From NCBI GenBank assembly GCA_009801085.1, contig VNWV01000007.1, positions 868,001 to 932,000 on the forward strand: a stretch of 64,000 nucleotides of DNA, given 5' to 3'. The notes under the pieces are model-generated. The model was not told where the DNA came from, did not search any database, and saw nothing but the letters and a program-made list of their open reading frames with translations. Source of the stretch: Lasiodiplodia sp. COLG20 (Eukaryota > Ascomycota > Dothideomycetes > Botryosphaeriales > Botryosphaeriaceae). Position numbers and translations under genes: made by a program. Below, one piece after another: positions 1-64,000 of the stretch; the stretch's first letter is position 1; every line of letters starts with the position of its first letter.

Positions 1-184
1 CTGTGCCTTTTCCGCGGGCCCGCAAATGTCCGGATCCCAAGCCTTGACCTGATTCTCGTACTGCGTGATGAGGTAGATACATATACAACGGGCTCACCCG
101 CCCCTAGTTGGCTCTCCACGAACTTCCCTTCCAAGGATTTCGCTATTCATTCTTTTTACAGTCATTCTTTGCAACTTGCCCAGC

Positions 185-2152
185 ATGCTGGCGCCTTCAT
201 TCGCTTTACTGCTGCTCTCTGCTGTGCAGAGCACCACCGCAGCTCTTACCAAGTCCAACCTTGAGACCCACGTCGACTCCCTGGCCCTCGACTTTGAGTT
301 TGGCCCGGTCAAGGAGGCCTACTGGACCAGCATCCCCCACCACCGCAGGACTCCCTTTGCTGTCTCCCCCGACGGCAAGAGCGCCTACCTAGCCTACCTC
401 GACAGCAGTGAGACCGATGTCCACGTCCAGCAGGTTGACCCCTCGACCTTTGCCGCCACCGGCACCACCGTCACCGTCTCTGGTGCCAAGGAGGCTGGTG
501 GTCTCGTTGCTCACGACGATGGTTTCGCCATCCTCGTGAACGAGGCCATGCCCTCGGGCACCGCCAACGCCCCTGCCGACAACACCCCTGTCCCCGTTCT
601 GTACCGCTACACCAGCGGCAAGCAGACCTTCAAGACCTGGCTCGGCGGTCCCGGTGTTCACGCTTCCGATGGTCTCTCTGCTTCCCCTGACATGAACGGC
701 GATCTCGTCTACTCGGCCGAGGCTGGTCTCTACGGTGCTTACTTCGTTGTTACTGACTACTCTGGCGATGCTTCCGGCCACTTCGGCGACTCGATCCAGT
801 ACGTCAAGGAGGATGGCACCCTGACCGTCATCGACGGTGCTTCCAGCTCGTGGGGCTGCAGCCACAACACCGGTATCGCTTTCGAGGCTGCCGATGCTGC
901 TCCCTTCGCCTCCATCTGCTCCGAGGACCAGGGTGCTATTTGGCTCAACACCGGCACCACTGGCATGACCACTGCCGGCCAGAAGATCTCCAACGAGAAC
1001 ACCACCAACGGTGGCTCTGGTGAGCCCATGGGCGGCATGTCCGGCTCCTACAGCGGCCTGGCTCGCTTCGGCAGCTCCTCCAAGTACATCTTCTCCTGGG
1101 TCTCCCGTGGTGCCATCGACGTCACCACCAACGACTGGATGGGCGATGGCTACACCCACGTCACTAACCGCACCAACAACCGCAACATTGCCATTGCCAT
1201 CATGAGCGACAAGAACACCCTTGCCGGCGAGCAGGCCACCTCCACCGTCGGATCCGCGGATGGCGACAAGCAGGTTAACTGGATCAAGCAGGGCGACAAC
1301 GACTGCCAGAACGCCCACGTCGCCACCTTCGGCGAGTCCAACGCCCTCGTCACCTGGGAGGAGGCCGCCAACCCCGTCTGCCCCGTCATCGCCATGGGCT
1401 GCATGGGCGACTTCGCCGGCACCTTCTTCCAGCAGGTCGACAGCACCGGCGCCAAGGTCGGCGATGCCTTCAGCGTCGACAACGTCTACGTCGCCGGCGA
1501 CATGGTCACCATGAGCGACGGCCGCATCTGCTGGCCCTACGTCTCCGGAACCTGGGACGTCTCGCAGGCCGTTTCCTACGGCGGCTCCACCGCCACCTCC
1601 AAGAAGATCTCCTTCGCCTGCATGTCCCTCGACGGCAGCGCGAGCAGCAGCAGCTCCACCACCGCAGGTGCGTCCTCGGCCGCCAGCCAGGCCCTCTCCT
1701 CCAGCACTCAGGCCGCGTCTTCTACCGCCAGCGCCGCTGGCGTCGTCGCTGAGGCCACTTCTTCTTCTGCCCCCGTTGCCCAGGCCAGCACTTCCTCCAC
1801 TGCCCCCGTCTCCCAGGCCACCCCCACCACTCTTCAGACGCAGACTCGCTCATCCACGCAGGTCGCCGCCGCTCCCTCCACCGCCGCCGCCTCGAGCGCC
1901 ACCTCTGAGGTCGCCACCGCCGTCCCGGCTGAAAGCGCCACCTCGACCACGGCCGCTGCCGGCGGCTGGGGCAACTGGCCCTCCTTCACCCCCGGCGCCG
2001 CTTGGCCCACCAGCTTCCCCGGCTGGGGCAGCAACAAGGGCACCGTCGACAACGGCGAGGATGATGCGTCCTCGTCCTCTGAGGTCGACGGTGCCTCCGC
2101 CGAGGGCGAGGAGGAGGACGGTCCCTGCGCCGTCGAGTACGTCTACGTTTAA
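185..2152 (+). CDS. secreted Ser/Thr/Ala-rich fungal protein, unknown function
   Basis: Single-exon gene of 655 codons. I start it at the first ATG (185), because the reading frame upstream of it has only a non-ATG start and the ATG is followed directly by a signal peptide (MLAPSFALLLLSAVQSTTAA). Residues from about 25 to 485 form one large globular domain rich in Gly, Asp and aromatic residues, with scattered Cys (for example WGCSH, CQNAH, CPVIAMGCMG), suggesting an extracellular, disulphide-bonded, possibly beta-propeller-like fold. From about 485 to 600 the protein is a Ser/Thr/Ala tract likely to be O-glycosylated, then a Trp/Gly/Pro segment and an acidic tail ending in CAVEYVYV. There is no C-terminal hydrophobic segment, so a GPI anchor is unlikely; it is probably secreted or wall-bound. 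I recognise no catalytic motif. Codon use is strongly C-biased at third positions, as in highly expressed fungal genes. Confidence 0.85.
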   Translation: MLAPSFALLLLSAVQSTTAALTKSNLETHVDSLALDFEFGPVKEAYWTSIPHHRRTPFAVSPDGKSAYLAYLDSSETDVHVQQVDPSTFAATGTTVTVSGAKEAGGLVAHDDGFAILVNEAMPSGTANAPADNTPVPVLYRYTSGKQTFKTWLGGPGVHASDGLSASPDMNGDLVYSAEAGLYGAYFVVTDYSGDASGHFGDSIQYVKEDGTLTVIDGASSSWGCSHNTGIAFEAADAAPFASICSEDQGAIWLNTGTTGMTTAGQKISNENTTNGGSGEPMGGMSGSYSGLARFGSSSKYIFSWVSRGAIDVTTNDWMGDGYTHVTNRTNNRNIAIAIMSDKNTLAGEQATSTVGSADGDKQVNWIKQGDNDCQNAHVATFGESNALVTWEEAANPVCPVIAMGCMGDFAGTFFQQVDSTGAKVGDAFSVDNVYVAGDMVTMSDGRICWPYVSGTWDVSQAVSYGGSTATSKKISFACMSLDGSASSSSSTTAGASSAASQALSSSTQAASSTASAAGVVAEATSSSAPVAQASTSSTAPVSQATPTTLQTQTRSSTQVAAAPSTAAASSATSEVATAVPAESATSTTAAAGGWGNWPSFTPGAAWPTSFPGWGSNKGTVDNGEDDASSSSEVDGASAEGEEEDGPCAVEYVYV

Positions 2153-3162
2153 AGGATGAAAGAAGAATGGGAAACGGGAAGTTTTTTGGTTTCTGAGTGC
2201 GCGTTTTGGTGTAAAGGAGGGGTTTGAAAAAAAAAAAACTTGGTTGAGAAAAACAATTTTTTTTTAAGTAGAGAGGAAGTACGGGGGAAATGCTCCGGTT
2301 GGGAAGGATATTCTCTGTATATACTTTTTTCGTTTTCCCGCTCGTTCGGGAAAACATATGTACACTCAGCTGCTTGCGTCCCTTGTTTCGGATCGAAAAA
2401 AATCAGCAAAATGCTTCCTCTTCTTCCTGGACTTACACACATCATTCGTAAGCATACTTCTAAGTGATGTTTTACAGCCACGCCAGCATCGCGTGGGACG
2501 ACAAAAAATCGATCAATTGAATAACCTGTCAGCCATTTTCACTCCCAACGCGAATCACCAGCAACGGCAGGGACAAAATCTCTCAAAGGCCATACAAACC
2601 AATCTTTAACAGTCACAACCCCTATTTCCCCTTTCCCTCTAACAGTGACGGTAACCTCATATCTATAATCATGACACAAGCAAGGATGACACCAAGCATT
2701 CTTCGAACCGCCTGCTTTTATCTCACTAGAAATCACACAAAATCAAACAAACAACAAATCGTGAATTAACAGAGCTTCACCATCCTCATCTCCTTCATGA
2801 TTTGTAAGAGAAAAAACAAAACAAATGTTTGCTGAGAGGCCAAATTGATGCCACAGGTATCTTTACTTCCACCGACCAATTCCTTTTCCAATGGTGAGAA
2901 AGAGAAAAAAAAAAAGAATAATAACGCCAATGATGCCGCTTTCGATAAAAGATACAGGGAACAGAACAAAACGTGTGATAAAAACAGAAACACACGCAAG
3001 CAAGAACCGCCAAAAGCGAGCCATTTGCCCCAAAGCCCACATTGCCCAAGAAGGAGGGCGCGAGGAGGAGGATTGGGCAAATGGAAAGAAGATAACAAGG
3101 CATCTAGCCCAAACGGGGAGAAGAAGGAAGAAAAGGAAGTGAAAAAACAAAACAAACAACAT
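2153..3162. other. convergent intergenic region (3' UTRs)
   Basis: Lies between the 3' ends of the secreted-protein gene and sgf11. It holds A and T homopolymer runs and AT-richer sequence as expected for two 3' UTRs. I see no supported gene. Confidence 0.6.
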
Positions 3163-4561
3163 TCAGCTCGCCGTGCTCGCCGGACTTCCTGCCGCCGCCG
3201 CAGCAGCAGAAGCCTGATCCTCTTTTTTCTTGGAGTCCTTATCCCCGCCATCTTTCTCCCTATCCGTCATGTCGCTGGCGTTGCTCTCCGTCTTGAACAG
3301 CTTGATCTTCTTCCTCGGCACCGGCTCGTCGCCCCCGTCCTTGTCCCTCTCCCTCTTGCTGCTGCTGCTCATCGGCGTGCTCTCCTTCCCGTCCCTGTCT
3401 TCCTTGGGCGGGCGTTTCGACGAGGAGCCGCTGCCCAGCGAGCTGCCGCCAGTCTTCAGCTTCAGGATCTTCGTGCCGCCCTTCTCGCGCCTTTCGCTGT
3501 CGCCGCCGTCGCGGTCGCGGTCAGCCTTCTTGACGTAGCTGCTCTTCTTCTTGATCTTCTTGGGCGTGTCACCACCGCCGTCCTCGTCGCCGTCTCCATC
3601 GCCACCCGCCGCTGCGGCCTCCTTCTTGATGGGGCTGATCTTGCTGCCCTGGCTGCCCGGGTTGGGTGTGCCGACCCTGCTGCCGAGCGGCGTGTTGCCG
3701 GCGGCGGCGCTGGCGGCGCCCTGCGACGAGCTGAGCTTGGCCATGGCGTTGCGGCTGCTCTGGCGGCCCGAGATGCCCAGGCACTTCTCGGCGTGCTGCG
3801 CGAAGCGCGTGATGAGCAGGCTGCGCTTGCAGTTGGGGCACGTGTGCCAGGGGATGTACGACGCGGGCTTGCCGCCGGCCGCCAGCTTCGACAGGCTGTT
3901 CTCCTGCGAGTCGTCCCCTTGCTGGCTGCCGCCCGGCGTGTTGTCCTTCTCCTGGCGCTTGATCAGCTCGCGCTCCTTCTTCGTCTTGGCCATGTCCGTC
4001 GGGAACGGGTTGTTGTAGATGTCGTGGCCCTGCCGGCTGACGAACGGGTGCCGCGTGCAGTACTGCCGCGACAGGTCCGGCAGCTGCGAGCCTACGCCCG
4101 CGATCGGGTGCTTCAACCGTGGTAGCTTGCAGAATGGGCACACCGACTCGGGTGTTGTCTTTAGCGGGTTCCCCCGCAGCGTCACCCGCCCGTTGTCGTA
4201 GACGGCCGCCGGCGTGTCGATGCGCACCGACGGCGGCTGCGGATTGTTCGCCGACGCCGCCGCCGATGACCCCTTGCCCGTCGTCGACTTCTCCGCGTTC
4301 TCCTGGTGCTCCGCGATCGCCGCTTGCTCCGCCACCGTCGCGGCCGACTGCATGCGCTGCAGCTTCTCTTCCCGGTGCGTCTGCAGCACGATGTCGTGGA
4401 TGATGTTGTATAGGCAGTCTTCTACGATGCCCGCAGCCTGGCGTGATGTCATGTCAGCAAACGGCCTTGCGCGTCCGAAAATAAATGATGTGCGGGAAGA
4501 GAGAGCTCACAATGTCAGCAAAGCTGAGGCCGGGGCCTTGTGCCTTGCTATCTTCGGACAT
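3163..4561 (-). CDS. sgf11: SAGA-associated factor 11 (deubiquitinase module subunit)
   Basis: Two exons: 4561-4511 and 4437-3163, 441 aa. The first exon encodes 17 residues ending FADI; splicing (GTGAGC donor, CAG acceptor) joins it in phase to AAGIVEDCLYNIIHDIVLQ, the N-terminal helix by which Sgf11 packs against Sus1. A C2HC zinc finger follows at C217, C220, H232, C236 (CPNCKRSLLITRFAQHAEKC followed by LGISGRQSSRNAM), the signature of the Sgf11/ATXN7L3 family that docks the SAGA H2B deubiquitinase on the nucleosome acidic patch. Between them is a fungal segment with CPFC (117-120) and a Cys/His pair (C144, H147) that may bind a second zinc. The C-terminal half is Lys/Asp/Ser-rich and disordered. 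The protein is much longer than the roughly 100-residue yeast protein. The role is known for the family; the length and second site are seen here. Confidence 0.85.
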
Positions 4562-5340
4562 GGTGCCGTCGTGCTTGCAGCAGTATGCAGTAGCTGTTCC
4601 TTCGGGTCCGTCGGGAGTGCGTGGCAGTCAGCGCAAGTGTTGCGCGGAGGATGTGGCGGTCCGTCGCGATCGTATCGTGTCGCGGAGGTTGGTCGGGAGC
4701 GGAAGCGGTATCGGACAACGAATGTTTGGTAGCGATTGGCGGCCCAGGGTCCGCGATCCAGCGGCGAGCTCTGGTGAGTGGCGCGAGGTGAGTGAGAAGG
4801 AGGGCGTTTGAGGCACCTCAAAGGTGCGAGGTGAAAGCGAGTCTGCGTGACCGGGGGATCTGCAGCTGGGCTCAACAGCCCGTCACGGCGTTAGGCGAGG
4901 TGGCGCGGCGTCAGCATTCCCCGTCTACGTGCGCGGCGATCGCAGCTGGCCAGAAACGTCACGAAAGGAAGGTGAGGGGCGCGGGACAAGAGCGGGCAGA
5001 CGGTGGTTGGAGTCGTCGAGATTCGTCAGCGAAAGGGTCAACTTTACGAGAGATAGCCGGCTCGGGAAGCTTGCATTAGTGCCACCAGCCACAGTGCCAC
5101 ATCTCCGTGCCTGAGACCTCCAAATCTTGCGACACCACGTGAAGCCCATTTATGCGACCACCCTCGGGACCGCAGACCTGCATAATCTCGATTGACGGCT
5201 GCTGCGAATGACATCGTCACCCAAGGTTACATGAGTATGGAATTTTGGAAAACACGTGTATTGCAACCCTAAAGACAACTCGTCTCTATCCGCCAAGTCA
5301 TGATTCCCTAGAACGCCATGGTATACCCCATAATTTCCAA
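4562..5340. other. intergenic region: sgf11 promoter and smc5 3' end
   Basis: Both neighbours are on the minus strand, so this holds the sgf11 promoter and the smc5 terminator. GC-rich near sgf11, AT-richer near smc5. No gene supported. Confidence 0.5.
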
Positions 5341-8805
<3,465 letters not shown>

Positions 8806-9452
8806 ATTGGGTGCAAAGAGGTGCTGGGCTGAAGGATAGGTGCGGTGTCGTCGAAGGTCGAGGGTAGAAACAACGCCTCGCTGGGCCGCGTTCTTTCGGA
8901 GGACGCGTGCTTGTCGCGCGCCGCGTGAAGGGCCGGGGTGCGACTAGGCGGAAGCCCTGATAAGATAAGATGCGCACGGACTCTAATTATGCTACCAGAC
9001 GCATCAACAGACATCATAAGAGATGCTTTGCCCGGTTGAAAGTTAGCCACAGTCAGATCCCCTGGAAAGGAAGCTCTTTTCTGCTGCAGAGATTAAACCT
9101 GCCATGTTTCCGGAATACGGCCCATTCCTTCCAAGCTTAGCACATGACTTCCTCTACGCAACTACGAGAGCTTGCCTATCATGCTGCAAGTCATCCGACA
9201 TTTCTGCGACTCTGAGCCCTGAAATTTATCTGTTGATTATACTTCAAGTTTTCGTACTACCGAGCTTAGCTACAGTTTTGTTACATGTGAACCGCAACTG
9301 AAGATGCAAGGTCGTCGAAAGAGGATGAGATTGCTATTTCCCTTCCATCGCCGTGGAAGTTGGACTTCTTCAAAGTATCGAATTGAGAAATCTCAAACGC
9401 AGACCCTTTTTTTCTGCTCCTCATTGCTTTCGCTGCCTATCTGATTGTGCAT
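8806..9452. other. intergenic region: smc5 promoter and egd1 3' UTR
   Basis: Upstream of the smc5 start and downstream of the egd1 stop. The half near smc5 is GC-rich, the half near egd1 AT-rich. No gene supported. Confidence 0.5.
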
Positions 9453-10226
9453 CTATTCGACCTCGGCCTTGCCCTCGAAGTTCTCACCCGCAACAAGGTC
9501 GGGGATGTCGTCATCGTCCTCATCCTCCTTCTTCTCACCCTCACCCTTCTCCTTCTGCATGCTCTGGTAGCTCTCGGCAAGCTTGCGGAGGGAGGCCAGC
9601 GAGTCGGGGCCGAGCTGGTTGAGGATGCCGGGGACGAGCTCGGTGAGCTCCTTGTCCTCACCGTTGCCGTAGATGGCGAAGGTGTTGGCGGGGACGGCGG
9701 CGTGGACTGCGTACAGAGTTAGATTCAAAGCCACTCAACCCCGCAGACTGGCACGACGCCAATCCAGAGCTCCGAGCGCAGTGCGAAACTCACCCTTAGG
9801 TGCCGAGAAGTGAATGACGTTGCCGTCGCTCTTGAACATGTTGACCTCCTCGATGGCCTGGATGGGCTGGACGTTGAGCTTCTTCAGGGTGGCCTGGAGC
9901 TTCTTGTCGTCACCGCCAGAGCCCTTGTGGACCTTCTTGACCTTCCTGCGCGGAGTACCCTTGCCTCTATCACGATCATCATCCGTCAGCGCGGTGCCCT
10001 AGATCCATTGTCCCACGCGAAGAAATCGAAAGGCGTTTTGGCGCTTGGGAGCGGGGCGCGTGTTGTTGAGGAACAGAAAGAGCTTACCCTATTCACGTCA
10101 TCGAGTCAGCACAGCTCTCGCACGTCAATCTTGCACGGCAAAAGCATTTCCGAGGGAAATCCAGCGGGGACTGCGCTTACCGATGCGCACAGAGGCCTGC
10201 ATCCGCGCGAGCTTGGCCTGATCCAT
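9453..10226 (-). CDS. egd1: nascent polypeptide-associated complex subunit beta
   Basis: Predicted exons 10226-10181, 10088 (one nucleotide), 9966-9794 and 9706-9453, 157 aa. The protein begins [16 protein letters not shown], continues [12 protein letters not shown], the basic ribosome-binding motif of NAC beta, then the NAC domain (about 35-100) and an acidic C-terminus ending [11 protein letters not shown] beta (yeast Egd1) forms a heterodimer with NAC alpha on ribosomes near the exit tunnel and controls targeting of new chains. Exon 1 ends after the first base of a Gly codon; the second base comes from an isolated G flanked by a perfect acceptor and donor; the third base opens exon 3. This restores RIGGKGT exactly. 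A model with one long first intron ending two bases later would give RIGKGT, one Gly short. Identification is certain; the micro-exon is an inference from splice signals and conservation. Confidence 0.93.
10088..10088 (-). other. egd1: predicted 1-nt micro-exon of egd1
   Basis: On the minus strand the sequence reads GTGAATAG-G-GTAAGCT. A branch site (CTGAC) lies about 15-20 nt upstream of the first AG, and the following 121-nt intron has its own branch site (GCTGACGG) before its GATAG acceptor. The single G completes the second position of Gly codon 16. Confidence 0.65.
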
Positions 10227-10942
10227 ATTTGCGGTTTGTGTGTGGAGGGGAAGGTCGGGAAGGCTGGAGCTAAGAGGACCTGCGTCAGCGGCCGGAGTCA
10301 GCGCTGCGGGGCGCGGGAGATGAATTGGCCAGCATCGCGGGCAAGCGCAGAGCCAGTTTCGGGGGGCGAGCGTACCTTTGCGTGAGGATGAGGCGGGTGT
10401 ATTGAGGTCGCGAAGTTCGTGATGGTTTCAACTTTCGGCGCGTTCGGCGCCGTGTGCGGGCTCGCTTAGACGAGCAAAAACACCATCGTCCCCCATCTCA
10501 GATAGCGGGGAAGGAACGCTTCTGCCCTGCCATCCCCCGACACCAAGCGCAGACTCCGATCGCGCCAGCTGTGAGATCATAGCCATCGTCGAAATGCTCC
10601 GATAAACTTCGTGATGGAACCGCCCGATGGGCTCTCGGTAATAATCGGCCCAATAGACGACGCACCAACATAAGCTGTGCGAGGAATGCGTGTCATAACG
10701 CAGCAAGCAACACATCAGCAGCATCATTTCTATAGACAAGGCAGTTGTAGGCGGTCTAGTTGTGTCGCCTTGTGTTTTCTTTTTCAGATGCTACAAGCTC
10801 TTGTTGTCACGCAGTAAAACACATGTCTGCAGATCGTTGGAACAACAGATGGTTCGAGACTCAATGAAATTCGTACAGTCATGGACGCTAAGTCGAAACG
10901 AAAGACACGATCATCCCCAAAGATCAACCTCGGCTGCGTCAT
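10227..10942. other. intergenic region: egd1 promoter
   Basis: Holds the egd1 promoter and the 3' flank of the small membrane-protein gene. I see no supported gene or clear core-promoter motif. Confidence 0.45.
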
Positions 10943-11384
10943 TCAGAGACCGCGGTCCCAATTCGCCTGCTGAGCGTACTTCATGCTCCTCTTCGCCTCA
11001 GCGCTGCCGAAGTGCAGGTCTGCGGCAACCATGCCGACAATGAAGACGCTAAAAGCTATCACCAGTTCGAACATTTCGAACGTCTGCCTCGGAAACTGCA
11101 GCGCTTTTCCTGGACTGGTTGAAGCGGATCTGCTCGTCGATCTCAACAAAGGCAGCGGCAGCGCTAATGTTGAACTGGGCGGCCAGGTAGAGGGCGTAGC
11201 GGTTGCGGTACTGATTGGTGATGTTCTCGGTAGAAGGGCGTCGAGCTAAAGCTGCATAAGCATTGATCGGCGCCGACGTTTGACAGCTACTTGTCCTACC
11301 TGGTGCTATGTGAAGAGAAACGGTGCGAGCCTGCTCGGATGTAGAAGACGTAGCCGGCGTCAGGATTATGGAGGGTGGAGGCAT
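10943..11384 (-). CDS. small single-pass membrane protein, hypothetical
   Basis: Tentative model. An upstream frame starting at 11384 encodes a Ser/Thr-rich leader and then NITNQYRNRYALYLAAQF and NISAAAAF. A different frame at the 3' end encodes a strong transmembrane helix (FELVIAFSVFIVGMVAADL) followed by a charged tail ending ANWDRGL. A 52-nt intron (11147-11096, donor GTTGAG, acceptor TGCAG) would join the two in frame. A further optional in-frame 54-nt intron (GTAGGA...TTTAG) lies in the leader. The arrangement resembles a small tail-anchored or mitochondrial membrane protein, but I recognise no family and the donor is weak. It could also be a decayed gene with a frameshift. Confidence 0.4.
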
Positions 11385-13077
11385 TTAATGGTTGAGGCGA
11401 ATGTGAGGGATGATGCGAGTTTGAGACGGGCAACAGCCCGGGAGCGGGGAGCAGCTGAGACTCTAGTCACTGAGGATTGGAATTCAACTTGCTTGAGGCC
11501 TCAGAAGACAGCGGCTGCCAGCAGGCGAATAAATAGTCGCGACACAAGACCACCACCAGCATGCAGCGGTGAAGACATCGTGAGGCGCAGTGGCGCAACC
11601 GTGAAGCCGCGGCAGCTAACGTCGGCCTTGCCAGTACGGAAATGAGGAGAAGGGCATTCCCGTGACGGGTAAATCACGCTGCCGATCTGGACGAGTCGCG
11701 GTGGTGGGCAGGAGGTACAGCGGCCAGGCGAATGGGAGCAGCGAAGACATCTGCCTCATGGCTCTGGCAGGCGGGCGTTGCTCCGCCAAAAACCACGCAC
11801 CGCTTGTAGCCGAATGGGGTGAAGCTTGGCCGGCTGATCTATGCGAAATACCTCGTTGCGTCAATAGTATTAAGGTTTCTGGGGAGCCCGGGGATGACGC
11901 TGCAGGCCCACTCAGGCCCTGCCGACCCATCGTTTGACCAAGGCCGGTAGACAGAGCCTCAGGAGGAGCCACCAGCCCCGTGAATAATGCCGCGCACAGC
12001 CCAGGCCTGCAGCGCGATTTGAGCGCTCGGGCGATCGGCTCGCTCTGGGTGGCGGCAACGAGGCAATGATGATGGAGGGCGAGGGCCGAGGCCATTGGCA
12101 CGCCTCACTGCTCACCGACCAACAACTCGCCCCCTCCGCTGTACTTGACCGGCATGTAGCACCTGTTGTCGCGGCCAGCCCTACTGTTTCTGCGGGTCGT
12201 CAGCCCGCCGTGCTGCGCGATCGCGCATCGGCGATGGGCGCCGTATCCAAGTCAACGGGTTTCTTTTCCATCCTTCGCGCGCCGCTTGCCTGCGGCTGAA
12301 GACACTGCGACGCAAGATGAAGCTCGAGACGCGACGTCTCTTTGCCGCCGGCTACGACGGATGGCAGCCCATTGCAGGGCTGTTCCCGTCCTGCAGCTGC
12401 AGCACCACCCACTTGCTGACGCGCTGCAGGCGCCTCGAAGCATTGCGTCGCCAGGCAACGAGTCGACTCCTCTCGACACCACGCCTAGCCTGCCGGCGCG
12501 CTGGGTGGTGGCAAGGTCAGCGTCCTGCTTCGGGCAAGTCGAAGCCGTGGCTGCCACTAGCCGGTACACAACACCAAAGTAGCTTATCCTGAGCCATTAT
12601 TCCCCCAAAAGTCCGACGCCCCTCCCGCTCCGGTCCTGAACCGGCCCAACAACTGAGCGAACACATATATCGCGCACCACACGCTCCCCTCGAGCGGCAC
12701 TGCCACCTTCTGATCGCTCCCGACGATCCCACTCCCGCACGGAACCCTTTGATTCTCCACCCGGCCACCCCCGGAGTACCCAGCTGATCCTGGCCGCCGG
12801 CCAAAAGGGACTGCTCGAGACTTGCGACCGTTCAACTAGTCTCTGGACCTCGCGTCACTGCCGCTTTCCTGCTTGCCCCCTGCTCCGCCCGCCGTCTCAC
12901 CATCTCCTGGCTGTCACGGTATCGATAAAACCCCGCCGCAGCACGCGTCTACCTACTGCCTGCTCATATCCTTCCGACCTGCTTAATACCGCGCTGCCAT
13001 CTCGCTTCTCCACCCTCCACTCGATCATCTTCCTAATCACACCACCTCTACCCTAATACCACCACCGCTCAATCAAC
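11385..13077. other. gene-poor region with pyrimidine-rich leader at its right end
   Basis: No supported gene between 11.4 and 12.6 kb. From about 12.6 kb the plus strand becomes strongly C/T-rich, typical of a fungal promoter and 5' UTR, leading into the short gene that follows. Confidence 0.45.
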
Positions 13078-13290
13078 ATGGCCGGCTCTACGTGCGCTCC
13101 GGGCTGCTGGTATGGCAAATACTTGCGCCAGAACTGCCCATACTGCTCGGCTGCCAACCAATCCGCACGCGCCTCCTCGTCCTCACGAGACAGCTCCACT
13201 CGCTACCAAAGTAGTGGAGCGTCACAGGACCGCAGGGGAAGCACCCAAACGACTGGCGGTTGGCTCTCGTCACAGAGGAGATCATCGTAG
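13078..13290 (+). CDS. short Cys-containing hypothetical protein
   Basis: 70-codon frame with its ATG in good context (ATCAACATGG) after a long pyrimidine-rich leader. The N-terminus MAGSTCAPGCWYGKYLRQNCPYCSAANQ has four Cys in 18 residues, including a C-x2-C pair that could bind metal; the rest is Ser/Arg/Gln-rich and probably disordered. No signal peptide or membrane helix. Just downstream is an intron-like segment (GTAAGC donor, GCTAAC branch, AAAG acceptor between about 13311 and 13369), so the true gene may have a spliced 3' UTR or a different C-terminus. I do not recognise the family. Confidence 0.4.
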   Translation: MAGSTCAPGCWYGKYLRQNCPYCSAANQSARASSSSRDSSTRYQSSGASQDRRGSTQTTGGWLSSQRRSS

Positions 13291-16200
13291 GCTACGTGTA
13301 TTCTTAATGGTAAGCAAACTTAAACGCTGTCTCCGCTCTCGAGCACGTGCTAACACGTCTTCCCGGAAAGTTTGCCGATTGCCTTCAAAGGAGCAATCAC
13401 CATAATCACCTTCGACCTTCGACGCCATGTATGACTATATCGACTCTTACTTAATCACCTATTGCACATCATCTGCCCATCCCCGTGATGGTGTGGTTGC
13501 GCTGCAGTCGGCAAGACATCACCTTACGATGCTTCATTACCTCCAAACTACGGACCGACATCTGGATCCTAATCGCCTTCTATCTCATCTGCCGACCTTA
13601 ATTGTCCGTACCTTCATCTCGACGACATCACTCCTCAGATGCATCTGGAGACAGATGATAATCAACTCGAATTAATCCCACCAATTGCAAAAAAGAACCA
13701 AAAGTTCTAGACAGACGGATTGGACCATCAGAAAAGGAGACGAGCAACCAAAAGCAACGAGCCTTCGGAAAGTTTGGGACGCTGGTGTTATCATCAATTT
13801 GCAAGGAGTCCGCTGTTATCATCTCGGCGATGCTTTCTTAGCATGATTTTCACTCTCGGTTCTCTCGGTCCAAAATTTAAGCGTGTAGTACGTATGGTGT
13901 TCCTGGCGTTCCTGGCGTTGACGCGCACCCCAGACAGGGGGATTGGATAGGGTTCATGCTGGGAAAATTGTAGCTAAATTTATTCATCCTTTATCCTCAT
14001 GGCCTAAACTCAAAGTGACCTATGCTCGATTATGTCTCCTGGATTGTGCATTGGAGGATGAGGTAGTGTCGCTGTGGCTGGCAGCGGACAGATACGCGGC
14101 CTCTGCGAAACGTGGGTCGAGAACGGTCTCTGCAGCCCTACCAGTCCTAAAAGAGCACCGCTCCGCAACGTCAGCTGGATGCGGCTGCCCGTGCTCCGGT
14201 TTTGTACGCCCTGTTCCTGCCGCGCGTGGCTTGCACGGCACGGTAAGCGGACACGAATAGTCTCTCCACCATCGGACCTTCTTCTGGCGCTAAATTTAGA
14301 TGTCGGGCGGCAGCACCGAACGTGGTACGTTCGGATGTCGTCGAGAACTGCGTATGCCTCTCGGGCGAAACGGCTGCTTGTTCCGCCTTGGTATCGCGTT
14401 GCTGCTGCAGCAACGCGGGAACCGGAAGCTCGTATGCAAGGACCGCACCTGTACTTTACAAACCTTCCGCACTCACTTTCCGATCACATGTTAGTCTCCT
14501 CTCAAAAAGCTCCGATGTGGCTGCCTTGAGAGGTACGGGCTGCAGCCGGTTCAGGTAGCACCAAACCGTTCCTCTTCAGCCGCTTCCTCCTTTTTCTCCT
14601 TCCACGTGGTGGCGCAAATAGGTGGGTAGCCTCGTCTGTTCCATTGTTACAAGGCGCTTGAAGGAACCTCGATCTTCAATGAGACATCAAACGGAGCTAG
14701 CTAGTCTAAATACTAGATAAGATACGCTCCGCCACTCGGCGCGCCTACGCGTACATCGAGAAAACAACTCACAAAGAGATGTGTCTACGATCGATCAACT
14801 CCGACACCGTTCATCAGAGGCGTTACAGCCACCCCAGACTCCGGAACACGGGCGTCTTGGGCTTGAATCACCCCTCCTCAGAGCCGCTAGTAACAACGCC
14901 ACGTGCCAATATCCGGGGAAACCGGGGTCCGCGGCTACACATGATGTGGCTTCGAATCAGTGGCACTCCGGCCACAGGTTGGTCGCTCCGGCACCCCATC
15001 GCTGGTTCGACGGGCGTTTGAAGGCCTTCGCACGCCAATTGCTCCCAGCACCTCTGCTTGCCACGTGCGGATCCGTGTGTTATTTGATCTAATGTAGCTC
15101 GGTTCCCTCAGTTCTGACTTTGCAGTTTCAACCGAGCCGCCGTCAGATGCTGACTCAGTAGCACTCAGCTAGTCAGGAACGCCGCCATGCGGCTCAGCAC
15201 AGATCATTGAGGCACCATTCGGAAGCGTGACCCTCGGTAAACACATTATCCGTTATTCCGGAGACTAGGCCCTCCTAACGACAGTCCTTGGTCTCATGAT
15301 GCAAGCCATGTGCTCACTGTAAGGGGAAGTCATAGTAGCGTCATGCCCAGGAGTCTAGATGCAAAGAATGAGGCTTTCCAGCGGTCTTCACTGTCGGCAG
15401 TCAATCAACTTCTCTGCCATCTACTGGTGACTCACCGCTTCAATTGAATCAGGCTGCTCTTGCTGACGTGGATCAAAAGTATGAGGCGTGGCTTTGTTCG
15501 AGAACGCGTGGCTCTGCACTGCAGCTTGTTGACGTGTGAACGAGAACGCTAAAACTCCAAATCTAAGATATAATAGCCTCCTCGCCATAGGTCTGGACTC
15601 GTTCGCTGAGGTGATCGGAGCATGACAAAGGATCATACGCGTTCTTCTTTTACCCGTTTGTGGACAACATGCAACGACATCCCGGAGTCACTTCTCACCA
15701 CCTCCGAGCTTCTCTACATGTGTGCTTCCAGGCCGGCTATCCCGGAAAGTTTTCAAATCACACTCCGCGAGATGATAGTCGGAAGCCGATCGGAGCTGTA
15801 AAATAGCTGCTGAAAGATCCTGACAAATTTATTCTCATGACACCCACGGGCTGTTTTAACGGAAGCTGGGAGGCGATGGACCGTCCAATTAAACGATAGT
15901 ACTCTCCGTTACACCTATCAATGTCATAACACCGCCGGGTATACCTCATACAGTCATAGTATGACGAACCGTCCGTCTTGTCTAGGTCTGAAGGGTAGGT
16001 ATCGCATAGCGTAAATTCAACTCAGCGAAATATGTGTTCGTTCCCATACACTTACAGTTATGAAAATACTTTGAACAGGCTTTGATCATCAGGATAAACA
16101 GTAGATGTAGGTGTTACGCTTCCGAACAACGGTACCTTGGTAGAGATGGTTGGTGCTAGTCCGAAAAAAAAAAGAAGAAAAAAGGCAGAATTTCAGAATT

Positions 16201-18209
16201 GATACCGAATAAGACACGTAAATATTCAGCTTCGTAAAGAGTTGTGGTATAGCATACTTTAAAGTAGAGGACATCTCTGGAGGCCGAACAAAAAAAAAGG
16301 AAAGTGGAAGCAAAGGAGAGGGGGCGCGTTAATTGTGGCTGGATATGAAATATATCGGGATGGCTGAAATACCTGCCTATACAGAGTTAAGCGTTGAAAT
16401 GCAAGGGTACAGCACTGCATTTGCTGTAGAGACTGGAAAAACCCAGTTCGGAGGCTTTAGAATACGGGAAATTTTCGTACTCTGAACAATTCTTGCTTTC
16501 TACAACATCCTGGACGAGGAAGCTTTGTTCTGAATTTATGGTTTTATGCTGACTTGAGAAAAAAAAAAAAAGGTGAAGAAGTGATAGAGTTGGTGTGGAT
16601 ATGAGGTAGATTGGAGAGATACCGTGACCTCATCTGATCTTGTGAAAACTGCGATTTTGGCCGCCACGGTTGGTAGGATATAATAACTGCGCACGATGTA
16701 TGGTAGTTCAACATCGACCACGTGCGGTGGTAGCATCGTCTGATGTTTGTGTCATCAGATGACCGATTGGATACCGACTACCGGTATCTGACTAACGACA
16801 CCGTACCGGAAGCAACGCACGGACGGAGCACCGAATTTCTGCTCAAGATTTGCGATTGGCGAGGTCAAAAATATTCAAGGTGACGTGGTCTCTTGCTTGC
16901 ATGCCTGCATTTCCCTCGTTCTTTCGCTCTTGTCATATAGGTTGCCAAAGGTTTTCACTGCTGTCCATGCGTACCAGGTATCAGGGAGTGTTGGCGAATT
17001 TGCGGAAGTCGAGAAGCGGATGTGGTGACAACATCATAAGTCCGTCTTCTGGTGAGCAGGAGATATTTCTGCTCCGGCCGCAGGACGACAATGTCGGCCA
17101 AGCGCAACGGAAGCGAGTAGTAGGCGATACATAGGCCGTCGAAGCATCCGTGCGGATGCATGTGCCCTTTTTTTTTTTTTTTTTTCTTCACATGCCCAAG
17201 CCCCAGACAATGCGTGCCGGGGATCTGTCCCATTGATTCGGTTGTAGGTAGTGAAACTGGTTGCCACAGCACAGGACAGGAGAGCAACTGTCTTATACCT
17301 GAGCTGAAGGGATTGTGGGGCTCTGGTCGCAGTTCTCCTGTAAATAGTGACACGTTGGAGGATGAGGTGTATCTCGCCAAGATCGAGTGAATTACCGGAT
17401 GCGGTAAAGCCGGGGTTTCAGTGGGGAGACCGGAAGTTCCGCCTATTGGCCGCAGCGTGATGTGGCGACTTGAAGACGATGCGCTGGAGAAACTTCTTTG
17501 CTAATTCCTGGTTGCACTCTGCAACGCTGTTGTTGCTGAAGAGCCGCCTCCCGCGGCAACCCCATGGCAACGAGGCTGCATTCCTCGGGAAGCTGAGACA
17601 GGGCATCCCTTCCGACAACAACTCGATTGTTCTCGTACGCAATATGGAATTAATGAGGACGAGATGTCTCTGGACCCACAGTTGTTGTTCTTTTGGGCGA
17701 CACGAGATGAAAATCTGGTGGCGGCGGATGTGACGCGGTGCAGGGCGGCTGCAGGGTGCTGGCTGGGGGTGCACAGGCCGGCACGACAACGAAAACAGAG
17801 AGATGCCGGTCAAGGGGGGACTGGCGCAGGATCAGCAGGTGCTTCTGCCTAGGGGAGCTGCTCGGTTCGTCCTTATCATCGCTCATTTGGCGCACGGTGG
17901 AGACGGTTGCGGCCCGTTCCCCAGAGAGGCTGCCACCGTCAGTCGAACGTACCACCCGTTTCATAGGCGGTGGCACAGCCTCGCGTCGGTAGCACCGAAT
18001 TCCACAGAGCTCCATGGCCCCTCCGCAGCCGCGCCTGCAGTCGAATTTAAAGCTTATCTGCCTTGCAAGCTATAAGTTCGGGGTAGCATCGCTGACAAGC
18101 CACTCCATCCTTCTGACGCGCTGCTGTCCACGTCGTTTAGCCGTGCTTCGTATATCTTTGCTCGCGTGCCCTCCTCCACCGCCCTATCGTCCCACCTCAC
18201 AACACAACC
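13291..18209. other. 4.9 kb gene-poor region
   Basis: No supported gene. From about 13.5 to 16.9 kb the sequence is AT-richer than the rest of the window and contains several A or T homopolymer runs. All open frames are short and lack coding character on either strand. It could hold decayed repeats or non-coding transcripts, but I find no terminal repeats or recognisable transposon protein. Confidence 0.45.
17168..17185. repeat. T18 homopolymer tract
   Basis: Eighteen consecutive T, the longest homopolymer run I noticed in the window. On the minus strand it is an A tract and might be the tail of an old retroposed sequence, but no source gene is visible beside it. Confidence 0.8.
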
Positions 18210-18814
18210 ATGAGTGCCAAACGCTGGTCGAGCTACGACACTGATGCCTACCGGCTGCCGTCTGGCATCACACGCATTGGCTACGATGCCGACTCGCAGA
18301 AGTATCTCTTCCGCGACAGCTCGGGCCAGGAATACACCAGTTCCAGCGGCTCTGCGTACGGCAAGTTGGAGAAAGGTACGTGACCTCGGCTGCGACAATC
18401 TGTCTCACCCCAATCTTGATAACTGACGCTTGCTATTGCAAGTACCAGCCGGCTGGGACGGCGGCCCTCTTCTCCCGCGCACCACGCGCACCGGCAGTGA
18501 ATCGTCGGCGTCGACGGGGCTGAAGAGCCCGGCAACAGACTTCAGCGAAATCCTGAGCGAGCTCGAGGAGCAGCGACAAGGCGAGGAGGATGATGATGAG
18601 GCTAAGGAGAAAAGCAAGCCGCTTCCGTTCCTCGTCCTGGTAAGCTCCCGCGGGTCGATCCCGATGCAAACGGCATCGATCATCCTCACTGACACGACAC
18701 AACCAGAGCTCGGTCATGTCCTTCAAGTCCAAGCTCCGGACACGCCAGTCGCGCCGGGCGCGGAAGGACTCTGCAGTTTCGACCGTGATTGCGAAGGAAA
18801 AGGACTATATGTGA
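18210..18814 (+). CDS. small conserved-looking fungal protein, unknown function
   Basis: Three exons: 18210-18375, 18443-18639 and 18707-18814, 156 aa. Both introns have canonical ends (GTACGT...CAAG with a CTGAC branch; GTAAGC...CCAG) and the frame closes exactly. The N-terminal 55 residues (beginning MSAKRWSSYDTDAYRLPSGI, then TRIGYDADSQKYLFRD) form a compact Tyr/Asp/Gly-rich module with a YDADSQKYLFRDSSGQ segment that looks like a small beta hairpin domain. The middle is a Ser/Thr-rich then acidic coiled segment (SELEEQRQGEEDDDEAKEK), and the C-terminus is basic (KSKLRTRQSRRARKD), suitable for nuclear or RNA/membrane interaction. No enzyme motif or membrane helix. I do not recognise a named family. 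Confidence 0.75.
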
Positions 18815-19304
18815 TGGCCCGCAAGTGCAGGCGTTGCGGGGGCGTTCTTCACTTCTGCCGGCGGCTTACCCGGCGCTCGTTTGGGCAACAGAAATACTTT
18901 CACGATATCCTATTTAACGGCCTCGAGCAGGAGTCTTTGAGCTACGAGATCACGACTGTTAGTTTTAGTAATGAGCCACGCGTTCCACGCATCTTTCTTG
19001 TTGAGCGCCATGCTAAATAAGCGCTCCCGTAGCTTCCGTGAAGAAGGCGTTTTTGGCGCCCGAGACTGGACCGCCGGGCGTGGGGCGCGCGGAGAAGCTT
19101 GGGCAGGCCCAGGCCCCAGCGCACCCCACCATATCTAACGATGTCATCATCTTGATCAGCATCCTCGACCTTTCCGTCATCATGTACATCCCGGACGCAC
19201 TCCTGGCCCCGGCTCGCCCTGTGCTAGCCTAGACATCTTCAAATACTCCCCTTCGTCCAGTTCACCGCCAGTCGCTAGACCGCATCGGCCATTGCGTCGC
19301 AATC
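18815..19304. other. intergenic region: shb17 promoter
   Basis: 3' flank of the preceding gene and promoter/5' UTR of the bisphosphatase gene, C/T-rich near its end. No gene supported. Confidence 0.5.
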
Positions 19305-20758
19305 ATGACCTCAGCCTGCACGCCCCGCGTCTTCATCGTCCGTCACGGCGAGACCGAATGGTCCCTGAATGGACGACACACCGGTACCACCGAACTCCCT
19401 CTCACGGCCAACGGCGAGCGCAGGATAAAGGCCACCGGCAAGGCATTGGTCGGCGACGACCGCCTGATCGTTCCCAAGAACCTGGCTCATATGTGAGTTC
19501 TGCTCGTCGTCTTCCTGATATAGATCCCCCCATGCATATCGGAATCCTCCCGACTCTATTTTAATCCCCACCTCAAACCCCACACCGCTTCCCACGATAT
19601 CGATCCCTCAATTTTCCAATTGCCAACGGTTGCCTGAATCCCACCTCGCCGTACCACTTGCCCATACCGGCCTAAACAGCAATCAAGAAAAATTGAAATA
19701 ACCCAACTCTATCTTTCCACATTCACGCCACTTTTCTCTTGTTTTTACCCGGAATGAAAAAAAAGGCAGCCCTGTGACTCACGCCGCCCGCGTTTTTGCG
19801 CGTGCGCCGGGCCCCCAAAAATAACGGCGCGCGCGAAAAGCAAAAACGCCACGGCCTTTTTCTAGTTACGTCTCTCCCCGCAAGCGCGCCCAGCGCACGC
19901 TCGAGTTGCTGTCGCTCGGCTGCGCGGAGCGCATGCCGTGGCAGCAGGACGAAAAAAATGATTCTACGAAGGACTTCATCCGCACCCACGCCGGCATCCA
20001 GGTGACGGACGCCATCCGCGAGTGGGACTACGGCGACTACGAAGGTTTGACCAGTGCTCAGATCCGCGAGCAGCGTGCCGAACGCGGTCAGGAGCCTTGG
20101 GATATCTGGAAGGATGGATGTCCAGGCGGAGAGTGAGTGTTCACAGATTTCTCCTCTTTTATTTTCGTTTTTTTTTTCCCCAAGACTGGCTATTTTTCCC
20201 GGTTGCCAGTTCCAGGGTTCAGAGGCTCTCTCTCCGACTTGGCTCTGCATGGGAGGACGAAAGGATGGAGGAGTGTGGGGGCCAGCCGATGATTCTGGAC
20301 CGCCGCGGCCATGGGCGAGGGAATGAAGAGGGACTGTTACTGATTCGACGCCCTTTTTTCGCATCAGGTCGCCGGAGGATGTAAGCAAGAGGCTTGATGA
20401 GCTGATCAAGGACATCCGCGCGCGCTTCCACGGACCTGCGGTTGGCAAGCCGAAGAAGGACGTCGGTCCGCACGACGTATTGATTGTGGCTCACGGCCAC
20501 ATCCTACGCGCCTTCGCCGCGCGGTGGATCGGACGGGACGTTTCGGACAACCCGGCGCTGATTCTCGAAGCTGGAGGTGTGGGAACGTTGAGGTAAGTCG
20601 AAGCGTGAAAGGCTACTTGCGCTTGCGCCTGCCCCTGTGCGTTTAGCTGACTGTCGTGGAATGGCAGTTACGAACATCACTCCATCGACGAGCCCGCTAT
20701 CCTCCTTGGTGGTGCGTTCGTGGTGGACGTCGTCGAGAAAGAGCAAGAATCGAAATAG
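19305..20758 (+). CDS. shb17: sedoheptulose-1,7-bisphosphatase, histidine phosphatase family
   Basis: Four exons: 19305-19492, 19866-20132, 20368-20592, 20668-20758, 256 aa (yeast Shb17 is 271). The catalytic RHGETEW motif places the phospho-accepting His at residue 14; the second active-site His is H194 in VAHGHILR, and REWDYGDYEG supplies the acid/base Glu. The ending GGVGTLSYEHHSIDEPAILLGG matches Shb17 rather than glycolytic phosphoglycerate mutase. Shb17 hydrolyses sedoheptulose-1,7-bisphosphate in the cytosol, committing triose and erythrose phosphates to ribose synthesis without NADPH production (riboneogenesis). The first two introns are long for this genome (373 and 235 nt); the first contains homopolymer runs. 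Every junction keeps phase. Annotations as generic phosphoglycerate mutase family would be correct but less specific. Confidence 0.88.
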
Positions 20759-21096
20759 AGATGAGACAGAGACCATGATAAAAGACTCATTATATTCCGC
20801 TGTTCGTAACTCACTCGGTGCCGTCACCGGCCTAGTCTTCTAACGCCAAAGGTCACCACGCTCAAGCCCCAGGCTTGTCCTAACCATCAGTGGGTATTTC
20901 AGTCCTGCCCAGCCCAGCCGGGTTACCCGCAAATGTTGCTACACCTCCCCTGCTCTGAACCTTAAAAGATCCCCCGTCTCGCACGATAAGAACGGCTGAT
21001 GGCGCTCGCGCCATTATATCATTATCCGCCGTCCGAGTCCCTACGCGCACACCTCATTAGCACCACGACCATTCCTTCTTAAGGGGACTACAGTAG
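20759..21096. other. convergent intergenic region
   Basis: Separates two converging 3' ends. I see no feature in it. Confidence 0.5.
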
Positions 21097-21771
21097 TCAA
21101 CTCACCGTCATCATAACCAGCTTCCCGCTCCTCACGCTCCTCAAGCTACTCCCCGTCGTGAAGCTGTCCGCAAGACTAACATTGTCCGCATCATCATCAC
21201 CATCGTCCTCCCACCTGCCCCCCTTCTTCCTCGACCTCAACCGCAGGCCCCGCGACTGCTTCTTCTTCTCGTCGCACTCGCCACCGCCGCCGCCGCCACA
21301 GAGCATCATGCTCCTCAGCCTCGCCCGCAGCCGCAGCCCGGACAACGACCGGCGGTGGCGCAGCATGTCGTTGTGGCGGTGCTCGCAGCGCGAGCCGGGC
21401 AGCGGCGTGGGCGGCGGCAGCGGCGCCGTGCAGCACGCGCAGAAGCCAAACGGCGGCTCGTGGGGCGGCTGGGATGACAGCAAGCCGGCGGGCGAGCCGG
21501 TGGCGGGGCCGAGCGGGGCGGAAAGCATGCTTGGTGGCGGCATCATCGTCATGGCAGAACTAAAACAATTGTGCGCGTGATGATGCGTGTGCGTGTGCGT
21601 CGTCGTAGTCGGTGAAGGCGGGGAATACGAGCAGGTGGTCGTGGTGCTCGGGATGGTTGGCGTGGGCGATGGGCCGTACTTGCGGTCGATGTCCAGCGAG
21701 AGCTGTTGCATCTCGGTCAACAGCGGGACGCGGTGCTCGAGCTTGACGTGGTGGGAGGGTTGGGCGCCCAT
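21097..21771 (-). CDS. hypothetical protein with N-myristoylation-like start
   Basis: Single exon, 224 aa, taking the ATG at 21771; the open frame extends farther upstream, but that part is Pro/Lys/His-rich with low-complexity codons and looks like leader. From this ATG the protein begins MGAQPSHHVKLEHRVPLLTE. Gly2 and Ser6 match the MGxxxS consensus for N-myristoylation. A short helix-like segment (LLTEMQQLSLDIDRKYG) follows, then Pro/Thr/His-rich low complexity, a Cys cluster (FCACC...GSRCEHRH), a basic stretch and an acidic patch before the end. No domain recognised. Membrane-associated signalling adaptor is a guess only. Confidence 0.55.
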   Translation of the reverse strand: MGAQPSHHVKLEHRVPLLTEMQQLSLDIDRKYGPSPTPTIPSTTTTCSYSPPSPTTTTHTHTHHHAHNCFSSAMTMMPPPSMLSAPLGPATGSPAGLLSSQPPHEPPFGFCACCTAPLPPPTPLPGSRCEHRHNDMLRHRRSLSGLRLRARLRSMMLCGGGGGGECDEKKKQSRGLRLRSRKKGGRWEDDGDDDADNVSLADSFTTGSSLRSVRSGKLVMMTVS

Positions 21772-22832
21772 TGTGTGTGTGTATGTGCTTTTTTTTCTTT
21801 TTATTGTTTTGTGGCGTGCTTGTGTTGGAGGTTTTTGGTGGGGTGGCTTGTGGTTCGGGGGAATGAAATGAAAGAGGAAGGCTAACAAGATTGGGAAGAG
21901 AAGAGTATGCTGCGGCGAAAAGCGCGGAAGAGAAGAGTCCTGCTGAAAGGCAAATGCTGAAAGGGAAGAAGGTAAGGTGTAAAAATAATTTCAACTCGAA
22001 AGTAAAGAAAGAGCGTCCAGGCTCTTTTGCTTCGACTGACACTTATCCCCCCGGTTGGTGAGTAGACAGCTAGTCAGGACAAGCTTTAATCTCATTCTAC
22101 TCTCTTGCTTTTGAGTTGGAGACCCCAGGGGTCAAGTGAGTGGTACAGCCACCGCGGACCACTTATCCGCAAGGAGGCGATAGCTAATGAAACTCACCCT
22201 GTTACATGATCTGCGGGGGGAAGGGTTCACTTGGCACTGCGCCTGTAAGAGAACATTGCAAGATCTTCAATGCTGGCGTGAGCCTACAACACGGTTTCGC
22301 TAGACGCTCGCTCGTGTAGCTAATCGCGTGCCTTTGAGGAAGGGATATCTGGTCGGACCCACACCACATGCTCGCCATCCACACTTGCATTACCTCCTTC
22401 GGTAACGAAGCACACCCCACCACCGCAGATCTTGTTCGAGTTCCCGAACTGCGATCCTCAGGAGCCTCGCACATGCATCCTAGCGAGCGCTTTTTGAAAT
22501 AAAAGTAAGAACATAATTCCCATTCCAGACCCATGCCTCATCCCCATTTGAGTTACCCAAAAGCCAAAACCGGTCATAGCGAAGTATTATGCAATAGCTA
22601 GCCCCCGCATATTTTCAAAACACCGTCATGTCTCATCCATCGGATACATGGATGGACCCTATCCCGCAAAAAGAAAAAAAAGAAAAGAATTGATCCAAAG
22701 ATTTCGAGCATAAGCCCTCCTGCCCGCCAGTAGCACTACTAGGGGAAATATGTTTAGCGGAGCAAAGGCTGTAGGCCTGAAACCCCTTCAAAATGACAAA
22801 AACGCGAAAGAAAACGTCTCGTGATGGCCCTC
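21772..22832. other. intergenic region between two minus-strand genes
   Basis: Contains the promoter of the preceding hypothetical gene (GT-repeat and purine-rich sequence near 21.77-22.0 kb) and the 3' flank of the GH76 gene. No gene supported. Confidence 0.45.
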
Positions 22833-24300
22833 TTACACCACCATCCACCATGCGCCACCTAAAATGCCGATGAGAATTACAGCAGTAAGGAAGCCAGCAC
22901 CAGCTTTGTCTCCCGTCGAAATAGGATCAGCCGATGTCGGTGTCGTTTGGCTGTTCGAGCCAGCAGAAGGATTTCCTTGGGAAGTTCCGCCAGTCTTGTT
23001 GGTAAGAGGTCCAGCAACGTTGGCAATAAGAGCAGTGCCCATGACTTCGAGGGCAGCCATCTGCTCGCCGACACCAGTGCTACCATCGAACGAGCCGGTC
23101 GTCCATCTCAAGCCGCACTGGCTCCCGTCACTTCCGCCGGTACAGGTTTTGACGGCGGCCTCGCGCGAAGCTGCCAGGACAGGATCCAGTTGTGCCGTGG
23201 TCCAGGGGGCAACCTTGGTCGTAGCAGCCATCCAGCGAGAGATGTAAGCCTTGAAAGAGCGCTGATCGATGTTGCATTTGCCGTTGGCCTCGCAGGCAAC
23301 CTCTTCCAAAACATTGCCATTCTTGGTGAAGACATCGAGTCCCGTGATGATTCCCTGCAGGCGGTCATGCCACTTTCCACTTGTTTCGGTTTCCTTGCCA
23401 GCTTCGGCGCTCTGAAAACATGTTAGAGGGTCCCGATTAGAATAAACAGCACTGCACTTACAATATTCCACATGGTCGCAGCGCCATAAAGGAAAACACC
23501 AGCATTGTATGTCCACTGAATATGGTTGATCTGTGTACAGTTGATCCTGTCATCGGTACCGTCGTAGAAGTGGAAGTTGCTGTCCATTAGGCCGATGGCG
23601 ACGGTCCAGTCCCAGGCTATCTCAGCCCAGTCCGAGTATGTCTCGTTGTTGGTGTAGCGAGCAAGCCGCGAAGCAATGTTGAAGAAGCAACCTTGGGAAA
23701 TGGTATTCTTATAGTTGTAGCCGTTGTTGAAAGTGAAGATCTGCCACTTAAGGCCACCGCCACATGTTTCGTTGTCCCAGCGGGGTGCCTGAGTGTTGAA
23801 GACAGCCTGAGCCAAGGCGAGCCAACCCGGTTGTCCGTCCGGCGGATCCGGGTACTTGTTCTCAGCAGCTGACATGGCGGACATTCCCCAGAAAGCTTGG
23901 TCATCATTGCCCAGAGTGCGTGATTGGTTTGGTGGCATGTAATCTTCCTGGGGGCCGATCTGGTGGAGCATGGCCTGGGTGGTGATGGCGTTGAACTGGT
24001 CGTCGCCCGTGTAGTACCAGTAGTCAATCAAGGCTCCGAACATCGCGCCGGCCTCCCACCAGTAGTACGGGTCGGGCAAGTTTCCGGGAACATCGCCCGG
24101 TCTGTCACCAGTATAGTACTGCGTCATGCCTTTGGCAACTGTCTGCATCGCTTGCTTGACGGAGTCTTGGGACAACATTAGCTACCGCGGCGGCGTAGGA
24201 TTAGGGATGACGTACTCTCATCGGTCCATGTAATCGAGAGGGCAGCCTCGACGCTCGTCGCGCCGATCAGCGCGGCGGTCGCGAATGTGGAGAGCTTCAT
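22833..24300 (-). CDS. dcw1: GPI-anchored mannan endo-1,6-alpha-mannosidase, GH76 (Dcw1/Dfg5 type)
   Basis: Three exons: 24300-24216, 24165-23462, 23411-22833, 455 aa. A signal peptide (residues 1-20) precedes the GH76 domain. The catalytic Asp pair lies in [11 protein letters not shown] (D116/D117), and [42 protein letters not shown] and the Cys-rich C-terminal part are typical of Dcw1/Dfg5. The C-terminus is a Ser/Thr/Asn linker followed by a hydrophobic tail ([18 protein letters not shown]), a GPI-attachment signal. Family knowledge: Dcw1/Dfg5 are thought to transfer GPI glycoproteins from the plasma membrane to cell-wall glucan, with Dcw1 and Dfg5 jointly essential in yeast. Both introns are 50 nt and in good consensus. 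Several related paralogues are usual in filamentous fungi, so the exact orthologue is not decided. Confidence 0.92.
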
Positions 24301-25540
24301 GACTGCAACGACGGCGATGCTGCGAGGTCAACACAGAGAGATGCGCCTTGGTGGCGACTGCAGAGGCAGGTCGTACACAAGGCGATGTGGACCGGATGGC
24401 CGTGGGAAAGGCTCCGAAGCGTGGTAAATGCGCAGTCGGAGCTGGGCGCGGGCTGGTGGTAGGAGCGCGGGCGAGCGAGTGAATGACGCCCGTAGGAGCG
24501 ACGGGTGGAGATGGAGCTGGCGGGTGCGCAGCGGAAATCCGGGGTAGACTGACGATCGGGCGGAGGCTGGCAGGCGCCGGTGCGAACAAATTCTTGACGC
24601 GATATTCGAGCGCAAGAGGTGCTAGAGAAACGAGCGTGTGCTGCCAGAGGAGTTCAGGTCGTGAGGTAGCAAGGTCGCCCGGCAGGCTAGGGGGACGGGC
24701 TGTAGGAAAGGCTGGCGGCCAAGACAAGGCAATCCTGCTGGCGTCGTATTGCCTTTGCCGGCTGAGCCACCATTCGCCGGGCACACAAGCATGCTGGGCA
24801 GGCTTGGGGCCTCCAGAGCGGCAGGCTCTAAACCCAGAGCGGCCGTTCCTTACACTATGCGCGGTTGCCCAAGCGGCGTAACAAACATGCGGCGCGCCCG
24901 GCGGGGCGGGGGGCAGCTGCTCCCAGGCTGGCCCTGTCTCGCATTGCTTCAGAGTGTCGCGCGCGAGCAGTAGCCGCCGAGCAGCCGCGGCTGCTTATGT
25001 AGCAGGCTGCAGACGCGCGAGAATAGCATCAGCCCCAATGTCTACGTAGTCCCGTCGCCGCATGCTCGATTCGCAGGAGCCGCCGCCTGCCCAACCGTGA
25101 GGCTTAGCCGCTCGTTGCCACGGCTTCCGGCGCCCACGTGATTGCCAACGCGCCGTGGTCCGCTGTTGCGCGCATCAGAGCAGTGTATTTTTGTTGCTCA
25201 ATCCCATACTTCTTCCTCGTCCTCCAATCTCTCTTTCTGTGCATCACCCGCGATTTTCTGCAGCCCCCGCAGCGTGCAGTGTCCACAGCGTTGCAGCCCG
25301 CGCCCCGCGCACGCCTCGAGAACGAGACTCTTAACGACCTGCTCTCGGCGCTCCCAGCTCAGCCTCCCTTCCAAGTCAAAGCCATCCTCGCCAACGCCCG
25401 CGCCCGACCACCTGGCTTCCCAACCGACACCCACCCGTCGCTCGACCGACCACACCTTTTCCACCACCTTCCATCACCACAACAGCTGATCCGCTCACCA
25501 CACTTCTTATCCTCACCTCCGCCTCCCTCCCACCGCACAA
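24301..25540. other. divergent promoter region between GH76 and synaptobrevin genes
   Basis: 1.2 kb between two divergent start codons. GC-rich on the GH76 side, strongly C/T-rich from about 25.2 kb towards the synaptobrevin ATG, which is typical leader sequence. No gene supported. Confidence 0.55.
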
Positions 25541-26328
25541 ATGGCCGACCGCGAGCAACCCTACGACCCCTACATTCCCTCGGGCGGCAACGCCAGCCAG
25601 AACAATGGCAACCAACGCACCGCCGCGCTCCAGGCTGTAGGTTCCCCGACTCCCCCAGCCGGCACTTTGCATCGCACCGGCGCCGGCTATCGGAACGACG
25701 CGGCAGCGAGCAGCGTGGGACACCGCGATAGAGCTCTGGCACGGCAGCAGTCGCAGCAGCTACGCGGAGGCACAAAGACCGCCCTTTGATTGCGAGGGAC
25801 CAGGCCTCCCACGCTGCGTCCGGCATCGCTGCGGCAGCGACGGATCTGCTGCCTGCCGACCCTCGCGGTTGAGCTGCTACACCTCCTGATTTGTCGCACG
25901 GTCGTGCTAAAAACAACAAAGTGTCTCAGCTGTCCGCTGTCGCCGCTCCGAGAGCCCTGCGACCGTCGCATCGCCGCCGTAAGGTTTACCGTGTAGTTTG
26001 CTGACAGATGGCCTGCAGGAAATCGACAGCACTGTCGGCATTATGCGCGATAACATCAACAAGGTGTCGGAACGTGGTGCCAGGCTAGACTCGCTCCAGG
26101 ACAAGACCGACAACCTTGCTGTCTCCGCACAGGGCTTCCGCCGCGGCGCCAACCGCGTGCGCAAGCAGATGTGGTGGAAGGACATGAAGATGCGCATGTG
26201 CCTGATCGTCGGAATTATCATCCTGCTTGTTATCATCATTGTGCCTTCTGGTGAGTGCCGGAGCGCTGCTTCGTTTGGGGGCCGTTTTGCTAACAAACAC
26301 CGCAGTCGTCGCCACTCAGAAGAAATAA
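25541..26328 (+). CDS. snc1: synaptobrevin/VAMP v-SNARE
   Basis: Three exons: 25541-25636, 26019-26250, 26306-26328, 116 aa. The protein has a short Asn/Gly-rich N-terminus, an R-SNARE motif from about residue 33 to 92 ([20 protein letters not shown] then [20 protein letters not shown]) with the zero-layer Arg at about R51, then a juxtamembrane [10 protein letters not shown] and a C-terminal anchor ([17 protein letters not shown]) ending VVATQKK. This is the exocytic and endocytic-recycling v-SNARE of secretory vesicles (yeast Snc1/2, Aspergillus SynA/SncA), concentrated at the Spitzenkoerper and hyphal tip. The first intron is 382 nt, much longer than most here; its acceptor (GCCTGCAG after GCTGAC) restores LQAEIDSTVG. 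The alternative acceptor at CTGACAG breaks the frame. Confidence 0.93.
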
Positions 26329-30307
<3,979 letters not shown>

Positions 30308-32510
30308 ACGAGACGTTGTGGATGATGGGAACTTTTGCGTTGAGCAACAGCAGCTGTAACAGTAATCGTACCGGAGACTTGTTTCAAACCCTCTAGGGAC
30401 TCCTTTTTTTCCTTGGTTGGCATCGGAAAATAAAAGCGGACGGATGATCTATTCAACTATCCCCAATTGCCAGAGGACGTCGGGGAATGGATCATATGGA
30501 CTAGGGTTTTCTTCATTTTTTCTTTATTGGTGTGCACTCGGTTTTTGTATATACAGGCGCCATGTTTCGCCTGGAAAGAGCGGGCAGAAAGTTTTTCATA
30601 TTTTGCGAGAGCGGAGCGAATGCGGGCACGTCCGATGTGTCGTGCTTTTCTTAGACGGGGCGGGCTGAGCGAATAAGAGAAAGATTTGTGTTTACTTTGT
30701 CACTTTCTTGTGTGCGATGTGAATCGAAGAGCGTGACAACATGTTCCACTTGACATTGTGTGGTGACGTCATGGCTGCTATTGAGATATTGTGGGAGGTG
30801 AGTCAACTCTTGAGACTAGCTTGAAGTACGTTGCAATGTGCTGTAGATGTATTTATTGTTTTACTAAAGGGGATTGTTTATATCGAACCTATTTATGAAG
30901 ACTAAGATGAGAAAAACTACTGGGGTTTGAAGATGACTGAGCAATCAATACTTTTCTCAAAATTAGTAAAGGGTGTGAAGAGGGCACATGAGCTGGCAGG
31001 TGTAATAAACTGCTGGCAGTCTTTGTTTGCCCTTCCCTTCAGCTAGGGGACGGGCAGGCAGGCCCCAGGCGCTTCAACACACGAATCGATCAAGCTAACA
31101 ATTGTCCAGTCCACCTATCTGACCTCCTCCTGTCTTCCTTTTCTCTTATCGCTCCCGCACGTCAAACCTTTCCGGTGCTGGCCAACCAGGTCAATCCCGG
31201 TGCAATCGACGCCGCGTCGGTAAGGCCCAGCGCCACGGTCGCACATGCCCCCGCGAGTTTGTCCATCCTGGCGTTAGTGAGCTAAAATCAAAAGGAAAAA
31301 AGGTGTGTTGGAATGGAGAACAGAACAGAACAGAACAAAGGTGGATGGTGCCGGCGATAAGCGGAGAGGCCGGGTTCTCGAGCACTTTGGGTACGGAGCT
31401 CGACAGCGGCGAGTGTGCTGATTGACAGGGTCGGCGTAATGAGGGAAGGGCGAGATGGTGTAGGGGCGGGGAAGAGGAGGCGTTCGTGGGCGGGTGTCAG
31501 ACGGCGAGGCAGCATGTAAGGATGACGCCCATTTCTTGGTGGTGTGTGGAGCTAGAGCGGCACGAAGGGATGATCAAAATTTTGGACGGGCGGCAGCACT
31601 GCTTTGGTCAGTTTGGAGAAGTGCCTAATGGCAGGGTCGCGATGTGAGGGCAGGAGTTATGATTTGAGTTTCGAAATGTAGAGTCTGGAGTGCAAGAGTT
31701 TGTACGTGGGTGCTGCAGAATCCGCGTGAGGAATAACCACGTGTTGTCCTGCCATATCCCTCCTGTCGCACTCAATATTCCAAGCTTATCCACCAATACT
31801 CAATCATCATTGATTCTGACGCGGCCCCACCGAAAGATATGCCAAATTTGCTTCCGGATAAGACATGGCCCGGCCGATCACGAGAGATCGAATACTTTGA
31901 TTTGATTTTAAGCCAAGTTTCACGGGCATCGGAATTGCCTTTGCAACCCCTTTGCTCCCACAATTTTGGTGGTGGCGATAACACCACCCTCAGTGTCTCT
32001 GAGCGGCACCACCCAGCCCCACAACCACCAGAGCAGAAACGAATCCGGCGCAAGGCTATCGAGCGGGAAAATGTCGCACGGGATGGCCGGGACAGCAAAG
32101 AGATCAGGATACTTTGTACCTGCAGTGCGCCGTATTGGTCCATGATGGAGATTGTTCATCCCGCTTTCATGTGATTGCCAGGTCCGCAACTGCCCTTGCG
32201 GTCCAGACCAACTCCCAAAGTGGTAATTGGCGAGGCAGGATCGTAACGAGCTTCCGCGAGGAACCTGTTCCAGAATGCCGTGACGATATTTGCCACCAAA
32301 CAAATATGTGGTTCGCTGCGGAGTCGGCTGCGGATCTAGGTCCGGGGGAAACGGGCCCGAAGGAATATCATTCGCCTGATCAATGGGTGGCCTATCCGCG
32401 ACAATACACGGTCGAGGTGGAGTGGGGCCTCCCGGCCGGACGCGCGTGATGTTGCATGACGGGCAAGAAAGTCGGCATCAGAGCAGGCGGCGGATAGGCA
32501 GGGGAACGGT
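30308..32510. other. 2.2 kb intergenic region
   Basis: Begins with the ARG5,6 3' flank and ends at the 3' end of a small minus-strand gene. The 30.7-31.0 kb part is AT-rich. No open frame on either strand looks coding. Confidence 0.5.
31318..31337. repeat. (GAACA)4 microsatellite
   Basis: Four perfect tandem copies of the pentamer GAACA in non-coding sequence. Confidence 0.85.
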
Positions 32511-32914
32511 TCATCGGTCTTGGTCCTGGGGCTTCGCCACCGGAACTCGGCGTGATTGGAGTTCTGCAATCTTCCGCTCTATGTCTTCTTTCTGCGTAAC
32601 AAGTCGTGCTCGCTTCGTCTCCAGCCCTGCAATGCGTTCCTCGATGGGCAATTCGTAGACTGTCTTCTGCGCCTGGGATTACTGTTAGTGTCAGGCCGCA
32701 GACACATATTGAGAAAGGAAAACTGAAGCGCAAAAAAAGCCACAGAGGGGCCAAGTCCCTCACAATGACCTTGAATAGTGGAGTGTTAAACTGCACGTAC
32801 CTGCTTGTACTCTTGCTGGAACTTCAGGCCGGCACCGTACAGGGCACCGGTGGCAGTGATTGTGGCAACAGCGCCGGTGAGGACAACTCGGCGAATGGTC
32901 TGTTGCGATACCAT
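32511..32914 (-). CDS. small membrane-anchored coiled-coil protein, probably mitochondrial
   Basis: Two exons: 32914-32801 and 32672-32511, 91 aa, joined in phase 0 by a 128-nt intron (GTACGT...CCCAG). The N-terminus is basic (QQTIRRVV) followed by one hydrophobic segment (VLTGAVATITATGALYGAGL), then a heptad-like helix from about 35 to 80 (YELPIEERIAGLETKRARLV followed by TQKEDIERKIAELQ) and a basic tail. The layout of a short basic start, single membrane span and soluble coiled coil resembles small inner-membrane assembly or scaffold proteins of fungal mitochondria. I do not recognise a named family. It diverges from hsk3 with 254 bp between start codons. Confidence 0.7.
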
Positions 32915-33168
32915 GGTTGAGTGGTAAAAGGGCGAGCTGGCGATGGTGGAGCAGTGAATGCGGAGGGACAGAAAAAGCTCACAGCTTGCGAGCGGGCAGA
33001 CCCTTGTCGCTGGTTTAACTCCGAAGCTCCGCGGGTAAACAGAATCCAGCTCCCACCTGCACTCTGCACAACAACAATCGCTCGCAACAACGTAAAGTTC
33101 CTCAATCGCTGCTCAAACCGCGCATCGCATCCGATACCTCAGCTAGAACTACCACCCTCGCCTCAACC
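32915..33168. promoter_or_regulatory. compact divergent promoter
   Basis: 254 bp separate the start codons of the small coiled-coil protein (minus) and hsk3 (plus), so both genes must share this promoter region. I see no single strong TATA box. Confidence 0.55.
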
Positions 33169-33542
33169 ATGTCCGGAATTCATCGTCCGACCAGCACCGG
33201 CTCTCGCATGGGCAGCGCGCCCTCTTCCCAGAAGCCCCGCCAACTTTCGCACCTGCACTCGCAGCTCGCCCAGCTCACGGCAAACATGGCGGACTTGGAG
33301 AACCTGTTGCGCATGACTGCTGTTCAGGCAGAGAGCATGCGTGGGCTTGGAGGATACTGCGGAGGAATGTACGTCTGATGCTAAAGCACCTCACCATGCG
33401 TGCAAGATAAGGAACGTTGCTAATTCATCTTGTGTCTCAAAGGTTCATGGCAGCCAGCAAGGTGCTCGGAGAAGAGACTGTTAATGGGGGAAGTGCACCC
33501 AGCCCGTCGGGAAGCTCGCACGACCACGATAAGAGTACATGA
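33169..33542 (+). CDS. hsk3: DASH/Dam1 complex subunit Hsk3
   Basis: Two exons: 33169-33368 and 33443-33542, 99 aa. After a Ser-rich N-terminus, residues about 25-75 match the Hsk3 helix: QLSHLHSQLAQLTANMADLE, then NLLRMTAVQAESMRGLGGY, continuing FMAASKVLGEE across the 74-nt intron, which splits a Met codon (AT/G) and keeps the frame. Hsk3 is the smallest class of subunit in the ten-protein DASH complex, which forms rings around kinetochore microtubules and couples chromosomes to depolymerising ends; it exists only in fungi. The Ser/His/Asp tail after the helix is variable. Confidence 0.88.
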
Positions 33543-36500
33543 TGAGGCTCAAGACCCCTTCTCGAATTATAACCGGCCCTCCACGGGAATTGTATCCTTC
33601 GGAGAAGCCGAAGAGCATGTCCGATCCTACCATGAACATACGGTTGTCACATACGCGCGGTTGCTCTCTTCAACCACCTTCCGGCGCAAAGCAATCCTTC
33701 TATGCACGATAAGACGCATGATGCTTGATGACGATACCGCTAGGGATATGGGACCAAGGGTCGTTTATCTGCGCCTGTACCATAGTCCTAAGACGCACAA
33801 GCGCGTGCGGAGTGGCCGTGTTTCAGGGTTGAAAGCATGTGATAGTCAGCACCTGCTCGACTGGGCGTAGGAGTGAGCAAACGCAGATAACAAAATAACA
33901 TTCGACGGAGTCTGGAGAACTTTGCCCACTCTGCAAAACGGGCGGCTCCTATGCTAATTATCGCCAATCTCTCTTGCCTGCGTCTTCCAGATAACAAGCC
34001 CTCATGCACCCCACAAATTCACCCGCGCGGTCGATGGCTATCGCGCCATCTGTGGGGATCCAGCTGGCAAGGCCTCCCTTCAGCTTATCATCAACCACTG
34101 CAGTGGGATGCACGGCCACCTGTCACCCACAAACTTTATCAGCGCGACGACGGCAACGACGATCCGGATGCAAGTAATTGGACACGCAAGTAGCTCCGTG
34201 GAGGTCATTCCGATGGAGCGGCGCACGCCCCAGAGAAGATAAGATTTGGAGTGATCGTCTCGTCCCATCCCGTACCTGTCATCATACGTCTATCTAGGAA
34301 GCTGTGATCATCCCTCAAGGTGCCATGTAGCCCGCTGATGACGCCCCGTCGGCCGACTAGCTTCGGAAAATACGACATGTTCTGCTTTTTGTCTCGATCG
34401 TCTCCCTGCATGCGCTCTTTTGGGACACGTAGGGCCTGGTTGACAGGCTGCTGGGAAGGGACCGGGCCGTTGGATCCGGGGGAGAAGGGAGGAAATGATA
34501 GGGAATTACCAGGCTTGCGCCCCGTCATTGGCAGAGATGGTGCAATCCGGTCAGATGCAGACGCCAGCAGCCAGGCCAGACCGGCACGCCTCGGAGCCAC
34601 TTATCAAACGCGGGTTGTTTCTGGTCACTGCGCGTGCGTTGCGATCCGCTGGGCTGTTTGGCGCTCGGCGCGACACGACACAAAGATAACGTTATCTGGC
34701 GTCGAAATCGCAAATCAGCAGACGTTGCGCTCATTGCGCAGCCTAGTAGCTTTGCGTTGGTCATTTTTTAGTACCCCGACCCCTTCCAGGAACGTGGGTG
34801 TGGGCGGCCTCGTCCGCAGTATAAAGGTTCAATGTGTCGTCCGCCTTGGAACGCTTCTGTTTATAGTCGACTTTTCAGCCCTGCGACCGGACCCGACCAG
34901 GACGGAGCCTCCCCTCGGAAGATGTGGAGCGTTGAGGACCGCATACCGGGCACCAGGGAAAACATGACGGCATGGATCTCATGACGGACCTCAACACCAA
35001 GGACCAGGCGCACGCGTGCTCGACTTCCCAAAATGGAATATCTGGATGGACGCAAATCACCATCGGGCAGACGGACGACAATGAATCAGAACCGACCTAT
35101 GGACCTCGTCACTTACTCACCCGCCCCGCCCGTCACCTGGACGATGTCATGTAAAGTCTGTTGGGGGCCAATGGACCGCAGTGGAGCCGCGAAGCGCTTG
35201 GGACGAAAGGCGGTGGTGAGGCTTGCTGAAGGCTGACCGCCACGAAGCGAGTGTCGTCGTCGACTCGCGTGCACGCGACAGATGGAGATGGATGAGACAT
35301 GGCAGCCTCAAGTCAGCAGCATTGCGTTCGGGGCGTTCTCCACACACACCAGCGGCCTTCTGACCGACGCGCCGCCGCTGGGATTGCCTGGCTACGTGCC
35401 CCGCGGTGTAACTGGAACCCACGCCGTTGCTATATTTCACCGCTTTGCTGGCAGCTGTCGTGGCCAGCGGCATGCGTCGCCGGAGATGGTAACGGCGCGC
35501 GCTCGGGACGAGAAGCTTTAGGGCGCGCCTTAACATTCACGACACGGAGGGACCGAAATCCCGGTCGACGATGCCCAGCGTACGAGGGATTGACATTTCT
35601 GGCCATTGTGAGGCTAAGCGGGCGGTGGCCCTCGCGAGCATGGTGAGACAAGCGCTATGCAGGAAGCTCCGGTTCAGGAACTCCCGGTGGCTTTTTCGAC
35701 GGTCCGGCATACCTGCGGTCGGAAGGGATGCGAAGTGAGGGCCCTCCCGCCGCGTCGCTCCAACCATAGGGCGGGCAATATGACGACGGGGCCACTGCCG
35801 GAGCTGCTACTGGATATTGGCGTTGGACCGGACTGCACCGGGGCCGGAAACAAGCCGTTTGCTCGCCAAAGCTTGCGTGGCGCATTCCATCATCGCGCGG
35901 GATGGAATGAAGCGCTGGCGGCGGGAGGGAGGGTGAGGAAAGGAAGGGAGGGCGGCGGCGCGGACCTCAGGCATGCAAAATCAGGGTCCTGGGGCGGGTC
36001 TTGGGCCTTCAGGCGAACACAGGCGCGCTGGAAAAAGGACCCCGAGGCCACACTAAAGAAACGGCCTCGTTTGTGCAATTTGGGGCTCCCGCACGCCGTC
36101 ATTGGAGGCGTCGTCGCGGAGATTCAGAGCGCGGAGACAGGCCCTTCAATCATTGCGGGCGGAAGGCAGCGGAGGGCAGCGGAGGGCATCGAAATCGTGG
36201 CGCGGCAAGCCACGGTTCAACAGCTAAAGCCGACCTGCAGATCGCATCCCACGGTGGCTTGCATGGCGACCCCCACTCGGACCACGCCGTCTTGCCGCAA
36301 AGGGCAACGCTGCGTGAGGCAAAGCCGTTCCATTGCTCGCGGCACTTGCTGCTGGAGGCTGGCACGGTTCAGATCACCAGGCACCATGTCGTCAAGCAGG
36401 GTCTGCGACAGGCGGCACTGACGACACAGTGCAACAGGCAGATTGCATGCGGTGAGCTGGATCTGCGCGCCTCCTGCTGGCCCAGGAAGAACACGCGCCC

Positions 36501-39500
36501 AAGCGAAATCCGCATCGCTGCATGTCGCCTAGCATGTGAAAAGGCCCACATTGGCTGCGGGCTGCCCGCTCACTCAGCCCGCGCGCCAGGGCCTCACAGC
36601 GACGACGCTGCTCAATGCTCGCGACGAAAGAGATCTCCTCCGCCACGCGGATTGAAACAGTTACACTGCAGGGCAGATCCGTCCAGGGCTCCCTCATCCG
36701 ACCAGCATCCGACGATAGATCCGACGCTGACGGGCGGGCGACTGAATCTGGGATGTGCGCGTCCCATCTTGCGATCGCGAGTCCAAATGTCGATGGTGGA
36801 CGTTTATAGCGATTCCCAGTGCTGTGGTCGCTCACCCAGAAACTCTATTCAATGGCTGGTCGTCATTGACAAATAGGCTGCTGAGCAGTCGAGTCGATCA
36901 TGGGAGTCCTTGCTTCGCGCGACTCGCGGAGCGGCCGTCGCGGCGCGCTGGCGTGTGTGCGCCCTCTGCCACGCGACAAGCTCGCAACGGTCCGTTGCTG
37001 TCAAACATCTGGTACGCCGGTGGAGCTGGCCAAAAGATCTCGAGCCGCCTCGCGCGGCCGGCTGCGCTCGAGGGCCCGTCCTGCCGGCTCGCCGAAACCA
37101 CCCGCAAGCAGAGCCAAGTCCGCGCTCAGATACAATGCCGCCCGTCCAGACAGTCTATTTCAGATTGATTCTATGCGGGCTAATGAGACCCTGCATACGT
37201 AGGCGCGGCGCGGCAGGCCGCGAAGTGGACTGTGATGGTTCCTTCCACCGGTTGCTTCGGGATACGGCCGCTGCGGCGACTGTGACTGGCGGCGTGCGGT
37301 GGAGAAATATTTACCCTTGGGCAAATCGACCAAAATCGTCTCATTTCCAGGCCTTGCCCACCGAGCGGCTCACCAAGCAGCGCAGGCAACGGAATCTGCC
37401 GGGGGGCCTTGTCGAGCCTCACGCGAATTCGGAACGAGGTTGTTGGTCCGACAGCTGCACGGAAGATCCGCATATCGCTATATTCCTCTTCGGGGCGCGC
37501 ACGCCGCCGCAGCCAAATCTTGCTTGAACGAACTCCACCGCGTTTTAGCATTCGCCGCAGGAAGGGGGCTGGGTGGGCTCGTCATGCGTGCAGCAGCGTT
37601 TCCGCCCTAGAGCTGTCGTCCCAGATTCCTCCCGCGCCAGTTGCAGGGGCCTGTGGCCGCCGGCAGTAGGGCAACCAAACCGGGCGGAGGGAGCCAGCGG
37701 AGCTTGGGCATCTCCGCCTTTCCTCCGCTGGGGCACGAGTCGTCGAGAGCTTGTGTTTGAAAATAGCGGGTGCTGATTGGAGCCGCAATTAAAGGTTGGT
37801 CTTGCAGCACGCGGGCGTGCGTCAGATCGCGGACACGAGCCAGCAACGGCGACAGGTCCTGCGCTGGCGTGGAGACGCTCGCGTGCCTCAAACCGCGCTC
37901 TTCGGGTCTTTTAGGAGAGCGGCGCGGAGGACAGGAAAAAGAGGGAGGGATCAACTCCGGCACCAACGCTCGAGCGCAACGGCGCCGCCGGTGGGCCTCT
38001 GTTTATTGCGGGCATCGCTGCTCGGAATTACGGCGGCATGTTCCATGGATGATGTTCTGCATGCGGGGCGGCGTTTCTTTTCGGGGTTTCTCTCTACCTA
38101 CGTCTAGACGCACTTCGACGAGGCGGCGGTCTGGAACTGGCGGGCGTCGCGGCTCGCAGCGAGCATGTGAGACTCCGCCAGAGCGGATGAGATCATGTAT
38201 CTAGTCGACGCGGTTGGAAAAGGGAGAGGGTAGATTTTCATCAACGGTGAATCTCCTGTAGCGCTACTGGCACGCTCGCGAATCATGGCCGCTGGACGCT
38301 GAGCCGCGCTGCTGTCCAGGCGCGGTCGCATGGAGACGAACGGCAGATCGAGCACCCAGAGAAAATCCACAGACCAGGGAACGCGGGCAGCGAGATGCAG
38401 ATGCCCATCCCGCGCGTTGCCACCGCCCGCAGCGTCGTCAAATGTGTCCGGCGCGCGAAGAAGTGGAATTCAAGTGGAGCACTGCCGGCGTCGTCGCCGT
38501 CGCCGCCGCCGAGGCTCGGGTAGGCCTGGAGATGATGGGCAGGAGGAGGCTTGCCGGCAGCCGGCGCGCAGCGAGTCGTGTGCTCGCGAAGGGAGAGGGA
38601 GATCATCCTCGTTGTTGGTCGCTATGACACGCGGAGCCGCTTGCTGCCGCCCTAGGCGAGCTGAGAGCAGGCACACCTCCACGAGCGTCATCACCAGCTG
38701 CCAGCGGCGCGCGCAGCCGGCCGCCCGCGTGCCTGCCGCCGCCCACGCTCTCACCACGCGCCCCCGCGCTCTTCCACTGACGTGGGCGAGGGCGGTCGAG
38801 ACGCGCATGAAGCTGCCGGTGCGGCGCAGCAATATCTGGCTTGCGCGGACGTGACTCGCTGCGGCATTACATCAATCCTCACGCCCATCCGCTCCCGTTG
38901 CGCTTCCCGAAGCGTGTCGCGCGCCTCGCCCCCAGCCATCCGCCGCGGCGCTCGGTGCCCTGGCTGCACTGCCCGGCCGTTGGTAGGTCGCCGCCCGCCG
39001 GCCGACGTTCGCGGCAGCCGGCTGGCTGCGCATCATAGCACCGCAGCGCAGCTCCTACCTGCTGAATCCTGCCGGCCGCACGCGACGCCAGAGCTAGTCG
39101 CATACATCATCGCTTCTCGTACAGTCCAGCGGCAGTCATCTCGCGCGGTCGCGCGCTCCCTGCACACCCGGCGCGGCGGCACAGGGCCATCCTGGAGGAC
39201 CTGCGCGCCACATTTGCCGGGCACTGTTGGCTCGTGGACGCACCGGCGGTGGGCGTGCGCGAGTCGACGGCGGGCCAATTCTCGCTCGCGCACCCCACCA
39301 AGCCGCTAGGGCGACTCTGGCATCCCACACACAGCCCAGCGCAGGCCACTCGCGCCCGGCAGCGCTGCGCACCACACCACCCGCCAGGGCCCCAAAAGGC
39401 CCGAGTCCATTCACAGCGTCGCAAGCATCATCCGGCCAAGGATCGCTAGTCCAGCCTCAGCGATTGCCCGCCCGGTGCTAGGCCAGCTTCTGAACGCTCT

Positions 39501-39727
39501 CCGACCGAGCGGCCTCCCCATCACGCCGCCTACTGCCAGCCATAGAAGAGCACTGTAACAAGGTCGCTCTCCACTGGTCGCTCGCCCGTGTCCATACAAT
39601 TCAGCCCTCCCCAAGCCCGTGGACCGCTGGGAACAGCAAGAGGCAAGACCACCCTCGAGCACGAGAATCCTTCCACCTGCCACACCTGTCCCGAACCCCC
39701 GTGCTTTGCGCAACACTGCCTTCGCCA
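33543..39727. other. 6.2 kb gene-free region upstream of areA
   Basis: Largest gene-free stretch in the window. Many frames stay open on both strands from about 34.9 kb on because the DNA is GC-rich, but none has a recognisable domain, sensible composition or splice-completed structure. GATA/TATC cores are frequent between 33.7 and 34.7 kb (for example GATAAGA near 34236). The last 300 bp are C/T-rich leader. It probably contains distal areA regulatory DNA and a long 5' leader; a non-coding transcript is possible. Confidence 0.45.
34684..34697. promoter_or_regulatory. perfect 14-bp palindrome of two inverted GATA sites
   Basis: AGATAACGTTATCT is its own reverse complement and contains two inverted AGATAA cores four bases apart, a geometry suited to paired GATA-factor binding. 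It lies 5 kb upstream of the areA start, so the target gene is uncertain. Confidence 0.4.
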
Positions 39728-42641
39728 ATGTCGGACGCGCAACATGGGGAGCGTGGGGGAGGCATGCACGCCTCTCCCCTCTCTGCCGACTTCGACAACG
39801 ACGCTATTGGAGCGATGGCGGATCTACACTCCTTCCACACATCATCTTCGCCGCGGCACGTTCGCTTTCCCCAAGGCCACCGCGACGACGTCTCCGGCAC
39901 CTCCAGCGCCGTGCAGTCCCTCACCTCGGCCAGCACGCTGGACAGCTCCAAGCTGGATCTCTCACCCTCCGACTCGGCCGCCCGCGAGGGCGTGCTTCGG
40001 GACACCTTTTTCCCGCGCCTCAAGAATGACGCCGTTCCCAACCTGGACGACCCCGAGGAAATGCAGAAGAAGGACCCCATCGGTACCCAAATATGGAAGC
40101 TTTACAACAAGCAAAAATCCCAGCTGCCCAATTCTGAGCGCATGGAGAACCTGACCTGGCGGATGATGTCGATGAACCTGCGGAAAATGCGTAGGCAGAG
40201 TGCACAGTCAGTTTTAAGATTTTGCGACATTCTGCGTGTCTGGGATGGTGTTGACAAAGCATGCCACTAGGTTATCTCACAAACCGACCAACGACGATAA
40301 GAGAGCAGGCTCGAGACCCACAACCGCGCCCAGCGGCATCGCCCAGCTACGAAGCTTGTCTCGGGACAAGCAGGCCCAGCTAGACCTCGAGGCCAGCAAG
40401 CCCGAGCCCATGAACCTCGACGATTTCATCGTGCCCTCTTCAGTCGCCTCTCCAGCGGGCGTGCCACACTCGCCCTCGGCCTCGGACGATCAGCCGTCGT
40501 CGACGAATGCTACCGCTCCCGCCATTCCGATAAGGAAACAGAGCCAACTGAACGACCAGACCCTTCATATTTCGCGCGCCTCTGCTCCCTCCGTGCAGCC
40601 GGTTGTGTCGAGAGAGAATGAATTCGGTTATGTGCAAAGGCACGTACGCAAGACGAGCATCGACGAGCGAAGAGTAAGTTCCCTTTCCGGCGAATTGTTA
40701 TCAGGAAATACCCATGTTAATCCTTATCAGCCTCCCAAGAGGAAGCCGGACGCGTCCCCGCAGGTACCCGCTGTGAGCAGCATTATGATACCCCACGACC
40801 CCGAGGACCAGGGCTTCCACGACTACTCTCTGGACCAACCTCACCCTCCTCAGTTCCAGCAGCACTCCAACTCCAACCAGATTCCTTTCAACCTCCACAC
40901 CTTCGATATCGACAACGATCCCATCATCAACTCCGCCGGCCCCTTCCAGAACCAGTTCACCTTCTCTCCCATCGGATCGCCCATGGCTACCAACCAGGGG
41001 AACAACTACTCCAACATGTTCAACAACGCCCATTCGATGGCGTCGTCTCTCAACTCGACAGATTTCTACAACTCACCTCCAGGTTCCGCTTACCCCTCGA
41101 CCGTCTCGACGCCCCAGCCGATCCCCGAAGGCGAGCAAATCTTCTTCGGGGATCGCAGCGGCATGGACATCAGAGGACGCATGGGCAGCTTCAACCCGCC
41201 TCACAACAACATGTCCAGCTCGATGCAGCCGTTCATGTTCAATCCTACTGCGAGCGACTCGCTGTTCAACAACGTTTCGGCGGCGGGACCACCTCCGCCT
41301 TTCTCGGCGCACTCTTACCATCAAAACAGCCATGTGGATCCCAATCAGATAGTTCATCCCAGCTTCTCGCATCCCACGCGCTCCCCCAGCATGGACTTGT
41401 CGAGGCATGACAACATCTTTCAATTCGGAGCCGACTCGGACGACAATGAGGAAGAGGGCGGCGCGTTCGCCGACCGCACGATGCCTATGCAGTCGCAGTA
41501 TTCTCCAATGGACGACTCCTCGTTGGACTTCAACGGGACGTTCCAGTGGGACACCAACAACCTCTCTAACCAGTTCAATCCGACTGCCGCGCGTTTTCCC
41601 GCAGGACCTCCACGCAAGACGGTCACGATCGGGCCAACCGAGATGGTTCCCTCACCGCAAGATTGGAGTACTGGCGGCAGCCTCGGGCGTACACACGGTT
41701 CTGCGGCTTCTGTCAGCGAGATCCGGAATCGTGGAAACGATCCGCGCCGTCAGAAGATACCCCGCACCAGCTCCACGCCGAATGCAGCTGGACTAGCCCA
41801 TCAAGCGATGCAGCAGCGGCCGCAATCCTCCCCTAACTCGCCCCCAGAATCGGGTTTCAGTTCGGCTGCGCCATCTCGACCGGCGAGCCCTGGTGGCAGC
41901 AAATCAGGCGACCAGAGCGGCGCGCCAACCACATGCACCAACTGCTTCACGCAGACCACACCCTTGTGGAGGCGCAACCCAGAGGGTCATCCGCTTTGCA
42001 ATGCATGCGGTTTGTTCTTGAAGTTGCACGGTGTGGTGCGCCCGCTGTCGCTCAAGACGGATGTCATCAAGAAACGCAACCGTGGCAGTGGCAACAGCGT
42101 GCCCGTGGGCGCTTCGAGCAGGTCGAAGAATAAGACGTCGCGCAAGAACTCGATCGCCGCACAGTCTACTGCGACTACGCCCAACTCAACCAAGGCCAGC
42201 GGTGCTGAGTCCGAATCCCCGAAGTCGATGGCGGGTTCGGCGTCCAATACGGCCGCCAACACTGCTAGCAACGTCAGCGCTACTGCTTCTAAAAATGGCG
42301 TCGTTCCAATTGCACCCGGTCCCCCCAAAACGCAGTCGCAGACCTTGGCTGCTTCTGCTCCGGCACGGAACGCTGCCGTTGCTCCCAAGCGGTTGCGGAG
42401 TGCGAAGCCTGGCAACCAGGATACTGAAATGGGTGACGCAGACGACACGACTGGCAAATCTGCTCCCTCTGTCAGCAGCAGCAGCAGTCAGAGAAAGAAC
42501 GAGCCGAAGCCACTCGTCCAGGCCCCGCCATCCATGGCTACCCAGCACAACCCCATCCAGATGGGGTCCATGGGACAAGGCGCAATCCCCGGGTCCGGAA
42601 GCGGACCGCAGGAGTGGGAATGGCTGACAATGAGCTTGTAG
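39728..42641 (+). CDS. areA: GATA transcription factor, global nitrogen regulator AreA/Nit2
   Basis: Three exons: 39728-40206, 40271-40673, 40731-42641, 930 aa. The 64-nt first intron (GTCAGT...CTAG) joins RRQSAQ to LSHKP; the 57-nt second (GTAAGT...TATCAG) is in frame and its removal joins TSIDERR to PPKRK as expected for AreA. The N-terminal fungal DUF1752 segment ([20 protein letters not shown], then [13 protein letters not shown]) is at about 117-148. The single GATA finger is C696-x2-C699-x17-C717-x2-C720 with [18 protein letters not shown]. The C-terminus ends EWEWLTMSL, the conserved tail known in Aspergillus and Neurospora to contact the NmrA/Nmr co-repressor. AreA activates genes for secondary nitrogen sources when ammonium and glutamine are low. 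Acidic and Ser/Asn/Pro-rich regions between carry activation functions. Confidence 0.96.
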
Positions 42642-42962
42642 ACTGCCGGTTGTCTCATCCAACCCTCAGCAGCGTTACATCTGTGTCCACCACCTTGTCT
42701 CTCCACGCGTCGAGTTCGACGCATTCTCCGTAAGCGTTATTTTCGTCGAGTCTGACCGGCGTTGTTGTTTCCACCTGAACCAAGATGATACCTCGGGCGG
42801 GAGTCGTTGGAAGAGGGACCATCGCACTTCCGCCCTCGCTTTTTTGATGATGGCGTGTTTGCACACTTCGAAGAGACATTGTTACATGGCTCTTTGTAGA
42901 GTTCTTTTCGTTATCCGATCCGTCATGTCTGAAGTCCGACGAGCACTACCACGTTCTTTCGG

Positions 42963-42996
42963 GCCTGTGTGGAGGAGGCAGGCGCTCTGCACCGGC
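42963..42996 (+). promoter_or_regulatory. areA 3' hairpin 1 (shared-loop element)
   Basis: Arms GCCtGTG (42963-42969) and CACcGGC (42990-42996) pair with one T/C mismatch around a 20-nt loop starting TGGAGGAGGCAGGCGCT. 322 nt after the areA stop. Confidence 0.55.
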
Positions 42997-43095
42997 AAGC
43001 GGGCCGTCAGCTCGTGGCGCAACACTCGATGTGGTGCGGCACGCAGCGACGTTTTTTTGCGGACCATAATCCCGGTTCGTCTAATACCTAGATTG

Positions 43096-43126
43096 ACAGC
43101 GGTGGAGGAGGCAGGCGCTCCGCCGT
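43096..43126 (+). promoter_or_regulatory. areA 3' hairpin 2 (shared-loop element)
   Basis: Arms ACaGCGG and CCGCcGT pair with one A/C mismatch around a 17-nt loop TGGAGGAGGCAGGCGCT, identical to the first 17 nt of loop 1. The stem sequence is unrelated to hairpins 1 and 3. Confidence 0.6.
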
Positions 43127-43223
43127 GAATGTGGATAAAAAGACGAGAGAAGAGATTGACGATGAGATGGCGACTCGGAACACACAGTACGAGGGAACCA
43201 TCCAAACGGGGCCAACCTACGTG

Positions 43224-43257
43224 GGTGATGCAGTGGAGGCAGGCGCTCTGCATCACC
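43224..43257 (+). promoter_or_regulatory. areA 3' hairpin 3 (shared-loop element)
   Basis: Perfect 10-bp stem GGTGATGCAG / CTGCATCACC around a 14-nt loop TGGAGGCAGGCGCT, the same as loop 2 minus one AGG unit. Strongest of the three. Confidence 0.7.
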
Positions 43258-46200
43258 TTTGGTGCCCGTACCTAATACCTTTCTTGGTGGATGTTGCTTT
43301 TTTGCTTTCCTGTTGCTCTGCTCTTTCCCCCTTGTTTTTTTGGCCACGAAGTTTACGATGTGATTCCCTTGTTCAGCTCGATTGTTCAGCCGTCGTCGTT
43401 CTCGTCATACGGGAATGGTGACGGTCGTTTTGGTTCGCGCAGCACTCTCGCGTTGTGTTTGCGCTTCAGCTCGGATAACGGGTTTTCGGCCGCTTTTTGC
43501 TGTTGTATCGCGTATAGACTGGGGCGGTGTTTTGTAGGACGCTTCGCAGATGGGTTTCGAGGATGGTTGTCGATGTTGTCGTCGTTGTAGTTTTCGCAGG
43601 CTGATCCACTTCCGGACGGCGAGATTTGACGCAAATCGAGAGATTGATATCCATGAGGTGTTTGAGTGCTTGCGCGTGAAGTGTCTTTTTTCTCCTCTCA
43701 GAGGCCTCCTCTTGACAACACCATGAACAAACAGATGAGAAATGGGGAGCGTAGGTGATGGAGCAGACGTGAGGGAACAGCAACATGCGGTGCGCTGTCC
43801 TCATCCTGACGAAAGGCTTGTTCACATGCCTCCTTCCTGCCAGCAAGATTCATGACTCGAATGAGACCAATCATTCTGGATGGGAGAGGAAGTGGTCCAT
43901 CTCGAGGCTCCGGGCGGGTGCCTGCGTGTTCCCATCCCGTTTTTTACTTTTCTTATCGCGCGGTTGCACCGAGGAAGAGACCAGCATCAGCGATTGGGCG
44001 GTGGGTGAGCACACGACGAAACCGGAGGTCATCCCGTGCAGGTGCACGCGCGATCCTATCCGAGGGAGATAAAGAACCTCTCGCTTTTCCAGGCAACCAG
44101 TGCTAGGTTTGGGCCGGTGGGGTTGGGTGTGGGTGTAGTGCGTGATATTCATTCGGTTGGTTCCTTTTCGGTATGGGGCAAACGCAGTCAGTCAGTGAAC
44201 CCATCCATCGGAGATCTCTGATGACGATGACGACGATGGTGGTAATCGTGCCGTTGTCTCGCCCGGCGTTCGATGTGTCTGCGTTGCGGTTTCCATTATC
44301 TTATCGCCTCTTGAATGATGTACCACTTTTTCGATTTTGTCTTTTTCGCGATGCAAGCCATGGATGGCGCCAAATGTCGTCACCCCCGGTACCTCCTCTT
44401 TTCCTTTTCCGGGTTTGTATGTTTGTATCCGTAGCTCTTTCTATTCCCTCTCGAACGGCAACGAGGACGCAGTGTGGATTCCAGTCCGAGAACGGTGGTA
44501 GCGAAACGTCGAGGCGATTCAAATGCGACGGTCCCAGGGGGTCGAAGAAGAAAGGGTGCAGATTCCCTCCAGTAGGTGGAAATGACAGGTGAGAGGGGAA
44601 GAGGGTCCATGCGGCTCTTAAGAAGACTTTTTTGCTCCTGAGGGACAACAGGGTTGCTAAGAAAATATAAGCTAAGAAAGACGTGATCCCCACCTGACGT
44701 TGGGCCTTGGGGTGGTCAGGGCTTGGTTTAAGTGTTAGTAGGTCTTTTCCGTGGAAGAAAAAGAGAGGAGCGGACGCGCGAGGACGAGGCCGGGGCTCTC
44801 TTTTCTTCAATCGGCTTCGATGCCGACGGTGCAGGAGGCTGGTGGGCGTGTGTGGCCGTGCCAGCAGAGTGCTCAGATCGCAGGGCATTTCTCTTGCTAA
44901 CAGCAATGCCCTTTTGGGCCGGGCGGGTGGTGCGCCTTGGCAAATGGCGAGCGCGAGATAGGATGACGCCAATAAGGGCCGCTGCAGCCCACCCCGAGGG
45001 GCCCCTACTTGGCTCTTCCCCGGTGGAACAGGGGACGGGGCCCGCGTGTAGCCGTCGTGGTGTTGACGGCGGGCGATTTTTTTCCTCCGGCGGCGGCGCG
45101 CCTGCGCTTTTGTGCGCTCTGGCAGCCAATGCTTCCTTCCTTCCTTCTTCTTGCGTGCTCACCGGGCGCGATAAGCCCGCCGCGCCGCGCTGGAATCTTT
45201 TCCTCCTCCAGGCCTTGCCAATCACTCCACTGCGTGCTCGTCGGCCGTGTCCCACACCGGTGAGCACTTTTCTGGGCGCGCGCACGCGCACGCGCTGGTG
45301 GCCCCGGCCCGCGGGGATCGATCGTTCGACGCGCCGCCCGGAACAGGAAAAAAACTCGACTCGCTCACCAGCGGGCGCGCCGGAAGCCGGAGATCCGGAG
45401 AAGAGCGTCGCGGTTGGCGGCGGATGGAGATGATGGATTGATTATGGAGACTGCAACAGGGGAGAGCATTGCTGGTGGGAATTGCATGGACGTAATGCGG
45501 ATGCCGAGCTGATGGGTTATTAGGTAAGTGTGGCGGATGTCATTCCTCTAGAGGCGACTGCGCGCCGCCCGTGAGAGATTTTTGGTTTTCATTATTATTT
45601 CGGCAGGCCGGTGCGATCAGACTATGGTCTTGGCGCGCGACATCGTGAAACGGGTGGTGTTGACGGCAGTGGTGGTGGTGGTTTCGAGGCGGCTGCGCTG
45701 AGAGCAGTCTTGAGCACATTTGAGAACAAATGGCCAACCACCACGGTATCATAGGCAGGCCTGCTGCCAAGACGCGCTGATATAAAGGATTCCGTGGTCG
45801 CCGTCGACGTTGACCTCGCTTGGACCTTCGGCTGCGTATCTTTGACCAAGCTTACACCTTCGACCGCCTGTCAGTCGATACCCACCCACACCTGCCTCTG
45901 GGGGAAGGCCGCCTCCGGAAAGCGGCAACAAGAGCTGGGGAAGCGGCTTCGGGGCCTCAACGCCTGGCATGACTTCAACGTGATGGCTGCGCCACAGGAC
46001 GCCCCCATTTGATGGCCAACTCCCAACACATCGCCCGTCAAGCCGCCCCGTCAAGCCTGCTGTCAACAATCGATGTCAAACCAATCGCTCTGTCCGGCAC
46101 ACATTTGCGACTCGGTCGCCTGGAGCTTTCCAGCGCCCAGGCCAGAAATAGCCCATCAGCTATCAGCCACGGCCGAAGTCTAACCCCGCCTCCGCATTCC

Positions 46201-47138
46201 TCCCTCGCCAGCGCTTGCTCGCGACCGGCTAGCCTATGAAAGCTCGACTCATCAGTGAGATGTGCCTGTTTTGTCCGCCTCAGGCCTCAACTGCAAATAC
46301 AATACCTGATCGGGATGTCGTGTTCCAGATGTGCGTCAGATTTGTAACGCTTCTCCGACGCTTCCGATGGCGTCTCGGAACCGTGGATCTCGCAGCGGCA
46401 CGTCCAGACGGATCTCGAGCCGACCCCATTTCCCAGGTGCACGCCGTCCTTAAGCTTTCCTCTGACACCTGGCGCCCGTGAGCTTGGCCTCGGCTTGTCC
46501 GCTTTCAGCCATAACTCCCCGCGCTATTCTTGGAGCCCAGGCCTTTGCACAGCCAGTTCCCTCCGCATGACCCCTTGCGGCGCTTGCTCCTACACCAGAA
46601 GTGCCTCAAGATCTCCTCTTTCAGGCAGATTCCACGTCTCGTACACGCTCGCCTCAGCTCTCAGCGCCAACGCCATGCAGGGACGACTTGCTCGGCTGTC
46701 GATCAGGGCCCTTCAGAGATCCAGTTAGATTCGAGATGCCGCCTGGCGGTGGCTGAGGGTAAGGTTTTGGGTAAGCATTGGGCCATGACGCCGCGCTGGA
46801 CGCTCGATAGCTGCCCGCACTTGGAACGGTAAGCGTGCGAGCATTCTTTAGCCGTGGCGCTACACACAGCCCCTTCGCTGCCGTGCTTTCCGCCTCGTGT
46901 ACCCGACCTGTGGTAGCCCAGGCACGAGTAGGAAACCCAGTAAACGAAGGTTTGCGGAAAGCATAAAACCCGCGACTCGTCCGCTGCTTGGAATGTTTTT
47001 CTCCAGCATCAAATCAACTCTTCCTCATCATCAAAGATACCCATTTCCTCCTTCTGTTCAAAGAAAGGACTGTTTGATACAGTTTCCGCATAGCCCATCC
47101 TCTAATACTAAAGAAAAACACCAACACCAACCACCAAC
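43258..47138. other. 3.9 kb gene-poor region
   Basis: No supported gene. T-rich at 43.3-44.6 kb, GC-rich at 44.7-45.4 kb, and C/T-rich just before the cupredoxin gene. A short minus-strand frame (43634-43386) and a longer plus-strand frame (44732-45433) exist but lack coding character. Confidence 0.45.
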
Positions 47139-47822
47139 ATGCATTTCTCCACCTACACCCTGCTGGCCCCCACGGTCCTCATCTCCCTCTCTCAGGCCAA
47201 GAACATCGACATCATCGTCGGCAAGAGCGGCCTTACCTTCGAGCCCAACTCCACCACGGCGGACGAGGGTGACACTCTGACCTTCAAGTTCTGGCCCAAG
47301 GCGCACTCGGTCGTTCAGGGTGGCTTCGACTCGCCGTGCACTCCCATCGACACTGGCTTCAACTCCGACTTCGTCCCAGTCGAGTCGGGAGCCGCCAACC
47401 GCACCTTCGTCGTGACCGTCAACAACACCAACCCCATCTGGTACTACTGCTCCCAGGGCAAGCACTGCCAGAACGGCATGGTGGGCGTCATCAACCCTCC
47501 GTAAGTCGAATCACCCCCCTTTCACAACAAAAACTAAACGGCTAACAACCTTCACAGTTCGAACAACCGGTCCAGGACCCTCGCTGCCTACTCTTCCGCC
47601 GCCGCCGACGTCTCCGAGGCCGAGACGCCCAGCAACATCCGCGGTGGTGTCTTCGAGTCTTCTTCCTCGTCGTCATCGTCCAGCGGCTCCTCAAGCTCTA
47701 CTCCTTCCGGCTCTGCCGCCACCCCCGCCTCGTCGACCGGCGCCGGTGTCTCCCTCGTGGGCCAGGGCGCTGCTGGTGTTGCTGGTCTCGTCGCCGTCGT
47801 CGCTGGTCTGTGGGGCTTGTAA
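47139..47822 (+). CDS. GPI-anchored Ser-rich cupredoxin (blue-copper) protein
   Basis: Two exons: 47139-47500 and 47558-47822, 208 aa. A signal peptide (about 1-20) leads into a plastocyanin-like domain of about 100 residues. All four type 1 copper ligands are visible: H56 (KAHSVVQ), C104 (YYCSQG), H109 and M114, in the C-x4-H-x4-M spacing typical of blue-copper sites. A Ser-rich linker (about 150-185) and a C-terminal hydrophobic Ala/Val/Leu segment (AAGVAGLVAVVAGLWGL) indicate GPI anchoring. Many filamentous fungi carry several such extracellular serine-rich proteins; roles proposed include electron transfer, copper handling and surface development, none established for this one. Intron ends are GTAAGT and CACAG with branch CTAAC. 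Confidence 0.9.
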
Positions 47823-48213
47823 AAGTTTTGTAAAGAGACCGAATGTTTTGTACGGTTTTGTACACGGTGGGAGTCAGAAGTGCACGATGGTGGAAGCAGG
47901 GAAACCCGGCGTCTTGATGGCGCTCTGATCGGCGTTACACTTTTTCATCTTCTTTTTTGGGGAGTTTTTCTTGCTTTACCAGCCTGATGGATGGGGTTGC
48001 ATGGTATGGGAGCAGAAGACACATTTCAATAAGGAAACCAGAGCCACGAATTGATGCATACTCGTTGCTACACATTTGAATTCCTTGATGCGTGTTGCGA
48101 TTGCTATTTGATTACTAAATCATAGGTTCTAGACGGCTTTCTTGAGCCTGGTCTCTTGCCTAAGTATGTTTTCTTTTTTGTGTCAAGGAAATGCTGCCAT
48201 AAGTCTTGCATTT

Positions 48214-48345
48214 CTTACATGACGAGGCAAAAGGGAGGAATTCGAGCTACGAGCTTGCCCATTCTGATATCTGATAGTGTTGGTGTGTTTTGTCAAGTTA
48301 ATCTTTCAAGCAAGGGAGAGCGGAATGTTGAAGATGCTGAGCTGT
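48214..48345. repeat. diverged direct repeat, copy A
   Basis: Starts CTTACATGACGAGGCA and matches copy B at 25 of the first 29 bases, with weaker similarity continuing for about 130 bases (TGCCCAT, GTGTTTTGTCAAGTT, GCAAGGGAGAG). Confidence 0.5.
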
Positions 48346-48572
48346 CCGGAGTCTTGAATCCTTTTATACATACATTATCACACCGCCTAAGAACCGGGTG
48401 TGTGGGTCAAGATCTGGATCCTTTTCAAGGTGGATATTGCCACCGACGAACAAAGAGGGTGGAACAAAGACGAATCGACAAGACAGCGGCTAATAGTTAT
48501 TGAAGATGAAATGGGCTCCGGTCTTCTCCTTGTGCCTCTGGCAAATAGTGTTCTATATTAACCCTGCCTTCG

Positions 48573-48710
48573 CTTACATAACGAGGCAGGAGGTAGGAAT
48601 TATTCCGAGCTTCGGAATGCTAGTGATGCCCATCTAGATGTATGTAATGAAGTTTGTGCGTATGTGTTTGTTCAACTTGAAAATTTTATGCACAAGAGAG
48701 GAGAAACATG
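48573..48710. repeat. diverged direct repeat, copy B
   Basis: Starts CTTACATAACGAGGCA, 359 bases after copy A, followed by AGGAATT and a CGAGCTTCG block equivalent to copy A. Most differences in the best-matching part are transitions. Confidence 0.5.
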
Positions 48711-51001
48711 GAGCTTCCAGGTGATCGAGATCCTAAGTACTTTAAATTCAATACTCAAAGAGGACCCTTGGCACTACGTGCGTAAGTGTGCCTTTCTTAC
48801 ATGTTGAATGGTCAAAGAACCCAGACAAGAGTGTGGTTCCCAATCTTATCGCTGAGAAATATTTAGTGCGTGCGCAACAAAGGTGGTCCGGTGAGACAAT
48901 GGATAATTGTGAATGAATTCACAATGACTTTGTGTATATTCTTTCTGGCTCGATTAGAAATTGCTACTCAGTCAGTGGGATGATGTTGAGCTTAGCATTT
49001 AAGCAAACTTTCGGATAATTAGGGTTGCATTCAGGCGAAAGAATAAGGTGCGCTCGGAACAAGGATATTAAAATGCCTGACCCTGCACAAAGAGTGCCGA
49101 AATAGATGGCTCGGCGCTTCGTCGTTGATATAGTGACCTTGTCTAAGATTTATATATTGCACATCGTGTCCGGAGATGATCAAGATCTCCAGAATCAGCA
49201 GTATACATTTACCAACTTCAAGGTAAGGAAGCTTGAACAAACGGAACATCCGTCAAAACCCTTCTCAGCATACCAAAGTATCACCATGGCCACCCCTCAG
49301 AGCTACAAGGAGCACTCCTGGAACGTTTGCATCGTCCAGTAGAGCGGTCTCAATCATGAGTCTGGCTGTAAATCGATTGAGTCATATCTTCTACTTCATT
49401 CTTGCGCCTGCAATCAAGTGACGTGCCGCACCTGGACGCATGACCTCAGTGCTTGGTTACACGGAAGGGTGACATGGTAATTTCCGTAAACTTTTAAATT
49501 TTCTTAATCGCTTTCCGATGACGTCTGAGTCGGAAACTATATCTCAGCGCTGATAGAGATCAGACCACGCTCAGGGCTTCGGTTTGAAACATGTACACAG
49601 ATCCGTGATAGTGTGTCGAGGCAGATACGTACTAGCAACAGTGGCGCCAATCCCGACCATCCGCCCACCCCCGTCAAAAAAGAAATAAGCAAAAAGTTGT
49701 TTATGCGTCCGTGTAATTTGGAAGTCACCCGGTCACATGTGGTGTTCTCGACTTGCTTTTCTTTCTCTGTTTTCTCCTCTACGGTTCCTCCTTCCCTCTT
49801 TCCTCTCGTGTTTGATTGGTCGCGACATGTTCAGTGGGAATGTCGACATCCCGGGTGGTTGGCCCCCGGGAAGGAGACGCGGCACCGGGACCGTGGCACG
49901 TCGGGAGTTTTCCTATTTTTACCCTATGAACGCGGGAATAGCTGTATGATGATGGGAAGGGAAAGAAAAAGAGTGTCTTATGACCGTCCGGATTTTCTGT
50001 GTCACTGGCGGGTCATCCCTTTCTTTCGTCCCACTGCCCCGGGGCTTCAACCGTTCGAGAAAATCGCGCGGATGCCGAGGTCGTTTCTATCACTTTTTAC
50101 CTCCCACGTGGAGGTGTGAAGGCGGAGGAGCGAAGATGGTGTGGATGATAGATAACGGAATGTGCCGATACAAAAAGCAAGGCTTCGGGTAAAGGAAAAG
50201 GAAAATTAGTACGGGAACGCTTGGGTTCGGTGAGGGGGAAGTGAGCCGTGAGTGGAAGGATTCAACGGCGGGCGGGGGCCAGGGCAAGGCTCCGTTCGTC
50301 AACGAACCCCACCTGACTGTAGACAGGATTGGACCAATCACTGGAAGGACACTCGCAGAAACCAGAGAAGGGCGGATTTGGGGGAAAAGCAAAATGACAC
50401 TTGATTGCACCGGCTTACCAATGCTAAGGACTACGGATCTCGTTCGGTTGTGATGATCCAACGCATAAGGAGACGCGGAATATTGCAGATCGCCAAGAGT
50501 AAAGGAAAATGGGGTATATCCCTACATCGGGGCAAGACAAGATGCTGAGCCGAGAAAAAAAAGTTTAAAAAAGCAAGAACACCATGAGAACGCCTTACGC
50601 TCGCTCCTTGCTGAACTGCACAAAGCCGTCTTTCCGAGCCGGAAAAGGAAACATGGAATAGTAAACAAACCCGGTGCCAAGTCGATTTTGTGCCGCGAGG
50701 CATCCAATCTCTTCTGAAAATGGGCGAAATGAAAACGATACCTCGTAAATAGTCTTAAATTCTGCATAGCCGACAATGTCGAAGAAGGTGGTGGATTGGG
50801 TATACGCCGGCGTGTCCGTGTCTCATTGGTAGGTTTTGACGGCGGTCCGCAATTGTTGGGACGCCGTGACAGGGTAATGTTGGGGTTGCATTGGAATATG
50901 TCCGAGGGTGGCATTGCGGCGAATTCAAACAGGACGTCGACAAAGAGTCGTGGGGAATGGCAAGAAGCATGGGCATCGGAGGTGTTGTGGTGTGGCGGGT
51001 C

Positions 51002-51498
51002 TTAGCGGCCGACGCGGCGGTCGAGGTGTTCAACACGGCGACGGTAGGCCTTGACTATCTCCCCAATGCGGCGGATCTTGTCGAACTCGACCTGGAGCTC
51101 GTCGATCTGGCGCAGGATCTCGTGGAAGCGGGCGATTTGGGCGTCGGCGTCAGAGATGAGGTTGCCGGCGCGGTCGTACTGCATGGCAGTGGCAGACTGG
51201 GTCTGTTCGGAGAGCTGGATGGGTCAGACAAAGGCGGAGCGGATCGGGGACTCGCGGAACTCACATGGGACCAGCGCGCCTGAATGCTATGCAGCAGACG
51301 GTCAAAGTGGGAGCTCAATGCCTGCAGGCTGGACGGATCGAGCAGCAGACGGCCTTGAGATGAGGCCTGGCTGGCGGCGCGCGACGAAGAGCCGCCATGC
51401 TGGGAGAGGGCGACCTGCTGGTGATAACGGAGCGTCTGGATTTCGCCCTGGGTCAGGCCGAGCTGGCTGTCCGGAATGGAGGCGGCTGGGGAGGCCAT
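51002..51498 (-). CDS. small coiled-coil protein resembling BLOC-1 subunit 2
   Basis: Two exons: 51498-51265 and 51214-51002 (50-nt intron, GTGAGT...ATCCAG), 148 aa. The N-terminal third is Ser/Gln-rich. From about residue 58 the protein is a continuous amphipathic helix: LQALSSHFDRLLHSIQARWS, then QTQSATAMQYDRAGNLISDA and later DELQVEFDKIRRIGEIVKAY, ending RRRVEHLDRRVG. This spacing of two helices, with QIDELQ near the turn, resembles BLOC1S2-type proteins that assemble into endosomal/lysosomal adaptor complexes (BLOC-1 and BORC). I make the assignment on pattern only; another small coiled-coil complex subunit such as a Kxd1-like protein is possible. Confidence 0.55.
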
Positions 51499-52392
51499 TG
51501 TGCGGAGGCACGCTCGGCGACGGCATTGTCAAGCTCTCACTGCCCGCCGCGTGCCATGGACGCGGGGAGGTGGGAGCGGGAAGGTGGGCGGGTTTGGGCG
51601 CGACGGAGGGGCTCAGGTAAGGTAGTAATAAGGCAGTAAGGTGGTTTGGGAGGGGCCCGGCAAGCGGCCCAGGCGTGAGTTCGATTTGACGCTGCACGAC
51701 CAACGAGCGCGCATGCAGCCCTATGTTCCCGCAGCCGGAACGGCAGCAGCGCGACAGCAGCGCGACTACCAAAAAACACTCCCTGCGCATCGCGCTGGAA
51801 CCGCCTTTTGCCATGCTCGCAGCCACCCACCGTCCGGGCGGCGCTTTAACTACCTTCCTCGATATGCCGCACGCCCGGGCGTCAACGGCTCTGCCTGCGA
51901 CCTGGCCACTCACGCCACGTCCTCGCACACCACCTTGCTCTGCGGCGCGACTCCAACACCCTCATCCTGGGGTACTTGCGCCGGAAGATCGTCCGCATCG
52001 GCACTGCGCGCGGGTAAAGATGGGCCTAAGGACGCAGGTCCTGCCCGCCGCATGTCGCCAGACGTCAACGCCGCCGACCGCGAGCACATGACGCCTCTGA
52101 CCTCAGGCGCCCGATTCTCTGGCCCGCGGATGCTGCCTCTTTCAGCCTGAATCCGACGACGTGCTCCACCTCGCATGCCAAACACCCTCCGGAGCACCCT
52201 GCCCCGAGCACGAGCCCACCCGCTTTACTACTTTGCTCGCGGAGCCTCCTCTGCCATATACGCTGTCAATCTGTTTGAATCATTGCGGATATTGATGCCG
52301 CCATGTATAGGCCTATTTAACAAAGACTCTCCCCCCGTACCTGTGTTTCGAGTGTCAATGGTTGCAACAATAGTGTTTTGGCTTTCGTCACC
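51499..52392. other. divergent promoter region
   Basis: 0.9 kb between the divergent starts of the BLOC-1-like and esterase genes, GC-rich in the middle and AT-richer in the last 150 bp before the esterase ATG. No gene supported. Confidence 0.5.
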
Positions 52393-54113
52393 ATGCACGT
52401 TTCAAGCCTCTTTTCTATCGTGTCTCTGGCTTGCATCGCCTGTGCAACTATCCTGCAGAATGGCCAGGTCCGTGACGTGAACTTTCCCGACACAAAAATC
52501 ACTCTCGACGACTCTAGCAATTCGACCTGGACCACCTACCCGCCCAATGCCACCGAAATCGGCTACAAGGGTCGCTGGGACAGCAAGCATATATCTTGTA
52601 AGTCGAACGCTTGATCACTGAGAGCGGGGCTGACAGTTCCAGGGTGGTCGTAAGTCTCCATGAAAGCTTGAATTGCTGCTCAAACCAATCACCTTGCCCA
52701 GAGCTCCCGGTCTCAAATTTGGCTTCACTGGCGAACGCCTTGCCATTACCTTCGGACAATACACCTCCCCAGGTGTCCTCATCGGCTACCGTCTCGACGG
52801 CCAGGACTGGGTGCAGCTCTTTCATTCTCTATTCACTTTCTGCCTCTTCCACCAGCCACAATAATGGCACCGCATGGCCGCTAACCCACCCTCTGCTAGC
52901 AATTCACCAACGTAACCGCTGATTCCACCCACCTCCTCATCACCTCCAGCACTACCGGCTTCAACCTCACCAGCTCCACCACCCGCACCTTCGAGCTCCG
53001 CGTCACCAACTGGTCCCTGGGCGTGCAGATCGCCGCCGTCCACGTCTCCCGCGCCGGCGGCTCCCTCATCCGCCTCCCGCTGGCGCCCCGCACCCTCGAA
53101 ATCATCGGCGACTCGCTCTCAGCCGGCCAGTACGCCACGTACGAAGGGCTGGCCTCGTACGCCTGGGACCTGGCGGCCGGCCTGGGCGAGACCGAGTTCA
53201 GCATCACGGCGTACCCGGGCATCTGCCTGGTCGACGCCGAGTGCTGGGGCAACGCCCGCGGCCAGGTGCGCCAGTGGCGCTACGCCTCGGACACGTCGTG
53301 GCGCGCCACCGAGCTGTACGGCGCCGACCACGCCGCCGCCGAAGCCTGGGACTTTGCGGCCCACCCGGCCGCCGACGTCGTCGTCGTCAACCTCGGCACC
53401 AACGACAACAACACGGCCAACAACGTCAGCGCCGCCGCCTACCTCGACGCCTACGTCCAGCTGGTCGATGACATCCATGAGACGTGGCCCGACGCTCAGA
53501 TCGTCCTCGTCAGCTTGTGGAACGGCTTCTACCAGCTCGGCTCGTCGTGGGCGCAGGGCGGCGCCTTTGTCGACGAGATTCAGGAGGTGGCCAGGCGCTA
53601 CGAGGGCCAGGGCTTCGTGCATTATTTCAATACTACGGGCATTATGCAGCACAATGATATTGTAAGTGTGCACTCCGCTGAGCTGTTCCTTGGCATTGGG
53701 TAGATGGGGGAAATATTGGTCGGTGAAAAGGGGAAAAGGGGGGAGCAGACGGGATGAAAGGGAGGGAACGATAGAGACAGCCGGATGATTGGTTTCAAAA
53801 AGGTTTGGAGGAAAGGAAGGAAAAGAGGAGAAAAGAAAAGAAAGGAAAATAAACGGAAAAAAGAAACAAACGGAAACGCGGGTGTCGTATGCGAGGAACA
53901 TGCACTTTGCGAGAGAGAAAAAGAAGAGATTGCTGACCATGACTTGCCTGAATTCTCTAGGGACCGCAATGGCATCCTACCGACGTCGGCGCCCTCAAGC
54001 TCGCGAGCCACCTGATGCAGTTCATCAAGATCAAGTTCGACTGGGATCTGCTGGCAACCGGCCCCGAAGTCCAGCACGAGACACTGTACTGGAATGACCA
54101 GGCAAACTACTAA
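52393..54113 (+). CDS. secreted GDSL/SGNH esterase, carbohydrate esterase family 2 type
   Basis: Five exons: 52393-52597, 52643-52649 (7 nt), 52702-52810, 52900-53661, 53961-54113, 411 aa. A signal peptide (about 1-18) is followed by an N-terminal beta-sandwich-like domain containing GRWDSKHISWWSAPGLKFGF and TFELRVTNWSLGVQI, then the SGNH domain: nucleophile Ser179 in IIGDSLSAGQ, GTNDNN block, and catalytic His366 in QWHPTDVGALKLA. The jelly-roll plus SGNH layout is that of CE2 acetyl esterases, which deacetylate xylan and glucomannan oligosaccharides outside the cell. The 7-nt exon supplies most of the two Trp codons of SWWS. The third intron has an unusual GTGCAG donor; the fourth is 299 nt and purine-rich. 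Confidence 0.85.
52643..52649 (+). other. 7-nt micro-exon of the CE2 esterase
   Basis: GGTGGTC lies between an AG acceptor (TTCCAG, with CTGAC branch 11-12 nt upstream) and a GTAAGT donor; flanking introns are 45 and 52 nt. It restores SWWSAPG. Using the earlier CTGACAG acceptor would give a 13-nt exon reading SFPGWSAPG, also in frame, but the branch site then overlaps the acceptor. Confidence 0.75.
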
Positions 54114-55053
54114 GTGGCTTTAGTGTTGCACGTGTAAAAAGAGTTCTGGAGAGAACGTGCAGGCTTGGATACCCAGATACACAGAGGGATATTGCAGCCG
54201 AAGGCTTGCACGAAGATGTTTTTCTGTGTATCAGGTACCGGTCCAAGCTCGCTCGTCATGGGAAGTTGAAGTATTCGTCCGAATGTAAATATGGGGTCAG
54301 TACTCCCAGACGATAGCTTCAAAAGTTGAGTGCGCAGCTTCTCCTAAAGATGCTCTGATACCCATTTGTAAATATCAATAAACCAGGATAAAGCCATCTG
54401 GTGGCCCACGTTCACCGCATATTGCAAAAGCACGGGACTTCTGAGTTAGAAAGACGTGTAACTGGTACTTTTATTATTACTCATCTATTTCGCACGTATT
54501 AAGCAGATGAGAGCGAGCTTCGGGATACACCAACGCCTTTGCTACTGGCTAGAGGAGCTCAAGGACGTACGGTGTGGATTAAATGACAAAAACCTGGGGG
54601 AAAATAGGTGTCCAGGATCCGAAATCTAGGATTAAACATTTAGGGGTAAAGGCACTGGGGTGATACTGGGGTATAAAGGGGGGGAATTTTAGACAAACAG
54701 TCAATCTTTGCTCGGGCTGGTGAAGAAGACTCGCCGAACAGATGTTATGCAGGCAACAAAGACACCTATTAAACTCAAGGGGGAATCGGATATCAATCTC
54801 GCTAAACGATCGCTCGCTCTACACATGTTTGAAGAAAGAAAAAACGATTGGGGGTTGTTGGTGAAAGGCAAAAGGTGCTAAAATCGGATATCCCAAAATC
54901 AGAAAGCTGATCGCCGTTCCGCGCTCGCTTAAAAACAAAAACAAAAAGCATTGACCAGCAATTTAGTGATACAGAAAATACAGGGGTGGGGGAATGTGTC
55001 TTTCTATGTATTCTTTGGTTGTAGATTTTTTTTTCTCCTTGTCGGCATCTTTT
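54114..55053. other. convergent intergenic region
   Basis: Between two converging 3' ends. AT-rich with A and G runs, including several GGGGTAAA/GGGGTATA-like blocks near 54.6 kb. No gene supported. Confidence 0.5.
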
Positions 55054-58000
55054 TCAGACGCGAATGACAATGCGTACGCCGAGGGCCCGCGCCTCTCTCA
55101 CGCAGCAGGCCAGACAAGTCCGGCCCACACGTCCGACGAGTGCGTGCTCGCCGCGGTCCGCACACCACGCACGAGCCAGCAGCGCTGCGTCAGCCCCACC
55201 TGAGAGAGTGGCCGTGCAATCAGTTGGAGGCTTGAGAGCCGGTCCCGAATCAGCCGAATTACGCGGTGGGCGTGCATCGATCACGAGGACCTCGCCGCTA
55301 GCCGCTGTTTCGTCCAAAAGGGAAATCGTCGATGATGCGGGCGTGAGATGCGGTGAGCCTGCAAGAAGTTGCACCGGTGTGATTACGCGGTACTTATGCG
55401 CGACGTGCAGCGGGTGAGCGGAAACTGGCCCGCTTCTGCCACCGGTGGAGTTCCTGTTCAGGCGGCGCAGCTTCTTGTTCGTAGCGGAAGATGGCGGTGT
55501 GCACGGCCAGGCAGTGATAAACTGAATATCGTAAGTCAACGAGAGTGTGACGCTCGTTTCCAACAGATCGAAGGTCATTTGAGCTGCGTAGCTGGGCTGC
55601 GGCTCGACCTCCCCCGCCAACACCGGGCCTGGGATTTCCACCACGGGTTCCGGAAGTAGCTGCAGGCTGTTGAAACGGACTAGCCTTGCCGGCGGTTCGA
55701 TCGAATCTCTGGGCAGAGTAAGGTCTTCTCCAGTCACCTCGCTATCCGCCTTCCCCGCCAAGTAGCTCGCGTCGAGCTCAATCTTCTCTGCGCAGTCGAT
55801 CCTTGCCCTTGACTTTTTACCTGGGCTTGGCGGTGTGGTACCGTTGACGATATCGATCCATGAATCTTGGAAGCCGATCGGAACGTAAGGTGTGCTGATC
55901 CAGCCCATGCACTCTTTCGAGCCATCCATGGTTGCGAGAACCCTGCCAACGATACAACTCTTGCTCCACCAGCTGCGATCAGCGTAGATGAATCCACCAT
56001 ACAGATTAGCCAACTCTCCGAGCGCAGTCACAGCCGACCTGTCATTTTCCAGCAAAGTCGAGATAAGAAAATGCGAGATGGCTTCGCCGGGAAGGACCAG
56101 GCCAGTCAGGTAAGTCCGGCTTAGCCAGCCGCCAATATCAGTGGGTCCATTGCTCGAGCTCGAGGTGGGCTGTGAGCTATCCCTCCTGAGCAGCGAAGGT
56201 CGTGGAGGCGTGGCAGGCGTGGAGGTAACCGACGGGTGCAACTGGATGGATCGTGAGGTACTCACGCGGCTCGGGCGTGGGCGATGGAATTCTTGGTCAA
56301 AGTATCCGTTAAGGTCCTTTGGTATACGTGGAGTCGCAAGAGGCGAAGCAAGCGGCGTAGCGTAAATACTCGGCGATGGGGGTGTCCCGTTGTCCTGAAG
56401 TTTAGCTGTCAAATTGATCGAAAGTTCCCTGAGTCTAGGCCACCCGATAGTTTCGGCAAAATGAAGGAGTCCGGAAAGTTGGCGCTCTCGGTAGCGGGGC
56501 CGTAGCCAGAACTCAGTTTCCTGCGGTTCTTCAGTCTCCTCGGTAGAGCGCCCAACGTTAAGGGCGGCAAGAAACCCTCTTCTCTTCGGGGTAAGAGGGG
56601 CCGGTGTCTCCTCGCTGATTTCGATATTCTCCAAGAACCGTCTGGCCAGCACCAAGTCCCAGTCAATCTTGCGCGACTTCATGCTCGTGAAGCTGCGGAC
56701 TTCAGCTTCAGTCAAATTCAGCTGTTCCGTAACTTCCTTCACAGGGAGCCCCGAGACCGCATCCAAGCGAAGGAGGAGCTCCGAAGCCAGCAGAATCTGG
56801 AGGAGGAGCATGTCCCTTTCGCTTGGCCCGGCGTATTCCTCCGAGTCGTCAGGATCCGAAGAGGGGCTGTCCCATAAGATCCGGCCAAAACGTATCCGCC
56901 ATTCCACGAGACTGAAGTCGTTCCAAATTCCTTTCAACCTGAGAACCCGGATCAAAGTCTCGATCTGCACCTTCAGCCCAGTGGGGTCTCCTGTCGATCC
57001 ATCGTAACGAGGTGGCATCAGAAATTTACCGAAAAGGTGGGCGTACATCTCTCCAGGGGATTGCGAGTGCAGAATGGTGGTCTTGCCGGCGGTCTCCTTA
57101 AACGTCTGGTGGACTTGGCTGAGCTCCATAAGCCGTTCGTAGATCAAGCGTTGGTCAAGCCATTTGATTCCCAACTTTTCCGGCGCTTCCTCCAACAGAT
57201 CCCGATTCGCGATGGCTTCATCGTCGTTGTCCTCTAGGCGGAGGTGGTCGGATCTCGGAATCTCCAGAAAATGGTCAAAGCCAACGGTCCCAGCGTCCAG
57301 TCCCTGCGCGCTCAACATGCTCGGAATTTCCACCACGTTGATGTCGTAACCCATGGGCAGCCCCTTCTTCTCATCCTGGTGTCCAACCTGGCAAAGATGA
57401 GGCCGGAGAGTGGCAGAGGAAAAGGCTTCGTGGGACAGTTGTGGACTGTCGCTGACATCTCGAACAATGAGGGTGTCGTCGTAAGGAAAGTCAACTCTCG
57501 GGATGCGCCTGCCTTTGATCTTGTCTACAGAAAAAAGAGGGGCGCCAGCGAACAGGTTGGGGATATCGTCTTCAGTCAAGCCTGCGAGATGCATAGTGTT
57601 AGCGACTGCAGCCCCTGGCAAACTTCGGCTTAAGGGTCAGTTCCCCTGAGGATCCGACTACACAGCCATGGCGGTGAAAAGGGCAGATCACGATCACGCA
57701 CCACTCGGATCGGGAGTCGAAACATCGTCGGGAGCCTCTGATCTGGCGTCCTCGGTCTCCTCTGGCTGGGCTGGTTGGGCGGCCGGGAGGTCGGCGGTGG
57801 AGGAGGCGGCGGCGGTCGTGGACTTGTCGTCGTCGGCGGTCTTCACAAAGGACGAGCGCGAGCGGTAGTGCTTCTTCAGGCCTCTGAACGGCTCAACAAT
57901 ACGGCTCTTGCGCTGCAGAGCCAGAGTCATGTTAGCGGTGCGGGCAGCGGATAGGGGGCGGCTGCGTACCTCGGGCTCGACGATACTCGGGATGCTGGCA

Positions 58001-58143
58001 GCGCGTGGCTGCTTCTTTTCCGCGTACACGCCCGTGAAAAGCTGGCGCAGCAAGTCGCGCTTTCTCACACGCTGCACCTCGGCCTTCTCGGCAGCAGCGT
58101 CGTGCTGCTCGAGCGGCTGCCGTCTGCGCCAACCGAACGGCAT
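55054..58143 (-). CDS. large fungal-specific protein of unknown function
   Basis: Three exons: 58143-57970, 57912-57702, 57581-55054, 970 aa. The short N-terminal exons (beginning MPFGWRRRQPLEQHDAAAEK) might be mistaken for a separate gene, but a GTGCGT donor and a CTAAC...GCAG acceptor join PDPS to GLTEDDIPNLFAGAPLFSV in phase, and no ATG with good context opens the large exon alone. The middle contains LPMGYDINVVEIPSMLSAQG, an all-helical segment (DMLLLQILLASELLLRLDAV, then PVKEVTEQLNLTEAEV), a Pro/Ser-rich disordered stretch, and a conserved-looking block GGWLSRTYLTGLVLPGEAIS followed by HFLISTLLENDRSAVTALGE and LANLYGGFIYADRSWWSKSC. The C-terminus is Ala/Arg/Gly-rich. There is no enzyme motif or membrane helix that I recognise. 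Probably a cytosolic or membrane-peripheral fungal family; function not inferable. Confidence 0.8.
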
Positions 58144-59310
58144 GGTGACGGGCGGCGGAGGGAGGAGCGGCTTGGGGCGGAGTTGAGGCAAGCGCGGCGG
58201 ACTCGGTGGACGCGGCGGGATTCTTGACGGCGGCTAGTCGCAGGCGTCGACCATATACACCGCTCATTGCCCGATATCGCGCGATAATGAAGGGACGAGC
58301 GTCTGCTCGCGAAGCAAATCCAAGCTCGTGGGCCTGACTCGGCGGACGGAGGCATAGTGTGGTTCAGGAAAGCAGAGGGTGTGGTGGAGGAAAAGCTGGG
58401 CATGGGCTGCCGGTCAACGAGCAAACCGGGCCTAATCCTGGCAGCAGATCTTGGTAGGTGATAGCATGCCTGCAGGGCTTCCCGACGCGACGGCCGCGCC
58501 AGCGGGCTGATTGGTGCGCACTGGCGCGCGCCAGCTCACTTGGTGCCACATCAGGGCCGGGATCCGTTGCAGCGCTGGGGCGGCGGCTCGCAGGGCAGAG
58601 GCGAGTGCGCTGTCTGCTGCGCTGGGCGGAGGTCATGGTGGAGTCCTGAGAGTTTCTGGAACGCGTCGGGTGAGAGGGCGCGCGGACCCGGGGAAATCAC
58701 TGCCTTCGCTGGGCGTTCGAGAAGGCGCGCGGGGCGCCCGCAGCTCCGCGCTGCCCCATCGCCAACAACTGTCGCGCACTGATAGGGCCGGCCGCATCGG
58801 CGCCTCTCAACGCCTTCTTCAGCGCTGCCATCGCCGCAGCCGCCGTTTCCTCGCCAGCAGCCGCCGGGCCCGCTGACCCAGCGACGGGAGCCCGCACGTG
58901 TCGGCCCGTGCCATGGCCCCGCCGCGACGTCAACCTCGAGCGAACACTTCAGCGTCGTGCCAGCTAACCTCAAGCTTCGCACATCTCTGGGGTCACGCCG
59001 TGCCGGCTCCGCCACCGCTGCCGCGGGCGCCGATCTTGTGCGACGAAACACCCTTTGCCGCGGCGCGCTAGCCCGCCATCCTTCTGCTGTGAATCAGCCC
59101 TACCTTTCCCCATGCGGTGCTTCCTCATTACCAATTATGGCATTCCGCCGTCTGATGAGGCAGCTGCCATTGTGTGGAGAAAACAATGAAACTGCTAGAG
59201 AATTAGTGCTTATTGCGGTTTGGCGCGCTATATAATGTGACCTGATACTGGCATTGAATCAGCATCTTTGCCCGCTTTCTTCGCCTTCCAGCCTTCAAAA
59301 AATTTTCACC
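58144..59310. other. divergent promoter region
   Basis: 1.2 kb between the divergent starts of the 970-residue protein gene and the GMC oxidoreductase gene. Mostly very GC-rich; AT-rich only in the last 200 bp. No gene supported. Confidence 0.5.
59229..59235 (+). promoter_or_regulatory. TATA box of the GMC oxidoreductase gene
   Basis: TATATAA, 76 nt before the ATG, at the junction from GC-rich to AT-rich sequence. One of the few clear TATA boxes here, consistent with an inducible gene. Confidence 0.6.
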
Positions 59311-61497
59311 ATGGCATCTGAAATGTTTGACTACGTGGTGTGCGGGTAAGTCTCTCCCCGGACTGCGCAGTGGTCTATCCTCACGCTTGACCCACAGTGG
59401 CGGTACATCTGGCTGCGTCATTGCGGGCCGCTTGGCAGAAGACCTCAACGTCTCTGTCTGCGTGGTCGAGGCAGGTCCTGACAACGCAGATCTGGACAAC
59501 GTTCACATGGTCGGCGGATGGTCACAGAACTTTGACGGACCAACGGACTGGAACATCGTCTCCGAGCCATCACCTGGCCTCAATGGACGGCAGATCAAGA
59601 ACAGCAGAGGCAGGTTTCTGGGCGGATGTAGCGGTGTCAATGGCACTCTTTGCATCCGAGGTAACAAGCAGGACTACGATGATTGGGGTCTGGAAGGCTG
59701 GTCTGGCGAAGACATGTGGAAGTGCATGGCCAAGGTAAGTGTGATGTCCCGCATTACTACCCCGCACCTTGACCCTTGCGCTTTCTCTCCGGTGGTGTGG
59801 GTGATTTTGAGGCTAGCGTGATTGCCAAGGGCCTACATATAGGCGCCTAAGGCATCACATTTGGCGTGATTGGGCACCAAAAGTGTGATTGAAGCTTTGA
59901 CTGTCGGTAAACGCTCACTTACATGGCTCACGGTTGCAACGATTATATCGGGCTTATGTCTCAGAATGTAGTACTAATTCATGCAATTGCAGGCGGAGAC
60001 ATTCCATCCCAAGGATGGCTTTGAGGCAGATTTGAGCGTCCATGGAACAGATGGGCCTCTGCACACGGAGCCTCATGACCTTGCTCCGATCTCTAAGCTT
60101 CTCTTGGATTCGTTCAACGACCAAGGAGTTCCTTATACCCCAGATCTGTTCTCTACAGGTGCCTCTCCCCAGGGATGCAGCAACACAGTCCGTACAGTCC
60201 ACCAGGGTATTCGGACGACCGGAGCAGACTTCATCACGAGGGGCTACAGGCGGGAAAACATCACCATCAAGACCGAGAGCGTGGTTGACAAAGTCATTCT
60301 CGAGCCGGTAGATGGGAAGCTTACAGCCACTGGCGTCAAGATTGTGACGAAGGGCGGTGTGGAAACAACTGTCCAAGCGCGTAAAGAGATAATCTTGAGC
60401 TCGGGAGCTTATTGCAGTCCGGCCATCCTCCTACGTTCGGGAATTGGCCCACAGTCCGAACTTTCCAAGCATGGCATCCCGACTCAGGTTGAACTGCCGG
60501 GGGTGGGCAAGAACCTCATGGATCACGCTATTACCTTTGTCTTCTATGAGACCAATAAGCCCGAACTCACCAACGACCATCTGGCCTACTACGAAGGCGC
60601 CCTTGCCTCCAGCTACCAGCTGTACAAGGACACCAAAAGCGGCTTCCTCTCCACATTTCCCTTCGGCGCTTTCGGCTACGGCAGGCTCGACGACCGCTTC
60701 AAGGACCTCCCCGAGTGGAAGCAAGCCACCCCGCCGAAGGATCCACACGGTCAACCCTACGGGCCGGACCGCGACCCGATGGGCCTTCTGCGCTCGCAGC
60801 CGAATGTCGAATGGTTCAGCACAGAGTGCTACGGTGGGCCAAAGCAGTACACTGACTTCCCCGGCGACGGTCAGGGCGTTTTCTCCATGATTAGCATGCT
60901 GATGTCGCCGCACTCGCGCGGCTCCGTCACCTTGGCCAGCACAGACCCTACCGCCAACCCTGTCGTTGACCACAACTACTTCGCCGACCCACTGGATGTG
61001 CTTGTCATGGCCGAGGCGTGCCGCTGGGGCAATGAGATTGTGACTAAGGGGGCGGGCACTAAGGACTATATCAAGGGCTCGTGGCCACCTACCGAGAGGC
61101 ACCATGAATACACGACGCTGGAGGAGTGGGCCGATTTTGCGCGAAAAAATGCGACGACATGTAAGTGGTCCTTATTCGGCAGAACCAAGGCCAAAGAAAC
61201 ATGGTGGATTGCTGACCGAGGCTTAGGCTACCATGCTGCGGGAACATGCAAAATGGGAAGAGATGATGACCCGGTGGCTGTGTTGGACGCCCGACTTCGC
61301 GTGAGGGGCGTAAACGGGCTGAGAGTCGCAGACTGCAGCGTCATGCCGCTCATGAATCAGGGACATAGTAAGTTGGGATATCCGTAGAAGTATAAGCCGT
61401 TACTAACGTTGTGATAGCTCAAATGCCTGCGTACGGTATCGGCGAGAAGGCCGCAATTCTTATCAAGGAAGACGTGAAGCAACATCCTGATGCGTAG
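59311..61497 (+). CDS. GMC-family FAD oxidoreductase (alcohol/choline/glucose dehydrogenase type)
   Basis: Five exons: 59311-59345, 59398-59734, 59993-61160, 61227-61367, 61418-61497, 586 aa. FAD-binding VCGGGTSGCVIAGRL is split by the first intron near residue 12. The GMC signatures SRGRFLGGCSGVNGTLCIRG and SSGAYCSPAILLRSGIGP are present. Active-site His516 (YHAAGTCKMG) and His560 (NQGHTQMPAYGIGEKA) match the His pair of glucose oxidase and aryl-alcohol oxidase. The 66-nt third intron is a multiple of three and could be wrongly read through; removal restores ATTCYHAAGTC. There is no signal peptide, so the enzyme is intracellular and its substrate is undetermined. Such genes often belong to catabolism or secondary metabolism, but no biosynthetic neighbours are seen here. 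Confidence 0.9.
59818..59858 (+). other. 41-nt imperfect hairpin inside GMC intron 2
   Basis: Outer arms GTGATtGCC and GGCATCAC pair with one bulge; the inner GCCTA-cata-TAGGC pairs perfectly, with an additional AGG/CCT helix between. GTGATTG also recurs twice downstream in the same 258-nt intron. Confidence 0.5.
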
Positions 61498-62154
61498 GAC
61501 GATGCCCCCGGATTATGATATCGTGTAGCTAACTTGTTTGTAGTAGGAGACCTGATTCCGCTTGGGCTGCTGCTTGAGCAAATAGCTGGCATCAGACACG
61601 ACGATTGGCCCCGCTGATTTGAGTGAGACTCGTAGCCGTTACTCTGATACCGGCCAAATACGTAAGAACTGGTTCATGTTGAAATCTTTCGACCTTTCAC
61701 TTTCGTAAGACTTCAACAAGAATTTAGTCTCGTTCGTTGCAGCTTGCAAAAAATACATATCTCTTTGATAGCTGCACTTGAAGATATAGAAATTCAAGAA
61801 AAGATTTACCTGATAGTAATGTGAACTCTGTGGTGTATTGATCCAGGGTGACGTGTTTCTAGCCCAAATGAAAGTCACATATCTCTCAAGAAAAGAAAGA
61901 CATCCAGAAATGACAGGATATCAACCAGCGACGCTCACTCTACATGCCTCGGTACCGAGAACACATGTGTCTTCAGACTGTCTCCATTTTCCGGGGTATC
62001 TCTTCTGCGAGACTTGCCTACCCTCTCTATTTGGCTCGCGCCTGGTCTGTGGAGAGCATATTGTCTATTTTGCGCTCAGCTCCACAGCCTCAGATGAATT
62101 TTTGCCTCTCGTCTAACGCCTACCCGACGATGTCACTTTCACCATTGAGCCATC
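61498..62154. other. convergent intergenic region
   Basis: Between two converging 3' ends, AT-rich. No feature recognised. Confidence 0.5.
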
Positions 62155-63029
62155 TTAGTTCTTGGCGGCGTCCTTAGCAGCGGCGACGGGGTCTGCGAGG
62201 ATCTTCTTGCCGGAAGCGGCCTCCTCCTTGGCAGCCTGCTTGGCCTCGTCGCTCACGGAGTCACCCTTCTGGGACGAGCGCCAGAGCAGGATACGGGAAG
62301 TCTGGACAAGACCAACGCAGCCGAGGAAGAAGTTGACGGTAGCAAGGCTATGATTATCCAGGTTAGCTAATTCATACTGGGCTAATTGTAATAAAGTGAT
62401 TGCGACATGGTTCGGTTGAGGTGTGCACGTACAAAATGTTCTTAGGCTTAATGATCAAGCACCAGCGGGTCCAGATAGCACCGGTGGCCATCAGGGCGCA
62501 GTTCTGGGACAGAGAGAGGTTCTCGGCGGGACGGAAGAAGTCGGCAACACCTGCGAGGACAAGACCCCACTGTATCATCCATCAGCCCCCATCTTTCATG
62601 GTACAGTCATAGCGTGGGCGGAAACGTCAACGGCGCGCCGAGGGTGAAGCGACGGGCGGAATGCGATCGGAGTTATCGGGATGGTACCTTCATGACAGGA
62701 GCCCTATTGTGAATGGGTCAGCTCATGTGGTCTGCGTGGTATCTCCACTCCCCAACATGATCGCACGCGACACCAACGATATTTTTTTTTGTTGGTTTGT
62801 TGGAGCAGCGCACGCGGTAAAAGCAGGGAGAAAGGGAAACGCACCAGAAGTGGACAGTCTTGGGGCCGACAGGGCTGTTCCAGAATTTGGCAAAGCCGCT
62901 CTGAGGAGCGCCATTGGCCTCAGCCGCCGTGGACTGAAAGCGGCGTTGGGAAGTCTGGCGGAAGGCCTGGTTCCGGACCAGATTCCGGGAGAAGTTAACA
63001 ATACGGGTGGTGGGACGGAAGGCAGACAT
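62155..63029 (-). CDS. mpc2: mitochondrial pyruvate carrier subunit (MPC2/MPC3 type)
   Basis: Four exons: 63029-62845, 62703-62688 (16 nt), 62569-62433, 62347-62155, 176 aa. An Arg/Gln/Ser-rich presequence (about 1-40) is followed by the MPC domain: GPKTVHFWAPVMKWGLVLAG, DFFRPAENLSLSQNCALMAT, GAIWTRWCLIIKPKNIFLAT and VNFFLGCVGLVQTSRI, with the amphipathic and membrane helices of this family. The C-terminal tail is Lys/Ala-rich. MPC2-type subunits pair with MPC1 in the inner membrane to import pyruvate into the matrix. The 16-nt exon encodes APVMK of the invariant HFWAPVMKWG motif. The gene diverges from the NDUFA2 gene, also mitochondrial, with 215 bp between start codons. Confidence 0.93.
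62688..62703 (-). other. mpc2: 16-nt micro-exon of mpc2
   Basis: GGCTCCTGTCATGAAG between ATAG and GTACCA. It encodes the end of Trp plus A-P-V-M-K, required for the family motif. Flanking introns are 141 and 118 nt. Confidence 0.85.
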
Positions 63030-63244
63030 GGCGGGCAGCGTGACGACAGAGCAGAGAGTGGTGACGCGGAAGATGGCTGGTGGAGAGGGGAGTCGCGGAG
63101 ATAATAGCTTACGGGTTGTGAAGTCGGAGGCGATGGAGCCGCCGGGACTTGGCGCGCGGGACGGATTCTCCGACGTCGTCACCCGTCGCCCAGCGCAGCT
63201 TCACTCAACCGCCCAGTCGCCCATCCACCACCCCGACCGTTACC
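63030..63244. promoter_or_regulatory. divergent promoter shared by mpc2 and ndufa2
   Basis: 215 bp separate the two ATGs of genes for mitochondrial energy metabolism, suggesting co-regulation. The right half is C/A-rich leader; no TATA box is seen. Confidence 0.6.
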
Positions 63245-63703
63245 ATGGCCTCCAAGTACGCATTCAGCGGCGCCGTCAGGGAGCTGCGCTTTGCCCTCTG
63301 CCAGTCCTCGTCCCAGAGCGCTGCCACACGGTACAATCCCTCTTCCCGCCGCCGTCTTCGATTGGAAAAGCGACAACGCTGATTGGACCGCCCAGGAACT
63401 TCCTCCTGCGCGCCTACCCTACCATGAAGAAGCACAACCCTCACACTCCGATTCTCATCAGGGAAGCCCAGAATGTGGAGCCTAAGGTTTACGCGAGATA
63501 CGGTGCGTCGCAACGTCCTGGGCTGGGATATGGGGTAGCATTGGCTGATGGAAACAATAGAGTTCGGAAAGGAGAAGATGTTGCCATTGTCGGGTGAGTT
63601 GGCTTATTATGCATGTTGCACAGTGGTAGGATGCTGACTCTACGCAGGCCTGGATGATGCGACTATTGAGAGCAAAGTTACCGAGCTGGTCAAGTCGTCA
63701 TAG
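63245..63703 (+). CDS. ndufa2: NADH:ubiquinone oxidoreductase 10.5 kDa subunit (NDUFA2/B8)
   Basis: Four exons: 63245-63330, 63396-63502, 63561-63593, 63648-63703, 93 aa. MASKYAFSGAVRELRFALCQ, NFLLRAYPTMKKHNPHTPIL, IREAQNVEPKVYARYEFGKE and GLDDATIESKVTELVK match the thioredoxin-fold NDUFA2 family (Neurospora 10.5 kDa subunit), an accessory subunit of the complex I matrix arm. There is no cleavable presequence, as usual. All three introns are 54-65 nt with the frame preserved; the third exon is only 33 nt. Confidence 0.92.
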
Positions 63704-63820
63704 ATGCTATGAATTAGCTGCTTCTCCGTTGGAGGGCTGTACAAATACAAAAAGCTCTGAACTACGAGAGCATCGCCGACTTTCTACTTTACACCGCTTC
63801 GCGCTCGGGAGGACATGCCC

Positions 63821-64000
63821 CTAAAACTTCGCCGCAATCGTCTCGTTCACCGTCAAATCCCCGAACCGATATTGCGCCCAGCTCATACTTCCGTCCGCCA
63901 TGGTGAAGAGGCGAGTAGCAAGGTCGCTCCCCGCCGCCCCCGCCGCGATATGAATGGGCAGTAGGTGCTCAAAAGTTGGGTGAGCTTGACGGGCATCTCC
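63821..64000 (-). CDS. LigB/DODA-type extradiol dioxygenase, C-terminal fragment
   Basis: The last 59 codons of a minus-strand gene that continues beyond the window edge; 64000 is the first base of a codon in frame. The visible part reads DARQAHPTFEHLLPIHIAAG, then an Ala/Gly spacer and MSWAQYRFGDLTVNETIAAKF. AHP-x2-EHLLP followed by an Ala/Gly-rich stretch is the conserved C-terminal motif of DOPA 4,5-dioxygenase-like proteins, where the His belongs to the active site. These are non-haem iron or zinc enzymes that cleave or bind catechols. The frame is closed by TAG. Substrate unknown. It converges on the ndufa2 gene with a 117-bp gap. Confidence 0.75.
   Translation of the reverse strand, partial: GDARQAHPTFEHLLPIHIAAGAAGSDLATRLFTMADGSMSWAQYRFGDLTVNETIAAKF

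Follow-up and report, generated by a model that had tools for sequence, protein, structure and literature searches.

Three hairpins with one loop on variable stems downstream of areA, a candidate RNA element in Lasiodiplodia sp. COLG20

In nitrogen signalling, the regulated deadenylation of the areA mRNA serves as a standard example. A deadenylation element reportedly lies in the areA 3' UTR of Aspergillus nidulans, a result said to go back to Platt in 1996 and Morozov in 2000; to our knowledge, neither the RNA motif nor the reader protein behind this process has been defined. According to a passage of PMC9460803, the areA message of A. nidulans needs a 218-nt region of its 3' UTR for its faster deadenylation and decay when ammonium or glutamine is sufficient, and a passage of PMC8683493 describes areA transcripts as unstable on a preferred nitrogen source, via deadenylation and CU modification. 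Downstream of areA in Lasiodiplodia sp. COLG20 a short motif is found three times within 300 nt, each time in the loop of a potential hairpin. This raises the question whether the three copies are an RNA element, and whether such an element could act on the areA mRNA. We conclude that the hairpins are a real and unusual local feature and probably a new RNA element, and that they probably form a repeated docking site which helps to control the areA mRNA, of which they would be part.

The analysis covered a window of 64 kb, that is, the whole stretch of DNA presented here, from a genome assembly of 43.5 Mb in 88 contigs. The main exon open reading frame of areA occupies positions 40236 to 42641 of the plus strand. 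It contains a Pfam GATA zinc finger (E 1.4e-16) and ends on EWLTMSL, with the stop codon at 42639-42641. This frame is identical at 768 of 801 positions to the 'Zinc finger GATA-type protein [Lasiodiplodia theobromae]' (P0001), and 20 of the 33 differences are gap positions, which marks the source as L. theobromae or a species very close to it. An upstream areA frame on the same strand (39701 to 40267) carries the GATA_AreA domain (PF08550, E 7.9e-14). The areA homologues of several fungi (P0003, P0046, P0054, P0057, P0061, P0078) are labelled 'Sodium- and chloride-dependent GABA transporter 1', a name that is apparently a copied annotation error. Further along the window there is an 855-aa open frame without Pfam or NCBIfam match on the minus strand (55054-57621) and a plus-strand open frame that contains the two GMC oxidoreductase domains (59981-61387).

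The 14-mer GGAGGCAGGCGCTC starts at 42974, 43107 and 43235, and all three copies are in sense to areA. The preliminary description had placed the hairpins 322, 455 and 583 nt past the areA stop, which ends at 42641, and locating them anew gave the same positions. Together they span 322 to 616 nt 3' of the stop on the areA strand, with spacings of 133 and 128 nt (261 nt in all). The putative 3' UTR, placed after the stop, would thus extend at least over plus-strand positions 42642 to 43257, where the third hairpin ends. Across the whole genome, in which some stretches read N, the exact 14-mer was found three times on the forward strand and never on the reverse strand, and all three places are those downstream of areA. 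About 0.9 places are expected from base composition, and the same 14-mer written backwards, used as a control, gave 0 forward matches and 1 reverse match. The motif supplies the only 12-mers of the window with three or more occurrences inside 600 nt, counting copies spaced by 20 nt or more. The sequence CTAATACC lies just before hairpin 2 (43081-43088) and just after hairpin 3 (43272-43279). It has one further copy in the window, at 13053, and none on the minus strand; the pair near the hairpins may be due to chance.

For the structural comparison the copies were cut as pieces of 34 nt (42963-42996, 43096-43129 and 43224-43257), which align without gaps. RNAalifold places this three-copy alignment in one common hairpin, in which a stem of 12 pairs closes a 10-nt loop, GAGGCAGGCG, that is identical in all three. 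Copy 1 on the plus strand (42963 to 42996, loop at 42975-42984) forms 11 of the 12 pairs. Copy 2, also plus (43096 to 43129, loop at 43108-43117), forms nine, the outer three being open, and copy 3, likewise plus (43224 to 43257, loop at 43236-43245), again forms 11, with a U-U at pair 11. The inner three pairs read GAG/CUC, except that in copy 3 the middle one is the U-U. One of the outer nine is invariant; each of the others has different letters in different copies or is unpaired in one copy. A single loop on varying stems had already been seen in the preliminary description and is retained here, but the stem register given there was wrong according to RNAalifold. The differing loop lengths given there (20, 17 and 14 nt) and the AGG named as an optional part of the motif both arose because stem registers had been mixed; its copy-2 stem lies off the shared register, and the optional AGG vanishes in the gap-free alignment.

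Folded in the sense direction, the three 34-mers form 11, 9 and 11 pairs with minimum free energies (MFE) of -15.0, -15.6 and -18.1 kcal/mol. The shared fold is the MFE structure of copies 1 and 2, while for copy 3 the best RNAfold structure differs at the apex, on the same outer stem, from the shared form (-16.6 kcal/mol). The antisense strand gives 9, 8 and 11 pairs at -9.5, -9.3 and -15.7 kcal/mol, so that the sense fold is the better one in three of three copies. The sense orientation had been noted before and is confirmed; together with the better sense fold it fits an RNA on the areA strand.

These strand data bear on the idea that the hairpins lie outside the areA mRNA and belong to an unannotated non-coding RNA, to a reading frame or, at the DNA level, to a neighbouring promoter. 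Six-frame unspliced translation of 43401-53396 contains no Pfam domain, which leaves about 10 kb of room for an unannotated transcript, or equally for a long 3' UTR. A minus-strand frame of 124 aa (42882-43256) crosses all three copies, stopping short of the last outer-arm base of copy 3; it reads QSACL twice, from copies 3 and 1. Against a location outside the areA mRNA stand the common orientation of the copies, the weaker antisense fold and the combination of a constant loop with varying arms, which would be unexpected if a dimer recognised a site in duplex DNA. Rfam gave no match at gathering score in the whole window, and a relaxed search of 42600-43800 gave one match at E 2.6, which is on the minus strand and off the hairpins. 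The minus-strand frame has no relative at E up to 10, and we regard a place outside the areA mRNA as quite improbable. A coding repeat is unlikely as well. The same minus-strand frame does span the three copies, but copy 2 is in a different frame from copies 1 and 3, and on the plus strand every frame has a stop between copies 1 and 3. Protein searches with the translated 3' UTR frames, aimed at spurious gene calls in related genomes, gave 13 candidates in one case, of which none passed E 10, and 0 candidates in another.

The 16-nt core is 94-100% identical between copies, whereas the 40-nt flanks are 17-35% identical, as random pairs are, even when shifts are allowed. A simple tandem repeat is therefore not supported, in line with the earlier statement. 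Old duplications retained only in the core and in the pairing, or separate origins of the copies, would indicate selection. If the short core alone had been copied recently, pairing would be the sole argument for function. In a neutral history of this kind, a GC-rich piece of some 16-22 nt would have multiplied by local copying that was perhaps recent and left the flanks behind; the stems would then be due to chance or to template-switch replication. Three copies inside 300 nt suit such an origin, short-core copying would also yield unlike flanks, and GC-rich sequence readily pairs.

The stems were compared with chance. In a joint test the 30-nt flanks were dinucleotide-shuffled, and the score was that of the best stem for which all copies use a single register. 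The observed score is 19.5, compared with 6.6 +/- 1.6 in shuffled sequence, and 0 of 4,000 shuffles reach it. Random triples drawn from the window do not reach it either (0 of 20,000). The letters in columns 7, 27 and 28 beside the core are common to the copies, so that the copies are not fully independent in this test. When the register is left free for each copy, the total is reached by 16 of 4,000 shuffles, which favours the neutral history. Non-cognate arms pair more weakly at the shared register, which speaks against it; with a free register, the 3' arms of copies 1 and 3 suit the 5' arm of copy 2 as well as its own does. Taken singly, the stems are reached by shuffles in fractions of 0.15 (copy 1), 0.03 (copy 2) and 0.004 (copy 3). 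Copies 2 and 3 thus carry the case, and copy 1 alone is unremarkable, as a neutral history would have it. The fold z-scores in a context of 44-51 nt are -0.58, -2.04 and -2.22 in the same order.

Pairing is also preserved where the letters change. In the alignment of three sequences 31 of 36 pair cells are kept, a paired fraction that 0 of 500 shuffles reach. Five of the 12 stem pairs have changed on both sides (among three copies of one genome), which 6 of 500 shuffles match, and the covariation score of the three sequences is reached by 2 of 500. Pairing falls to 31-56% (at most 55.6%) when the partner is shifted by 1 to 3 columns. Places that share the core by chance offer a further comparison. 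Among 118 listed matches of the same 16-mer in bacterial and archaeal contigs, a stem score of at least 5 occurs once at the shared register and 17 times at any register. For the loop decamer in the fungal genome itself, the first 100 of 257 listed places, none of them at areA, have run scores of at most 7, compared with 9, 9 and 10 for the areA copies; as many pairs as copy 2 has, 9 of the 12, are found in 3 of these 100 examined places of the 257. The double changes, the joint test and the rarity of shared-register stems at bacterial and archaeal core places all argue against the neutral history, which we consider improbable. The preliminary view of a constant loop on compensating stems is supported within this one genome, by the joint test, the double-changed pairs and the better fold of the sense strand.

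Predicted in local context, the shared helix has a mean pair probability of 0.08-0.12 in copy 1, while copy 2 reaches 0.71 and copy 3 reaches 0.76-0.81. The low value of copy 1 is a point against the proposed element. A competing hairpin, GGCCUGU with GCGGGCC, is favoured in local folding of copy 1 (window positions 42962-43005). This competing fold could be a two-state switch, or it could be an argument against copy 1.

The genome was also searched for near-matches. Allowing up to 2 mismatches in the 16-mer gave 60/55 places, against 68/52 for the backwards control. These 115 places include 112 outside areA; 90 of 100 listed places were examined, 87 of them outside areA. None of these 87 examined places, of the 112, has a shared-register stem score of at least 5, the best being 4.5, while at another register 16 of the 87 reach at least 5 and five reach at least 7. 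One such near-match, at L131 (G000:C2:8510 region) and close to a contig end, sits within a different hairpin off the shared register; it scores 7.5 at any register and 21.3 bits with the covariance model. This model, R1, was built from the nine outer pairs of the three copies. It gives the areA copies 45.0-48.9 bits, by construction, and the runner-up in the window 16.4 bits, and among 57 near-match loci the best has 22.3 bits (E 0.0058), with two more at 21-22 bits. A genome-wide family is rejected within the places examined.

A search of the genome with the 701-nt region returned no second locus at E up to 10. A dispersed or mobile hairpin repeat is rejected, with the exact 14-mer at areA only, the near-match count close to the control and no second 701-nt region. 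Searches of viral contigs yielded neither an areA relative nor a paired motif. A description of the motif was not found in the open-licence literature, where queries for 'areA' also match 'area', and passages of PMC5348485 and PMC4246892 add nothing on it. A two-layer RNA G-quadruplex was also considered and rejected: it needs four close GG runs per copy, and copies 1 and 2 have GGAGGAGGCAGG where copy 3 has only GGAGGCAGG. Loop-loop kissing through GCGC and pairing with another RNA are further conceivable readings.

Which protein might read such a loop? A constant loop on a stem that merely has to pair, three times in one 3' region, is the usual layout of a protein-binding hairpin. Vts1/Smaug would be the obvious candidate, because the loop contains CNGG and the genome encodes a Vts1-type SAM domain. 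The latter is a SAM_2 match at G000:C45:48529-48684 whose best matches are yeast Vts1 chains (E 3e-20). The exon that encodes it (L006) has the LGARRK stretch of yeast Vts1. In such a scheme the copies would be Smaug/Vts1 recognition elements, with the loop CAGG read by the fungal Vts1 and Ccr4-Not recruited, and yeast Vts1 triggers decay through Ccr4-Pop2-Not according to a passage of PMC3468468. As in Smaug elements, a conserved loop that includes CNGG is displayed on a non-specific stem. In the rule given in a passage of PMC4053848, however, CNGG stands at the 5' end of a hairpin loop of 4-8 nt, whereas here CAGG is internal to a loop of 10 nt. From 170-nt windows folded at 37 C we drew 800 structures, a smaller sample than in PMC4053848, and a loop that follows the rule has a probability of 0-0.003 in copy 1, 0.013-0.014 in copy 2 and 0.020-0.021 in copy 3. 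Relative to the best fold, a CAGG tetraloop on the outer stem costs 3.6-7.2 kcal/mol. With a CNGG-first loop at a probability of at most 0.021 in the predicted folds, we rejected the Smaug recognition element, and a role of Vts1 at these hairpins is very unlikely.

We consider it likely that the hairpins are an RNA element kept by selection. Granted this, it is still rather likely that the element acts on areA mRNA turnover. The complete proposal is that three copies of a protein-binding RNA element lie in the areA 3' UTR and, by analogy with A. nidulans, act on areA mRNA turnover; we put it at slightly less than an even chance. In this proposal the three hairpins would be copies of one RNA element in the putative areA 3' UTR, each displaying the same loop on a stem that is free in sequence provided that pairing holds. 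One RNA-binding protein would read the loop together with the top of the stem, which is nearly constant as GAG/CUC, and three sites would increase its occupancy. The bound protein may then alter the recruitment of a deadenylase to the areA mRNA, as the A. nidulans case suggests, and turnover of the message might become faster or slower with nitrogen supply. The likeness to the A. nidulans 218-nt element is one of position, in the same gene and downstream of its stop, and of proposed outcome. In their working the hairpins resemble the iron-responsive element and the constitutive decay element, which also combine a constant loop with a variable stem and sometimes occur in several copies per UTR; their loops and sizes differ from those seen here.

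The same RNA element could have another task at the areA mRNA, namely 3' end formation, localisation or translation instead of nitrogen-regulated decay. The evidence for an RNA element says nothing on which step is controlled, and there are U-rich runs between and after the copies. The control described for the A. nidulans areA 3' UTR in the passages of PMC9460803 and PMC8683493 is, however, one of deadenylation and stability, and such another task seems unlikely to us, though less so than a neutral history.

A loop-specific hairpin of a new family, used in three copies by a single gene of this genome, may be the cis element that sets the lifetime of the areA mRNA by nitrogen status in the Botryosphaeriaceae, with a reader protein new to nitrogen control; we offer this only tentatively. 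The genome places examined offered no further target for such a protein, which counts against the proposal. A compact, repeated and well-delimited hairpin is a bait for the reader protein and a clear mutational target. AreA reportedly interacts with Lws1, which negatively regulates disease development in L. theobromae (PMC9460803). If the proposal is true, the hairpins would constitute an RNA control point on a regulator linked to Lws1.
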